Shown here: in pieces, positions 1 to 53,889 of the stretch | Position numbering within the stretch: the first letter of the stretch is position 1 | How the letters are laid out: the number at the start of each line of letters is the position of its first letter | Assembly: GCA_003153435.1 (NCBI GenBank) | Contig: PLYR01000064.1 | Span: 1 to 53,889, forward strand | Direction of reading: 5' to 3' | Length of the DNA stretch: 53,889 bases | Source of the DNA: Bacteroidota bacterium | GTDB taxonomy: Bacteria > Bacteroidota > Bacteroidia > Palsa-965 | Notes under the pieces: generated by a model | Told to the model about the DNA's origin: nothing | What the model saw: only the letters and a program-made list of their open reading frames with translations | Databases searched by the model: none | Made by a program: the position numbers and the translations under genes

Positions 1-1475
1 CCTTTTATTTGTATATGCTCCAGTGTTTCTTTATTTCTTGGGATGCGGACCGGGGAAGAGGTGCGGGATTCAACTCCATGTATTACGGCTTCATTGGTTA
101 GATATCCTTTCATTTTTGTGCCAAAGGCTTTGAATCCGTCCTGCAGTCGCTTTCCGATTTCAGAAGGAAGTAATTCATGCAAAGGGGCGGACAGTATCCC
201 GGGCTGATAAGAAGTCTCAGGCAAGGTAGAGCTTAACTTTCCTTCTATGAAATCAATCATTCGCTGTGCGGGAGCGGTTTGGGTTTGCCCCCCTGCCAGA
301 AATGCCATCTTCTCCAATGCTCTTTGATACCGGAGTCCGGCTAGCGGGCCCTGATCAGCATAGTGCTTGAAATCATCTGCTTCAATCGAAACAACGACCC
401 CGGAATTGCTGAAAGGATTGTTTCGCTTACTGGGTGACCAACCATTCGTTACTACTTGTTCAGGACCGGTAGCGCAAGGAGCTATAATCCCACCAGGGCA
501 CATGCAGAATGAATAGACTCCTCTGCCTTCACTTTGATGCACTAAACTGTAGGAGGCTGCAGGAAGATATTCCCGGAGTTTTTCAACTTGAGAGAGATTG
601 CAATGATATTGAATCGAATCAATGAGTTTCTGAGGATGTTCGATCCGCACACCCATTGCGAAAGGCTTTGCCTCAATTAATACACCCTGACGATGCAGCA
701 TTTCAAAAACATCACCGGCTGAATGTCCGGTAGCCAATATAACCTGGTTTGAAAGAAATTCCCGGGAAAGACCGGATACCTGTGCAAGAACACCTTTCAC
801 TGCTTGATCCTTAAGGATCAGATCCGTCATCCTGCACTCGAAATGGATCTCTGCTCCGCATGCCAGCAATGCCTCGCGGATACTGATAATAATCTGAGGA
901 AGTTTGTTCGTTCCTATATGGGGGTGAGCATCCACCAGGATGTCTTCACTTGCTCCGTGATTAACGAATATTTTCAACACCTCATTCACATCCCCTCGCT
1001 TTGTAGATCGAGTATAAAGTTTTCCATCCGAGTAGGTTCCAGCTCCTCCTTCCCCGAAACAATAATTGGACTCAGGATTTACAAGATGTTGTTTATGAAT
1101 GGCTGCCAGATCGAAACGGCGACTCCTTACATCCTTTCCCCTTTCCAGTATAATAGGCTTAAAACCCAAAGCAGCGATTTTTAGAGCTGCAAAGAGCCCT
1201 GCAGGGCCGGCGCCTACTATAATTATAGGTGCTGCTTTCGAAACATCAGGAATCTCAGAAGTCTTTTCAAGAAGTTCAGGGGTTTCACCAACGTATACCC
1301 TAAGGCGTAAATTCAATCGCACAGACTTGGCTCGTGCGTCCACGGAACGTTTTAGGATACGAATAAAGCTGATGGACTTTACTGATATAGATAATTTCTG
1401 AGAAGCAATGCTTTTGAGGACCTCTTCGGAGCCAGCGTCTTCAGGCGATACAAAGATTTCTGTTTCATGTATCAT
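1..1475 (-). CDS. FAD-dependent dehydrogenase (COG2509-like), 3' end outside window
   Basis: A flavin-binding NAD(P)/FAD oxidoreductase of unknown physiological substrate. The reading frame opens at the ATG at 1475 and stays open to the window edge, giving 491 residues; relatives are only slightly longer as I recall, so just the C-terminal tail should be missing. After an N-terminal segment of about 80 residues comes the Rossmann dinucleotide-binding loop GAGPAG (88-93), and at 141-156 the motif GEGGAGTYSDGKLYTR, which I recognise as diagnostic of this family. The gene starts 6 nt after the stop of porT and is probably last in the operon from the heptose kinase downward. The exact reaction is unknown for the family. 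Confidence 0.85.
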   Translation of the reverse strand, partial: MIHETEIFVSPEDAGSEEVLKSIASQKLSISVKSISFIRILKRSVDARAKSVRLNLRLRVYVGETPELLEKTSEIPDVSKAAPIIIVGAGPAGLFAALKIAALGFKPIILERGKDVRSRRFDLAAIHKQHLVNPESNYCFGEGGAGTYSDGKLYTRSTKRGDVNEVLKIFVNHGASEDILVDAHPHIGTNKLPQIIISIREALLACGAEIHFECRMTDLILKDQAVKGVLAQVSGLSREFLSNQVILATGHSAGDVFEMLHRQGVLIEAKPFAMGVRIEHPQKLIDSIQYHCNLSQVEKLREYLPAASYSLVHQSEGRGVYSFCMCPGGIIAPCATGPEQVVTNGWSPSKRNNPFSNSGVVVSIEADDFKHYADQGPLAGLRYQRALEKMAFLAGGQTQTAPAQRMIDFIEGKLSSTLPETSYQPGILSAPLHELLPSEIGKRLQDGFKAFGTKMKGYLTNEAVIHGVESRTSSPVRIPRNKETLEHIQIK

Positions 1476-1481
1476 TTTTGC

Positions 1482-2222
1482 TCAGCCTTCGAATGTTACA
1501 GAAAATAAAAAGAGTTTCGAATTGAGCTTTTCGATGGAGGTGGAATAAATATATTTATCATGTATGAGGAGGTCGTTTAGTCCATAGGTGTATTTTAGTT
1601 CAAAGCCAAGTTTAAAATAAGGCATGAAAAATTCAACTCCTGCACCCACATCCACCCCATAATCATATTTCCGAAGCTTTACTACGGCATTTTGAGCATT
1701 CGTATTGTTTACGTCTTTTTGAGAGGCTAAATCAATACTGTATTTACCCCCGGCAAGAAAATAAGCGGCAAAATCATGGAGACGCTCCGAACGAAGCTTG
1801 AGATCCACAGGAAATTCAACCAAGGTTGACTCAACCTGCTTGGTCATGACAACGTATCCACGACTCGTGTCTTTGGGTGTATCGAAGGTGTAGTTAAGGC
1901 TACGGGCAGCGAACGACAAGTCAGGTACAAACCGCACCGCCAAATATTTCATAAATGCGTACTCGCAAACGATACCAATATTGAATCCAGGGCCTGATTT
2001 TGGGATGACGGATTTCAACGAATCCATCTGATAAACATTCTTGGTTGGGTGAACGATAAAATTGGAAGTGTTTACACCAAGGGTAAAGCCAAAGTGGAGC
2101 GCATGATTATAATACGTAGGAAGATTATCGGCACTGTTCGACTGCGCATTCAAAATAGGGGTATACGTGAAGGAGAAAGCGAGCAGGAAGAAAAAAATGT
2201 TCCGTCTAAAGTGTACCATCAT
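1482..2222 (-). CDS. porT: PorT-type outer-membrane beta-barrel protein
   Basis: Likely outer-membrane barrel needed for type IX secretion, as PorT is in Porphyromonas. The ATG at 2222 is chosen because AGGTGA lies just upstream and because it directly opens a signal peptide (basic start, hydrophobic stretch, ending LNAQS); an alternative ATG at 2285 would overlap ubiE and precede the signal with a hydrophilic extension. The 246-residue product has alternating polar/apolar strands, including the aromatic GVNTSN and GAGVEF segments typical of PorT-family barrels. Position next to ubiE matches the PorT neighbourhood I know from other Bacteroidota. A generic PorT-family porin with another role cannot be excluded. 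Confidence 0.75.
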   Translation of the reverse strand: MMVHFRRNIFFFLLAFSFTYTPILNAQSNSADNLPTYYNHALHFGFTLGVNTSNFIVHPTKNVYQMDSLKSVIPKSGPGFNIGIVCEYAFMKYLAVRFVPDLSFAARSLNYTFDTPKDTSRGYVVMTKQVESTLVEFPVDLKLRSERLHDFAAYFLAGGKYSIDLASQKDVNNTNAQNAVVKLRKYDYGVDVGAGVEFFMPYFKLGFELKYTYGLNDLLIHDKYIYSTSIEKLNSKLFLFSVTFEG

Positions 2223-2256
2223 AGTTCTCACCTGCTTAACGTAAACAAAGATAGAT

Positions 2257-2973
2257 TTATTTTTTTCCTGTGTAAATAGTTGCAATTCCGAAGGTTAACC
2301 TTTTTTGAGAGCATTGTTTAAACCCTGTCTTTTCAAGGATGAATAGGAATTCTTTGTCTTCCGGAAAAACCATAACAGACTCATTCAGATAGGTATAGGC
2401 TCTGTTGTCTTTTGAAAAAAGCCTTCCAGCCAATGGGCAGAGGTATCGGAAGTAAAATGCATAAATCTGTTTAACCGGGAAAGAACGAGGCCTTGAAAAT
2501 TCAAGGATTACAGCTTTCCCTCCAGGTTTTAATACCCTGAGCATAGAAGAAAGACCCTTTTCAAGATGTTCGAAATTCCGAACACCGAACCCAACAGTGA
2601 TGGCATCAAAGGTATTGTCAGAGAAAGGGAGTTTTTCAGAATCTGCGAGTCGGAGTTCAATCTTGTCTTCGACACCCATCTTCTTCATTTTTTCTTTACC
2701 AACCATTAACATCCCTTCCGAAATATCAACGCCTGTAATTTTTCTCGGATTTAATTTCAAGGCTTCAACTGCAAAATCCCCGGTACCTGTAGCAATGTCT
2801 AGAATTTGCATGGGTTTTGAATCTTTCAGCAAGCCTACTGCTTTCTTTCTCCAGCTTTTATGAATGCCCATAGAGAGCAGTTGATTCAGGAAATCATAAC
2901 GGGGTGCTATGTTATCAAACATAGCAGCTACCTGGTCCTTTTTTGCAGCGGAGCTGTTGTAAGGGACAACCAT
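2257..2973 (-). CDS. ubiE: Demethylmenaquinone methyltransferase UbiE/MenG
   Basis: Membrane-associated C-methyltransferase that converts demethylmenaquinone to menaquinone with S-adenosylmethionine, the last step of the respiratory quinone pathway here. The SAM-binding motif I is LDIATGTGDFA, preceded by the family signature around PRYDFLNQLLSMGIHKSWR and followed by VLKPGG. The start at 2973 is chosen since the family begins close to the VVPYNSS-like stretch; the upstream ATG at 3024 would overlap the kinase gene. With this start the product is 238 residues, a normal length. It begins one base after the kinase stop, implying translational coupling, and porT follows 34 nt downstream. Confidence 0.93.
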   Translation of the reverse strand: MVVPYNSSAAKKDQVAAMFDNIAPRYDFLNQLLSMGIHKSWRKKAVGLLKDSKPMQILDIATGTGDFAVEALKLNPRKITGVDISEGMLMVGKEKMKKMGVEDKIELRLADSEKLPFSDNTFDAITVGFGVRNFEHLEKGLSSMLRVLKPGGKAVILEFSRPRSFPVKQIYAFYFRYLCPLAGRLFSKDNRAYTYLNESVMVFPEDKEFLFILEKTGFKQCSQKRLTFGIATIYTGKK

Positions 2974-2974
2974 A

Positions 2975-3979
2975 TTAGCTCTTTTTTGTTGCAATGGCGA
3001 GTACTTCTGTTTGAAGATTTTCACGGTTCACCGGAACCACCCCGACTTCCTCACAGACCAGTCCGCCAGCCAGATTGGAAATGATGGCGATCCATTCAGG
3101 TTTTAGTTTCATGGCCAGGCAGAGTGAAGCAACACTGGTAACTGTATCTCCAGCTCCGGAGACGTCGGCAATGTTTCTTACATGCGCAGGAATGATTTTT
3201 TTGGTCTTTTTGCTGCTTATGTATATCCCATGTTCTGAGAGGGTAATGAGAGCTGTATCTATCTTCATTTTAGAACGGAGCAGTTCCACAGCTTTTTGAA
3301 TTTCTCGGATATTACTCTGATCGAATTCCATTTTCAGCCCATCTTTCAATTCCTTCAGATTAGGTTTGAATAAGGTTACCCCTTTGTAATCACTAAAATG
3401 TTTGCGTTTGGGGTCAACAACGGTAGGTATTTTATTCTTTTTCGCCTCTGAAACCACATGTTGAATCAAGGGAGCAGTGATAAGTCCTTTGTCGTAGTCC
3501 TCGAAAATGATTACATCAATTCGTTCATGCTTGATCAAGTAAGAAATAAGTTGTATGAATTGTTCTGTTTCTGCCTGAGTTATATCATGCTCCACTTCTT
3601 CATCCACACGGATCATTTGAAAATTATTTCCGATAACCCTTGTTTTGATGGTAGTGATCCGACTACGGCTTTTAAGGATACCCTTAAGACTAAGCTTTTG
3701 CTTTTGCATTAGCTCAAGAAAACGACTTCCCTCTTTATCGACACCAATCACTGAACAAAGAATAGGGGTTGCTCCCATAGCCTGTACATTCAGGGCTACG
3801 TTGGCAGCACCACCTAGACGGCGTTCTTTTTTGATGATTGATACGACCGGAACCGGAGCTTCAGGTGAGATACGGTTTACTTTACCCCAGAGGTAAGAAT
3901 CAATCATGACATCTCCTATAATAAGTACCCTCAGGTCTTTGAAGGAAGTAAACATTTTATTGATTTCTCTTGCTGTCAA
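2975..3979 (-). CDS. hldA: PfkB-family D-glycero-beta-D-manno-heptose-7-phosphate kinase (HldE kinase-domain type)
   Basis: Cytoplasmic sugar kinase that phosphorylates heptose 7-phosphate at C1 for ADP-heptose and LPS core synthesis. Recognisable features are the N-terminal VIGDVMIDSYLWG stretch, RISPEAPVPVV, the substrate loop LGGAANVALN, and the C-terminal PfkB signature DVSGAGDT with the catalytic aspartate. At 334 residues it holds only the kinase half; no nucleotidyltransferase domain follows, so adenylyl transfer must be done by another protein. The start is uncertain: a TTG at 3979 gives an N-terminus aligned with relatives, whereas the ATG at 3955 is eight codons later. GmhB (30128) and a family 9 glycosyltransferase (38900) serve the same pathway. 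Confidence 0.85.
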   Translation of the reverse strand: MTAREINKMFTSFKDLRVLIIGDVMIDSYLWGKVNRISPEAPVPVVSIIKKERRLGGAANVALNVQAMGATPILCSVIGVDKEGSRFLELMQKQKLSLKGILKSRSRITTIKTRVIGNNFQMIRVDEEVEHDITQAETEQFIQLISYLIKHERIDVIIFEDYDKGLITAPLIQHVVSEAKKNKIPTVVDPKRKHFSDYKGVTLFKPNLKELKDGLKMEFDQSNIREIQKAVELLRSKMKIDTALITLSEHGIYISSKKTKKIIPAHVRNIADVSGAGDTVTSVASLCLAMKLKPEWIAIISNLAGGLVCEEVGVVPVNRENLQTEVLAIATKKS

Positions 3980-4030
3980 CGTTTTTCTTTTTTTAGTATT
4001 AGAGTCAGTATTGTGTTGGTAACAGGTTGA

Positions 4031-5221
4031 TTATTTTAATTCGGCGAGGGCAGCCTTCACTCGGCGGATTGCCTCTGTAAGTTTATCCTCCGAGGTAGCA
4101 TAGGAAAGACGGAGGTAAGAATCATCCCCAAAAGCTGCACCCGGAACAAGTGATACATGTGCCTCTTCCAGTAGGTAAGCGCTCAGGTCAGTTGCATTTG
4201 CGATTTTAAAATTGCCTTTGCTTTTTCCGAAATACCAGGAAACTTCAGGATAAACATAAAAGGCTCCATCAGGTTGGTTCAGTTTGAGGCCTGGGATTTC
4301 TTTCATCAATGAAAGCACAAGGTCTCTTCTTTTCTTAAAGGCATCACGCATCACAAATGTAGAATCAGCAGGCAGCTCCATTGCTTTTTGCATAGCTTTC
4401 TGCGTGATGGAACAGGTAGCAGATGTAAATTGACCCTGCATTTTATCACAGGCTTTGGCGAGCCATAGGGGTGCTGCCATGTATCCACCCCTCCAGCCGG
4501 TCATTGCATATCCTTTGGAAACTCCATTCACGGTAATCACCCTTTCTTTGATAAAATCAAACTGAGCCATACTCTCATGTTTTCCAATGAAGTTGATGTT
4601 CTCATAGATTTCATCAGACAGAATATAGAGCTCCGGATATTGTATAATGAGGTCTGCAATAGCTTTCAGTTCTGATCGGGAATATACAGACCCTGTTGGA
4701 TTGCATGGAGTACTAAATATGAGGAGGCGTGTTTTTGGAGTAATTGCTGCTTTAAGCTGAGCAGCGGTTACCTTAAAATTAGACTCGATTGTGGTCGGGA
4801 TAACAACCGATTTGGCTTCAGCCAGTTTAACAATCTCAAGATAACTAACCCAGTAAGGGGCAGGAACCAGTACTTCATCTCCGGCATTCAGCAGGCAAAG
4901 CACTGCATTGGCGATGCATTGTTTGGCTCCGGTACTCACGACAATCTGATCAGCCGTATACTCCAGCCCATTATCGCGCAAAAGTTTGTTGGCAATGGAC
5001 TGACGGAGTTCTAAATATCCAGAGACATGGGTATAGTAACTGAAGTTCTCGTCTATAGCTTTCTTAGCAGCTTCCTTGATCGGGGTGGGAGTAGGAAAAT
5101 CAGGCTCGCCTAGACTCAGGCTTATAATGTCAACTCCCTGGGCAATCAATTCACGGCTCTTTCGGGCCATAGCGATCGTCTGGGATTCTGACAGGGCATT
5201 GATTCTGTCCGATAATATCAT
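4031..5221 (-). CDS. aspC: PLP-dependent aspartate-type aminotransferase (class I)
   Basis: Cytoplasmic fold-type I aminotransferase, most like the Ib subgroup aspartate aminotransferases of about 395 residues. Visible active-site elements are the N-terminal LGEPDFPTP, the CNPTG loop (N174), SDEIYE with D203, the PLP-lysine motif VSKGYAMTGWRGG (K236), and a C-terminal LRLSYA arginine for substrate carboxylate. It should interconvert aspartate and oxaloacetate, but tyrosine or prephenate activity is known in this subgroup. It lies 51 nt upstream of the heptose kinase on the same strand. Two TAnnTTTG-type elements lie directly upstream (5226-5248), so it likely has its own promoter and may lead the operon. 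Confidence 0.9.
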   Translation of the reverse strand: MILSDRINALSESQTIAMARKSRELIAQGVDIISLSLGEPDFPTPTPIKEAAKKAIDENFSYYTHVSGYLELRQSIANKLLRDNGLEYTADQIVVSTGAKQCIANAVLCLLNAGDEVLVPAPYWVSYLEIVKLAEAKSVVIPTTIESNFKVTAAQLKAAITPKTRLLIFSTPCNPTGSVYSRSELKAIADLIIQYPELYILSDEIYENINFIGKHESMAQFDFIKERVITVNGVSKGYAMTGWRGGYMAAPLWLAKACDKMQGQFTSATCSITQKAMQKAMELPADSTFVMRDAFKKRRDLVLSLMKEIPGLKLNQPDGAFYVYPEVSWYFGKSKGNFKIANATDLSAYLLEEAHVSLVPGAAFGDDSYLRLSYATSEDKLTEAIRRVKAALAELK

Positions 5222-5225
5222 AAAG

Positions 5226-5248
5226 CAAAAATATAAGCCGCAAAGCTA
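5226..5248 (-). promoter_or_regulatory. Two TAnnTTTG -7 elements upstream of the aminotransferase
   Basis: Read on the minus strand, TAGCTTTG (5241-5248) and TATTTTTG (5226-5233) match the Bacteroidota -7 consensus. They sit 5-27 nt before the ATG at 5221. No matching -33 box was identified. Confidence 0.5.
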
Positions 5249-5352
5249 CGTATTTAGAATGGAAGTGCAAGTTTTAGTTGCTTTCCGGAGTCATTGAAAA
5301 AGAAGGGAGTATCCTTATGGAGGGGAGGGTGAAATCTTAACAAAAAGCGAAC

Positions 5353-5919
5353 TCAACTCCCTCTGTATCTCGACTGCCACGCATAACTTTGTACATCATG
5401 CAGGAGCTTAAATGCATTCTCACCGTATATATAATCATCCAGGTTTTCTGCTCCGTATTGTTTCAGAATGTTCATTTGTCCAGGGGAGGGGACAGAGGCT
5501 CCGGTCCACCCTAGTGAATCAGTTCCACCTCCGTAAGGGTTGGTTTTATAACGTAGTTTCCAGACCTGGTCAAGGCTGGAACAGAAGAAGTACGTTTTTT
5601 TGAAGATGCTGTCTCTCGAAAATCCGCATTCCTCTACTTCATATTTTGAAAAAAAATTCTCGGCAGTCGGGTTAACATCCGAATGCATGATTCCACTGGC
5701 GAGCCTAACAAATTCAGTTTGAGTAATAAAGTTGACATCCTTCTTTCCTCCAGGAAGTATTGTAACAATTGCGAAATTGACCATTGAATTGTTGGGTCCG
5801 GGCATGAGGTTGAATGCCAGAAAAGAACCAACAACAGGAGGACCCGAGGTAAAGCTGGAGATTCCTGTCAGGATCACACTCAGCCAGAAGGCTGAAAATA
5901 TTTTACCGTACTTGTTCAT
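5353..5919 (-). CDS. Secreted protein of unknown function
   Basis: I do not recognise this 188-residue protein. It has a clear N-terminal signal sequence (MNKYGK, then the hydrophobic FWLSVILTGISSF) and then a globular portion without transmembrane segments. Two cysteines (in EECGF and FCSS) could form a disulphide. A segment around TNPYGGG and GWTGASVPSPGQ is glycine/proline rich. The C-terminal part (ILKQYGAENLDDYIYGENAFKL in composition) looks helical. It is flanked by a 131-nt gap to the aminotransferase gene and by a divergent gene at 6005, so it is probably monocistronic. The signal peptide and normal-looking codon use support a real gene. Confidence 0.6.
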   Translation of the reverse strand: MNKYGKIFSAFWLSVILTGISSFTSGPPVVGSFLAFNLMPGPNNSMVNFAIVTILPGGKKDVNFITQTEFVRLASGIMHSDVNPTAENFFSKYEVEECGFSRDSIFKKTYFFCSSLDQVWKLRYKTNPYGGGTDSLGWTGASVPSPGQMNILKQYGAENLDDYIYGENAFKLLHDVQSYAWQSRYRGS

Positions 5920-5938
5920 CGGTCCGGAAAGAGCAATA

Positions 5939-5957
5939 TTCTATGGCACTCATAGAA
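5939..5957. repeat. Short perfect inverted repeat between divergent genes
   Basis: TTCTATG and CATAGAA are exact complements separated by five bases, in the 85-nt gap between divergent genes at 5919 and 6005. It has no T-run, so an operator is more likely than a terminator, but a chance palindrome is possible. Confidence 0.3.
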
Positions 5958-6004
5958 TCAGGAAAAATTGCGATATTTAACCCTCTTAAAGATATAAAAA
6001 ACAT

Positions 6005-6538
6005 ATGGATGATGCAATGAAATTGTTTCTGAATGGTATGCTGATGATCGTACCCGCTTTGATTGTTTTTTTAACTGCTTATTATCTGATTAAGAGTTTT
6101 CTGGATAATGATGCAAGGAAAAGACTAACCGAGATTCGTATCGCCAATCAAAGCCTTGTAACCCCTACCAGGCTCCAGGCTTATGAAAGGATTGCTCTTT
6201 TTCTGGAAAGGATATCCCCCAATAGCTTGATTCCCAGAGTTAACAAGCAGGGTATGAGTGCAAGGCTGCTACAGACGGAGCTTATCAAGGCAATCCGTAC
6301 TGAATTTGAGCATAACCTGAGTCAACAGATTTATGTGAGTGGTCATGCCTGGGAAATGGTCAAGACCGCGAAGGAAGAAATCATTAAGCTGATCAATATA
6401 TCGTCTACAAAAATCCCTGATACTGCTTCCAGTCTTGACCTAAGCCAAATGATCATCAATATAGCGGCTCAAGTCACCAAACTACCTACTGAAGTAGCGC
6501 TGGAGTATATCAAACGAGAGGTGGGCCAGAATTTTTAA
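6005..6538 (+). CDS. Membrane-anchored protein of unknown function (DUF7935-like)
   Basis: A 177-residue protein with one N-terminal membrane segment (about residues 8-29, MLMIVPALIVFLTAYYLI) followed by a helical cytoplasmic or periplasmic domain rich in charged residues. I recall similar proteins of unassigned role in Bacteroidota placed before a methylmalonyl-CoA mutase gene, as here: its stop is 26 nt before the mutase start. That linkage suggests co-transcription but not necessarily shared function. The ATG at 6005 could be replaced by an in-frame ATG at 6017. The domain name rests on memory. Confidence 0.7.
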   Translation: MDDAMKLFLNGMLMIVPALIVFLTAYYLIKSFLDNDARKRLTEIRIANQSLVTPTRLQAYERIALFLERISPNSLIPRVNKQGMSARLLQTELIKAIRTEFEHNLSQQIYVSGHAWEMVKTAKEEIIKLINISSTKIPDTASSLDLSQMIINIAAQVTKLPTEVALEYIKREVGQNF

Positions 6539-6564
6539 TTTAAAGAAACAGTCAGGTCCTCACG

Positions 6565-8133
6565 ATGAAAGAGCAGGAAAGGAAAGAAAAATTCACGACT
6601 GATTCGGGAATTGAAATCAAAAGGGTTTATGAGCAAAAAGCGCTCTCCCCGGAAGAACCAGGTGAATTTCCATTCACCCGAGGGGTACAACATACCATGT
6701 ACCGCAGTAAGTTGTGGACTATGCGTCAATACGCTGGTTTTTCAACTGCTGAAGAAAGTAATAAACGGTATCAATATCTCCTCCAACAAGGTACTACCGG
6801 GCTTTCTGTTGCCTTTGACCTTCCGACCCAGATCGGGTATGATTCAGATCATGCATTTTCGGAGGGAGAAGTGGGCAAATCGGGAGTTGCCATTGATTCT
6901 CTTCGTGACATTGAAATTCTATTCGATGGGATCAGCCTGGAAAAGGTAACAAGCTCAATGACCATTAATTCAACCGCTTCGATACTTCTTGCCATGTATA
7001 TTGCCCTTGCTAAGAAACAAGGGGCAGATCTTAAAAAGATTTCCGGGACAATCCAAAATGATATCCTTAAAGAATATGCTGCAAGGGGTACATATATATA
7101 TCCGCCAAAACCCAGCATGCGGATTATCACAGATATTTTTGAGTACTGCAGTAAAGAAGTACCCAAATGGAACACGATTTCCATCTCCGGTTATCATATC
7201 CGGGAAGCTGGTTCTACGGCTGTTCAAGAGTTGGCATTCACACTTGCCAATGGCAAAGCATACCTCAAGGCAGCCTTAGCCAAGGGGCTTGATATAAACA
7301 TATTTGCAAAAAGACTTTCCTTCTTTTTCAATGCGCACAATAATTTTTTTGAAGAGGTTGCGAAATTCAGAGCGGCCAGGAGGATGTGGGCAACGATCAC
7401 AAAAGAACTTGGTGCCACGGATCCAAAGGCTCAGATGTTACGTTTTCACACGCAGACCGGTGGTTCAACCCTCACCGCTCAGCAACCCCATAATAACATA
7501 GCAAGGGTAACTATGCAGGCCCTCTCGGCTGTGCTTGGTGGTACCCAGAGCCTGCATACCAATGGTTTTGATGAAGCCATCGCATTGCCCACAGAGGAAG
7601 CGGCAAGGATAGCACTCCGGACTCAGCAAATCATAGGGTTCGAAAGTGGTGTTGCAGAAACCGTGGACCCCTTGGCCGGATCCTATTTTGTTGAAGAACT
7701 TACTTCTGAAGTGGAAAAGGCGGCATGGTTGTATATCCAGACCATTGATGAGATGGGTGGGTCTGTAGATGCAATAGAACAAGGATATATGCAAAAGGAG
7801 ATAGCTCTTTCTGCCTATAAATATCAAGGAGCCATTCAGACCGGAGAAAAAATAATTGTGGGTGTAAATAAATTTGATGTAAAAGAGGCCCCACTCGGTA
7901 ATATTTTAACGATTGATGATTCTATCAGACAACTTCAGATAGATAAGATCAAGGCTATAAAGGCTTCCCGAAATAATGCAAAAGTTAAAAAGATTCTTTC
8001 CGATCTCGAAACGGATGCTAAATCGGGTGCGAATCTAATGCCGAATATACTTCTGGCTTGTGAAGAGTACGCCACTCTCGGGGAGATTGCAGATGTGATG
8101 CGGGGAGTGTTCGGGGAGTATAAAGGGGGGTAG
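6565..8133 (+). CDS. Methylmalonyl-CoA mutase catalytic subunit, no B12-binding domain
   Basis: Adenosylcobalamin-dependent mutase interconverting methylmalonyl-CoA and succinyl-CoA, by homology. The 522 residues cover only the substrate-binding TIM barrel; the C-terminal cobalamin domain of the roughly 700-residue one-chain enzyme is absent, as in the two-subunit form. Key residues are visible: Y56 in RQYAGF, R186 in PSMRI and H211 in SGYHIREAG. The tyrosine and arginine are the residues that separate methylmalonyl- from isobutyryl-CoA mutases (which carry Phe and Gln), so the former is favoured. No small B12-binding subunit gene is in the window. It converges with the DivIC-like gene 11 nt downstream. 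Confidence 0.88.
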
Positions 8134-8144
8134 TGGTCAGCCCT

Positions 8145-8489
8145 CTAATGCCTGGTAGAGCTGTTTGCGGAAGGTGCAGCCACATCAGCCTTTTTATCAG
8201 GCACGAGCACATAAATGACCTCATTATCCTTCTTCATGAGATAATTTTCCCTTGCAAACTTTTCCAGGTTCTTAGGGTTTGTTTTTAATTCCATCATATC
8301 CCGGTTGTTCTTCCTGATTTCGTCTGTAAAATATTTCTTTTCCGTCCTGAGTTTGTTCACTTGCTGGTTTAAGTCGAACTGAGAAAAAATGTCGTTCTTA
8401 TCAAAGAAGAGAACCCATACCACAACACCCACTGTTACCAGGAAGTATTTGTTCTTGAACAAGGGAAGGATGAATTTTAGACGTTTCAT
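8145..8489 (-). CDS. FtsB/DivIC-type septum formation initiator
   Basis: Bitopic inner-membrane division protein that in other bacteria bridges FtsL and FtsQ at the septum. The 114-residue chain has a basic N-terminus, one membrane helix (about 17-31, VTVGVVVWVLFF), then a periplasmic coiled coil (NQQVNKLRTEKKYFTDEIRK) and the family motif ARENYLMKKDNEVIYVL. The ATG at 8489 is preferred over a TTG at 8501 because GAAGG precedes it with suitable spacing. The last 15 residues are alanine/serine-rich. A TATCTTTG element (8499-8506) lies just upstream, leaving almost no leader. Confidence 0.87.
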   Translation of the reverse strand: MKRLKFILPLFKNKYFLVTVGVVVWVLFFDKNDIFSQFDLNQQVNKLRTEKKYFTDEIRKNNRDMMELKTNPKNLEKFARENYLMKKDNEVIYVLVPDKKADVAAPSANSSTRH

Positions 8490-8498
8490 AATTACCTT

Positions 8499-8506
8499 CA
8501 AAGATA
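8499..8506 (-). promoter_or_regulatory. TATCTTTG -7 element for the DivIC-like gene
   Basis: Matches TAnnTTTG on the minus strand and ends 9 nt before the ATG at 8489. The Shine-Dalgarno-like GAAGG begins at its last base, so the transcript would start very near the start codon. Confidence 0.5.
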
Positions 8507-8619
8507 ATCTGCTTATAAATGATTAATGATTCTTAGCTTTCGGGTTAAGAACAGGGGGGTGTTAATAAACCTTAGGTCAAATACTGCATTGCGGCCCGTT
8601 TATTGTCAATTTCAATGCT

Positions 8620-9378
8620 ATGAAACCACTTTTTCGATCTTTAGCTCTATTCTTATGCTTATGCGCCTTTAAGAGCGGTGATTTATCATTTCGTAAGGAA
8701 CAGATGAAAGCACCCAAGGTGGCTGTAGCCTATCAGGAAAAGTGGCCTGAAATAAAGCGGAAGCTCACTAATATGCATATTGATACAGCTGCTTTTCGCA
8801 TCTTCATCCGGGGATTCAAATCAGAGAAGAAGCTCGAATTATGGGTGAGCTCGAAAACAAGTCCAGTTTATCAATTATATAATGTATATCCGATTTGTGC
8901 TTCTTCCGGAGAGCCTGGACCTAAGAGGAGGGAAGGAGATGGACAAGTACCTGAAGGTTTTTACTCGATAAGTGTTTTCAATCCGTACAGCAATTACTAC
9001 GTTTCATTAGGAATTAATTATCCGAATCAAAGCGATCGAATCCTGGGTAATAAGAATGCACTGGGTGGGGCAATCATGATTCATGGAAACTGTGTGACTA
9101 TCGGGTGCATTCCCCTTACCGATGATAAAATTAAAGAAGTGTATGTACTGGCTGTAGAAGCAAAGAATAGTGGACAGTTGGAAATACCTGTTCATCTTTT
9201 TCCAGAAGCTCTGAGCAATTGGCATGGAGTTGAAAAAGAGATGATTCAGAAGTACGGAGAAGGGGATAGCAGGATTATGTTCTGGAAAAACCTCTCAGAA
9301 GGATATGATTATTTTGAAAATAGTCATAAAATTCCAGAGGTCAGAGTGTCCGTCGATGGCAAATACACGTTCCGATAG
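8620..9378 (+). CDS. YafK-like L,D-transpeptidase/amidase (YkuD domain), exported
   Basis: Periplasmic YkuD-fold enzyme acting on peptidoglycan stem peptides or on lipoprotein crosslinks. A signal sequence (MKPLFRSLALFLCLCAF) is followed by the catalytic motif HGNCVTIGCIPL with H155 and the nucleophile C163, matching the H-x6-GC pattern of the family. The order ELWV (strand), EGDGQVPEGFY and the IMIHG strand resembles YafK (DpaA) more than classical LdtA-E proteins, and no LysM domain is present. E. coli YafK cuts the Braun lipoprotein link; this organism's substrate may differ. It converges with the ABC fusion gene 12 nt downstream. Confidence 0.82.
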   Translation: MKPLFRSLALFLCLCAFKSGDLSFRKEQMKAPKVAVAYQEKWPEIKRKLTNMHIDTAAFRIFIRGFKSEKKLELWVSSKTSPVYQLYNVYPICASSGEPGPKRREGDGQVPEGFYSISVFNPYSNYYVSLGINYPNQSDRILGNKNALGGAIMIHGNCVTIGCIPLTDDKIKEVYVLAVEAKNSGQLEIPVHLFPEALSNWHGVEKEMIQKYGEGDSRIMFWKNLSEGYDYFENSHKIPEVRVSVDGKYTFR

Positions 9379-9390
9379 GGTATAATTCGC

Positions 9391-12300
9391 TTAGTCTTTT
9401 TTCTTTTTGGAAGGGAGCAATTCCATCAGCGCTTCAAATCCGTTCATCAATTTCTTAAGAAGATCGAAGTAGAGAGCGAAACCAAGTACCAGAGACATGC
9501 TCCAGATCACACACATATTGTACCAATAAGTTTCGATGGATCTTCCCAAAAACACTTTACGTGGTGCAAAGAAATGTGCCAGACCGAAGTTGTTGGTAGG
9601 TTCCATAAACACCGGATCCAGCCTCTGAACCAAAGCTCCGTCCACTTCCAGGATCTTTTTACTCAGATCCTGTTTGTTCAGCACGAGGTCAGCCAAGCTT
9701 TCGTTATAATAATCGTTTTTGAGCTTCAGGAACTTCGTCCGGGCGGCAGTATCAACACTCGTATCATTCATTTTAGTGATGATCGCATTTCGTTTATCAT
9801 CTTCCTGATTGTACCTTCTAACATAATAAGTAGAAAGCTTGTTCAGATAATCACGCAGAGCGGCGGCTGTTTCTGAGGTGAATTTCCCAGGAGCCAGCTC
9901 ATTCAATTTTGTGAATTCTACATTCTTATTCCGATGAACTTCCTTACCTATTTCAAGGCTGAGCAATTTCAAATCTTTAGCAAGGGTTTTGTTGTCGGCA
10001 TTCTTCATTGCAATTTCCGCGTCGTCCACTCTCGGACGAATGTCCGGTAGCCAGTAGTCCTTTTTGTAAGTGGCAGTACTCTGAGCCTTTTCGTAATTGT
10101 AAAAATTGCGTTCGTACTTATTATCTTTAAACTGACTTACTGCGAGTGCCTCAAAGGCCCAACGTGAAGTCATCACATCTCCGGCCGGGGGGACAATGCT
10201 TTGAGAAGTCATCACCGGATTGAGTTTGTTGAACTTGACAATAACTCCGCTCAATAATAATTGAGGAATAATGAGGAAAGGTATCAGGATATAGATCGTC
10301 ACCGCATTATTGAAGGCGGATGAAATGTTGAGACCCAGCATATTCGCAAAACAGGAAGATGTAAAGAGTACAAACCAGTAATCCATCCACATGCCTTTGA
10401 TTCCAAGGATTGAGTTACCAACCAGTAAGAATGTAAGACTCTGAATGGCAGAGAGAACAAACATGATACTGATTTTGGAGAAGAGGTAGCTTCCACGGCT
10501 CAGATTGAGAAATTTTTCACGTTTCTGAATCTTTCGGTCCTTGATGATTTCTTCTGCAGCCACTGTCAGCCCCAGGAAGAGAGAAACCACAACGGACATG
10601 AACAGGTATACCGGGATATTCTCATTGTCGCGGTAAGTATATCCTAAGGTGTTAGAGGCGTCAGTGCTGTAAAAACGAATCAGGAAAGAAAGGATAAACG
10701 CAAGGACAGGAGCTTCGAGCAGGTTAATGCTCAGGTATTGCTTGTCTGTGAGTTTAGCCAGAACATCCCTGGTAATAAACACCTTGAACTGCTTTATTTT
10801 GTTCGGGATATTAAAGGTGCTTTCAGGAATCTCGGTCGAGGGGCTTAGAAACTCAGTTTTAACCTCAATGTGTTCTTTATACATATTGTTCCACTCACTT
10901 GGAGAAACCTTACGGATCCTTGTAAGCTCACCATACTCGTCCACAACCTTCGATTCAATGATATTGAAAATCTGTTCCGGGTTTACATTACCGCAAGCCG
11001 GGCATTCGCTTTCGTTACAATTGACATGGTTGACCCGGGTCTTGAAATAAATAACAGCATCCACAGGGTTTCCATAATAAATCGGGAACCCACCTACATC
11101 CAGAATCATCAATTTGTCGAACATTTTAAAAATGTCGGATGAAGGCTGGTGAATAACCACAAAAATCAACTTGCCTTTGAGGGATAGTTCCTTCAGAAGG
11201 TCCATAATATTTTCCGAGTCTCTGGAGGAAAGACCAGAGGTAGGTTCATCGACAAACATGACCAGTGGTTCCCGGATAAGTTCCAGGGAAATGTTCAATC
11301 GCTTACGCTGGCCACCCGAAATCGTTTTTTCAAGAGGGCTGCCTACTTTCAAATCTTTGGCCTCAAAGAGACCAATGTCGGTAAGCACGGAATCCACTCT
11401 TTTAATCAGGTCAGCATCACTCAGATTACCAAAGCAAAGTTTTCCATTATAAAAAAGGTTTTGAAATACAGTCAGTTCTTCGATGAGCAGGTCATCCTGT
11501 GAAACGTGACCGATAACCCCTTCAATCTTATTCTTCTGAGTGTGGATGTTGATTCCGTTGATCAGTACTTCTCCACCGGAAGGAGTCTCGTTTCCATTCA
11601 GGACAGTAAGAAGTGTTGATTTCCCAGCACCTGAACCTCCCATGATACCAATAAGCTTTCCACTCTCTTCGGACATATTGATATTCCGAAGTCCCAGTTT
11701 TCCGCCTTTAAACTTGTACTCCAGATTTTGGGCAGTAAAGGTGACTTTCTTCTTGCTTTTATCGGCAAGGAAGGAAGAAATGATATCGCTGTAATAGATT
11801 GGCTGAACCTTAGAGCTACGGATGGAGGAGCCAGGATTGAGGATATAGATTTTATCCTTGGCAATAATCTGCCCGTTCAGGTATAATTCTGCATCTCCGA
11901 AGTACTGGAGAAGGTAAATAGCAACACTGTCTATCGAGATAACCCTGATCTGCCCCTGCACGGATTCATTGTAGACATGCCTGGTCTTTTCAAAGGGATG
12001 TTCAGGCTTGTTATTAATGATGAGGAACTGATTGGAGTCTGGTACATTGTCTTCTTTGTTCTGGACAAAGGCCATCATCTGTTTAAACTCTTCCGGATCA
12101 ATGTTAAAAGTTTCGGCTACAGTTTGAACAAATTCAAGTTCTTGTTCAGAAATCTCATAACTGGAGTGGATAAACTCAATGAGTCGTGCAAGCACAACTA
12201 CCTTTTGCCTTTGAGTCAGTTCAGAATTGATCTGGGTACAGATCTTCAGGACTTTTACAGAGTTGAGAGAGGTCCGTTTGGCAGAGCCATCCTTTTTCTT

Positions 12301-12483
12301 GGTAACCTGGTGATGGGCCTCCATGAACTCATCAAAAAGCTTCAGGTACTGATCAACCAGATCAGAACTCAACTGTTGCTTCAGAAAGGTCTGAACAATT
12401 GTTCTTCCATCGTTGGTCACGCCATCAACTTTCGCGATGATGGCAAATAACTGCATTAATGCTTTGAGAATCCGTTCACTCAT
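9391..12483 (-). CDS. TerB-like / ABC ATPase / ABC-2 permease fusion protein
   Basis: A 1030-residue ABCG-like half transporter with an unusual N-terminus. Residues 1-140 are helical and resemble a TerB/DjlA-N domain (AKVDGVTNDG and the SSYEISEQELEFV helix); about 160-250 is a beta-rich linker that could be FHA-like. The ATPase carries Walker A GGSGAGKST (282-290, K288), the signature SGGQRKRLNISLELI and Walker B LVMFVDEPTSGLSS. A cluster C489-x4-C494-x2-C497 follows. Membrane helices occupy roughly 590-760, then a long charged helical loop, then a final pair of helices near 970-1015. The substrate is unknown. The gene stands alone behind a terminator at 12511. Confidence 0.85.
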   Translation of the reverse strand: MSERILKALMQLFAIIAKVDGVTNDGRTIVQTFLKQQLSSDLVDQYLKLFDEFMEAHHQVTKKKDGSAKRTSLNSVKVLKICTQINSELTQRQKVVVLARLIEFIHSSYEISEQELEFVQTVAETFNIDPEEFKQMMAFVQNKEDNVPDSNQFLIINNKPEHPFEKTRHVYNESVQGQIRVISIDSVAIYLLQYFGDAELYLNGQIIAKDKIYILNPGSSIRSSKVQPIYYSDIISSFLADKSKKKVTFTAQNLEYKFKGGKLGLRNINMSEESGKLIGIMGGSGAGKSTLLTVLNGNETPSGGEVLINGINIHTQKNKIEGVIGHVSQDDLLIEELTVFQNLFYNGKLCFGNLSDADLIKRVDSVLTDIGLFEAKDLKVGSPLEKTISGGQRKRLNISLELIREPLVMFVDEPTSGLSSRDSENIMDLLKELSLKGKLIFVVIHQPSSDIFKMFDKLMILDVGGFPIYYGNPVDAVIYFKTRVNHVNCNESECPACGNVNPEQIFNIIESKVVDEYGELTRIRKVSPSEWNNMYKEHIEVKTEFLSPSTEIPESTFNIPNKIKQFKVFITRDVLAKLTDKQYLSINLLEAPVLAFILSFLIRFYSTDASNTLGYTYRDNENIPVYLFMSVVVSLFLGLTVAAEEIIKDRKIQKREKFLNLSRGSYLFSKISIMFVLSAIQSLTFLLVGNSILGIKGMWMDYWFVLFTSSCFANMLGLNISSAFNNAVTIYILIPFLIIPQLLLSGVIVKFNKLNPVMTSQSIVPPAGDVMTSRWAFEALAVSQFKDNKYERNFYNYEKAQSTATYKKDYWLPDIRPRVDDAEIAMKNADNKTLAKDLKLLSLEIGKEVHRNKNVEFTKLNELAPGKFTSETAAALRDYLNKLSTYYVRRYNQEDDKRNAIITKMNDTSVDTAARTKFLKLKNDYYNESLADLVLNKQDLSKKILEVDGALVQRLDPVFMEPTNNFGLAHFFAPRKVFLGRSIETYWYNMCVIWSMSLVLGFALYFDLLKKLMNGFEALMELLPSKKKKD

Positions 12484-12510
12484 AAATTTTTCTCTGCAAC
12501 GCGTTTGATA

Positions 12511-12548
12511 AAAAAAGCATTATTACAGGGTTGTAGTAATGCTTTTTT
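12511..12548 (-). terminator. Rho-independent terminator of the 147-residue protein gene
   Basis: A 16-bp stem (12511-12526 with 12533-12548, one G-U pair) closes a 6-base loop. Both arms end in A or T runs, so on the minus strand it gives a hairpin followed by U6 just after the stop at 12571; the shape is bidirectional. Confidence 0.85.
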
Positions 12549-12570
12549 TATCGAATATATGTTAGTTCGT

Positions 12571-13014
12571 TTATTGCTTAAAGCCAATCAGAATGACTGC
12601 ACATCCGGAAGAACTACCGGAAGCAGGATTAAGTTTAGCTTCAATTATACAATCGAGTGTAGAGGATACTTTGAAATCCCAAAATGGAGCGTTTTTCTGA
12701 GCAGTGTTCGTAAAGAGTACGTTGCGGTCTTTATCAAAAACGGTAAATACGAGGTTGCCATCAGTAAGTCCACTGCAACCCGCTATACGGTATGTTGCCC
12801 CTCCGTAAAAAGTCGTCTGGAATTCAGCTGCCTGGTCATTCAACAGCAGGGAGCGATATGATTGCCCATCGGAAACAAATGGGAGTTTTACATGTTTGTT
12901 ACAGATCTTTGCAATCGTGTCACACTGTGAAAAAGCGGCCTTATTGAAGGAGCAGGCTAAGGCCAGGATAAAAACAATCTTGAATATGGATAGAGGTTTG
13001 CGCATAAAGTTCAT
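12571..13014 (-). CDS. Small secreted protein of unknown function
   Basis: A 147-residue exported protein with a signal peptide (FKIVFILALACSF, probable cleavage near AAFSQ). The mature part has several cysteines (CDTIAKIC, AGCSGL, LDCIIEA, SGCAVILIGF) that could form disulphides, and a strand-rich pattern with TVFDKDRNVLFTN reminiscent of small Bacteroidota beta-sandwich proteins. I know no assigned function. It begins 38 nt after the end of the lipoprotein gene upstream on the same strand and ends at a strong terminator, so the two probably form one transcript. Confidence 0.65.
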   Translation of the reverse strand: MNFMRKPLSIFKIVFILALACSFNKAAFSQCDTIAKICNKHVKLPFVSDGQSYRSLLLNDQAAEFQTTFYGGATYRIAGCSGLTDGNLVFTVFDKDRNVLFTNTAQKNAPFWDFKVSSTLDCIIEAKLNPASGSSSGCAVILIGFKQ

Positions 13015-13052
13015 TTCTTGTGCTGTGTGATTTTGTTTTCTTCGTATACGAA

Positions 13053-13949
13053 TTATTGAACAATACTCTTACGGATCGCCGCGATCTTATCAGATATCGC
13101 GGTAATCTGCTCCGCTGTGATCTTAACCTCTGTTTTGCTGTTAATAATAGTCAGGTGCTTATCAACCTGAGTGGTTGGCTCCACAAAAGTGTATTTTAAT
13201 TCAATGTTTTCGAAAAGGGCAGAAAGCTCTTTGAACTGCTTGATAAGACCTTCATATTCAGGTTTATTGAAGGAAGCAAGAAGTTTGATAAGGCTGTTAA
13301 CGGAGGTCCTCTGCTCACCAATACGGTTCTGCACATCCTGACTTGGTTTGGTCTTGAGTATGGCAGTTGCAAAGTGCATGCTTTCAATCCAACCTCCAGC
13401 AAGGATCAGCCCGCCTACTTCGCTCCGTTTACTATCCTTAAGATATGCATCACTGGCACGGTAAGCATCAGAAACCAGGGAAATAATAGAATCTTTTTTT
13501 CCAATATTTGCTTCAAAGCGCTTCATTAGCTTTTCATCAAAGGAACTTGCAATACCCAAGGCATCTCCCACCTTCTTAACAGAAGCAAAATAAGCCAGAG
13601 CCTGATTGTTTTCGCTGTAAATGGTGAGGTATCCAAGATCTGCTCCGTAAACTCCTAGGTTCAGGGCACGGTCAAAAGTGCTCTCGTATTTACCGGCTTT
13701 ATTAGGCTCATTCAATAAGTCTTTTGAGAAAGGTGCCCCACTCTGATTAATAAGAATAGCAGTCTGAACAGGAGAAGGGATACTGAATATCTGACCATTA
13801 ATATTAACAATCGGAGGTGCCGCACTGTCTTTTGGCTCTGCTCCGGGTTCTGTACCACTTGGTTTGGAAGGCCCGCATCCGGCTACAACTAAAGAGGCCA
13901 TCGATACAATAAAGAAAGTTCTGGTAAGGGGCAGAAATTTAAAGGCCAT
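13053..13949 (-). CDS. Lipoprotein of unknown function
   Basis: A 298-residue lipoprotein: MAFKFLPLTRTFFIVSMASLVVAGC gives a signal peptide with lipobox VAGC in composition. The ATG at 13949 is preferred to a TTG at 13985 because it opens the signal directly. A proline/serine/glutamate-rich tether follows the cysteine, then a long helical domain with no membrane segments. No catalytic motif is apparent. It is followed 38 nt later by the small secreted protein gene, and a TATTTTTG element lies 60 nt upstream, so they are likely an operon exporting two cell-envelope proteins. Confidence 0.7.
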   Translation of the reverse strand: MAFKFLPLTRTFFIVSMASLVVAGCGPSKPSGTEPGAEPKDSAAPPIVNINGQIFSIPSPVQTAILINQSGAPFSKDLLNEPNKAGKYESTFDRALNLGVYGADLGYLTIYSENNQALAYFASVKKVGDALGIASSFDEKLMKRFEANIGKKDSIISLVSDAYRASDAYLKDSKRSEVGGLILAGGWIESMHFATAILKTKPSQDVQNRIGEQRTSVNSLIKLLASFNKPEYEGLIKQFKELSALFENIELKYTFVEPTTQVDKHLTIINSKTEVKITAEQITAISDKIAAIRKSIVQ

Positions 13950-14008
13950 ATTCGGAAAGGGGTTAATGTTTAAAAAACGATGCAAGTAATAAAAAATTAA
14001 TGAGGTAT

Positions 14009-14016
14009 CAAAAATA
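14009..14016 (-). promoter_or_regulatory. TATTTTTG -7 element for the lipoprotein gene
   Basis: Minus-strand match to TAnnTTTG, 60 nt upstream of the ATG at 13949. The region is AT-rich and separates divergent genes. Confidence 0.45.
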
Positions 14017-14114
14017 GTACTTTTTTGATAACTATAAGAAAGAATTGTACTTTACGATAATATAATGAGATTTTTGCCAAAATTAGAGGTATTCCAGGCT
14101 TAGATAATATAAGA

Positions 14115-14122
14115 TACCTTTG
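14115..14122 (+). promoter_or_regulatory. TACCTTTG -7 element for the THUMP methyltransferase gene
   Basis: Matches TAnnTTTG and ends 7 nt before the ATG at 14130, leaving essentially no leader for that start. If the in-frame ATG at 14160 is used instead, the leader is about 30 nt. Confidence 0.5.
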
Positions 14123-14129
14123 ACACCCT

Positions 14130-15326
14130 ATGGAGACCGGGAACACGAATTTTCAAATGACAGCCAAGACGCAGTTTGGGCTGGAAGACCTTCTTTCGGA
14201 AGAACTCAAGAAATTGGGGGCTGGAAACATTGAAAAGCACAACAGAGCTGTCAGTTTTGAGGGAGATAAGGGTTTTATGTACAAGGCTAATCTTTGCCTC
14301 CGTACCGCCCTTCGGATCTTAAAGCCTATAAAAACTTTTAATATTGTTAATGAGGAAGGTCTATACCGGGAAATAGGCAAGATTAACTGGGAAGACTATA
14401 TGCAGGTGGATGATACTCTGGCTATTGACTGTGCCCTGAATTCAGATTTTTTTACTCATTCCCAGTTCCTGGCTCAGAAAGCCAAGGATGCGGTTGTTGA
14501 CCAGTTCCGTAACAAACATGGAAGAAGGCCATCTGTAGATCTGGAAACACCTACGCTAAGGATAAATCTGCACATTTTTAAAAATGTTTGTACCGTGTCA
14601 TTGGATAGCTCGGGTGAATCGCTTCATAAACGCGGGTATAGAAATCAGACCAATCTAGCCCCTATGAACGAGGTTTTGGCTGCCGGGCTTGTCCTCCTGA
14701 GCGGATGGGACAAAAGAACACCTTTGATTGATCCGATGTGTGGTTCCGGAACTATTTTGATAGAAGCAGCCATGATTGCGAATAATATTCCGGCCGGATA
14801 CTTCCGGAAGAAGTTCGGGTTTGAATCCTGGAAAGATTTTGACCCTGCTCTCTGGGATACCATCTTCAATGCGGCGATAGACAAGATATCGGAAGAAAAT
14901 CAACAGATCACCGGGATAGAGCTTTCTCCGGAAACGGCAAAGATGGCACAGGAAAATATTCTCTCTGCTAAAGTAGAAGATACGGTAAAAGTATTTTGTT
15001 CTTCTTTTCAGGATTTCGAACCCTGGGAGCACATCACCAAAACAACCGGAAGACCAATTCTTATCATGAATCCCCCATACGGAGAGAGGCTTGACACACA
15101 AAATATTGTGGAGCTCTATAAGAGCATCGGCGATACTTTAAAGAAAAAATATACGGGCTGTGATGCCTGGATCATTACCTCAAATCCAGATGCAATGAAG
15201 AGCATAGGCCTTCATGGAACCCGTAAAATAAGTCTTTACAATGGACAGCTTGAGTGTAAGTATCTGAAGTTCTCCATGTATGATGGAACGAAGAAGGTGC
15301 ATAAAATCAAGGATAAACCGGAGTAA
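14130..15326 (+). CDS. THUMP-domain class I RNA N2-guanine methyltransferase (RlmL N-half type)
   Basis: SAM-dependent RNA methyltransferase of the UPF0020 group, equivalent to the methylase half of RlmL (23S rRNA m2G2445). A THUMP RNA-binding domain occupies roughly 15-160. The catalytic domain follows, with the SAM motif DPMCGSGTILIEAA and the amino-methylase motif IMNPPYGERL, the NPPY pattern expected for exocyclic amines. The 398 residues lack the second methylase domain of the E. coli protein. Two starts are possible (14130 and ATG 14160); the conserved domain starts after the second. The target site is inferred from homology. Confidence 0.87.
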   Translation: METGNTNFQMTAKTQFGLEDLLSEELKKLGAGNIEKHNRAVSFEGDKGFMYKANLCLRTALRILKPIKTFNIVNEEGLYREIGKINWEDYMQVDDTLAIDCALNSDFFTHSQFLAQKAKDAVVDQFRNKHGRRPSVDLETPTLRINLHIFKNVCTVSLDSSGESLHKRGYRNQTNLAPMNEVLAAGLVLLSGWDKRTPLIDPMCGSGTILIEAAMIANNIPAGYFRKKFGFESWKDFDPALWDTIFNAAIDKISEENQQITGIELSPETAKMAQENILSAKVEDTVKVFCSSFQDFEPWEHITKTTGRPILIMNPPYGERLDTQNIVELYKSIGDTLKKKYTGCDAWIITSNPDAMKSIGLHGTRKISLYNGQLECKYLKFSMYDGTKKVHKIKDKPE

Positions 15327-15353
15327 GCTCTGTAACCCCCCTGTTGACTATTA

Positions 15354-16628
15354 TTATTTTTTCAACTTCGGATCCATAGCATCTGTCAAGCCTTCCCCAA
15401 CCAGATTATATGTTGTCACGGTCAGGAAGATTGCTAATCCCGGGAAAATAGCAATCCACCATGCTGCAGGGGTTTCCCTCGCAGTGGCAAGTATTGATCC
15501 CCATGTTATCGTTTCTGCAGGAACTCCGATTCCGAGAAACGAAAGCAGTGATTCTGTAAGAATGGAACTGGCAATCCCGAACGCAAGGGCAATGAGTACC
15601 GGTGAAAGGGCATTCGGAAGTGCGTGTCGGAGAAGAATTCTGATTTCTTTGAACCCGAGTGCTCTTGCAGCTTCTACATATTCCAGGTTACGTATATGAA
15701 AAAGCTCTGCCCTGACAAATCTTGCAATACCTGTCCAGGCTGTCAGACCAATGATCAGCATGACGATAAAAATGCTAGGCTTGGTAATGATTGCTGTAAT
15801 GGAAATGATCAGGAACAAGGTAGGAACAGAAACCATGATCTCAATGATTCGGGAGATAATCATATCCACAGGAATTCGAATTTTTGTTCGGAGAAAAGGG
15901 ATGAGTTTTAATATAGGCACTAGCATATTTCCCACAAGAAGTATCCCTCCAAACAAGGCAAAGCTTATCAGGAGCTCTATACAGAATTTGAAGAAAGAAT
16001 TTGCAAGGGCATCTCTGAGTGAATAAGCACGGACACCGAAAGCGTAGAACAAAGCCATGCATAAAAAAAGGCAGTTGAGCAGGATCCTTGCACGGGAAGC
16101 CAGCAAACGTTCATCCCCGAAAAAACCTGCCAGGGAACCTGCAATTAATCCGATGAAAAGGGCTACACCCATAGATACAATTCCTATGCTGAGTGCTATA
16201 CGTGTTCCATGCAGCATTCCTGCCAGAATGTCTCTTCCAAGTTCATCCGTACCCATCCAATGTCTCCAGCGTATCGATTTAATATGTTGATGGGCTAAAG
16301 GACTTACTCCGTGTTCATTGTTTCTATCCAGGTTCTGGGGGAGATAAGGAATGAGTGGAAACAATGACCAGTCATAATCAAGTTTGTTCCATTCTACATT
16401 CAGTAATTCGGAAGGCCATCGGGACAGTCCGGCATCTACCAGATATTCTTTGAAAACAGGATAATAAACATGGCCCTTGTATTTACAAATTAATGGTTTT
16501 TCATTCGCCAGGAAATCGGCTAACAATGCTAAGACCACCAGGATGCCAATGAAGCGCAAAGACCATTTAGCCAGGCTATTCATAGCAAACTGCTTTCTTA
16601 CATTACCCCAATGTGAGTTCTTCCTCAT
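15354..16628 (-). CDS. Oligopeptide-type ABC permease, DppC/OppC family, with inserted membrane segments
   Basis: Inner-membrane permease of a peptide import system. The family signature MGTDELGRDILAGMLHG is at 125-141 and the EAA loop (EYVEAARALGFKEIRILLRH in composition) contacts the ATPase. Two departures from standard OppC are visible: an extended loop between the first membrane helix and GTDELGRD (about 42-122), and an insertion of about 80 residues (172-252) between AGFFGD and PVDMIISRIIEI that carries two further hydrophobic segments. Total length is 424 against about 300 for E. coli. The start codon overlaps the upstream permease stop as ATGA. No ATPase gene follows; the next gene is convergent. 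Confidence 0.88.
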   Translation of the reverse strand: MRKNSHWGNVRKQFAMNSLAKWSLRFIGILVVLALLADFLANEKPLICKYKGHVYYPVFKEYLVDAGLSRWPSELLNVEWNKLDYDWSLFPLIPYLPQNLDRNNEHGVSPLAHQHIKSIRWRHWMGTDELGRDILAGMLHGTRIALSIGIVSMGVALFIGLIAGSLAGFFGDERLLASRARILLNCLFLCMALFYAFGVRAYSLRDALANSFFKFCIELLISFALFGGILLVGNMLVPILKLIPFLRTKIRIPVDMIISRIIEIMVSVPTLFLIISITAIITKPSIFIVMLIIGLTAWTGIARFVRAELFHIRNLEYVEAARALGFKEIRILLRHALPNALSPVLIALAFGIASSILTESLLSFLGIGVPAETITWGSILATARETPAAWWIAIFPGLAIFLTVTTYNLVGEGLTDAMDPKLKK

Positions 16629-18058
16629 TTTCCTTGTTTTGAATCAGAGAAAGTAATCCGGGGATCGACCCAGGCATAGAGAATATCAGCAACCAGATTC
16701 CCGAATAAAGTCAGGAAAGCAGTAATCATCATAACGGAGAAGATGACCGGATAGTTCTTTGAAAACAGCGCTTCATAGCTTAGCTGACCCATTCCAGGAA
16801 TATTGAAAATATGTTCAAGTACTACTGACCCTGAAACAGCCAGTGGGAATATTTCGCTGAATAAAGTAATGATCGGGAGCAAAGAGTTTTTCAAAGCATG
16901 CTTCCATATAATTGTTTTTTCATCCAGCCCTTTGGCTCTGGCAGTCCGTATATAATCCTGATTAAGGGCATTCATCATTCCACCACGCATCTGCCGGGAG
17001 ATAAAGGCTAGAGACCCATAGGTCCAGCAAATAAGCGGAAGGATCAGACGGTAGGAGATGGCTCCAATTTTATAAAGGATTGATGCATCATCAGGCACTG
17101 GTGCTGCTCCGGGGCCCGGGAAGAGATGTAACCAATCGCCCCCGCAAAGAAAGATGACCAGCAAAGTGGCAATCCAGAAATTGGGTAAGGAATAAAGCAC
17201 GAACAGCGTTGTGGTGCTGACCCGTTCAGATAACTCTCCTTTATGTGTCGCGGCCCTGATGCCTATCGGTATAGAGATGGCATAAGCCAGAATAACCGAC
17301 AGCAGGCTGATACCAGCTGTCCATGGCCAGGCGTCGCGAATAGCAGAACTGACAGGACGCTGATCTTGATATGAGATGCCGAAGTCTCCCTGTATGAAAC
17401 GGCTGAACCACCGATGATACTGGTTTGCGGTGCCATACCAATGAATGGCAGGGATATATTTTTTCATAGGATCAGCATGAGTGATCATAGTCCCGAGAGC
17501 TTGAGAGAGGGATTCAATAGCCTTAGAATTTGAAGGAAGAAGTGATGAATCGCGGTTGATGCGTGCTATATGGGCGATCAGATAGCTCATCTTCTTTTCG
17601 GCATATGTATCAAACAGCGTGTAAATCGTATTCTTGGCGTCATTAAGGGCCAGGGTGTTTTTGGGAGAGGAAGAAACACTCAGAAGCACAAGCTCCAGCT
17701 TTCGGATTTTCAGGTAATAATCGGAGACTAACTTCCAGTTGCCATACTGCCAGGAAAGCCGTTCCAGTGTTTTGCGATGGTTCTCTTCCTGAATTTTATA
17801 AAGTGTATCCGGATAGGAGGAATTGCAGATGTCAAAATAAAACAGCGGAAGATCAAAACCATAGGTGTGCCGGGCTTCCCTATAGGCTTTTTCAGAAGAG
17901 AGTTTGTCTTGCATCTGACCTTCTCCCTGGGAGTTTTTATTCAGAATTTGTTCGAGAGGATCACCGGGAGCATTTACGCTTATGAGGAAGGTTAGCAGTG
18001 AAATGACAAAAAGAGTGGGGACAAAGATCAGTACCCTCTTGAAAATATACCTCAGCAT
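16625..18058 (-). CDS. Oligopeptide-type ABC permease, DppB/OppB family, with large periplasmic insertion
   Basis: First permease of the import system. The N-terminal helix and APGDP motif are normal, as are QGDFGISY (223-230), the later membrane helices and the EAA loop (QDYIRTARAKGLDEKTIIWKH in composition). Between YGFDLPLFYFD and RWFSRFIQGD lies an extra segment of about 130 residues (76-207), helical and charged, which in standard OppB is only some 15 residues; it should sit outside the membrane near the binding protein. The total is 477 residues against about 306-340 for the family. The gene follows the binding protein by 15 nt and overlaps the second permease by 4 nt. Confidence 0.88.
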   Translation of the reverse strand: MLRYIFKRVLIFVPTLFVISLLTFLISVNAPGDPLEQILNKNSQGEGQMQDKLSSEKAYREARHTYGFDLPLFYFDICNSSYPDTLYKIQEENHRKTLERLSWQYGNWKLVSDYYLKIRKLELVLLSVSSSPKNTLALNDAKNTIYTLFDTYAEKKMSYLIAHIARINRDSSLLPSNSKAIESLSQALGTMITHADPMKKYIPAIHWYGTANQYHRWFSRFIQGDFGISYQDQRPVSSAIRDAWPWTAGISLLSVILAYAISIPIGIRAATHKGELSERVSTTTLFVLYSLPNFWIATLLVIFLCGGDWLHLFPGPGAAPVPDDASILYKIGAISYRLILPLICWTYGSLAFISRQMRGGMMNALNQDYIRTARAKGLDEKTIIWKHALKNSLLPIITLFSEIFPLAVSGSVVLEHIFNIPGMGQLSYEALFSKNYPVIFSVMMITAFLTLFGNLVADILYAWVDPRITFSDSKQGK

Positions 18059-18073
18059 CCTTGTTTGTGGAGA

Positions 18074-19858
18074 TTAATCTTTACCTGCTAACTTGAAAAG
18101 AGAGGGGCAGAACCCGGGTCGCATAACCGAGGGTTCAGCATTCGTGAATTTTTTACTGATTGCAAGACGTTCTGTAGGAGTGTACATAAAGATAAAGGGG
18201 GCCTGCTCATGAATAAGGACCTGAAAACGTTTATGAAGTATAGCCCGCTTGTTATCATCAAGTTCAATACGGGCGGCATCAAGCAGTGAGTCGCAGCGAG
18301 GATCGGTAAAATTTGCAAAGTTATTTCCTCCGGGTACAGCCGCATCACTCTTCCAGATCTGGGTAAGGTCATTCCCAACCGGAGAAGCTATCCATGCAGA
18401 TATGAACATCTCAACCTGATGCTTTTTTAAATTATTGAGGTAAATATTTAACTCCTGTTCGACAAGGTTCACTTTAATCCCTGCCTTTCTTGCTTCTTCC
18501 ATAAAAATGAGGCCGATCGCTTTTCGGGTAGCGGAGCCCGAATTAATGGTAAAGCTGATTGTGAATTCTGTTTTTTCTCCATCAATAACCTTATCCAGTA
18601 TTCCGTCCCCATTCGTGTCTTTCCATCCGTCTTCTGAAAGTAGCGTCCTGGCTTTCTGTGGGTCAAAAGGGTAGGGGCTGAGATCAGTGTTATAGTCCTT
18701 TTTATCTGAGCTCAGGATAGGGCCGGTTATGCGCTTTGCAAGACCATAATAAACGGTTTCAATAATTTTATCGACATCGCAGAGGTAAGTGAGCGCTATG
18801 CGGGTCTTTACGCTTCTCAGGAGTTTGGATTTACAATTCATCCCAATGAAATAATAAGAAAGCAATTCCGGTGTGTACAAATTGAATTTTTCAGTAATGC
18901 CAGGATTTTTTTTCAGTTCCATAAATGCTTTCGGGAGCACAGAATAGATTACATCCAGATCTCCGGCTTTCAAGGCTTCTACAGCAGAAATCTGATCATT
19001 GATGGTGCTGTAAATCAGTTTGAGTGGATAGGCACCCATATAAGGGATGGTTTCTGCAAGGCTGTCACCCCAATAAGAGGTTTTTTTCTTAAGTACAAGT
19101 TGTTTATTAGGAGTCCAGGACTCCAAGTTATAAGGTCCGCTACCAGAAATGAATTTACCTTCACGCAGACGTTTTTCGGAAGACATATCGTTCGCGAATT
19201 TTATAATGTTAGAATCATTTTTAAATGCCTGTCCGTTCCTGATCAGATCGTGCACATTATAATTCTTCATCCAGCCATTAGGGTCATAGAAGTATTCCGG
19301 CATGATTTGAAAACCACCACAACCTGTCTCCACAAGAAAATAGAGGCTGTCGCAAAGGAAGGTCAGTTTTCTTGGGTCTTCCGGATAAAGCTTAAAATCG
19401 GAGATGAAGTTCATGGTTTCTTTGATGGCCGGATTATTCAAGGCTGGATTAAAGCAGGCTTTTATTGTAAACTCCACATCTTTGGCAGTAACCGGGCTTC
19501 CGTTAGCCCAACGAGCTTCTTTCCTGATCTCGTAAGTAAGGCTCATGCCTCCTTTGGGTGTTTTTTCAATAATTGGCCTGCTTTCAGCGAGTACTGGCAC
19601 AACGTCCAGAGTCTTGAAATCGATCTGTTCCAGAGCCTGAAACATAGACCACATAATATTGTCAGCATTCGCTTCTGTTGTAATAAGAGGATTGAGCATT
19701 TCCGGGTCTGAAAGTTCCCACACGACCACCTGTTCCGGGTTTTTTGCCTGAAGTGAATTGCCCTTTCCTCCATTTTTATCTGTCCTGGAGGAGCAGGAAG
19801 ATACCAGACTCAGAATTGGAATCAACACCAGGAAAGAGATAAGGGCGTTAAGCTTCAT
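18074..19858 (-). CDS. Peptide-binding lipoprotein of ABC importer (SBP family 5)
   Basis: Extracytoplasmic solute-binding protein for the two permeases downstream. The ATG at 19858 starts MKLNALISFLVLIPILSL and leads into the lipobox VSSC; a GTG at 19900 is rejected because a TATATTTG promoter element lies inside the extension it would add. The 594-residue chain has the family 5 hallmarks: EPETLNPL-like opening (SDPEMLNPLI), a WANGSPVTAKDVEFT segment, and the C-terminal region with DPRCDSLLDAAR and HEQAPFIFMY. The cargo is probably peptides, but nickel, sugar or murein-peptide binding occurs in this family. Confidence 0.87.
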   Translation of the reverse strand: MKLNALISFLVLIPILSLVSSCSSRTDKNGGKGNSLQAKNPEQVVVWELSDPEMLNPLITTEANADNIMWSMFQALEQIDFKTLDVVPVLAESRPIIEKTPKGGMSLTYEIRKEARWANGSPVTAKDVEFTIKACFNPALNNPAIKETMNFISDFKLYPEDPRKLTFLCDSLYFLVETGCGGFQIMPEYFYDPNGWMKNYNVHDLIRNGQAFKNDSNIIKFANDMSSEKRLREGKFISGSGPYNLESWTPNKQLVLKKKTSYWGDSLAETIPYMGAYPLKLIYSTINDQISAVEALKAGDLDVIYSVLPKAFMELKKNPGITEKFNLYTPELLSYYFIGMNCKSKLLRSVKTRIALTYLCDVDKIIETVYYGLAKRITGPILSSDKKDYNTDLSPYPFDPQKARTLLSEDGWKDTNGDGILDKVIDGEKTEFTISFTINSGSATRKAIGLIFMEEARKAGIKVNLVEQELNIYLNNLKKHQVEMFISAWIASPVGNDLTQIWKSDAAVPGGNNFANFTDPRCDSLLDAARIELDDNKRAILHKRFQVLIHEQAPFIFMYTPTERLAISKKFTNAEPSVMRPGFCPSLFKLAGKD

Positions 19859-19886
19859 AAAAAGGATTAAATGGTTATCCTGCTGG

Positions 19887-19894
19887 CAAATATA
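19887..19894 (-). promoter_or_regulatory. TATATTTG -7 element of the peptide importer operon
   Basis: Minus-strand match to TAnnTTTG, 28 nt upstream of the ATG at 19858. It should drive the binding protein and both permease genes. Confidence 0.55.
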
Positions 19895-19985
19895 GCACAC
19901 GTTTGTTCAATTTAACCCTGTACTGGGAATGCGCTTCAGAAAACAATTTTAAAGGGGCAAAAAGGGGGTATTGGAAATCTTTTTA

Positions 19986-19993
19986 TACATTTG
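19986..19993 (+). promoter_or_regulatory. TACATTTG -7 element of tRNA-Ser
   Basis: Exact TAnnTTTG match 34 nt upstream of the mature tRNA end. The same octamer with the same TA prefix (TATACATTTG) stands before tRNA-Pro. Confidence 0.6.
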
Positions 19994-20027
19994 CAATCCT
20001 TTTGAATAGCGTAAATATCTAATAACC

Positions 20028-20116
20028 GGAGAGATGCCTGAGAGGCCGAAAGGAACAGTTTGCTAAACTGTCGTACGAGTCAAATCGTACCGAGGGTTCG
20101 AATCCCTCTCTCTCCG
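20028..20116 (+). tRNA. tRNA-Ser (anticodon GCT)
   Basis: Class II tRNA of 89 nt. The acceptor stem GGAGAGA pairs with TCTCTCC (20109-20115), the discriminator is G, and the anticodon stem ACAGT/ACTGT encloses TTGCTAA with anticodon GCT at 20062-20064, reading AGC and AGT. A long variable arm and the T-arm GAGGG-TTCGAAT-CCCTC are intact. CCA is not encoded. A GC-rich palindrome cluster begins immediately after it. Confidence 0.97.
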
Positions 20117-20121
20117 CCTTC

Positions 20122-20221
20122 GCTCGCTGAAGCGAGCTATGGCGGACGCAGTCCGCAGTAGCCGCGAAAGCGAGTGCGCGATGGCTACGGACGCAGTCTG
20201 CAGGAGCTCGCTGAAGCGAGC
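20122..20221. repeat. Cluster of GC-rich palindromes 3' of tRNA-Ser
   Basis: The 16-mer GCTCGCTGAAGCGAGC occurs twice, at 20122-20137 and 20206-20221, each a perfect hairpin. Between them are GCGGAC-GCA-GTCCGC (20142-20156) and a related GGACGCAGTCTGCA copy (20189-20202). The whole block is far richer in G+C than its surroundings and has no credible gene. The rest of the space up to the GIY-YIG gene (20222-20355) is ordinary AT-rich DNA in which I see nothing. Confidence 0.7.
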
Positions 20222-20355
20222 TGAATTGGCTAAGCAGCCATTGCATTTTCTTTACCCTTCTCAGCAAGGTAGAGAAGGGGTTATATAAGAAATCCTTTGG
20301 TTTTATTTCCCACCATAAACCAAGGCACTCAATAACATAATTAAATCCACTCGTC

Positions 20356-20592
20356 ATGTGGTACGTCTACATCCTGAAATGCGCCAATGGTAAATACTAT
20401 TACGGCTGCACCTCTGATATCAAAGAACGTCTAACTCGCCATCAAAACGGATACGTTCCCGCAACCAAAGGAATCTTACCTGTGGAATTAAAGACTTATA
20501 TCACATTCGCCGATAAATACAAAGCTTTTGAATTTGAGAAGTATTTAAAATCTGGTTCTGGCAGGGCATTTGCCAGTAAACGATTTCTATAA
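20356..20592 (+). CDS. Small GIY-YIG nuclease-family protein
   Basis: A 78-residue protein that is essentially one GIY-YIG domain. The motif pair is visible as YVYILKCANGKYYYG, then the basic helix with KERLTRH containing the catalytic-type arginine, and a glutamate in FEFEKYLKSG. Short stand-alone members of this group are abundant in Bacteroidota and poorly characterised; repair, mobile-element and solo-nuclease roles are all proposed for the superfamily. It sits between two tRNA genes, 240 nt after tRNA-Ser and its palindromes, a position consistent with spread by an integrating or transposing element, but no other mobile gene accompanies it. Confidence 0.85.
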   Translation: MWYVYILKCANGKYYYGCTSDIKERLTRHQNGYVPATKGILPVELKTYITFADKYKAFEFEKYLKSGSGRAFASKRFL

Positions 20593-20693
20593 TATTGCAG
20601 TCCCTTAAACATGGATCTGAACGCTAAGTAATTGGTATTCAGTTAAAATTCAGCTAACGATTAATTATTCAGCGTTATTGCCAAAATAATTTA

Positions 20694-20701
20694 TACATTT
20701 G
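20694..20701 (+). promoter_or_regulatory. TACATTTG -7 element of tRNA-Pro
   Basis: Exact TAnnTTTG match 32 nt before the mature tRNA, at nearly the same spacing as in front of tRNA-Ser. Confidence 0.6.
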
Positions 20702-20733
20702 CGTCCCCTTAAAGGGAATTGTTCTTTCATTAT

Positions 20734-20808
20734 CGGGGTGTAGCGTAGCCCGGCTATCGCGTCTGGTTTGGGACCAGAAGGTCGCAGGTTCGAATCCTGC
20801 CACCCCGA
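20734..20808 (+). tRNA. tRNA-Pro (anticodon TGG)
   Basis: A 75-nt cloverleaf: acceptor CGGGGTG with CACCCCG, discriminator A, anticodon stem TCTGG/CCAGA closing TTTGGGA with anticodon TGG at 20769-20771, and T-arm GCAGG-TTCGAAT-CCTGC. CCA is not encoded. Confidence 0.97.
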
Positions 20809-20842
20809 CATCCTTTTTGCCTGTTTAGGGCAGTCATTAGAT

Positions 20843-20916
20843 GTTCAAAGTTCTGAGGTCCTAGTTTAAAGTCATAAACCTTAAACTTTCAACCGGGAGC
20901 TTTGAACTTTTTTTTT
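20843..20916 (+). terminator. Long hairpin with T-run between tRNA-Pro and tRNA-Arg
   Basis: Outer arms GTTCAAAG (20843-20850) and CTTTGAAC (20900-20907) are exact complements, as are inner arms AGTTTAA (20863-20869) and TTAAACT (20881-20887); nine T follow. It resembles an intrinsic terminator for tRNA-Pro, though no clear separate promoter for tRNA-Arg is visible, so partial read-through is possible. Confidence 0.6.
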
Positions 20917-20923
20917 GTGATCA

Positions 20924-20997
20924 GATCTCGTAGCTCAGCTGGATAGAGCAGCTGCCTTCTAAGCAGCAGGTCGCGCGTTCGAATCGCGCCGGGATCA
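20924..20997 (+). tRNA. tRNA-Arg (anticodon TCT)
   Basis: A 74-nt cloverleaf: acceptor GATCTCG with CGGGATC (one G-U pair), discriminator A, anticodon stem GCTGC/GCAGC closing CTTCTAA with anticodon TCT at 20958-20960, and T-arm GCGCG-TTCGAAT-CGCGC. It reads AGA and AGG. CCA is not encoded. Confidence 0.97.
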
Positions 20998-21011
20998 CAG
21001 AAGGACAGAGC

Positions 21012-21050
21012 GAGAGTGAGAGCGGAAAGCGATCATTCTCGTTTTTTTTG
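21012..21050 (+). terminator. Intrinsic terminator after tRNA-Arg
   Basis: CGAGAGTGA (21012-21020) pairs with TCATTCTCG (21034-21042), one G-U pair, followed by a run of T. It lies 15 nt past the tRNA. Confidence 0.65.
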
Positions 21051-21076
21051 TTTACCCTGCCTGGGGTCTTACCTTT

Positions 21077-21103
21077 CATTCTCATTCTCATTCTCATTCT
21101 CAC
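21077..21103. repeat. Hexamer microsatellite (CATTCT)4
   Basis: Four exact tandem CATTCT units at 21077-21100, decaying into CACTCC. The preceding purine-rich stretch near 21005-21023 is partly complementary. The roughly 300-nt space between tRNA-Arg and the next gene holds this repeat, the terminator and, after 21120, only AT-rich sequence. Confidence 0.8.
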
Positions 21104-21298
21104 TCCCTCACTTCTACTGCATAATCGACTTCACTTCGAATTGACATAATAATTATTCAATTTCATATAATAATTTCCATATATGTATCAAAAATATTTT
21201 TCATACTAACGAATAGCTATACTTTCATCCACGATAAAATTGGGCCCAAGTTTTATTCTAATTCATTCATAAAATAAATCTAACCTAAAAAAAATTGT

Positions 21299-21991
21299 AT
21301 GAAAAAAACCAAAATTGCAATGGTGGCAGTATTTTTACTGGCCCTTTCCTCTTCCTGTAAAAAGGATAAAACGGAGCTACTAAAAAGGGCTCAGCCTGAG
21401 GTCACTCAGGAGTCACTTCAAATTAAGACAGAGGTCGTCACAGATCCCAAAGTCGTTGCCATGTTAAAAGAGATTGTTCATAAAACCAGAACCGGAAGGA
21501 TGCCATATCCTCAGCCGGAACCCGTAGAGGAGCCTAATTATTCAACCGTTACATTCAAGGAAGATTATCCAATTAAAGAAACTCAACCGGGTGTTTCAGG
21601 CTGTGTTTATATAATGAATCAAGTCGGGATGAATGCCGCCAATCCAGAAAATTATAGCCTCTGCCTTTACTTCGACTCTCTTGGCAACAATAAGGCAACC
21701 AACATTATTGGCACCAGAACCCAGGGTGCAAAACGATATGCCATTACCTATAGTTGGGCCTGGCAATTGCTCCAAGAGTTGGAGTATGATACCATCACCA
21801 AAAAAATTGAAGACCTGACTCCAAGATATTCTGCTCCTACAAAAGGCCAGGCAGCAATGGATTGTATCTCTGACGCCTATCAAAATCATGGAGTGACTTC
21901 CATTTGGCTTACGGTTCAGTCGGCCTTCATACCTCCAACCTTAGCAGCTGTCAGTCTGAGCTGTGTCATGATTAATTTTTGGCCATGGTAA
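21299..21991 (+). CDS. Lipoprotein of unknown function
   Basis: A 230-residue lipoprotein: MKKTKIAMVAVFLLALSSSC carries a signal and lipobox SSSC, followed by a lysine/aspartate-rich tether. The mature part has a proline-rich segment (MPYPQPEPVEEP), a CVYIMNQ...SLCLYFD strand pair with two cysteines, and a hydrophobic alanine-rich C-terminus that ends in FWPW. No known domain is recognised. Its stop codon overlaps the start region of a small membrane protein gene (sequence ATGGTAA), suggesting the two are translated together. Confidence 0.65.
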   Translation: MKKTKIAMVAVFLLALSSSCKKDKTELLKRAQPEVTQESLQIKTEVVTDPKVVAMLKEIVHKTRTGRMPYPQPEPVEEPNYSTVTFKEDYPIKETQPGVSGCVYIMNQVGMNAANPENYSLCLYFDSLGNNKATNIIGTRTQGAKRYAITYSWAWQLLQELEYDTITKKIEDLTPRYSAPTKGQAAMDCISDAYQNHGVTSIWLTVQSAFIPPTLAAVSLSCVMINFWPW

Positions 21992-22272
21992 ATTTAGAAA
22001 CGAAAGACATAGTGATCCTGCTCTTGACAGTCATGATCCTATTTCTACTCCTGAATCAGAATAAATCAAAAGCGCTTCTGGGTGTTCGAAGGGTGCTGGA
22101 TATTATTGGGGGACTTATTTATATCCTGGTAATCGGTTGCAGGTGTGCTATTCCAAGAGATTCATCCTTCAAAGAAGTGAGCTTTACCTGCCTATACTAT
22201 GCAGTACTACTCTTTTGGGGGGTGAGAGTGTATCGCTTTTTCAAAAATCGGAATAGAGAATCCTCAGAATAA
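21985..22272 (+). CDS. Small membrane protein of unknown function
   Basis: A 95-residue protein with two or three membrane segments (about 8-22, 36-51 and 66-80) and a basic C-terminus (RVYRFFKNRNR). It starts at the ATG at 21985, which overlaps the lipoprotein stop by 7 nt; a TTG six bases upstream is less likely. A perfect terminator follows 3 nt after the stop. The overlap suggests functional pairing with the lipoprotein, but there is no homology on which to base a role. Confidence 0.6.
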   Translation: MVNLETKDIVILLLTVMILFLLLNQNKSKALLGVRRVLDIIGGLIYILVIGCRCAIPRDSSFKEVSFTCLYYAVLLFWGVRVYRFFKNRNRESSE

Positions 22273-22274
22273 GC

Positions 22275-22309
22275 AAAAGCCCCGTAAACTTGATTTTTAC
22301 GGGGCTTTT
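22275..22309. terminator. Bidirectional intrinsic terminator between convergent genes
   Basis: Perfect 14-bp stem, 22275-22288 with 22296-22309 (core GCCCCGTAAA/TTTACGGGGC), flanked by A4 and T4. It serves the membrane protein gene ending at 22272 and the minus-strand gene ending at 22333. Confidence 0.92.
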
Positions 22310-22332
22310 CTATATGCAGGTGGAGAATGGCT

Positions 22333-22605
22333 TCAACTGAAGTGCTTTTGGTTAGAGGTGCGCTCGACCTTGATGAATTCTTCAACCTCATCCTTCATCG
22401 TCTTCATCTCCTCTAATTTAAGGCTTAGACTGTTTTTCATAATCTCAATTTTCGACTGCTCTTCCTTGTTCGGCTGACCATCTCCATCTTTTCTGCAAAG
22501 GGCTTGGGATAAAATCCCAATAATCTCATATTCCAGCTCCGAGGTTTCATCAATTAAAGCCCGGTACCGGCTCCATTTAGGATGTGTTTGATTGATCTGG
22601 CTCAT
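22333..22605 (-). CDS. Small charged helical protein of unknown function
   Basis: A 90-residue, strongly charged protein predicted to be almost wholly helical, with heptad-like stretches (KIEIMKNSLSLKLEEMKTMKDEVEEF in composition) suggesting a coiled coil. It lacks a signal or membrane segment, so it is probably cytoplasmic. The frame ends just before a shared convergent terminator and opens with an ATG preceded by an A-rich leader, which supports a real gene. No family is recognised. Confidence 0.5.
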   Translation of the reverse strand: MSQINQTHPKWSRYRALIDETSELEYEIIGILSQALCRKDGDGQPNKEEQSKIEIMKNSLSLKLEEMKTMKDEVEEFIKVERTSNQKHFS

Positions 22606-22757
22606 CTTATTTGATTTTAGAGTGCTCTATAATCTTATCAACTAATTCAATGACTTAAAGTTACCCTGAAGCCCCCGATTTACTTCTGTACTTCACATTA
22701 TCATTATGTTAATAGTTTTTGGGGACTGACTGATTGGAGATTTTTCTACCTTCGGGC

Positions 22758-23087
22758 ATGTCATTTAAAATAAAACACTGGGAAAACATCCATATCCCCC
22801 TATGGCTGATGAAAGATACATGCTGGATGCTGGAGTGGAAAGTGCTGGGTATCACCATGATATTCCCAACCATCCTGGTGGCAATCTTTATTACCTGGAA
22901 AACCAGACTGGAAGAGGAATTCCTCATTAATCTGGCTATTTCATTCTGGATTTCAGGAAATGCGTACTGGATGTGCTGCGAATTCTTCAAGCATGTGGAA
23001 CTTAAAGACTATGCAGGATATCCCTTCCTGGCAGGAATGCTTTGTGTGGCTACCTTTTATGGCAAACGCTTGATGGTCCGGAAGTAA
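22758..23087 (+). CDS. Small membrane protein, Bacteroidota-type conserved hypothetical
   Basis: A 109-residue protein with three likely membrane helices (about 30-46, 58-77 and 84-100). The N-terminal HWENIHIPLWLMKDTCWM pattern, rich in tryptophan and histidine, is one I associate with a conserved Bacteroidota inner-membrane family of unknown function. The ATG at 22758 is used; the frame extends to a TTG at 22734 but that adds only hydrophilic residues. A competing minus-strand frame here is judged a shadow because it lacks any protein-like pattern. Confidence 0.7.
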   Translation: MSFKIKHWENIHIPLWLMKDTCWMLEWKVLGITMIFPTILVAIFITWKTRLEEEFLINLAISFWISGNAYWMCCEFFKHVELKDYAGYPFLAGMLCVATFYGKRLMVRK

Positions 23088-23102
23088 AAATGCGGATGGG
23101 TC

Positions 23103-23600
23103 TTATTTTCGGAGGCTTTTCTTCTTTAGTGCTACCATCTTAATGGCAGTAACAGCAGCCTCATCACCTTTGTTTCCATGCTTTCCTCCGGCTCTTTCTT
23201 TGGCTTGCTTAAGATCATTGGTGGTAAGCACCCCAAAAACGATGGGTTTGTTATACATCAAGCCAACATTGGTAATCCCGTTTGCAACGGCGTTGCTGAT
23301 GAAATCAAAATGTTTTGTTTCTCCCTGTATAATACACCCAAGGCAGATCACTGCATCAACATCATTCTTCTGAGCAGCAAACTGAGCACCCAAGGAGAGT
23401 TCAAAACTTCCAGGCACATAACGGATCTCTATGTTTTTTGCCTTTGCACCATGTCGGATAAGGGAGGCATGCGCCCCCTTAAACAAGGCATTCGTAATTT
23501 CATGATTCCATTCAGAAATCAGGATAACGAAATTCATCCCTTTTGCAGAAGGTACTTCTCGAATGCCGGGATCAGATAGGTTTTTGAGGGATGAGGCCAT
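23103..23600 (-). CDS. ribH: 6,7-dimethyl-8-ribityllumazine synthase
   Basis: Penultimate enzyme of riboflavin synthesis, joining the ribityl-uracil amine with dihydroxybutanone phosphate in a cytoplasmic shell or pentamer. The 165 residues show the substrate-stacking W31 in SEWNHEI, VPGSFEL, the phosphate loop IIQGETKHFDF with the catalytic-type H97, and the C-terminal LTTNDLKQAKERAG. The ATG at 23600 is chosen because an upstream TTG would place the terminator of the preceding gene inside the coding region. The usual Bacteroidota arrangement ribH beside a TPR protein and recF is kept. Confidence 0.95.
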   Translation of the reverse strand: MASSLKNLSDPGIREVPSAKGMNFVILISEWNHEITNALFKGAHASLIRHGAKAKNIEIRYVPGSFELSLGAQFAAQKNDVDAVICLGCIIQGETKHFDFISNAVANGITNVGLMYNKPIVFGVLTTNDLKQAKERAGGKHGNKGDEAAVTAIKMVALKKKSLRK

Positions 23601-23611
23601 AAGTTGTAAAA

Positions 23612-23641
23612 AAAAAAGTCCCAAATCAATGGGACTTTTTT
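23612..23641 (-). terminator. Intrinsic terminator between the TPR gene and ribH
   Basis: Perfect 12-bp stem AAAAAAGTCCCA/TGGGACTTTTTT with a 6-base loop. On the minus strand it ends in a U-run directly after the TPR gene stop. Confidence 0.92.
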
Positions 23642-23647
23642 GTTTGT

Positions 23648-24331
23648 TTAGTTAATGTTTCCTTTGGTTTTAGCCCGGCTGATATACTTTTCTATATCCT
23701 TGCTTTCGGGAGTGTCGTTATATTCGGTCTTAACCTTTTCATACATTTTCACTGCATCCGCATAATTTTTTTGTCCTTCGTAAGCCAATCCTGCCTTTTT
23801 CAGGTAAACAGGGCTGGTGAAGTTATTATGACTCATACCGGAAGCTTTCAGGTAGTAAGAAATAGCCTCTTCTACATTTCCTTCTTCCATATAACAATCA
23901 CCAACAGAACCACTGGAAATAGCCGAAGTGATCTGGTCATTTCCGTCATAATCCTGAAACTGTTTGATTGCTTCTTTGAAGTTCCCTTTCGAGCGGTAGC
24001 AGATTCCTAAATAGTAATGAGCCAGGTTACCGGTAGGGGTATTACCATACTCGTCAATGATTTTTACAAACCCCAGTGTATCGCCATGACCGTTAATAGC
24101 CAGATTCAGAGAGTCTTTTTCAAACCATTTCTCAGCCCACATAACCTTTGCCTGAGCCTCTTCTGCAAGAGGCTTCATGTACAAATATTTCCATGCAAAG
24201 AAAGCACCGACCAGGAGAAAAGCAGCACCAATGATAATGCTTAAACTTTTTCTGTTTTCATGTATATAATGTTCAGTCTTTCCGAGAGCTTCCTCTACAT
24301 CCAGAATAGGTTCGTCTTTTTCTTCGGCCAT
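23648..24331 (-). CDS. Membrane-anchored TPR protein
   Basis: A 227-residue protein with a short cytoplasmic N-terminus, one membrane helix (about 29-48, SIIIGAAFLLVGAFFAWKYL in composition) and at least three TPR-like helix pairs (ALAHYYLGICYRSKGNF, GDCYMEEGNVEEAISYY, AGLAYEGQKNYADAVKMY). The layout resembles YfgM/ancillary TPR proteins of the cell envelope, which in E. coli associate with the periplasmic chaperone PpiD; that parallel is inference. It is conserved beside ribH and recF. A TATTTTTG promoter element is 29 nt upstream, divergent from recF. Confidence 0.85.
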   Translation of the reverse strand: MAEEKDEPILDVEEALGKTEHYIHENRKSLSIIIGAAFLLVGAFFAWKYLYMKPLAEEAQAKVMWAEKWFEKDSLNLAINGHGDTLGFVKIIDEYGNTPTGNLAHYYLGICYRSKGNFKEAIKQFQDYDGNDQITSAISSGSVGDCYMEEGNVEEAISYYLKASGMSHNNFTSPVYLKKAGLAYEGQKNYADAVKMYEKVKTEYNDTPESKDIEKYISRAKTKGNIN

Positions 24332-24359
24332 TTAATAGTCTTTTATGAAATTAAGCGAG

Positions 24360-24367
24360 CAAAAATA
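24360..24367 (-). promoter_or_regulatory. TATTTTTG -7 element for the TPR membrane protein
   Basis: Minus-strand match to TAnnTTTG, 28 nt before the ATG at 24331. Confidence 0.5.
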
Positions 24368-24532
24368 GGTAAAATTTACAATCAAAGGCATTTTTCGGTA
24401 TTTATCCTCTAAGAATTGTATTATTCCTGGTTTCGGGTCCATTTAAGTTCTCTAGGGTAGGTATCCGCTTCGATGTCGATAATTCATTGGTAAATTAAGC
24501 CCTGGAGCATAATGCCTTAGGTCTCATTTGCG

Positions 24533-24540
24533 TAATTTTG
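24533..24540 (+). promoter_or_regulatory. TAATTTTG -7 element abutting recF
   Basis: Matches TAnnTTTG and ends only 3 nt before the ATG at 24544. If it is the active promoter the recF message would be leaderless or start within the first codons, so either the transcript or the start differs from the simplest reading. Confidence 0.45.
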
Positions 24541-24543
24541 TGT

Positions 24544-25680
24544 ATGTTTTTGAAAGAACTATCCCTGATTCACTTCAAAAGTTATGCAGAAGCCCGGCTG
24601 GAGTTTGGACCTTCCATAAACTGTTTCGCAGGGAACAATGGCTCCGGTAAAACGAACCTGCTGGATGCCATCCATTATCTTTCACTCTGCAAAAGCTATT
24701 TCAACCCCATTGATAGTCAGAATATAGAACATGAGTCTCCATTTTTTGTTATTCAGGGGCTTTATTCAACGGATGGAAGGGAAGAAAATCTGTATTGTGG
24801 GGTCAAAAGGGGGCAGAAAAAAGTATTTAAAAGAAATGGAAAGGAATATGAAGCTCTCGCCGAGCATATCGGCGCCTTTCCACTGGTTATGATTTCACCT
24901 GCTGATTCAGAGCTTATAGAAGGTGGCAGCGAGAGCCGGAGAAGGTTTCTGGATAGTGTGATCTCTCAGTATGACCGTCGTTACCTCGATCAGCTCATTC
25001 GTTATAATCGAGCTCTCAGCCAGCGTAACTCACTCCTAAAGCGGTTCTCAGAAACAGGGCAGTTCGATAAAGAAGCGCTTGAGGTATGGAACCTGCAATT
25101 GCAAATTGCTGGAGAACCTGTTTATGAAGAGAGAAAGAAATTCATGGAAGAGTTTGTCCCAATCTTCCAGCATTATTACAAACAGATATCCGGTTCTGCA
25201 GAAAAAGTGGATCTCGTGTACGAATCGGGGCTACATATGTACTCTTTTCCGGAAGCTTTGGACCGGGCATTGACGAGAGACAGGGCTGTACAGCATACCA
25301 CGGCGGGTATCCATCGCGATGATCTTGATTTCCGAATGAATGGTCATCCCCTTAAAAAAACAGGTTCTCAGGGACAGCAAAAGTCATGTCTCCTGGCACT
25401 GAAACTAGCCCAATTCGAATTCCTCCGATTGCGGAGAGGAGATCATGGAACTCCTCTTCTTTTACTGGATGATATTCATGATAAACTGGATGAAAGCAGG
25501 GTGAAAAAACTGATGCAGTTGATTGGTGAATCTTGTTTTGGCCAGGTATTTGTAACAGACACACATCCAAACCGGCTGTCGGCTGTCTTCCGGGAACTTC
25601 AAATTCCTTGCAGGCTCTTCCAGGTCGAAAAAGGGTTGGTGAATATGGTTGAATCAGATGATCTGCAACCACTTCCTTAA
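24544..25680 (+). CDS. recF: DNA replication and repair protein RecF
   Basis: SMC-like ATPase that helps load RecA at gaps through RecFOR. The 378-residue chain has Walker A GNNGSGKT (30-37), the family PADSELIEGGSESRRRFLD stretch, the signature-like KKTGSQGQQKSCLLALKLAQ region and Walker B LLLLDDIHDKLD. The length is normal. The ATG at 24544 is preferred to a TTG two codons upstream. It is transcribed divergently from the TPR membrane protein, and a secreted TPR protein gene follows 32 nt later with its own promoter element. Confidence 0.95.
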   Translation: MFLKELSLIHFKSYAEARLEFGPSINCFAGNNGSGKTNLLDAIHYLSLCKSYFNPIDSQNIEHESPFFVIQGLYSTDGREENLYCGVKRGQKKVFKRNGKEYEALAEHIGAFPLVMISPADSELIEGGSESRRRFLDSVISQYDRRYLDQLIRYNRALSQRNSLLKRFSETGQFDKEALEVWNLQLQIAGEPVYEERKKFMEEFVPIFQHYYKQISGSAEKVDLVYESGLHMYSFPEALDRALTRDRAVQHTTAGIHRDDLDFRMNGHPLKKTGSQGQQKSCLLALKLAQFEFLRLRRGDHGTPLLLLDDIHDKLDESRVKKLMQLIGESCFGQVFVTDTHPNRLSAVFRELQIPCRLFQVEKGLVNMVESDDLQPLP

Positions 25681-25686
25681 AATTAA

Positions 25687-25694
25687 TAGATTTG
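25687..25694 (+). promoter_or_regulatory. TAGATTTG -7 element for the secreted TPR protein
   Basis: Matches TAnnTTTG, 18 nt upstream of the ATG at 25713 and inside an otherwise open in-frame extension, which argues for the downstream start. Confidence 0.5.
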
Positions 25695-25712
25695 CAACTT
25701 AATAATTACTAC

Positions 25713-26798
25713 ATGATAAAATCTTTCCTCTTTATCTCCCTGCTGACGATTACATTCGGATCGTCTGCCATCGCTCAGTCGGCTGTTGATCTGACCATTA
25801 GCGGAGATACCAAACTCAAGGCTAAAGACAATAACGGAGCCATTGCCGATTATACTGCGGCCATCAAAAAGAACGAAGCGGCAGCACTGGATTTCATTAA
25901 GAAAAATGAACAACACCAGAAAATGACCGCTTACGAGGTTGCACTAGCAGACAATGGGCGTGCTCCTGAACCTAAAGTGGAGTGGGCTGCTCCTTATTAT
26001 GGTCGTGGAATGGCTCAGAAAGAACTCAGCAATAAAGAAGATGCTCTGAAGGATTTTGAAACAGCCATCAGCCTTAACTGGAAACTGGGTGAAGCGTATT
26101 ACGAACGTGCCTTTATGAAATACCCCAAAGAGGATAAGGATCATCAGTGTATGGATCTGAGACTGGGTGCCGATTGCGGCTGTGAAAAAGCGAGAGTTGC
26201 CTATGAAGATAATTTCTGCTGGAACAACAGCATTAGTCATTACAAGGAAGGTACCACCAAGTTAAATATTAAGAGTTATGATGAAGCGATCGTTGAATTT
26301 GATATTGCCATCAAGATCAATCCAGACTCTGCAAACATTTATGTAAAGAGGGGTATGTGTTATTTCGGATTGACCAAGAATGAGAAGGCGATGGAAGATT
26401 ATAATACGGCTATTAAGAAGGATGAGAAAAATGTGGATGCACATTATAATCTTGGATTGGTTTACCAGGCCCAGGATATGCACCAAAAGGCTTTTGATGA
26501 ATTCGCCAAGGTTATTGCCCTTAATCCTAATCATTACGAAGCCTTTCTTCACCGGGCACTTAGCTGTGAAAGCCAGGGGCAATTTGCTTCGGCAATCTAC
26601 GATTACTCTGCAGCCATCCGGATCCATCCTAAAATTGGTGAGAATTTCTATAAAAGAGGATTGTTGAAACGGGATAATCTTAAAAACGAGAATGATGCTT
26701 GTGAAGATTTCTGCAAAGCATCAGATCTTGGTTTCTCTGATGCAGATGATCTTGCCAAAGACTGCAGGAACCCGAATAAGAAAAAGAAAAAGGATTAG
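25713..26798 (+). CDS. Secreted TPR-repeat protein
   Basis: A 361-residue exported protein with signal peptide MIKSFLFISLLTITFG ending near AIAQS, followed by at least six TPR motifs. Clear units include GDTKLKAKDNNGAIADYTAA, AYYERAFMKYP, GTTKLNIKSYDEAIVEFDIA, GMCYFGLTKNEKAMEDYNTA, GLVYQAQDMHQKAFDEFAKV and a final cysteine-bearing pair around EDFCKASDLG. Several cysteines (CMDLRLGADCGC) lie between repeats. Periplasmic TPR scaffolds of this kind are common in Bacteroidota without a fixed role. The gene converges with xerD 7 nt downstream. Confidence 0.8.
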   Translation: MIKSFLFISLLTITFGSSAIAQSAVDLTISGDTKLKAKDNNGAIADYTAAIKKNEAAALDFIKKNEQHQKMTAYEVALADNGRAPEPKVEWAAPYYGRGMAQKELSNKEDALKDFETAISLNWKLGEAYYERAFMKYPKEDKDHQCMDLRLGADCGCEKARVAYEDNFCWNNSISHYKEGTTKLNIKSYDEAIVEFDIAIKINPDSANIYVKRGMCYFGLTKNEKAMEDYNTAIKKDEKNVDAHYNLGLVYQAQDMHQKAFDEFAKVIALNPNHYEAFLHRALSCESQGQFASAIYDYSAAIRIHPKIGENFYKRGLLKRDNLKNENDACEDFCKASDLGFSDADDLAKDCRNPNKKKKKD

Positions 26799-26805
26799 CT
26801 GTAAC

Positions 26806-27708
26806 TTACCTATTCCTGGGGTGAAATCGAATAATCTCCGACCGGAGAAAATCCCTGTCCAGGTGCGTATATATTTCTGTAGTAGTGATAGAAGCATGCC
26901 CTAACATTTCCTGGACAGCCCTCAGATCAGCCCCACCGTCGATAAGGTGAGTAGCAAAGCTGTGGCGGAAGGTATGTGGACTTATTGATTTCTTCAGTTG
27001 TATTTTCTCAGCAAGGTTCCTAATCAGAATAAAGACCATAACCCTTGAAATCCCTTTCCCTCGCTTACTCAGAAACAAAGTATCCTCATGGCCCTTCATA
27101 GGCTGGATATGAGTACGTACACTGTCCTGATACAGCTGGATATGCTTCATGGCTATACTTCCGATGGGCACCAATCGCTCTTTATCTCCTTTTCCGGTGA
27201 TCCTCATAAACCCAGAATCGAAAAAGAGGTTGGAGATTTTCAGTCCGATAAGCTCTGAAACACGAAGCCCCGAACTATAAAGCGTCTCCAGCATGGCTTT
27301 ATTCCGTTCTCCTTCGGGTTTGCTTCGATCGATGGCGGCAATGAGCTGGTCAATCTCCGGTACACTTAACACATCCGGCAATTTACGGCTGGCCCTCGGA
27401 GACTCCAGCAAGGCTGCAGGGCTGTCACTGATCATGTTTTCCATAATCAGGTATTTATAAAAGGCCTTGATACCCGATAAGATACGTGACTGTGAGATAG
27501 GTCCCAGACCAAGCTCAGTAATCCATTGCAGAAATTCCTGAAGATGTTTAAGTTCTACTTCGAGGGGCCCCAGTGAATATTTCCGGATTGAAATAAACTG
27601 CTCCAGTTTCTGGATGTCATGTAGGTAAGCCTGTACCGTATTAGCGGAAAGGGAACGTTCCAGTTTAAGATAGGAAGCAAAATTCTTAATGTATATTTTC
27701 CAGGTCAA
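26806..27708 (-). CDS. xerD: Tyrosine recombinase XerD-type
   Basis: Site-specific recombinase that resolves chromosome dimers at dif with FtsK. The 300-residue chain has a SAM-like N-terminal core-binding domain and all catalytic residues: R149 in SSGLRVSEL, K173 in TGKGDKERL, H245 and R248 in PHTFRHSFATHL, H271 in LGHASITTT and the nucleophile Y280 in EIYTHLD. No ATG is suitably placed at the N-terminus; the TTG at 27708 gives the normal MTWKIYIKNF-like beginning. It is divergent from aroQ, an arrangement I recall from other Bacteroidota. XerC is less likely but cannot be strictly excluded. Confidence 0.92.
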   Translation of the reverse strand: MTWKIYIKNFASYLKLERSLSANTVQAYLHDIQKLEQFISIRKYSLGPLEVELKHLQEFLQWITELGLGPISQSRILSGIKAFYKYLIMENMISDSPAALLESPRASRKLPDVLSVPEIDQLIAAIDRSKPEGERNKAMLETLYSSGLRVSELIGLKISNLFFDSGFMRITGKGDKERLVPIGSIAMKHIQLYQDSVRTHIQPMKGHEDTLFLSKRGKGISRVMVFILIRNLAEKIQLKKSISPHTFRHSFATHLIDGGADLRAVQEMLGHASITTTEIYTHLDRDFLRSEIIRFHPRNR

Positions 27709-27780
27709 GCCGATTATTATAAAGGTGATCGGATTTAAAGGTAATTATTTAACTTTAGTCCTTGAGAGACCACCTCGCTT

Positions 27781-28200
27781 ATGAAAATTGTCATCATTAA
27801 CGGACCCAATCTAAATCTCCTTGGAAAAAGGGAACCTTCTGTTTACGGTTCCGAATCCTTTGAAGCCTTTTTTGAAAAGCTGAAAGCGCTGTATCCGTCG
27901 CATCAGTTTATTTACTTTCAAAGTAATGTAGAGGGGGAGCTCATCAACGGCCTTCATGAACATGGTTTTTCATCCGACGGTATCATCCTTAATGCCGGAG
28001 GGTATACTCATACCTCCGTTGCGCTGGCCGACGCCATTGCAGCCGTAAAGACGCCTGTTGTGGAAGTTCATATTTCCAATATTTTTTCAAGGGAAGATTA
28101 CAGGCATGTTTCCCTTATTGGCGGAAAATGCAAAGGCAGTATCTCGGGTTTCGGGATGGATTCCTATCGTCTGGCGGTGGAGTCAATCCTTCAGCAGTAA
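27781..28200 (+). CDS. aroQ: 3-dehydroquinate dehydratase type II
   Basis: Dodecameric shikimate-pathway enzyme that removes water from 3-dehydroquinate. The 139 residues show every active-site element of the type II family: NGPNLNLLGKREP with R17, the catalytic Y22, N71 and H77 in LNAGGYTHTS, and H97 in VEVHISN followed by REDYRH. Length and order are standard. Its last 18 nt overlap the end of the convergent VWA-protein gene. TAACTTTA about 24 nt upstream is a near match to the -7 element. Confidence 0.95.
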   Translation: MKIVIINGPNLNLLGKREPSVYGSESFEAFFEKLKALYPSHQFIYFQSNVEGELINGLHEHGFSSDGIILNAGGYTHTSVALADAIAAVKTPVVEVHISNIFSREDYRHVSLIGGKCKGSISGFGMDSYRLAVESILQQ

Positions 28201-29304
28201 GACCTTTTTGAATTTTCCATCCCTCCATTCGAAATCCTCCTTGCCTATTCTGATGATTCCACCGTCTTTGAGATCGGCCATATTCACAATGTCCTGTTCA
28301 ATTGTATGAACGGAACCTCCGGTAGCCTTAGCCAGGTCGAGATAAGCGGTATTCACTCCATATTGCGCTCCACAAAGGATAATCTTAACTGGTTTGTTCA
28401 CTTTCTTTGCAAGAGACAGATCTCTGGGAGTAGCGTCATTGTCAGCAATCATCACTACTTCATCACAATCGGGGAATTTCGTGTTTCCGTAAATCAGGGC
28501 TTCCACATTATTTTCAGGTCCGTCTCCTCCGCCACCGTTTCTCATGGCTCTGGAAGCAGAAGCAATAACGGCATCAATTGTTTGCCCCGTAGTGTCATAA
28601 ATCCCTCCGGTTTTTCCTATCACCTTTTTGTCATCCGGGGTCATATCCCCATCGTTAAAGAACACGAAGTTCTTCACCCTTTTCTTTTTAATGTTCAGAT
28701 TATGCCATACGAGGACCTGGCTGGTATAAGGCGACATACTTCCGGTAACATCGCAAACAATAAGCATCTCCAGCCATTCCCGGTTACGGTTCAGAACTTT
28801 TATGACTGTTGAGTCGCGGATGGGAAATTTGCCTTTGGCATAGGCAGCCAGGGAGCGGATCTCGCCTGACATGGATTCTTCTGTCGGGGCCGGCCTAAAG
28901 GTGATGATAAAACCATGAAACATAGCATTAGCGGTCTTTTCATCTTTGCATGCCGTTTGCTTGATTATTCTCCATTTAATACCTGGGTCCGAGAAAAGGG
29001 AAGGCTTTGCTTTCTTCAGTTCAGCGAATCTCCTGGTGTTCAAAGCTTCAATCTTGTAGGTTTTTGGGAAATCGGTATAGACCAGGTCTATATATTCAAT
29101 GACATTACCCTTGCAAAGTTCCATATCCTCCGGATTTTCGATTTCACATTTAGAGTAGGGCATTTTGAGATAAATCTGATTGATCCCCAGTCCCGTTATC
29201 TTACAGGTAGGAGTTTGGCTCAGGGTGGGAACCAGTCCAAGGTAATTCTGAGAAAATGAAATCGTGGCCAGCAGGCTCAGGAGGAGGGTGGATGATGCTT
29301 TCAT
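28183..29304 (-). CDS. Secreted von Willebrand factor A domain protein
   Basis: A 373-residue exported protein with a signal peptide (MKASSTLLLSLLATISFS). The first 170 residues are unassigned and hold four cysteines; the VWA domain follows, with the metal-binding MIDAS motif DVTGSMS, a threonine-containing loop (TTGQTIDAV) and the third element in MIADNDATPRD. GGGGDGPENNVEAL resembles VWA proteins that report binding or complex assembly. A role in the periplasm or at the surface is inferred; the ligand is unknown. It ends inside the aroQ tail on the opposite strand, so the two messages can pair over 18 nt. Confidence 0.8.
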   Translation of the reverse strand: MKASSTLLLSLLATISFSQNYLGLVPTLSQTPTCKITGLGINQIYLKMPYSKCEIENPEDMELCKGNVIEYIDLVYTDFPKTYKIEALNTRRFAELKKAKPSLFSDPGIKWRIIKQTACKDEKTANAMFHGFIITFRPAPTEESMSGEIRSLAAYAKGKFPIRDSTVIKVLNRNREWLEMLIVCDVTGSMSPYTSQVLVWHNLNIKKKRVKNFVFFNDGDMTPDDKKVIGKTGGIYDTTGQTIDAVIASASRAMRNGGGGDGPENNVEALIYGNTKFPDCDEVVMIADNDATPRDLSLAKKVNKPVKIILCGAQYGVNTAYLDLAKATGGSVHTIEQDIVNMADLKDGGIIRIGKEDFEWRDGKFKKVLLLKD

Positions 29305-29469
29305 GCGCTTTAGTTTTAAAGATGAAAGGAACCTTATTCACTCATAATACAAAGAGGACGAAAAAGAAACAGAAAAAGGAAAGAAAGTGGAGATAATGTT
29401 AATATAACGGAGGGCTCCTTTGATTTATTATAAGTTAAGCCGGTGGAAATAGGATTTAAAACGATTGCG

Positions 29470-29477
29470 TACATTTG
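29470..29477 (+). promoter_or_regulatory. TACATTTG -7 element for the rhomboid gene
   Basis: Exact TAnnTTTG match 14 nt upstream of the ATG at 29492. It probably drives rhomboid, gmhB and the class IV aminotransferase. Confidence 0.55.
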
Positions 29478-29491
29478 TCTGATACGAGATT

Positions 29492-30115
29492 ATGCATCTA
29501 CCCATTACTTACATTATTATAGGCATCACCTTGCTGGTTTCTATTCCGGCAATGAATAATGCCGACCTGAAATGGAAGTTGATGTTTAATGCCTATCAGA
29601 TTAAACACCATTGGGAATGGTATCGTTTTTTTACTCATGCACTCATTCATGCTGACTGGGCACATCTGTTATTCAACCTTTTTTCCTTTTATTCTTTTGG
29701 CCTTTTCGTTGAATCGGCTTATGCAGATGAGGAATTTTTCGGGGGAAGAGGACCACTATTGTACATTCTTCTTTATGTTGGAGGAGCCGCAATGTCGTCT
29801 GTCTACTCTTATGAAAAGAACAAGGATAATATTCATTACAATGCACTCGGTGCATCTGGTGCTGTTTCTGCAGTCATCTTTGCTTTTGCTCTGATTAATC
29901 CTATGGCTTCTATCAGCCTCTTTTTCATTCCTATGAAAGCCTGGATCTTCGGCTTTTTCTTTCTAGGTGTTTCCTGGTACCTGGGAAGGCGGGGAGGGGG
30001 AAATATTGGGCATGATGCACATTTCTGGGGGGCTGTTTATGGGGTGGTTTTTACGCTTTGCCTTAAACCTTCACTGGCGCAGGAATTTATTACGAAAATT
30101 ATTCACCCTTTTTGA
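29492..30115 (+). CDS. Rhomboid-family intramembrane serine protease
   Basis: A 207-residue polytopic membrane protease. It carries the rhomboid hallmarks HLLFNLFSF in the second helix (H58, N62), the nucleophile S122 in GASGA and a histidine pair at 174/177 in GHDAHFWGA, of which H177 aligns with the catalytic one. Six membrane segments are discernible with no added domain. Natural substrates are unknown for Bacteroidota members. gmhB starts 12 nt downstream, so they are probably co-transcribed, with no evident functional link. Confidence 0.9.
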   Translation: MHLPITYIIIGITLLVSIPAMNNADLKWKLMFNAYQIKHHWEWYRFFTHALIHADWAHLLFNLFSFYSFGLFVESAYADEEFFGGRGPLLYILLYVGGAAMSSVYSYEKNKDNIHYNALGASGAVSAVIFAFALINPMASISLFFIPMKAWIFGFFFLGVSWYLGRRGGGNIGHDAHFWGAVYGVVFTLCLKPSLAQEFITKIIHPF

Positions 30116-30127
30116 TTCTGATCCTTC

Positions 30128-30628
30128 ATGTTGAACAAAGTTATATTCCTTGACCGAGACGGGATTATCAATATGGAGAGGGGTGAATACACCTGGAAGA
30201 TGGAAGATTTTGTTTTCGTGGAAGGACTGGTAAAATCGCTCAAAATATTTATCAAACACGATTACAAGCTGATCATTGTTTCCAACCAGAGTGGGGTTGG
30301 AAAAGGGGTTTATTCATTTGAAGATGTGGAGAAGTTGCATGCTCACATTATGCGTTATTTGAGGATTAATGGAATAGAGATCACAGAAATCTACTATTGT
30401 CCCCATCATCCCGAAACGAGCCGTTGTATTTGCAGAAAGCCAGATTCACTCCTCCTTGAAAAAGCCATTGCGCGTTTTCAGATAGACCCGGCAGCATCCT
30501 ACTTTATAGGTGACCGGGAGCGGGATGTAGAAGCGGCCAGAAAAGTAAATGTTAAAGGCATCCTGATTGAGAGTAATACACCTCTGCTGGAACTGGCCGG
30601 TAAAATTGTTCATTCACATGCAAACTAA
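30128..30628 (+). CDS. gmhB: D-glycero-D-manno-heptose-1,7-bisphosphate 7-phosphatase
   Basis: HAD-family phosphatase that removes the C7 phosphate in ADP-heptose synthesis. FLDRDG holds the nucleophile D9 and acid/base D11, VSNQSG is HAD motif II, and GDRERDVEAA is motif IV. The zinc-binding loop that separates GmhB from histidinol phosphatase is present: C91-x-H93 ... C100-x-C102 in YYCPHHPETSRCICRKP. The 166-residue length is somewhat short of E. coli GmhB (191). It acts after the kinase at 3979. The next gene starts inside its last codons. Confidence 0.9.
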   Translation: MLNKVIFLDRDGIINMERGEYTWKMEDFVFVEGLVKSLKIFIKHDYKLIIVSNQSGVGKGVYSFEDVEKLHAHIMRYLRINGIEITEIYYCPHHPETSRCICRKPDSLLLEKAIARFQIDPAASYFIGDRERDVEAARKVNVKGILIESNTPLLELAGKIVHSHAN

Positions 30629-31478
30629 TCAAGCTATGTTCGATCTTTCTATTAATCTCAACGGGAAATTACACCAGGAGTTTGAACCTGTTATTCTTGC
30701 CAATAACAGAGCTTTCCGCTATGGAGACGGTTTGTTCGAAACGATCCGAGTGGCCAATGGTAAAATCCGTTTCCTCGACAGGCACCTGAGTCGACTGATG
30801 TCTTCTATGGAGCTGCTTAAAATGACGGTCCCTGATTTTTTTAATGCGGAATTCTTTGAAGTAAAAATTAATGAGTTGCTTGCGCAGAATAAGATTACAG
30901 AAGGAGGAAGAGTTCGCCTTACCATCTTCAGAAATGAAGGAGCTCTTTACGAACCGGAAACAAACAATGTTTCTTATCTCATCGAAGCCTCACCGATAGA
31001 GCATAGCGTATACACACTCAACGAAACTGGTTTAATTGTTGACCTCTATAACGAGTTCAAGAAACCTCTCAACAGGATGTCATGCATTAAATCGAACAAT
31101 GCACTTGTGTATGTAATGGCTGGCATTTTCAAAACAGAAAATAAACTGGATGATTGTATTCTTCTCAATGAACGATTCAATATTACGGAAGCGATCAGCT
31201 CCAACCTGTTTGCAGCAAAGAATGGTGTGTTGTACACCGCGCCTATTGCTGAGGGTTGTCTCGACGGAATCATGCGTCAGGAAATAATCAATATCGCTAA
31301 GGAAAACAGAATAGCCGTTTATGAAGTCACGATGGCTATGAATGTAATGCTCAATTCAGATGAAATATTTCTGACGAATGCAATCCGAGGTGTTCACTGG
31401 GTCGGAACCTACCGGGCGAAAAAGTATTCCAATAAGATGGCTGAGAAGTTGGTTTCTCTGCTTAACGCAAAGCTTTAA
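30618..31478 (+). CDS. Class IV PLP aminotransferase (branched-chain aminotransferase / aminodeoxychorismate lyase-like)
   Basis: Fold-type IV PLP enzyme of 286 residues. RAFRYGDGLFETIRV near the N-terminus is the family opening, the PLP lysine is K158 in MSCIKSNNALVY, and ERFNITEAISSNLFAA is the conserved phosphate-binding loop. The short length and single-gene context fit 4-amino-4-deoxychorismate lyase (PabC) as well as a branched-chain or D-amino acid aminotransferase; the sequence does not decide. The start at 30618 overlaps the gmhB stop by 11 nt; an ATG at 30636 is also possible. The stop lies 5 nt from the convergent yqgE stop. Confidence 0.82.
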   Translation: MQTNQAMFDLSINLNGKLHQEFEPVILANNRAFRYGDGLFETIRVANGKIRFLDRHLSRLMSSMELLKMTVPDFFNAEFFEVKINELLAQNKITEGGRVRLTIFRNEGALYEPETNNVSYLIEASPIEHSVYTLNETGLIVDLYNEFKKPLNRMSCIKSNNALVYVMAGIFKTENKLDDCILLNERFNITEAISSNLFAAKNGVLYTAPIAEGCLDGIMRQEIINIAKENRIAVYEVTMAMNVMLNSDEIFLTNAIRGVHWVGTYRAKKYSNKMAEKLVSLLNAKL

Positions 31479-31483
31479 CCGTT

Positions 31484-32062
31484 TTAGTTCAGATTGGGGT
31501 CCTCCGGAAAGTTCGACATAATTGCAAACTCTTTTCCTCCCAAACCTTTCATCACAGAACTCCAGAGGTGCTTTGTATCGAGATTAAATACTTCTTCCGA
31601 CTTTGCAGGTGCAACAATCCAGGATTTGCTTTTAATCTCCTCGTCCAGTTGACTGGTACTCCATCCTGAATAACCGACAAAGAACCTGATCTCATCCGGT
31701 TTGATCACTTTGTTTTCGATCATTTCCTTCACCGCATCAAAGTCGCCTCCCCAATAAATCCCATCGGCTATCTCAATACTGTTTTCAATATGGCTACCGA
31801 GTCGATGAAGAAAATACAATTGATCTCTCTGCACAGGGCCTCCGAGATATAGACTTTCCTTGTAATCCGGAAATCCGACAAGGGCATTATTAATCTTCAG
31901 GTCAATGGGTTTATTGAGTATAAAGCCAATAGATCCTTTTTCATTGTGCTCAACAAGGTAAATAACGGATCGCTTGAAATATGGATCTTCGAGGAAAGGT
32001 TCAGCCAGGAGAAATTTTCCATGGGCTGGAGTGATCTTCGATTGGAACTCAAACATTTTCAT
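31484..32062 (-). CDS. yqgE: YqgE/AlgH family protein
   Basis: A 192-residue cytoplasmic protein of the UPF0301 family. The diagnostic stretches are GKFLLAEPFLEDPYFKRSV, LVEHNEKGSIGFILNKP, LYLGGPVQRDQLYFLH and FVGYSGWSTSQLDEEI. AlgH influences alginate and other regulation in Pseudomonas, but the biochemical activity is unknown. It converges with the class IV aminotransferase and is divergent from pdxH, 80 nt away. Confidence 0.93.
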   Translation of the reverse strand: MKMFEFQSKITPAHGKFLLAEPFLEDPYFKRSVIYLVEHNEKGSIGFILNKPIDLKINNALVGFPDYKESLYLGGPVQRDQLYFLHRLGSHIENSIEIADGIYWGGDFDAVKEMIENKVIKPDEIRFFVGYSGWSTSQLDEEIKSKSWIVAPAKSEEVFNLDTKHLWSSVMKGLGGKEFAIMSNFPEDPNLN

Positions 32063-32116
32063 CCAGTAAAGTTAATGTTTACGCTTTATTGACGAAAGAG
32101 AAGGGGTGTTTTTTTG

Positions 32117-32124
32117 TAAATTTG
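32117..32124 (+). promoter_or_regulatory. TAAATTTG -7 element for pdxH
   Basis: Matches TAnnTTTG, 18 nt before the ATG at 32143, and supports that start over an in-frame ATG at 32089. Confidence 0.5.
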
Positions 32125-32142
32125 AGGAAAGAAGCCACAACG

Positions 32143-32790
32143 ATGGAAGACTTGAAAAATTATATCAATAAACTGAGGTTTGATTTCACCAAGGGATCCC
32201 TGGATGAAAAAGACGTGGATGCCAACCCGATTAATCAATTCCACACCTGGTTCGATCAGGCCGTTGATTCCAAAGTAAATGAACCTAATGCTGTCATGCT
32301 GGCCACTGTCGGAGCTGATTCCAAGCCTTCTGCAAGGATTATGCTGCTGAGAAACTTCAATGACGACGGATTTGTTTTCTATACCAATTACCATAGCCGG
32401 AAAGGCAACCAGAGCCAGGAAAATTCGAATGCGGCCATGACCTTTTTCTGGCCTGAGCTGCAACGCCAGGTCCGGATTGAAGGCTTTCTTGTAAAGCAGT
32501 CGGCTGAAGAATCCGACGAGTACTTCAACTCCCGTCCCCGCAGTAGCAAGGTTGGAGCCTGGGTATCTCCGCAAAGCCATGTCATCAATGGCAGGAAGGA
32601 ATTGGATGAACGGTTCGAAAAAATGGATAAGGAATTCGGAGAAGAGGTGCCCAGGCCTCCTCATTGGGGTGGCTTTGTGCTTAAGCCATTAACGATTGAG
32701 TTCTGGCAGGGACGGGAAAGCCGGTTGCATGACCGGATTTTGTTCTCACTTCATGAAGACAAGTGGAAGATAGAAAGGCTGGCGCCTTAA
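32143..32790 (+). CDS. pdxH: Pyridoxamine 5'-phosphate oxidase
   Basis: FMN enzyme that oxidises pyridoxine or pyridoxamine 5'-phosphate to PLP, the cofactor used by the two aminotransferases in this window. The 215-residue chain shows NAVMLATVGADSKPSARIML, GFVFYTNYHSRKG, the FMN and dimer region FFWPELQRQVRIEG, YFNSRPRSSKVGAWVSPQS and the C-terminal FWQGRESRLHDRI in composition, all standard. The ATG at 32143 gives normal length. A strong hairpin at 32791 begins right after the stop. Confidence 0.95.
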   Translation: MEDLKNYINKLRFDFTKGSLDEKDVDANPINQFHTWFDQAVDSKVNEPNAVMLATVGADSKPSARIMLLRNFNDDGFVFYTNYHSRKGNQSQENSNAAMTFFWPELQRQVRIEGFLVKQSAEESDEYFNSRPRSSKVGAWVSPQSHVINGRKELDERFEKMDKEFGEEVPRPPHWGGFVLKPLTIEFWQGRESRLHDRILFSLHEDKWKIERLAP

Positions 32791-32821
32791 TTTCTTCTCC
32801 AGCATCAGTGTGGAGAAGAAA
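32791..32821. terminator. Bidirectional terminator between pdxH and the convergent gene
   Basis: Perfect 11-bp inverted repeat TTTCTTCTCCA/TGGAGAAGAAA around a 9-base loop. The stop of the minus-strand neighbour (32805) falls in the loop. Confidence 0.75.
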
Positions 32822-33620
32822 ATTGATCCTTCACCTGCTTTGAATAATAGGGTAGTACATACCGGTAGGCCTCATTCCTGGGAACCAGCTGAACCTTTAA
32901 CTGGTCTGTTGTCACCGTGCATCCTTCGGTTTTCTGATCACTGCAATCGCACTGAATCTCCTTTACTTTCCTGAGTTCGTAATTTTTCTTCATCTCGTAA
33001 GCAAGGAACGTCATGACCATGCCGCCACAGCAATTGGAATAACCTAGATATTGTTTCGTTTTGGAGTCATATACAGCGTTCGGGATCAGGTCAAATCCTT
33101 TTATTTTTTGGAGACCATCATGGGTATTTATCCAGGCATTCCCTTTTAGCTCTGTTCCGGGCATAGCAACGAATTCATCAGCTATAAAAAGATCATTGAC
33201 ACCGTCATCATTAAGGTCTTTAATTGAAATCGGAGAAGAAAACGGCGGAGAGAGCCTGGAAGTGCATGAAGTGTTTCTGAACCTTCTGACCCAGGTCTTT
33301 CCTATCTGTTGCCTGATTTCCACAAAGAGGGTGGTATCATTGAGCGAATAAGCAATAAGGGCATGGCGGTCGTATTTAGAAAAAAGATTTCCAATTCTGA
33401 CTATGGAGTAGATGTAGTGTTCCTTAAATTCTTTTGTTGCTGAATTATCGCTTTCGTAGGAGAATGAATCTTTTTGGGCCTCAAACAGAAGTTCTGTTTT
33501 TATCCGGAGCTCGGCATAAATCTCCTCCATTGTAGAATCAGGGAGGAGTGATGCGGCTCGCAACAGTCCTGACGATCCGGTGAAGAGCAGGACAAGGCAG
33601 AGGGTGGAATATCTTAACAT
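32805..33620 (-). CDS. Secreted protein of unknown function with FG-GAP-like segment
   Basis: A 271-residue exported protein: MLRYSTLCLVLLFTGSSG is the signal peptide. The ATG at 33620 is chosen because GGAG precedes it and because the frame farther upstream runs antisense-free through the THX terminator and gene, which cannot be coding. The mature chain has ISIKDLNDDGVNDLFIADE, like a calcium-binding FG-GAP/VCBS blade, and later cysteine-rich spots (SNCCGGMVM and QCDCSDQKTEGC). I cannot assign a function. Confidence 0.65.
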   Translation of the reverse strand: MLRYSTLCLVLLFTGSSGLLRAASLLPDSTMEEIYAELRIKTELLFEAQKDSFSYESDNSATKEFKEHYIYSIVRIGNLFSKYDRHALIAYSLNDTTLFVEIRQQIGKTWVRRFRNTSCTSRLSPPFSSPISIKDLNDDGVNDLFIADEFVAMPGTELKGNAWINTHDGLQKIKGFDLIPNAVYDSKTKQYLGYSNCCGGMVMTFLAYEMKKNYELRKVKEIQCDCSDQKTEGCTVTTDQLKVQLVPRNEAYRYVLPYYSKQVKDQFSSPH

Positions 33621-33636
33621 CTCCAAATAAAAGTAT

Positions 33637-33661
33637 AAAAAAAGCCCCTTTCGGGGCGTTT
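33637..33661 (-). terminator. Intrinsic terminator of the THX gene
   Basis: GCCCC-TTTC-GGGGC stem-loop (33644-33657) with a seven-base A-run on the plus strand, so U7 follows the hairpin on the minus strand, directly after the THX stop. Confidence 0.85.
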
Positions 33662-33663
33662 TA

Positions 33664-33843
33664 TTAATCTTCTTTCTTTGGAGTCTTACGTCCGGCTTTT
33701 TTAGGAGCGGCTTTTGTCTTTTTCGGAGCAGCAGCAACTTTGGCTCTTTTAGCAGCAGCTTTTTTCTTCTTAGTAGGTCTTGAAACGCCATGTGACCCAA
33801 TAGTAATTTTACCTTTTTTAGTTTTTTTATCGCCTTTACCCAT
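33664..33843 (-). CDS. 30S ribosomal protein THX
   Basis: A 59-residue, very basic protein that starts MGKGDKKTKKGKITIGSHG and continues through SRPTKKKKAA into a lysine/alanine-rich tail ending KKED. This is the bTHX type of small 30S protein that binds in the head of the small subunit in Thermus and is widespread in Bacteroidota. The start ATG at 33843 is 29 nt after a TACATTTG promoter element and the gene ends at its own terminator, so it is monocistronic. It is easily missed because it is short and overlaps longer spurious frames. Confidence 0.92.
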   Translation of the reverse strand: MGKGDKKTKKGKITIGSHGVSRPTKKKKAAAKRAKVAAAPKKTKAAPKKAGRKTPKKED

Positions 33844-33872
33844 AAGAGTTGTTGATTTTATTGGTTAATGCA

Positions 33873-33880
33873 CAAATGTA
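33873..33880 (-). promoter_or_regulatory. TACATTTG -7 element for THX
   Basis: Exact minus-strand TAnnTTTG match, 29 nt before the ATG at 33843; the octamer is identical to those before tRNA-Ser, tRNA-Pro and rhomboid. Confidence 0.6.
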
Positions 33881-33886
33881 AGAAAA

Positions 33887-34582
33887 TTATTGCACCTGCT
33901 TCCAAAACTCTTCTTCGATCAGTTCTGGTTTAGTCAGGATATTCCTTGCCCATTCCAATTTGAGGTCGAATTGTTCCTCTGCACTCAGAGCCCAGGGCAA
34001 GGAGGAAGAACGTAGTTTATTACTTAATGTATGCAGGCACATAGCTGCTGTAACCGAGATATTGAAACTCTCTGTGAAGCCATACATAGGCACTCTTACA
34101 AACTCATCAGCCATTTCAAAAACATCTGCGGAGATCCCATCAATTTCGGTTCCCATCACCAGTGCAAGTTTTCCTTTTTCAAGATCCAGTTCAGTGATCG
34201 TACAGTCGTTTTTATGTGGAGTGGTAGCAACAATCCGGTAGCCCTGGCTTTTGAGGGTCCGTATAGCATCCGGGGTATTATTCTCCTTGCCATTATATTT
34301 ATGCAGGTTCATCCATTTTGTGGATCCCATGACCACATCTGGGTTGACAGTATATTTATTCCGGTTTTCAATGATATGTACATCCTGAATGCCGAAGCAT
34401 TCGCAGGTACGCAGAACGGCACTGGCATTATGAGGCTGGTATATATCCTCCAGAACAAGGGTCAGGTAACGGGTCCTCCATTTTACAATTTCCTCTATTT
34501 TCCGGCGTTTGTTCTCCGTGATGAACTGCGTCAGATATTCATAGAGCCGAAGCTGGAGTTCAGGGGTTAGTTTATTTTCCAT
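33887..34582 (-). CDS. trmH: TrmH/SpoU-family RNA 2'-O-methyltransferase
   Basis: SPOUT methyltransferase, probably tRNA Gm18 (TrmH). The 231-residue chain has the SpoU motifs: motif 1 LVLEDIYQPHNASAVLRT with the catalytic arginine, motif 2 LALVMGTEIDGIS and motif 3 VPMYGFTESFNISVTAAM. The C-terminal extension (EEQFDLKLEWAR) is as in TrmH. The ATG at 34582 is chosen over a TTG at 34606; it overlaps the upstream ureohydrolase gene by 11 nt, so the genes are coupled. A mitochondrial-type or rRNA target is possible. Confidence 0.88.
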   Translation of the reverse strand: MENKLTPELQLRLYEYLTQFITENKRRKIEEIVKWRTRYLTLVLEDIYQPHNASAVLRTCECFGIQDVHIIENRNKYTVNPDVVMGSTKWMNLHKYNGKENNTPDAIRTLKSQGYRIVATTPHKNDCTITELDLEKGKLALVMGTEIDGISADVFEMADEFVRVPMYGFTESFNISVTAAMCLHTLSNKLRSSSLPWALSAEEQFDLKLEWARNILTKPELIEEEFWKQVQ

Positions 34583-35624
34583 TCGAACGGGCAACCATGT
34601 TAGCAATCCTGTATAGCATCCGGGCTCCTACGTTCGCATCCCAGTCGTCTTTTCCAGGTGCCACTTCATTGATGTCGAAAGCAATGATGGTACGTCCGCT
34701 TTCTACGATCTGCTGGATCAGGAACAGCACTTGTTCTGACTCAAACCCTCCTGCCACCGGTGTTCCTGTGTTTGGGCAAAGCTTAGGATCTAATCCATCG
34801 ATGTCGAAACTCAAGTATATTTTTTCAGGAAGGCTCACCACAATTTCCCTGCAGATATCAGCCCAGGTTGAACCGTTATATTGTTTGTGCTTGATGTCTC
34901 TGTCATAGAAACATTTAATCCTTCCCTTTGATTTTACGACGAGTTCGTTTTCAGCCTCACAATAATCGCGGATTCCAACCTGAACAAGCTTTTTAACCTG
35001 AGGTATTTTCAGAGCATTAAACATGATGGATGCATGGGAATATTCAAAACCTTCAAAAGCATCCCTTAGGTCGGCATGAGCATCTATCTGGAGTATGCCG
35101 AATGACTTATGTTTAACTGCCAGGGCCTGCATCAGACCCAATGGGGTACTGTGGTCACCTCCGAGCAGCCCTACAATTTTGTTGCGCTGCATGAAATGAA
35201 GTGCCCGCGTTTTCACCCAAAGATTCATGAAGGTGCATGCCGAGTTTACGCGGGTCTGTGTCTTCTTCATTCCACTGTGGGTCGCAGGGTCTTTTCCTGC
35301 CTCCAACAACCCTATATATTTCCTGGCTTTTTTCCGAATCAGATTACTTTTCTCCTGGAGGTCGGTGGGTATTTCATCCATGGCAATTCCTATTTTCCAT
35401 GCATCAGCTATCTCCGGATCATAGAGATCCACCTGGAAGGATGCATCAAACACAGCTTCCGGTCCTTTTGCAGTTCCGTCTGCATACGAAACCGTTACTT
35501 CCCAGGGTACGGGAATGATAATAACTTCCGCCTCTGCCGTGGTGAAAGGAAGGCCAAAAATTCCAGCATTTTTATCACCGAGACTATTGGGATTAAATTT
35601 CTTTATTTTTTCTGCTTTTGTCAT
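34572..35624 (-). CDS. Agmatinase-family ureohydrolase (formimidoylglutamase-like)
   Basis: Binuclear manganese hydrolase of the arginase superfamily, 350 residues. Metal ligands are visible in LLGGDHSTPLG (H158), IDAHADLRD (D181, H183, D185) and SFDIDGLDP, with EVAPG near the C-terminus. The chain is longer than agmatinase (about 300) through an N-terminal part (VPWEVTVSYADGTAKGP) and a mid insertion. Formimidoylglutamate, agmatine and arginine are all possible substrates; no histidine-degradation genes are nearby, so hutG cannot be asserted. It lies upstream of trmH in one transcript. Confidence 0.82.
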   Translation of the reverse strand: MTKAEKIKKFNPNSLGDKNAGIFGLPFTTAEAEVIIIPVPWEVTVSYADGTAKGPEAVFDASFQVDLYDPEIADAWKIGIAMDEIPTDLQEKSNLIRKKARKYIGLLEAGKDPATHSGMKKTQTRVNSACTFMNLWVKTRALHFMQRNKIVGLLGGDHSTPLGLMQALAVKHKSFGILQIDAHADLRDAFEGFEYSHASIMFNALKIPQVKKLVQVGIRDYCEAENELVVKSKGRIKCFYDRDIKHKQYNGSTWADICREIVVSLPEKIYLSFDIDGLDPKLCPNTGTPVAGGFESEQVLFLIQQIVESGRTIIAFDINEVAPGKDDWDANVGARMLYRIANMVARSNGK

Positions 35625-35666
35625 AATCAAGGATTGTCAGGCGAATTTAAGAAAAAGGATTACCCA

Positions 35667-36638
35667 TTAAATGATTTCCATAACCCATTTTCCAGAAAGA
35701 GGAAACCCTCTCAGGAATTCAGGGGTCCCCATTTTACGCTTGCCCGCAAGTTGAATATCATGCAAAACAATCAAACCGTCGGGTGCTGAAACTTTCAAGA
35801 AGGTGGTTCCATCCGTTAGAATGGTTCCCGGATCATCACCGGTTATCTTTTGCTCGAGTGAGGATTTAAATATTTTCAGTCCAAACCGTTTTCCTTCCGG
35901 AGATATAATTTCAGAAAAGGCAGTAGGGTAGGGGCTCAGTCCGCGTATAAAATTATGAATAGATAATGCTGGGCTGTTCCAATGAATGCGGCAGTCTTCC
36001 CTGAAGATCTTTGGAGCTTCATTCAGGTGCTCACCGGGTTTGAGGAGACTTTGCTGATCAATCTGGGGATAGGCACCGTTCTTCACAGCGTTAACCGTTT
36101 CGAGCATTAAATCGGCACCGATGATCATTAACCGGTCGTGAATTTCACCGGCTGATTCATCCGGGCCGATCGGCGTATGTTTCTGAAAAATGATTTTACC
36201 AGTATCAATCTTGTGCTGTAAAAAAAATGTACTGACTCCGGTTTCTTTTTCACCATTCATAACCGCACGGTTGATTGGCGCCGCGCCTCGATATTGGGGG
36301 AGAAGAGATCCGTGCAGATTTATGGTTCCAAGCCGGGGCATGTTCCATACCAGCTCCGGAAGCATGCGAAAAGCAACCACAATCTGCAGGTCAGCATTTA
36401 ATGCTTTTAGCTGAGCTAAGAAGGATTCATCTTTCAGGTTTTCAGGCTGTAACACTGGCAGTCTTTTTTCAACAGCATACTTTTTAACATCGGAGACCGA
36501 AAGCTCCAGTCCCCTTCCGGCAGGCCTGTCAGGCGCAGTGATTACTCCGACAATCTCATACCTGTTCCTAACCAGGATGTCGAGGGAGGGGACTGCGAAT
36601 TCGGGGGTTCCCATGAAAATGATTCGGAGGTTATTCAT
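35667..36638 (-). CDS. fmt: Methionyl-tRNA formyltransferase
   Basis: Adds a formyl group from 10-formyl-THF to initiator Met-tRNA. The 323-residue chain has IIFMGTPEFAVPSLD at the N-terminus, the DRPAGRG loop, the catalytic asparagine/histidine segment TINLHGSLLPQYRGAAPI and a C-terminal OB-like domain from RIHWNSPALSI. Length is standard. The gene begins 6 nt after the end of the RlmI-like gene, so they share a message. Def, which removes the formyl group, is at 40319 but in a different operon. Confidence 0.95.
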   Translation of the reverse strand: MNNLRIIFMGTPEFAVPSLDILVRNRYEIVGVITAPDRPAGRGLELSVSDVKKYAVEKRLPVLQPENLKDESFLAQLKALNADLQIVVAFRMLPELVWNMPRLGTINLHGSLLPQYRGAAPINRAVMNGEKETGVSTFFLQHKIDTGKIIFQKHTPIGPDESAGEIHDRLMIIGADLMLETVNAVKNGAYPQIDQQSLLKPGEHLNEAPKIFREDCRIHWNSPALSIHNFIRGLSPYPTAFSEIISPEGKRFGLKIFKSSLEQKITGDDPGTILTDGTTFLKVSAPDGLIVLHDIQLAGKRKMGTPEFLRGFPLSGKWVMEII

Positions 36639-36644
36639 GTAGAT

Positions 36645-37856
36645 CTATTCAATATATAAAACAAGTCCTTTAAGGTATTCTCCTTCCGGATGAAAGATAC
36701 TGACCGGATGATCTGCCGGTTGAGACAGGTGATGAAGAATCCTTACGCTTCTGCCTGATTCAATGGCAGCGGCCATCACGGCACCCTGAAAAAGTGATTT
36801 GTCGATTACCTGTGAACAAGAAAAAGTAAAGAGTATTCCCCCGGGCTTAATCTGTTTAAAAGCTTCGAGGTTTAACCGTTTATAACCCTGCACCGCATTG
36901 TGTTTTGCATTTTGATGCTTTGCAAATGCTGGAGGGTCAAGAATGATCAGATCATAATATTTACTCCGGCCTTCCAGGAAGTCGAAGGTGTCTTGTGCAA
37001 AGGAGGTGTGGAGCAGTGTGCCGTCGCTTACTCCTGTGCCATTGAAATTATTCAGTATTACATTCTTATCGCAAAGCTCCACTGCTTTTTTGGAGCTGTC
37101 AACCGAATGTACTTCTCTGGCTCCTGCAGCAAGTGCATAAATACTGAAACCTCCGGAGTAGCAAAAGGTGTTTAGTACGGTACGGTCTCTGCTGTATTTT
37201 TTAACCAGCTCCCGGCTCTCCCTTTGATCAATAAAAAAACCAGTTTTTTGTCCTGTTTCCCAATCGACCAGAAAGCGATGCCCGTTTTCCAGAACCTCAT
37301 TGCTTTCTGTCTGACCCCATAGACAGCAATTCACGGCTTTGACTGCCGACATCTTAGGCATCGTATCTTCACTCTTATCATAAACGGCTTTAAGTTCTTC
37401 GCCGTAAACCTCTTTCAATGCATTTACGAGTTCTTCTTTTAAAAGGTGCATCCCAACGGTGTGTGTCTGGATGACTGCGGTACCGTTAAAAAAGTCGATG
37501 ATCAGTCCCGGCAGACCATCACCTTCCGCATAAACCAGGCGATACGTATTGGTCAGGGGATTTCCGGCGAGGCCCAGTTTTTTACGAAGGTTGTATGCTC
37601 TTACTAATTTATTCTTCCAGAATTTGGAATCAACCTCCGCTTTCTTAAACGAAAATAAACGGACAGCAATGGAACCGATGGTATAGTGTCCCATACCCAG
37701 GCATAGGCCCTTGATATCCTGCACTTCTACGATCTCTCCTTCGGCCGGCTCCCGGCTTTTGGATTTGATAGCACCTGAAAAAATCCAGGGATGGAAACGA
37801 AGTGGACTTTGTTCTTTCCCGGAATTCAGGATAATGACAGGGTAAGCAGCGTTCAT
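36645..37856 (-). CDS. Class I SAM rRNA methyltransferase with PUA domain (RlmI-like)
   Basis: Cytoplasmic RNA cytosine-5 methyltransferase like RlmI (23S m5C1962). A PUA domain is at the N-terminus (HPWIFSGAI), then YRLVYAEGDGLPGLIIDFF, the SAM-binding region VLNTFCYSGGFSIYALAAGA, and LIILDPPAFAKHQN with the catalytic loop. A cysteine in FTFSCSQVI is the likely nucleophile. The 403-residue length agrees with RlmI (396). A TACTTTTG element lies 17 nt upstream and fmt follows after 6 nt. The exact target nucleotide is by homology. Confidence 0.9.
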   Translation of the reverse strand: MNAAYPVIILNSGKEQSPLRFHPWIFSGAIKSKSREPAEGEIVEVQDIKGLCLGMGHYTIGSIAVRLFSFKKAEVDSKFWKNKLVRAYNLRKKLGLAGNPLTNTYRLVYAEGDGLPGLIIDFFNGTAVIQTHTVGMHLLKEELVNALKEVYGEELKAVYDKSEDTMPKMSAVKAVNCCLWGQTESNEVLENGHRFLVDWETGQKTGFFIDQRESRELVKKYSRDRTVLNTFCYSGGFSIYALAAGAREVHSVDSSKKAVELCDKNVILNNFNGTGVSDGTLLHTSFAQDTFDFLEGRSKYYDLIILDPPAFAKHQNAKHNAVQGYKRLNLEAFKQIKPGGILFTFSCSQVIDKSLFQGAVMAAAIESGRSVRILHHLSQPADHPVSIFHPEGEYLKGLVLYIE

Positions 37857-37873
37857 AAAGGAATTTATTCGAA

Positions 37874-37881
37874 CAAAAGTA
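37874..37881 (-). promoter_or_regulatory. TACTTTTG -7 element for the RlmI-like gene and fmt
   Basis: Minus-strand match to TAnnTTTG, 17 nt upstream of the ATG at 37856. Confidence 0.5.
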
Positions 37882-37895
37882 CGATTTTGAGGGAG

Positions 37896-38900
37896 TTAGG
37901 AGACAACCGGAAGATCTTCCTTCAGGATACCCAGGGCGCACTTAAAATGCTGTTTAGGGCAAGCCTTAAAACCGTGTAATCCGCAAGGACGGCATTCCAG
38001 TTTTTCACGGGTCTGAACGATGAAGTGATGGTCGCTTAAAGGACCAAACCCAAAAGCAGGAACAGTAGAGGCAAAGATTGCGGTTGTATTTGCATTCATC
38101 GCGGAAGCGAGATGCATGGGGGCACTGTCGTTGGTGTAATTCATGGCTGCGGCTGAAAGGAGGGCAGCTGATTCCAGCAGGCTTATTTTTCCGGCAAGGA
38201 TTACGATGTCTGCACCCGGGCAGGCGGATTTTATGGCCTCACAAAGGGAATAATCACCTGCGGCCCCCAGGAGATAAATACGGATGGACTTTGGGTGACA
38301 AGTATTGATCCATTCAATCCATTTTTCTTTTGGAAACTGCTTGGTAAACCAGACGGAAGCAGGAGATATGGTGATATACCGGAAAGCTTTTCCACTTTCT
38401 CCGCCTGATTTGTATTTCTCTACGGCAGCATAATCAGCTTTAGATGGGTAAAGCTTTGGCTTGGCCGCATGATCATCACAGATTTCCCGGATAAGCTGAT
38501 TGTTGCGTTCTATTTCATGTTTGCCGTTACCTATTTCATGAGGAACTTGCTTCGAAAACATAAATGAAAGCGGGTTGCTATCAAACCCTATAGTTTGTTT
38601 GGCTCCGGAAAAAGCAGTCAGGATTCCGGAACTCAGATGGCGGTGAATATTGATGACATAATCATACTGGGCTATCCTCAACTTTCGGATCATACGGAAC
38701 AGGTTTCCTGTTTTGTTGCTGGTCTTATCCCAGACGAGTAGCTCGTGTAGAAAAGGGTGATTGCCGAGAAGTTCTTCATTCCCTTTCCGGATCAGCATAT
38801 CTATCTTGGCGGCCGGGTATGTATGATGGAGTTTTTCCAGCACACCCGTGGCGAGGATTACATCACCGATAAAAGCGGGTTGAATGACAAGTATCTTCAC
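37896..38900 (-). CDS. Glycosyltransferase family 9, heptosyltransferase-like
   Basis: Predicted LPS core heptosyltransferase of the WaaC/WaaF type that transfers heptose from its ADP-linked form at the inner membrane. The N-terminal VIQPAFIGDVILATGVLEKL, the INIHRHLSSGILT stretch and the nucleotide-sugar region YTNDSAPMHLASAM match family 9, and the C-terminus carries four cysteines (CRPCGLHGFKACPKQHFKC), as in WaaF-like proteins. The only in-frame start at this position is a GTG at 38900. It follows dapD by 32 nt. Together with the heptose kinase and GmhB it indicates a heptose-containing LPS. Confidence 0.88.
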   Translation of the reverse strand: MKILVIQPAFIGDVILATGVLEKLHHTYPAAKIDMLIRKGNEELLGNHPFLHELLVWDKTSNKTGNLFRMIRKLRIAQYDYVINIHRHLSSGILTAFSGAKQTIGFDSNPLSFMFSKQVPHEIGNGKHEIERNNQLIREICDDHAAKPKLYPSKADYAAVEKYKSGGESGKAFRYITISPASVWFTKQFPKEKWIEWINTCHPKSIRIYLLGAAGDYSLCEAIKSACPGADIVILAGKISLLESAALLSAAAMNYTNDSAPMHLASAMNANTTAIFASTVPAFGFGPLSDHHFIVQTREKLECRPCGLHGFKACPKQHFKCALGILKEDLPVVS

Positions 38901-38932
38901 ATGAAACGATTTATCTCTGGTTCCAGCACTGA

Positions 38933-39754
38933 TTAAACGGCCACATCGTGTTCCCTCAAGGCTTCATTCAGGGAGGTTTTAAGGTCAGTGCTTGCTTTAC
39001 GTTGTCCTATGATAATGGCGCAAGGCACCTGGTAATCACCTGCAGGAAATTTCTTGGTATAGGAACCGGGAATCACCACAGAACGCGGGGGAACGATTCC
39101 CTTATACTCCTTGGGTTCTTTACCGGTCACATCAATTATTTTTGTGGATTTCGTGAGCACTACGTTCGCTCCAAGCACCGCTTCTTTCTGCACATGAACC
39201 CCTTCTACAACAATGCAACGGGATCCGATGAAGCAGCCGTCCTCAATAATTACCGGAGCAGCTTGCACCGGCTCGAGTACACCACCTATTCCAACTCCTC
39301 CGCTCAGATGAACATCTTTCCCTATCTGGGCACAGGAGCCCACAGTAGCCCAGGTATCGACCATGGTTCCGCTATCCACATAAGCACCTATATTTACATA
39401 GCTAGGCATCAGAATAACCCCTCTGGCCAGAAAGGCCCCATATCTGGCAATAGCAGCAGGAACCACTCTTACTCCCAGAGCTTCATAATTATGCTTGAGG
39501 GCCATTTTATCATAGAATTCAAGCGGACCTGCTTCCAGAGTTTCCATTTTCTGAATAGGGAAATAGAGTATGACTGCTTTTTTTACCCATTCATTGACCG
39601 TCCATGACGATCCATCTGCTGAGGGTTGAGCCACTCTTAACTTCCCCTGATCCAGGGAATGAATCACTTCCCGTATGATCTCCTGTGTTTCTCCCTCTTT
39701 GAGAAGAGCTCTGTTTTCCCAGGCTGCTTCAATACTTTTTTGCAGATTTAGCAT
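38933..39754 (-). CDS. dapD: 2,3,4,5-tetrahydropyridine-2,6-dicarboxylate N-succinyltransferase
   Basis: Acyltransferase of the succinylase branch of the diaminopimelate and lysine pathway. The 273-residue chain has the helical N-terminus and left-handed hexapeptide coils: GVILMPSYVNIGAYVDSGTM, VDTWATVGSCAQIG and VHLSGGVGIGGVLEP-like turns. Length is normal (E. coli 274). A TAGTTTTG promoter element lies 43 nt upstream, divergent from that of ruvX, and the heptosyltransferase gene follows. Confidence 0.95.
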   Translation of the reverse strand: MLNLQKSIEAAWENRALLKEGETQEIIREVIHSLDQGKLRVAQPSADGSSWTVNEWVKKAVILYFPIQKMETLEAGPLEFYDKMALKHNYEALGVRVVPAAIARYGAFLARGVILMPSYVNIGAYVDSGTMVDTWATVGSCAQIGKDVHLSGGVGIGGVLEPVQAAPVIIEDGCFIGSRCIVVEGVHVQKEAVLGANVVLTKSTKIIDVTGKEPKEYKGIVPPRSVVIPGSYTKKFPAGDYQVPCAIIIGQRKASTDLKTSLNEALREHDVAV

Positions 39755-39796
39755 ATCATTCAGGAATAATCAAGTTTTAGCCGTTGTACGTAGAAG

Positions 39797-39804
39797 CAAA
39801 ACTA
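39797..39804 (-). promoter_or_regulatory. TAGTTTTG -7 element for dapD
   Basis: Minus-strand match to TAnnTTTG, 42 nt upstream of the ATG at 39754. Confidence 0.5.
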
Positions 39805-39831
39805 AGAAAATATCTATCTCCGGGAAATCAT

Positions 39832-39839
39832 TAAATTTG
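39832..39839 (+). promoter_or_regulatory. TAAATTTG -7 element for ruvX
   Basis: Matches TAnnTTTG, 15 nt upstream of the ATG at 39855. It forms a divergent pair with the dapD element 27 nt away. Confidence 0.5.
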
Positions 39840-39854
39840 TCGAGATTTCAGCAC

Positions 39855-40274
39855 ATGGGCCGTATTATGGCAATCGATTATGGGACTAAAAGGGTGGGTA
39901 TTGCGGTCACAGATCCCCTGCAAATCATAGCCAGTGGTTTATGTACGGTACATTCCAGTGAAGTGATCCAATTTCTGAAAGATTATTTTAACCGTGAAAA
40001 GGTTGATTGCCTCGTTCTGGGAGAGCCCAAACGGATGGACAATACCCCCAGCCAGGTATCTGTTCATGTAGAGGCTTTTTTACGGTTGCTCCGTAAAACT
40101 TTTCCTGAACTGAAGCTGGAACGGATAGATGAGCGCTTCACTTCCAAACTTGCTTTTCAGACTATGATAGACAGTGGACTGAAAAAGAAAGCCAGGCAGA
40201 ATAAGGAACTCGTAGATGAAATCAGCGCTACTATAATCCTTCAGTCCTATATGGAGAAGTTGAACGGTCTTTAA
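39855..40274 (+). CDS. ruvX: RuvX/YqgF-family Holliday-junction resolvase-like protein
   Basis: RNase H-fold nuclease implicated in 16S rRNA 5'-end processing and junction resolution. The 139-residue chain has IMAIDYGTKRVGIAVTD with the first catalytic aspartate, LVLGEPKRMDN, the second acidic residue in RIDERFTS, and VDEISATIIL with the last. The long open frame upstream is not coding; the promoter element and domain limits place the start at 39855. def follows after 44 nt on the same strand. Confidence 0.93.
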   Translation: MGRIMAIDYGTKRVGIAVTDPLQIIASGLCTVHSSEVIQFLKDYFNREKVDCLVLGEPKRMDNTPSQVSVHVEAFLRLLRKTFPELKLERIDERFTSKLAFQTMIDSGLKKKARQNKELVDEISATIILQSYMEKLNGL

Positions 40275-40318
40275 ACGACCTCTTTAAAGAATTAAGATTT
40301 TACAAGAAAACTAAGAAA

Positions 40319-40912
40319 ATGATTTTACCAATTGTCGCATACGGCGATCCTGTTCTGAAAAAAGCAGGGGCAGAAATAAAAAAAGGGCATACCGGGTTAC
40401 AATCCCTCATTGATGATATGTTTGAAACGATGTATCATGCAAAAGGAGTAGGTCTTGCGGCTCCTCAGGTCGGGCAGTCGGTTAGATTATTCATCGTAGA
40501 TGCATTCCCGTTTGCGGAAGACGAGAATGATGAAGAAAGTGAGATGTCTATTGAGGAGATCCGTTTTCTGAAAACGTTTAAGAGGGTTTTTATTAATCCA
40601 AAGATCAAGGAAGAGTGGGGAGAAGAATGGAAGTTCAATGAAGGTTGTTTAAGTATTCCGAAAATAAGAGAAGATATCTTCCGTCTTCCGGAAATTGAGG
40701 TTGAATACCAGGATGCCGATTTTAAACACCATACAGAAACCTTTTCGGGTATGGCTGCAAGAATTATTCAGCATGAGTATGATCATATTGAAGGAAAATT
40801 ATTTACAGATCGAATTTCTCAACTCAGGAAAAGAATGATCAAGGGAAAACTCCTGGATATCTCCAAAGGAAAAGTGAAGACAGATTACAAGATGAGATTC
40901 CCTTCCAAATAA
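40319..40912 (+). CDS. def: Peptide deformylase
   Basis: Metal-dependent deformylase that removes N-formyl from nascent chains. The three motifs are GVGLAAPQ (43-50), EGCLS (108-112, ligand C110) and QHEYDHIEG (ligands H152 and H156, catalytic E153). The 197 residues make it longer than the E. coli enzyme (169), owing to an acidic insertion at about 64-90 (AEDENDEESEMSIEE in composition) between strands near the active site. Type I features dominate. It is probably co-transcribed with ruvX. Confidence 0.95.
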   Translation: MILPIVAYGDPVLKKAGAEIKKGHTGLQSLIDDMFETMYHAKGVGLAAPQVGQSVRLFIVDAFPFAEDENDEESEMSIEEIRFLKTFKRVFINPKIKEEWGEEWKFNEGCLSIPKIREDIFRLPEIEVEYQDADFKHHTETFSGMAARIIQHEYDHIEGKLFTDRISQLRKRMIKGKLLDISKGKVKTDYKMRFPSK

Positions 40913-40959
40913 AAGAGTATTATTAGAAGCATCCCCTCAAATTAAATTGAAATCATCCT

Positions 40960-41556
40960 ATGAAAGCAACACTATGGTTAACAGGAGGGGTTCTGTTTCT
41001 GGCGATGGCCTCCTGCGGTCCCGGAAAAAAGGAAAGAGAAGCAAAAGAGAGAGCCGATAGCATCCGAGCCAAAGCCTTCAGCACTCAACCCCGTGCGAGG
41101 GAGCAGTATGCAGCGAATGTTAAAGAGGCGGAGGCAAAGATGAGAGCTTCCCAATCAGGTGAATTTAACCCCGAGATTGCCAACGCTCTTATTAAAGCGT
41201 ATTTGGATTATGCGAACACTTTCACCGGGGATACGCTGGCTCCGGATTACTTTTACAGGGCAGGGGAGATTGCTGCAAGGGGCGGAAACTATGATCAGGC
41301 CATATTCCTTTTCAATACGGTTGCCGATAAATACACTGATTATAAATATGTGGTAGAGGCCATGTATGAGGAAGCAATGATCTATGACAGCAAACTTCCG
41401 GGGAATGATGCCAAGGCCAAGATTATTTATGAGCAGATCATCCGCAATTATCCCAAGCATAAGCTTGCGGAGGATGCCAAAATAGCCATTGCCAACCTGG
41501 GCAAGTCGGATGAGGAGCTTGTGAAAGAGTTCGAAAAGAAAAACCATATGAAATAA
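40960..41556 (+). CDS. TPR lipoprotein
   Basis: A 198-residue lipoprotein with signal MKATLWLTGGVLFLA and lipobox MASC, a highly charged tether (EREAKERADSIRAKA) and three TPR-like repeats: YFYRAGEIAARGGNYDQAIF, EAMYEEAMIYDS and AKIIYEQIIRNYPKHKLAED. The pattern of repeats spaced for an outer-membrane-anchored scaffold resembles BamD- or Tol-associated TPR lipoproteins, but it is shorter than BamD and the role is open. It follows def after 47 nt. Confidence 0.78.
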   Translation: MKATLWLTGGVLFLAMASCGPGKKEREAKERADSIRAKAFSTQPRAREQYAANVKEAEAKMRASQSGEFNPEIANALIKAYLDYANTFTGDTLAPDYFYRAGEIAARGGNYDQAIFLFNTVADKYTDYKYVVEAMYEEAMIYDSKLPGNDAKAKIIYEQIIRNYPKHKLAEDAKIAIANLGKSDEELVKEFEKKNHMK

Positions 41557-41570
41557 GTATCCCATCCGAA

Positions 41571-42032
41571 ATGGATAAGATCAATAAGTTCAATGTAAGG
41601 GTTTACGGAATTTGTGTGAATGAGAACCAGGAACTTCTTGTAGCAGATGAACGGATCAATGGGGTGGAGATGACAAAATTACCAGGTGGGGGATTGGAGT
41701 TCGGAGAGGGGCCCTTGGAATGTGTGCGACGCGAGTTTTTGGAAGAGTGTGGTCAGGAAGTGGAAGTGCTTGGGCACTTTTATACGACAGATTTTTTTAT
41801 CCTTTCTGCCTTTCATACCCAAAGTCAAATCATCAGTATTTATTACAGAGTGAAGCTTTTATCAAACCCTCTCTTTAAAACAAAAATCAGGAAATTTGAT
41901 TTTAATACGAAAGATGCAACCTCCATTGCTTTTCGTTGGGTTCCGTTAAAGGACCTTAGTCCCGGTGAGTTTACTTTTCCGATCGACAAAAGGGTTGCCG
42001 AACTGCTGCTCGAAAAAAACCGGACCTTTTAA
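41571..42032 (+). CDS. NUDIX hydrolase
   Basis: A 153-residue pyrophosphohydrolase. The Nudix box G-x5-E-x7-REUxEExGU is satisfied by GGLEFGEGPLECVRREFLEECG. The substrate (nucleoside diphosphate derivative) cannot be read from the box. It begins 14 nt after the TPR lipoprotein stop and ends overlapping the convergent DUF5777-like gene by 4 nt, at the palindromic GACCTTTTAAAGGTC. Confidence 0.85.
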   Translation: MDKINKFNVRVYGICVNENQELLVADERINGVEMTKLPGGGLEFGEGPLECVRREFLEECGQEVEVLGHFYTTDFFILSAFHTQSQIISIYYRVKLLSNPLFKTKIRKFDFNTKDATSIAFRWVPLKDLSPGEFTFPIDKRVAELLLEKNRTF

Positions 42033-42937
42033 AGGTCAAATACCCTGGAGATATTGAAGCCTAGTCTGACCTGTTGCATCCCCCACAACTTGTCTGTGTG
42101 TGCGAAATATTCGGGTTCATCGAGGCCGAATGAATTGCATACGGCTATCTGGAATACGTGTCCTCCTGTTTCAACATCAAACCCGAAGCTCATGCTTGGA
42201 TAATAAACAGGCGCTCCAGGCGTGACTTTATCATAATATGCATTTAAAGGCATTGCATATTCTCCGGTGACCGCTACCCGGTTGGAGAGCTTGAAACGGA
42301 AAAGTCCGGTTGCGAAATAAGAATCGTTCTTGTCGCCAGGGTTGGTTACAATATTATAATGCACATAGGCAGCGCCAAATTGAAGACTGAAGCGCCGGTT
42401 GAATTTGCGTGCAATCAGGATCTGGTCGCAATAAGAGAGACGGTTCAGGTCTTTTGCATAATAACCGTCCCCGCCCGTTCTGATAAAAGTGCGGTAAGCA
42501 CCTGCAAAGAGGGTTACACTGATTGGACTTCCTTTTCCGGTAGTCTGCCGTAATAGCCGGTATTTGGCAAATGCATCCACCATCTTCTGATCATTGCATC
42601 TTCCAATCCCAACCTGAAAGCGGCCATCAAAACAATATTCAAGGCTCAGTTTGATACTTGCCTGGGCATCGAGGCCGAAGGCATTATATCCTAAGTCATT
42701 TACATTGTTGGCAGCCAGATCGCCGAAACGGTGAGATATTCTGAAGTCAAGGGTACGTCTGCTCTGGGTTTCAATAGTATGGAAATTAACCAGGCGAGTG
42801 GTTTTAAAGGTTGCAATGACAAAGTCTTTTTCTTTTTTCTGGTCCTTGTCGTTTACGAGGCTTAATAATTCGTCCTGTGCAAACAAACCTGCGGAGAAGC
42901 TAAGAGCGAAGGCTCCGAGAATTAACTTTTTTATCAT
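42029..42937 (-). CDS. DUF5777-like outer-membrane beta-barrel protein
   Basis: A 302-residue exported barrel: signal MIKKLILGAFALSFSAGLFA, then VIATFKTTRLVNFHTIET, a DFRISHRFGDLA strand, and many alternating strands up to a C-terminal VRLGFNISRVFDL with the terminal aromatic of outer-membrane barrels. I recognise it as the DUF5777 type of Bacteroidota, which commonly follows a small cytochrome-like lipoprotein gene, as here (15 nt upstream). The pairing suggests a shared role in electron transfer or heme handling at the outer membrane, but this is inferred. Confidence 0.8.
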   Translation of the reverse strand: MIKKLILGAFALSFSAGLFAQDELLSLVNDKDQKKEKDFVIATFKTTRLVNFHTIETQSRRTLDFRISHRFGDLAANNVNDLGYNAFGLDAQASIKLSLEYCFDGRFQVGIGRCNDQKMVDAFAKYRLLRQTTGKGSPISVTLFAGAYRTFIRTGGDGYYAKDLNRLSYCDQILIARKFNRRFSLQFGAAYVHYNIVTNPGDKNDSYFATGLFRFKLSNRVAVTGEYAMPLNAYYDKVTPGAPVYYPSMSFGFDVETGGHVFQIAVCNSFGLDEPEYFAHTDKLWGMQQVRLGFNISRVFDL

Positions 42938-42952
42938 AAAGAAAGGATGGAA

Positions 42953-43351
42953 TTAGTTATTAAGTGCCCCGTTATTGGCCCATTTTACAATTTTAGCAAC
43001 ATCACATGGGTCGAGGCTGCCTGTCAGAGGCATCCAGTTGGTAGGTGCTGCATTGGGGGTGTTGTGTTTAATGGCCGGAATGAGTAATCCGTTCTGATTC
43101 GCTTTGTGAACTCCTATATACGTTGAAAGCACTACCCCGCCCTGCATGCTTGCGGCATCATGACAACCAGAGGTGGCACAGGAGAGAGCCATTACCGGTG
43201 CCACACTTGTGGCGTAGCTTATGGTTCCAGAAGAATCACAAGTAGCGCTGGAGGGTGGGGTTACCGGGTGAAAAATAGAATAGTTATCGTTGTTGCAGGA
43301 TGCGACCAACAGCATCAACATCCCGGATCCCCAAAATAGTATCTTTTTCAT
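42953..43351 (-). CDS. Cytochrome c-like lipoprotein with CX4CH motif
   Basis: A 132-residue lipoprotein (signal MKKILFWGSGMLMLLVASC, lipobox VASC) with the possible heme motif CATSGCH, i.e. C-x4-C-H, one residue longer than the usual CxxCH, and a candidate distal methionine in NWMPLTG. A second cysteine pair (SSATCDS, LDPCD) may form a disulphide. The ATG at 43351 is chosen; a TTG at 43411 would precede the signal with a hydrophobic extension. It is followed 15 nt later by the DUF5777-like barrel gene. Covalent heme has to be shown. Confidence 0.75.
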   Translation of the reverse strand: MKKILFWGSGMLMLLVASCNNDNYSIFHPVTPPSSATCDSSGTISYATSVAPVMALSCATSGCHDAASMQGGVVLSTYIGVHKANQNGLLIPAIKHNTPNAAPTNWMPLTGSLDPCDVAKIVKWANNGALNN

Positions 43352-43426
43352 AGGCTTCAGAGCTAGAAAATTAATATTGGTAAAGGTAACAAGATTAAAT
43401 AGAAAGAACAATGGTTCAGTTAGACT

Positions 43427-46400
43427 CTAATCCAGCTTTCCGGCTTCCTTCACTTCTACCCATTTTCCATGTTTGCAGGAGCTGATCGTATGATCATACA
43501 TCGCTTCACACAGAATAGAAGGCAGATAAAAGCGTCCAAGATAGCTTGCATTTAATCTGACGCGAAAAGTCTTCGTTTGGTTGGGTGAAAGGTTAAAATA
43601 AGAGTAAACCCGGTCATCTCTGATATCCTGATATTCGGGTATATCTGATTTCTTTTCGAGGCTCGTTTCATCCATACGGCTGTTCCAGATCTCCCATCCG
43701 GAAGGGAAGATCTGAGTCAGCGACATTTCTTTATACTCTGATCTCGGATTCGTATTCGTGATGCTGACTTCCGCATAGAAATCGGTCCCTTGCTCCAGTT
43801 TGTCGACATTTATATCCGATCCATCCATCTTTTTGTAATTGACCGACATCAGAAGGTTATTGTCAAATTCCTTCTGGTCTCCTGTTTCCGGAATACCTTC
43901 CAGGATGATCCGGACGTACAAGATTCCTTTCCCCTTATTTTGAACATTTAGTTTACCAGATGCATCCCCGGTCTTCATATCAATCTGAGAAATGCCTTTG
44001 GTACCTTTCAGTGAACTACTCTTTCCGTTTAGTGTAAAAGCATAGTTCATCTCGGCCGAAGTACCTCCATTGGTGGCGAACTTCGTCATGGCCAGGAGGC
44101 AATAGGCGGTGGTCTGGGTGCTAAGCCAGTTATTATGATTACTAAGCAGGTTAGAGATATCTTTAGCCGCCAGCGCTGCCTTGGCACGTTGTCCAAGCAA
44201 AACAAGGGTTTCCAAGATCATCGCTTCATCACGGTCGGAAGAACCGAACGTATAGGCCATTTCTGAGTATTTTGGGACCGTGGTCGGTATCCCGGCAACC
44301 AGAGCTTTTGCTACTTCATCTTGTTTGGCCAGGGAATAAGCTGCAGCAAGTCTCCATTTAGCCGCCACAGAAATATTCCGGAACTCTCTCAGCCTGTTCA
44401 TGGCACCCAGTTCTGGTACTCCGGCAAGTGCAAGTGTATAAAGCCGGTAAGCTTGTTCCAGATCATCATTATAAAAATAAAATTTATCATTTCGGGGCAT
44501 CCATTCAACCGCCACCTGTTTTTGATAGCGTTTCCAGTTATCCAGAATTCCTAAAGGAAGGTTATACCCTTTTTTCTCCGCTTCAATCAGGAAATGCCCT
44601 GCGTACGAAGAGCCCCATTCGGAGGGCTGGTTGTCTCCCGGCCAGTATCCAAACCCTCCGGAGGCAGTTTGAAACTGTTTCATCCGTTCAATTCCTGATT
44701 TAATATTATCAGACATGACTTTGGTGAAGTTGCCATCCAGCTCCATGAGGTCTGAAAGATAAAGCTGAGGGAATACAGCGGAAGTAGTTTGCTCAATACA
44801 TCCATGCGGGTACTCTATCAGATACTTCAGCCTTTCTCCCAGATTGAGTGGGGGGATGGTACTGAGTTCAAGCGTACCCTTATTCGTTCCTGCCATTCCT
44901 GTAGGAGCGTAGGAGGTATTCCATTCCTGACCCGGCTCCACGACGGTTTCCATCACGGTGGTCAGTTTGGGGTTGGGGTTTCTGACATCGAGTTCTATTC
45001 CATAAGATGCTTTTTCAGAGCCTGAGGTGGCTTCAATATTTACCTTTCCAATGCCCAGGCCTGATCGGACTTTCAAGTGGAAAGTAATAACCTGTTCACC
45101 CGTTTCTGAAAAACGGATGGATTTGGAACCTGCATCATCCGTACTGAAAAGGTTATTGGTAGTAATATTGACAGTTACATTCCGGATATTTTTTTCCATA
45201 GCGAAAACCGTAACCGGCAGATCCAGGGATTCGCCGGGTCCGACCACCCTGGGCAGAGTTCCGAGAACCATTAAGGGTTTACGCACGGGAACCGTTTTGT
45301 CGGTTGATCCGTAAGCAGCATCCTGTCCGACGATTAGCATCACCCTTACCGAACCTACATATTGAGGCATCATGAAACGGATGTTTTTCTTTTCTCCCTT
45401 GTCGACATGAAAGGGTCCAAAAAACCGGACCATCGGTTTGAAACGGTTTGCTTTAGCCTGAGGTTTATTGCCGGCGCTGGCATCTCCACCTATGGCAAGA
45501 ATATGTTGTAACTCCCCACCATAGGCTCCCATCACCAGGTCAAACATATCCCAGGAACGGACTCCGAGTGCTTCTCTGGCATAGAAATTTTTCCATGGAT
45601 CAGGTGTTTCGAATCGGGTCAGATCGAGTAATCCTTCATCTACAATGGCCAGCGTGCCGGTCATTTCTTTCCCGTTTTCTTCGGAGACGGTTACACTCGT
45701 CATCTCTTCCGGTTTCCAAACCGCATTCGTTTGAATCACCGGACGGAGATGCGTATGCGGGTCTTCCACGAGCACTGGAATAACTCCGTAAAGACGGATA
45801 GGAAGGTCATTTTTGGTTTGTCCATGCGGCTGAATAAGGGTTACATGTATGTATATATTGGGGGCCATCTCGGCAGTTACCGGAATGCTGAAAGTAATAT
45901 TCGGTTTATGGGCATCGGTCCAGAAGGCCTGCAGTACTCTGGAGCCTGTTTCCACGGAGATGAGTGCACGGCCTGAGTCGGATGAGGGGATGGTGAGTTT
46001 AATATTCTCCCCGACATTATACTTAGGCTTGTCGGAAGTAAAGGAAAGAAGCGTGGCTCCTTCTTTTCCTGAAGGAGTGCTTCCGGCCCAGGAAGGCCAG
46101 TCGAAAAAGGCAACGGAACCGGAGGAATGACCACTCTCCGGGTCGGTAACCCTTACGAGGAATCTTCCCCAATCGGGCCTGTTCACACGCAGGTTGAAGT
46201 GTGCCTTGCCATTGATGGTGGAGATTTCCTCTGTGTAATAAGGTTGATAATAAGTACTATGCACATAGTTGGCCAGGTCGTTATTATCGTTTTCCCACCA
46301 CCAGCGCCATTGAAGTTTATAAACTTTCACAATCAGTTTGCGGGAAACAGGGAAACCATCCTGGGTGAGTGAAACGATATTGACCACATGGTTCGTATCT

Positions 46401-49051
46401 GTTTCAATCATTCCGCTGAACTTTTTCCCTTCCGGCATCTGAACACCTACATAAGTGGAATAAGGAGAGTAGGGGGCAGAGAAACGATCTATACTGAAAC
46501 CTCCTCCATCTTCAAACACCCTAGTTACGAAGGATGCTTTGACCATCCCTGGAGCGCCTTCGGCAGTTATCTTCGGGCTAAATTCGGCTTTGCCCTGATT
46601 GTCTAAATTATTTTCGAAGACCGACTGGGTCTCTGTTGAAAAACTTGCTGCAGGGTCATCGAACAGGAATTTGTCATACCCTTTGAACGTCGTGTGCATC
46701 TGTGAAAGTGTGACTTCCACTTTCGCTTTCAAACCTTTTGCAATCGCTCCTGTAAGCCATGTGGCAGAGAGCGTGGCAGAAGCGTCTTTGCCCAGGAACT
46801 CGCTTTTTTGTTTGCCGAAATCCAGACTCATTTTTAACCTGTTCGGCATCACGGTTTCTATCTTCAGGTTTTTAGTGAACGTTGCGCCTCCCACTTTTAT
46901 CCGAGCCATCCAGTTACCGGTAGGTGCTTCCGCATCGGTGGTGATTGTGAAATTATAGAAGCCGTTTAAAGAACTGGAGCGGATCAGCTTCTTCACCACT
47001 TGTCCACGTGGATTGATAAGCTCCATCGTGACCGGATGAGCAGCTGGCAGTTTATGTTCTTTATCTTCGAGGATAAAGGTCAGGAAAAGAGTATCCCCTG
47101 GTCTCCACACCCCGCGTTCTCCATAAATAAACCCTTTGATTCCTTTTTGCACTTCATCACCTCCCACATCAAAAGCGCTCATCGACAAGGCTGATCCCTC
47201 ATCAAGTTTCAGGTAGCCTCTGGTTTCTCCTTTTTTAGCAATGAGGAGGAATGGTTTGTGCTTGACGTCACCAGAGGCCATTCCATCACTATTCGTCTTC
47301 AGAGAAGTGATGAGCTGCTGCTGGTAGTCATAAATTTCCAGAGTGGTGTTGGGAACAGGAAGGGCAGTCTTTAGATCCGTTACGGTAAAGTTCATGACCC
47401 CGTTGGTTCCTTTCTGAGCAATGAGTCCGAAATCGGAGGCCAGGATATTTCTGCTTACATCTTTGTCATGTCCATAATAGGCATTGTTGCAAGGGTCACT
47501 GTGTCGCTCCTGATAGGTTTGCCCTTCCGAGCTTCCGTAATCTTCATAATAGGATCCTTCTCCACCATAGCCATAGTCCTCGTAATAATCACCGTAATAT
47601 GACATGCCTTCCCATTTATCATTTTCACTGTCTATATCCTCATCCGTTTGCACCTCTTCCATCTGCGAATCATTTTTCGAGGAGCCGGAGCAGTGATAGG
47701 TAGAATAAGCTTTGCGGAACCCGATTACAATTTTATAGATGGCACCCGGTTCTGCATGGATCATCTCGTTCAGATCGAGGTGAAAGGTGTTCCATGCATT
47801 GGATTCAGCACCCACTTTAAGATTCAGAGGAACCTTTTTCTTAAAGATAACCTTACCAACACGCAGCAGCTCCCGATCCCCATCGAGGTTATTGACCTGC
47901 AGGAACTGTGCAATATTTTTCTCGTAGATACGGATGATTTTAACATCCACAGCACTGAGGCTGACGGCCCGGAAAGGGAAGAGCAAGCTGCCGGAAGCCG
48001 GGAGGATGACTCCACTTCCAAGCAATTTGACTTCCGGTTTGAGCTCTTCGAAATCGAGGTCATTGATGAACCGGGTTTTTAACTCGTATCCAAGAATGTT
48101 TTTGATGCCGGGGAAGATGCTCACCTTATGGCTTCCGTTCAGACGGGCAGGGGGGTAGGCTTTTATTTCATTGTCCTGTATGGTATAATTCAAACCGGTG
48201 GTTCCGGAGATGAGGATTAGTCCATCAAGCACTTGTTTGTCCTGGATCGGATCACTGAACTGAATTCTGATAAATTGATCAGCGCCCTGGTTTACTTTGA
48301 CATTCATGATTTCGAAATCACCCAGCGCGGGTATCACTACCAGCTTGTATCCTTCGGATTTATCGGCTCCAATATTTTTCCCATTCCATTTAAGCTCGAT
48401 ACTTCCGGCCTTTGCTACCCGGTGTATACTGTCGACTGTAAATTTATGGGTGGTGTTGTCGCTGTGTTCCCAGTGGATGGAAAGACTTTTACCGTCCTGA
48501 GTGGCTTGCAATATTTTCTCTACTGCTGTATTATCTGCACCATCGGCAGTATTCAGGGTTCCGTTGAGCTGTTGCCATTGAAGGGTTTTGCGGTCTGTTG
48601 TCTTAGAACCATCCACTGTTACATCTGCTTCCTGGTTCATGGTCCGGAAGGTGAATTCAAAAGATTTAAATTCATCCGGAACCGTCTGGATTTTGCCCAG
48701 TTTAAATGTGGCCTCATATTTAGTACCAGAAGGCATTCTCGACTGCGGTCTGAACTCTATGGTGCGACTATCGATCCAGAAGGCTGTTCCTGGTATGGAA
48801 GGAGAGAAAGAGAAAAGCTCTTCTTTGACCGCTTTGTCGAACTCCGCAGGGGTCGAGACTTCTGATGCGAAGCGAATCCGGATATGAGATTCATCGGAGA
48901 TGGTTCCGGAGGTATACGCAGAGATGTAGGCTCCGAAAGCAGGGTTCACCCTGTCGCCGGTGCTGCTTTTGGCATTATGCTTTAAAAAAGTCAGAGATAG
49001 AACAATAGCGGCCGTTAGTCCGGCAACAAGGAGGAGGAATCTTTTAGACAT
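43427..49051 (-). CDS. Bacterial alpha-2-macroglobulin family protein
   Basis: A 1874-residue protease-trapping-type protein of the cell envelope. It starts with a membrane/signal segment (MSKRFLLLVAGLTAAIVLSLTF) but no lipobox, then multiple macroglobulin beta domains, with the bait-region and TED-type helical domain toward the C-terminus. The thioester motif CIEQ is at 1418-1421 in PHGCIEQTTSAVFP, so the reactive bond can form, unlike thioester-less paralogues. Residues 452-528 are an acidic tyrosine/glycine-rich loop. No pbpC neighbour is present, unlike the E. coli arrangement. It lies 75 nt upstream of the cytochrome-like gene on the same strand. Confidence 0.9.
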   Translation of the reverse strand: MSKRFLLLVAGLTAAIVLSLTFLKHNAKSSTGDRVNPAFGAYISAYTSGTISDESHIRIRFASEVSTPAEFDKAVKEELFSFSPSIPGTAFWIDSRTIEFRPQSRMPSGTKYEATFKLGKIQTVPDEFKSFEFTFRTMNQEADVTVDGSKTTDRKTLQWQQLNGTLNTADGADNTAVEKILQATQDGKSLSIHWEHSDNTTHKFTVDSIHRVAKAGSIELKWNGKNIGADKSEGYKLVVIPALGDFEIMNVKVNQGADQFIRIQFSDPIQDKQVLDGLILISGTTGLNYTIQDNEIKAYPPARLNGSHKVSIFPGIKNILGYELKTRFINDLDFEELKPEVKLLGSGVILPASGSLLFPFRAVSLSAVDVKIIRIYEKNIAQFLQVNNLDGDRELLRVGKVIFKKKVPLNLKVGAESNAWNTFHLDLNEMIHAEPGAIYKIVIGFRKAYSTYHCSGSSKNDSQMEEVQTDEDIDSENDKWEGMSYYGDYYEDYGYGGEGSYYEDYGSSEGQTYQERHSDPCNNAYYGHDKDVSRNILASDFGLIAQKGTNGVMNFTVTDLKTALPVPNTTLEIYDYQQQLITSLKTNSDGMASGDVKHKPFLLIAKKGETRGYLKLDEGSALSMSAFDVGGDEVQKGIKGFIYGERGVWRPGDTLFLTFILEDKEHKLPAAHPVTMELINPRGQVVKKLIRSSSLNGFYNFTITTDAEAPTGNWMARIKVGGATFTKNLKIETVMPNRLKMSLDFGKQKSEFLGKDASATLSATWLTGAIAKGLKAKVEVTLSQMHTTFKGYDKFLFDDPAASFSTETQSVFENNLDNQGKAEFSPKITAEGAPGMVKASFVTRVFEDGGGFSIDRFSAPYSPYSTYVGVQMPEGKKFSGMIETDTNHVVNIVSLTQDGFPVSRKLIVKVYKLQWRWWWENDNNDLANYVHSTYYQPYYTEEISTINGKAHFNLRVNRPDWGRFLVRVTDPESGHSSGSVAFFDWPSWAGSTPSGKEGATLLSFTSDKPKYNVGENIKLTIPSSDSGRALISVETGSRVLQAFWTDAHKPNITFSIPVTAEMAPNIYIHVTLIQPHGQTKNDLPIRLYGVIPVLVEDPHTHLRPVIQTNAVWKPEEMTSVTVSEENGKEMTGTLAIVDEGLLDLTRFETPDPWKNFYAREALGVRSWDMFDLVMGAYGGELQHILAIGGDASAGNKPQAKANRFKPMVRFFGPFHVDKGEKKNIRFMMPQYVGSVRVMLIVGQDAAYGSTDKTVPVRKPLMVLGTLPRVVGPGESLDLPVTVFAMEKNIRNVTVNITTNNLFSTDDAGSKSIRFSETGEQVITFHLKVRSGLGIGKVNIEATSGSEKASYGIELDVRNPNPKLTTVMETVVEPGQEWNTSYAPTGMAGTNKGTLELSTIPPLNLGERLKYLIEYPHGCIEQTTSAVFPQLYLSDLMELDGNFTKVMSDNIKSGIERMKQFQTASGGFGYWPGDNQPSEWGSSYAGHFLIEAEKKGYNLPLGILDNWKRYQKQVAVEWMPRNDKFYFYNDDLEQAYRLYTLALAGVPELGAMNRLREFRNISVAAKWRLAAAYSLAKQDEVAKALVAGIPTTVPKYSEMAYTFGSSDRDEAMILETLVLLGQRAKAALAAKDISNLLSNHNNWLSTQTTAYCLLAMTKFATNGGTSAEMNYAFTLNGKSSSLKGTKGISQIDMKTGDASGKLNVQNKGKGILYVRIILEGIPETGDQKEFDNNLLMSVNYKKMDGSDINVDKLEQGTDFYAEVSITNTNPRSEYKEMSLTQIFPSGWEIWNSRMDETSLEKKSDIPEYQDIRDDRVYSYFNLSPNQTKTFRVRLNASYLGRFYLPSILCEAMYDHTISSCKHGKWVEVKEAGKLD

Positions 49052-49144
49052 ATATCAGGATATTTGAGGGAGGTTGGTTTTATAACCGAACCATAGCTCA
49101 AATATCAACTAATACTGGCTTGAAGCACATTCTGTTAATAAATA

Positions 49145-50065
49145 TTAACTGCGTTCTTTTGCAAGGTTTCTGAACAGTTCCAGCTCTTTTTCGCTGAGTT
49201 TGTTTGGGAGCTGTACTTTAACGGTGAGATATAAATCGCCAGCAGTACCTGGTTTTCCGAAAACCGGCATCCCCATTCCTTTCAGCCGGAGTACTTTACC
49301 GTTCTCTGTTTCAGGTGGGATATCGATGCGGATATTTCCTTTCAGGGTTTGAACAAGGGCTTTCCCTCCGAGGATTGCGGTGTAGAGATTAACAGCTGCA
49401 TCGCAGTGCAGATCCGTTCCTTCCACTTTAAAATGCGGATGCTCGGCAACGAACAGGGTGATGAGGATATTTCCGTCGGGTCCTCCGTTTCTGCCTTTAC
49501 CGCCTTTTCCCTTTAGTCTTAAAGTCTGCCCGTTTTTTACTCCAGGAGGAATCGTGATTTCCAGTACAGCTCCCTGGGGGTTTAGTTGGCGCTTGGTTCC
49601 CAGGTAGGCCTCTTCCAGTGAAATCTCCGCTTCCGCCTGATAATCTTCTCCCTGCATCGGTCGCTTTCCGCCCCGTGCACCTGAGCTTCTGGCCCCACCG
49701 CTTCCTCCGAAGATCGATTCAAAGAAGTCAGAAAAATCTTCCCCTTCCTGATGCCCGAATCCACCTTGTTGACCGGCTCTTTCCCGCTGCCAACGGCTCC
49801 AGTCAAAATTATCTCCAGTCGATGGACCTGCATTCTGGTATTGCTTCCAGTTCTCTCCAAGCTCATCATATTTACTGCGCTTTTCAGGATCTTTCAATAC
49901 CTCATAGGCTTCACTCACTTCCTTGAATTTTTCTTCCGCAGCCTTATTACCAGCATTCTTGTCGGGGTGGTACTTCACAGCCAGCTTACGGTAAGCTTTC
50001 TTGATGACTTCCGCTGTCGCTGTCTTTTCAACTCCCAGAACTTTGTAATAATCTTTATAATCCAT
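49145..50065 (-). CDS. DnaJ-family co-chaperone without zinc finger (CbpA type)
   Basis: J-domain co-chaperone of 306 residues that stimulates DnaK. The J domain (1-70) has [10 protein letters not shown] and HPD at 38-40, followed by a glycine-rich linker ([16 protein letters not shown]) and two beta-rich C-terminal substrate-binding domains ([21 protein letters not shown] and [17 protein letters not shown]-like repeats). The CxxCxGxG zinc repeats of DnaJ proper are absent, making it CbpA-like. A TAATTTTG element is 25 nt upstream. It is followed at 49051 by the macroglobulin gene after 93 nt. Confidence 0.92.
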
Positions 50066-50090
50066 AAACTGTACCTGTAAATGTATTGTT

Positions 50091-50098
50091 CAAAATTA
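50091..50098 (-). promoter_or_regulatory. TAATTTTG -7 element for the CbpA-type gene
   Basis: Minus-strand match to TAnnTTTG, 25 nt upstream of the ATG at 50065 and close to the end of the upstream UspA gene. Confidence 0.5.
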
Positions 50099-50100
50099 CG

Positions 50101-50931
50101 TTATTCATGAATAGCCAGGATTGGAATATGGGTATGATAAGCCATTTTTCGGGCTGTACTTCCATGAAAAATTCTGGAAAGCAGGTTATGATGCCGGGGT
50201 ACCATCACCAAGAGGTTAATATCCTGATCCCTTTCAAACTCCATCAAGCCATCTATGACATCAGAATAGGTTGGGAAGTACAATGCCAGAGGAATATTTT
50301 TTAACTGTTCCTGGAGTTTATATCCTCCGAGACTTAGATTGTCGTTCGTCTTTTCATTTGGGTTTCCTACATGGATAACCAACAGTGAAGATTTGAAATG
50401 GTTGACTATTCCGGATAACAGATTCACCGTTTCAGGCTTCAGAGTGCCCTCGTAATCATTTGCAAAAGCTATTTTAGAAGGAGGGGTGAACCGTGCTTCT
50501 TCTGGAACAATGAGTAATGGTTTAGGCACATGTTTCATAACCCCGGTGGTGACACTGCCCATAAGTGCATGAGCAATTTTGCCGGACCCGGAAATTCCCA
50601 TCACGAGCAGATCGACGCCTTCTTCTTTGGAGAAATCACCGATCTCATCCACAGCAAACCCCGGAGACACCTTACAGATTATGGTCAGGCCTTTTCCTTC
50701 TCTGGTCAGCAGAGTATCTCTGAAAACTTCCAGGTTAGCCCTGTTGCTGTCTTCCAGTGCCTGCGGAGCAATAGCCATGACCGGCATGTCGGTACTTAGC
50801 GCAGGAATCTGATAGGCATGAAACAGCGTGAGTGTTGCTCCTATATTTTTTGCAAGCAGACACGCATAGGCAGCTGCATTATCCGAGGAAGGGGAGAAAT
50901 CAACCGGGACCAAAATTTTCTTAATATTCAT
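50101..50931 (-). CDS. Tandem universal stress protein (two UspA domains)
   Basis: A 276-residue cytoplasmic protein with two UspA folds in series. The first opens KKILVPVDFSPSSDNAAAYA and has VMGISGSGKIAHALMGSVTTGVM, an ATP-binding-type G-x2-G-x9-G(S/T) pattern; the second begins near KIAFANDYEGT and ends VPRHHNLLSRIFHGSTARKMA in composition. Stress or nucleotide sensing is the usual inference. The gene is a single unit between the MFS gene (gap 80 nt) and the CbpA gene. Confidence 0.9.
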   Translation of the reverse strand: MNIKKILVPVDFSPSSDNAAAYACLLAKNIGATLTLFHAYQIPALSTDMPVMAIAPQALEDSNRANLEVFRDTLLTREGKGLTIICKVSPGFAVDEIGDFSKEEGVDLLVMGISGSGKIAHALMGSVTTGVMKHVPKPLLIVPEEARFTPPSKIAFANDYEGTLKPETVNLLSGIVNHFKSSLLVIHVGNPNEKTNDNLSLGGYKLQEQLKNIPLALYFPTYSDVIDGLMEFERDQDINLLVMVPRHHNLLSRIFHGSTARKMAYHTHIPILAIHE

Positions 50932-51011
50932 ACCCTAAAGGTACTCATCACACGGGACTGGAAATATGACTAAAATCAAAATAAAAACTGATCAAGCTCA
51001 TGACTTTATTT

Positions 51012-52253
51012 TCATTCTGTATAATCCAGGTCCTTACTGTGAGTCTCATCCATCTTCCAGACCGAAAGAAATGCAAGAACCATAACCACAGCCCCCACAA
51101 TCATGGCAGCATTCAGAATCCCGTTTCCGTGACCCGTATTACACCAGGGCTGATCAGACATGCTTTGCCAGGACCAGGCCATGAGGATCACAGCTCCTCT
51201 GACGAAGTTAGGAACGGTGGTGGTGACGGTAGAACGGATATTGGTTCCGAACTGTTCGGATGCCACGGTAATGAAAATGGCCCAGTAACCCTGAGCAATA
51301 CCCAGCAGGAACATGATGAGATAAAAGGTGCTTACTGATGCCCCGTAAGCATTACAGAACCAGGCGGAAAAAACGGTTACAGCCAGAACAGCAATGGCAA
51401 TGGCCTTACGTCTGGAGCGGAGCGCCTGACTCAGCACACCTGTGAGGATGCTTCCGATCGCTGCTCCGGTATAGTGAAACATGATGGCACGTCCGGGGAT
51501 GATGATTCCTTTTACTCCGAGGGCTTCACCAAATTCTTTCGAGTAAAGGATTAAGATGCCGATCACGAACCAGACAGGAATTCCGATCAGGATACATCTC
51601 AGATATTTGAAGAATTGCTTGAAGCTGCTGAAGAGGCTCAGGAAATCACCTCTTTTAACATTCGACTCTTTAAGTTTGGCAAACATTCCGGATTCACTGA
51701 CATAAATCCGGAGTCCAAGCAGGCAAAGGCCGAGAGCGCCACCGGTCCAATAGGCCTGCTTCCATCCCCACTGACTAACCAGATAAGCCAGTACGGCACC
51801 GCAAATTCCAACTCCCGATACAATGCTTGTGGCGTAGGCCCGGTGTTCTTTACTCATCACCTCGGAGACCAGGGTGATCCCAATGCCTAACTCTCCGGCC
51901 AGTCCGAAACCGGCAATGAACCGGAGTGTGGCATACATACCCAGGCTGTGATCCACAAAACCATTAGCAATATTGGCGAGAGAATAGACTAGTATTGTTC
52001 CAAAAAGAGTTGCTAATCGGCCTTTCTTATCGCCCAGAATACCCCAGACAAATCCACCCAGCAGCATTCCTCCCATCTGCATATTCATGAGATATAAACC
52101 CGCAGATTTAAGTTCACCCTCGGCTATTCCCATGGCCCGTAAGCTGGGAATGCGTACGATACCGAACAGGATCAGGTCATAGATGTCTACAAAATATCCG
52201 AGGGCGGCAACAATGACAATTATATTCAGTGGATTCCGGTTGTTTTGGATCAT
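51012..52253 (-). CDS. MFS transporter (sugar/metabolite:H+ symporter type)
   Basis: A 413-residue, twelve-helix major facilitator. The motif GDKKGRL after the second helix and the AGFGLAGELGIGITLVSEVM helix 4-5 region are typical of the MHS/SP-like symporters, and the long central loop carries the charged SESGMFAKLKESNVKRG. The ATG at 52253 is preferred to a TTG at 52262 since a TAATTTTG element ends 7 nt before the ATG. Substrate is unpredictable; organic acids, aromatic acids and sugars occur in this subfamily. It is divergent from a second MFS gene. Confidence 0.85.
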   Translation of the reverse strand: MIQNNRNPLNIIVIVAALGYFVDIYDLILFGIVRIPSLRAMGIAEGELKSAGLYLMNMQMGGMLLGGFVWGILGDKKGRLATLFGTILVYSLANIANGFVDHSLGMYATLRFIAGFGLAGELGIGITLVSEVMSKEHRAYATSIVSGVGICGAVLAYLVSQWGWKQAYWTGGALGLCLLGLRIYVSESGMFAKLKESNVKRGDFLSLFSSFKQFFKYLRCILIGIPVWFVIGILILYSKEFGEALGVKGIIIPGRAIMFHYTGAAIGSILTGVLSQALRSRRKAIAIAVLAVTVFSAWFCNAYGASVSTFYLIMFLLGIAQGYWAIFITVASEQFGTNIRSTVTTTVPNFVRGAVILMAWSWQSMSDQPWCNTGHGNGILNAAMIVGAVVMVLAFLSVWKMDETHSKDLDYTE

Positions 52254-52259
52254 CAGGGC

Positions 52260-52267
52260 CAAAATTA
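52260..52267 (-). promoter_or_regulatory. TAATTTTG -7 element for the MFS gene
   Basis: Minus-strand match to TAnnTTTG, ending 6 nt before the ATG at 52253; the leader would be nearly absent. Confidence 0.45.
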
Positions 52268-52444
52268 AGAATTCCGGAATCTCCCAGCCAATAAATCAAT
52301 GTTTACTTAATGCATTAGCAGCTAATTCTGATGGCGAGGATTTGCAGCGTTGGTTGTGTGTTTGCGTATCTAAGCCTGATGGTGCAAAGATCCAGCACCA
52401 GGTTGGTTCAAAGATATCCCTGCCTTTCCGTTATCTTTACCTAT

Positions 52445-53680
52445 ATGAGTGACAAATTACAGGCTCCGAAAAGTTTTTTTCGATCTTCCCGATACATTCT
52501 TTTTTGGCTTTCGAGTTTGTTTTCAAACATGGGTACCTGGATGCAGCAGGTGGCGCAGCCTTGGGTGATTTTGAGTTTAAACAACTCGCCTTTTTGGGTT
52601 GGAGTGGATAGCTTTGCCATGAATGCTCCCGGTTGGATCTTCACCCTTTGGGGTGGTGTCTTAGCCGATCGGTTTGATCGTAAGAAGACCATTTTATTTT
52701 TTCAAGCCATCCAGTTTTTATGCGTATCCACCATGATTCTTTTATTAGTGATGGGTTGGCTAAAAATATGGATGATTGTTTTGATTTCTTTTTTAATAGG
52801 CCTGACAGATTCACTTTCTATGCCCTCCTTTCAATCTATTATCCCCTCTATTGTCGATAAGAAGGATATTCACCAGGCGATCTCACTAAACTCCACTCAA
52901 TTTAATTTTTCAAGGATTTTAGGGCCGGCCATAGCAGGTGTTATTATTGTTAAATACGGCGCTGTGGCTTGTTTTAGTGCAAACGCTGTTTCCTATCTGC
53001 CATTTTTTCTGTCCCTCTATTTTATTTATCCAAAGAGTAAAATAAAACGAGAACCGATCGAAGCAAAACCAATTCAGCAGTTTAAAGAATTTCGTAAGCT
53101 CTTATCAAACCCGGATGTGCATTTCCCGTTAATGAAAACCTTATTTACAGGAATCTTTTGCGCACCCATCGTCGCTTTCTGTGCAGTGCTGATCAAAAAT
53201 GGATTTCATAAAGAAGTTGAAACATACGGTGCATCGATGGGAGCATTAGGAATAGGCGGATTAATAGGTGCTACCCTTTCTTTTATAACATTACCCCAAA
53301 CCTGGAAGTTAAATAAAGTGGCTTCCGTTGCAAGCATATTGCTTGGCATCATCATACTTCTTGTTTCTCTTAATCAATCATTTATATTGCTGATTATTCT
53401 ACTTATCCTTGCAGGGGCAGGATTAACAGCTAGTAATATTGCCGTGAATTCATTCTTACAGGAAAACACCACCAATAATTTTCGCGGGCGAATAGTGAGC
53501 TTCTTTCAATTAGCTCTTTCAGGTGGTATTTCCATTGGTGCCTTGCTCACCGGATTTACCGTATCGCGATTCGGTATTTCTAATGCGTTTTTTTTCAATG
53601 GGACTTTGGCAATCCTGATCCAGAGTTTCCTTTTGTGGAGGCAAATGAGAGTGCCTGTTGCACAGGAAATAGCGAAATAA
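52445..53680 (+). CDS. MFS transporter (EntS/MFS_3-like efflux type)
   Basis: A 411-residue, twelve-helix protein. FWLSSLFSNMGTWMQQVAQPWVI in helix 1 and WGGVLADRFDRKKTI after helix 2 are the signatures of the MFS_3 exporters (enterobactin and related small molecules). The ATG at 52445 is chosen because the conserved chain begins there, while the frame continues upstream without family similarity. TATCTTTA just upstream is a near -7 element. By eye its third positions are richer in A/T than those of the neighbouring genes, which could mean recent acquisition; this was not computed. It has no same-strand partner in the window. Confidence 0.87.
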   Translation: MSDKLQAPKSFFRSSRYILFWLSSLFSNMGTWMQQVAQPWVILSLNNSPFWVGVDSFAMNAPGWIFTLWGGVLADRFDRKKTILFFQAIQFLCVSTMILLLVMGWLKIWMIVLISFLIGLTDSLSMPSFQSIIPSIVDKKDIHQAISLNSTQFNFSRILGPAIAGVIIVKYGAVACFSANAVSYLPFFLSLYFIYPKSKIKREPIEAKPIQQFKEFRKLLSNPDVHFPLMKTLFTGIFCAPIVAFCAVLIKNGFHKEVETYGASMGALGIGGLIGATLSFITLPQTWKLNKVASVASILLGIIILLVSLNQSFILLIILLILAGAGLTASNIAVNSFLQENTTNNFRGRIVSFFQLALSGGISIGALLTGFTVSRFGISNAFFFNGTLAILIQSFLLWRQMRVPVAQEIAK

Positions 53681-53711
53681 TCCTTTTATTGCGCGGAAAT
53701 GCGCCAACAGC

Positions 53712-53842
53712 TGGCTTCGACTCCGCTCAGCCACCCGGGAATTACACTTTTAAATTCAACTTTGACATTAGTGGTTTCGACTCCTTGTACTGAGGGAAGT
53801 CGAAGTGCGCTCAACCACTCCAGACACTGAGCGGAGTCGAAG
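53712..53842. repeat. Cluster of TTCGACT-type palindromic repeats
   Basis: CTTCGACTCCGCTCAG (53715-53730) and its exact complement CTGAGCGGAGTCGAAG (53827-53842) face each other. Between them is a further hairpin with GTGGTT/AACCAC ends (53771-53818) and TTCGACT/AGTCGAA arms. TGGC and GCCA flank the first copy. The remaining bases to the window end (53843-53889) and 53681-53711 hold no gene I can see. Confidence 0.75.
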
Positions 53843-53889
53843 TGTCCTCTTCATAACACTAATAGAAAGAATGGCAGCGGTCCCCGAGC

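Follow-up and report, generated by a model that had tools for sequence, protein, structure and literature searches.

A hairpin module and a single GIY-YIG nuclease gene recur behind tRNA and tmRNA genes, as a candidate mobile element of the homing-endonuclease type

In the window, by which we mean the whole 53,889-nt stretch of Bacteroidota DNA analysed here, a tRNA-Ser(gct) gene is followed by a cluster of palindromes and a lone gene for a small GIY-YIG nuclease. This arrangement, pointed out in a first-pass annotation made from the sequence alone, is confirmed by the tRNA call, by the 16-mer and its related units, and by a match to PF01541. The features are as follows.

20028-20118, forward strand: host gene tRNA-Ser(gct) (ARAGORN; Rfam RF00005, 55.3 bits), with the element at its 3' end
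20099-20117, forward strand: tRNA tail, from T-loop base C56 to C74 (read from the sequence; boundary T55-A58 taken from eight loci)
20113-20117, forward strand: K1, TCCGC, tRNA positions 70-74, the final five bases
20118-20156, forward strand: hairpin module CTTC-[GCTCGC TGAA GCGAGC]-TAT-GGCGGA-CGCAG-TCCGC, the element's minimal conserved unit
20122-20137, forward strand: stem-loop GCTCGC-TGAA-GCGAGC, first copy of the 16-mer
20141-20146, forward strand: A', GGCGGA, complementary to K1 and K2; its pairing with K follows tRNA type
20152-20156, forward strand: K2, TCCGC, second copy of the tRNA's final five bases (own-K recurrence at 60/66 loci)
20157-20221, forward strand: imperfect second copy of the palindromic unit (GGACGCAGTC unit plus second 16-mer hairpin)
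20356-20592, forward strand: GIY-YIG nuclease ORF, 78 aa, single domain (PF01541; Tyr5, Tyr15, Arg25, His29 and Glu61 kept)

The tRNA ends at 20117/20118, C74 being position 20117, and the CTTCG of the element begins at 20118, immediately 3' of C74, with the first 16-mer 4 nt further on; the cluster is thus as first described, but not the 6-nt gap said to separate it from the tRNA. The 16-mer GCTCGCTGAAGCGAGC occurs twice in exact form, at 20122-20137 and again at 20206-20221; positions 20143 and 20188 mark the starts of a pair of related CGGACGCAGTCYGCAG units. Both exact copies of the 16-mer in the window's own genome are at this locus; allowing up to two mismatches adds two further unlinked sites, compared with one for the reversed control. 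Uniqueness of the palindromes had been named in advance as an argument against mobility, and for the exact 16-mer this is literally the case within the genome; the architecture as a whole, however, is repeated at other tRNAs. A DNA fold of 20094-20225 has more structure than expected by chance (z = -2.98), and an RNA fold of the tRNA with the palindromes gives z = -5.99, a value that includes the tRNA's own fold. Rfam, at the gathering threshold, has no family matching the hairpin module in the window and 20 loci, and a pattern search for full hairpin units returned 10 matches across 16 genomes.

The 78-aa ORF belongs to the GIY-YIG superfamily by its PF01541 match (49.7-50.8 bits; cut-off 22.6). 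The catalytic set of this superfamily is Tyr, Tyr, Arg, His and Glu, and these residues are kept across aligned relatives (Tyr5 in 102/104, Tyr15 in 104/104, Arg25 in 101/105, His29 in 105/105 and Glu61 in 105/105). Values of dN/dS of 0.008-0.17 in six of eight pairs, the other two having no dS, indicate purifying selection. The AlphaFold model is confident (pLDDT 93), and the closest solved structures are UPF0213 proteins and Slx1, the nearest being 1zg2, a GIY-YIG protein of the UPF0213/YhbQ type (sequence profile E = 9e-14; Foldseek E = 8.6e-4). GIY-YIG is the sole domain in the ORF, and with UPF0213 and Slx1 ranking first in the PDB fold search, nothing marks the protein as an HUH Y1 transposase. 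We saw no integrase ORF in the window's element, nor, at the loci that we read, anywhere between the tRNA and the nuclease gene. The nuclease ORF lies 3' of an intact tRNA, outside any intron or intein, and is in that sense free-standing; there was no Rfam group I intron match in the window and 20 loci, and the filled tRNA genes are uninterrupted, with paired stems. Homologues in phages and plasmids are remote (one phage record at 34% identity, three plasmid records at 30-37%, and one IMG/VR locus at 48%, where ARAGORN called no tRNA), such that phage carriage is unsupported as the main route. The domain itself is an ordinary GIY-YIG domain; it is the arrangement that is unusual, and it is coherent.

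Five seed proteins were scanned against 84,980 species genomes, and the best 80 of at least 522 confirmed loci were kept: by record title, 38 from Bacteroidota, 32 from Patescibacteria, seven without a phylum name and three others. A tRNA or tmRNA gene lies on the same strand within 600 nt upstream of the nuclease gene in 66 of these 80 best loci (63/71 when limited to loci with at least 600 nt of upstream DNA), compared with 1/80 for the opposite strand and 359/9,045 (4.0%) for random points within the same loci. These counts include L071 and L076, identical proteins of one genome, L095 and L208, which have the same upstream sequence, and L093 and L119, apparently the same contigs as seeds L013 and L014. 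Among the 66, the target is tRNA-Ser in 43, tmRNA in 10, tRNA-Trp and tRNA-Ala in four each, tRNA-Val and tRNA-Pro in two each and tRNA-Asp in one; the same module is also found behind tRNA-Leu, so that at least seven tRNA types and tmRNA are involved overall. Fourteen loci had no ARAGORN call. By eye, 11 of them keep a tRNA-tail-like fragment directly 5' of a CTTCG-type motif, two of these retaining a few bases only; two others begin at contig ends, and L115 has no fragment. In a second sample, drawn from the class, 53 of 395 genomes gave a match at E <= 1e-15, the weaker of these 53 belonging to other GIY-YIG subfamilies, and a tRNA or tmRNA gene lies upstream in 17 of 25 further loci; the other eight comprise four near contig ends, three with a tail fragment and one with an unrelated 671-aa ORF. 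Just three of 24 more distant GIY-YIG loci (L018-L041) have a same-strand tRNA immediately upstream. A poorly resolved tree of 105 proteins (5 of 101 inner branches starred) requires at least 20 changes of target type, and L079 and L083 encode near-identical proteins behind different targets, tmRNA and tRNA-Ala respectively, with the same K.

GIY-YIG genes of other subfamilies also occur beside tRNA genes. Those at L033, L036, L041, L188 and L189 (and L017) lie right behind tRNA-Met, tRNA-Ala or tRNA-Ser, and at two of these loci, L033 and L036, the downstream DNA includes the displaced 3' portion of a pseudo-tRNA with an inserted palindrome, which at L033 is within the T-loop. Elsewhere in the window's own genome (L003, C119), the tmRNA gene has a 103-aa GIY-YIG gene of a different subfamily just 3' of it, and both point the same way.

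The loci share a common anatomy: a tRNA tail, CTTCG, a stem, and then a hairpin whose 3' arm is the tRNA's final five bases. Among the 66 of 80 loci with an ARAGORN tRNA, to which the test was restricted, K2 equals the last five bases of the host tRNA in 60 and misses in six, compared with a mean of 31.3 matches (sd 3.0, maximum 43) in 5,000 shuffles. By target, K2 is TCCGC at 37/42 tRNA-Ser loci, TCCAC at 13/14 tmRNA and tRNA-Ala loci and CCCGC at 4/4 tRNA-Trp loci; the rare targets have CCCAC (tRNA-Val, 2/2), CCGAC (tRNA-Pro, 2/2), ACCGC (tRNA-Asp, 1/1) and TCCTC (an odd tRNA-Ser, 1/1). In the second set, the unshuffled count is 11 matches of 17, with six missed. A' can pair with 4.82 of the 5 bases of K2 (n = 50 of the 66), compared with 4.46 when shuffled (maximum 4.66), but tracks the target less strictly than K2 does: 4/10 TCCAC loci have GGTGG, and at 6/10 A' is still GGCGG, the form that goes with Ser. 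Covariation is seen in the stem beside K1 (5.84 of 7, versus 4.30 when shuffled, maximum 4.72), and among 21 short units both sides have changed at 3 of 12 predicted stem pairs.

At eight of 81 loci the final 17 bases of the tRNA recur, with at least 16/17 identical, downstream of the nuclease gene; the tails of other tRNAs and reversed tails were each found at 0/81. The 81 are the 66 loci plus the second-set loci with a tRNA, minus those with less than 100 nt of downstream sequence, and real neighbouring tRNAs were masked. The displaced tails lie 44-150 nt from the gene, and different sequence follows them; the exception is L082, where the tail is 623 nt after the gene with a second insert in between. 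That insert (L082:2775-3329) is in tandem, the same tRNA-Ser tail being repeated, and carries a gene of the 2'-5' RNA ligase type (PF13563, 67 bits) and no GIY-YIG gene. Identity of the displaced tails starts at T55 (L223, L210), C56 (L082, L113), G57 (L046, L209) or A58 (L085, L207), and two ectopic copies away from any tRNA (L057, L186) likewise start at C56; the segment C56-C74 is thus duplicated or displaced at some loci and accompanies the ectopic copies at others. The filled tRNAs are intact, with 7/7 acceptor pairs in 55/56 (tmRNA left out) and 5/5 T-stem pairs in 56/56. A recognisable displaced tail, at the threshold of at least 16/17, is absent from 73/81 loci and from the window itself, where the best match is 11/17. 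We infer from the tail boundary, the starts of the ectopic copies and the fully paired, restored tRNAs that the break occurs in the T-loop and that the element brings or duplicates C56-C74. At L101, the tail of a neighbouring tRNA-Ser(gct) is present twice, and the ~200 nt inserted between the two copies contain no recognised GIY-YIG gene.

Comparison with relatives lacking the element, as proposed in the first-pass annotation, shows empty versions of the same tRNA in congeners. In Niastella yeongjuensis, tRNA-Ser(gga) is filled and tRNA-Ser(cga) is empty, whereas in N. soli it is tRNA-Ser(cga) that is filled and tRNA-Ser(gga) that is empty; the 3' side of the empty Niastella site is not cleanly alignable, ~390 nt being different. 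In the window's own genus, tRNA-Ser(tga) is filled in one genome (G001, locus L127) and empty in another (G000, L144), and in its family tRNA-Ser(gct) is empty in four genomes (G006-G009). The empty tRNA genes that we read have ordinary terminator-like trailers. Empty alleles of the kind expected for a free-standing homing endonuclease are thus present in the Niastella pair, both ways, in the window's genus and in its family. Further copies were found: at L127, behind a different tRNA-Ser, an 85-bp stretch of tRNA tail and near-identical hairpin shares 95% identity with the corresponding part of the window, and the nuclease gene there is broken off after four codons; the window's own genome has a decayed second copy of the element (L006), flanked by two TCCCACCCTCTCCGC copies. 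Units without a nuclease exist (L181/L186), G001 being among the genomes with such units.

Several other observations concern the same genomes. Hairpin I (CTTCGCCCGCCGAAGCTTTAGCGTAGGCGGG) is scattered through two Niastella genomes (G059, G060) in many copies of ~30 bp, which are REP-like, none of those read being beside a tRNA. Duplicated, palindrome-bearing tRNA fragments lie behind tRNA-Pro(ggg) in the window's own genome (L132, C7) and behind tRNA-Lys(ctt) in G003 (L129), and in neither case did we see a GIY-YIG gene separating tRNA and fragments. Elsewhere in the own genome (L152, C54:43242) a tRNA-Ser 3' end is orphaned: it lacks a complete 5' half, has a terminator-like trailer of its own and is possibly the footprint of an old insertion.

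We propose that the locus is a small chromosomal mobile element of roughly 0.3-0.6 kb, comprising the hairpin module and one GIY-YIG gene, that is probably of the homing-endonuclease type and enters tRNA and tmRNA genes at the T-loop. Its mobility, already suspected in the first-pass annotation, where tRNA 3' ends were noted as insertion targets and the unit as possibly mobile or spread by a nuclease, is well supported by the recurrence at many targets, the filled and empty sites of congeners and the displaced tails with their sharp boundary. In our model, the GIY-YIG protein would drive this mobility by cutting the tRNA gene in the T-loop, around T54-T55-C56-G57, and repair of the break from an element-bearing copy would let the element enter there. 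Because the element would carry or duplicate C56-C74 of the cognate tail, the severed 5' part would again be joined to a full 3' end and the tRNA would stay functional; its native tail and terminator would be displaced downstream and then decay. With less certainty, the hairpin module, in which A' pairs with K1 and K2, may serve as a site of recognition or alignment and so restrict the element to tRNAs that end in a particular way. Such a role would account for the tracking of the target by K2 and for the element hopping mostly, it seems, among tRNAs that share a 3' end, namely serine isoacceptors, or tmRNA and tRNA-Ala. The nuclease-less insert at L082 and the L181/L186 units suggest that the nuclease acts in trans or is cargo, and another enzyme may be involved. 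Some findings sit less well with the homing model: an enzyme that cuts the T-loop would be expected to attack the restored tRNA too, since its T-loop is intact, and the model does not account for self-protection; most loci, and the window, have no recognisable displaced tail; K2 is missed at 6/66 and 6/17 loci; and the tree is poorly resolved. A more far-reaching version, that this is a new class of transposable element, common to Bacteroidota and Patescibacteria, in which a GIY-YIG nuclease and a hairpin-arm guide that pairs to tRNA 3' ends, re-programmed with each change of target, insert into the T-loop with tail duplication, leaving the essential tRNA unbroken throughout, is one that we put forward tentatively.

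Other mechanisms could in principle produce a palindrome cluster and a small gene at this position. The element might act like IS200/IS605 or REP/RAYT, with the GIY-YIG protein working on single-stranded hairpin DNA, A' guiding strand transfer and insertion occurring at C74. The complementarity of A' to K1 and K2, both of which track tRNA type, would fit such a scheme, as would the REP-like dispersal of solitary hairpin I in Niastella genomes, the existence of nuclease-less units and the covariation of one stem. However, the displaced tails begin at T55-A58 rather than at C74, A' has the Ser form at 6/10 TCCAC loci, the solitary Niastella hairpins are only putative relatives of the element, and we know of no GIY-YIG protein that works by guided single-strand hairpin transfer; we consider this mechanism unlikely. 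We regard as very unlikely a passive cassette, mobilised by a host or trans-acting site-specific recombinase that takes the tail of the tRNA for its att core; in such a cassette the GIY-YIG gene would be cargo or serve for addiction. Here the attraction is that tRNA 3' ends are classical att cores, that the direct repeats of ~17-20 nt resemble attL and attR, and that the sibling insert at L082 has a 2'-5' RNA ligase-type gene instead; yet the elements are too small to encode a recombinase, the GIY-YIG gene is constant over 80 loci and two phyla (though it was also the search query), and K2 tracks many different tRNAs, unlike a fixed att site.

The second reading offered in the first-pass annotation, an RNA structure affecting tRNA-Ser maturation, finds no support, because the same tRNA, where empty, is followed by an ordinary terminator-like trailer, and the module lies behind tRNA-Trp, -Ala, -Val, -Pro, -Asp and -Leu and tmRNA as well. 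In its fuller form, the hairpins would be a domesticated trailer for tRNA-Ser 3' processing or termination, the nuclease gene being incidental. A T-run often lies 3' of the hairpin in Bacteroidota and could terminate the tRNA transcript, but the range of targets, at least seven tRNA types plus tmRNA, and a downstream, same-strand nuclease gene under purifying selection make a domesticated trailer extremely improbable.

If the homing model is right, one 78-aa gene and a hairpin would suffice for a minimal selfish element that keeps tRNA genes intact in two phyla, including Patescibacteria, and recurrence at tRNA and tmRNA tails suggests a new way for selfish DNA to inhabit essential genes unharmed. 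The target-matching 5-mer makes target choice directly testable, and the model offers an explanation for the many small GIY-YIG genes behind tRNA and tmRNA genes.

Several known systems share parts of this arrangement. Genomic islands that integrate at tRNA genes by tyrosine recombinases use the tRNA tail as att core, restore the tail and leave direct repeats; our element differs in having no recombinase, in being far smaller and in having many targets. REP/RAYT and IS200/IS605 elements combine short palindromes with a small nuclease gene and base-pairing between hairpin and target; ours has the GIY-YIG fold rather than that of an HUH Y1 transposase and is bound to tRNA tails. Seg proteins have a long DNA-binding part, and the single 78-aa domain of the element's protein is without one. 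The closest precedent is SegB of phages T4 and T6, likewise a free-standing GIY-YIG homing endonuclease in a tRNA region: according to the available passages, it is encoded between tRNA genes (PMC2988022, Table 1), its cut sites fall within tRNA genes, and cutting is enhanced by the motif RAWTSGAAC (PMC13096335). On the other strand this motif reads GTTCSAWTY, which on our own reading would be the T-loop consensus, a name not given to it in the available part of PMC13096335. SegB differs in being a phage gene, and those passages describe no tRNA-tail duplication, target-bound hairpin module or target-matching 5-mer. In the openly licensed literature we did not find such elements, tRNA-tail handling of this kind or a target-matching hairpin described. 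Because tail handling and the target-matching hairpin are absent from the searchable literature and from the scanned Rfam families, we rate the element as a probable free-standing homing endonuclease element of known kind with new features; a categorically new transposition mechanism is possible. Group I introns of tmRNA genes, as described in the available part of PMC11915505, enter at the T-loop, as our element would, at four subsites, including in Bacteroidia, and some have homing endonuclease genes; they differ in being spliced as RNA and, in that set, in having LAGLIDADG nucleases, whereas the element restores the tail as DNA. By analogy, the cutting of tRNA genes by SegB and the position of the tmRNA introns favour a model of homing into the T-loop, and they suggest that the T-loop may be an entry point common to group I introns, SegB, tRNA islands and the element described here.
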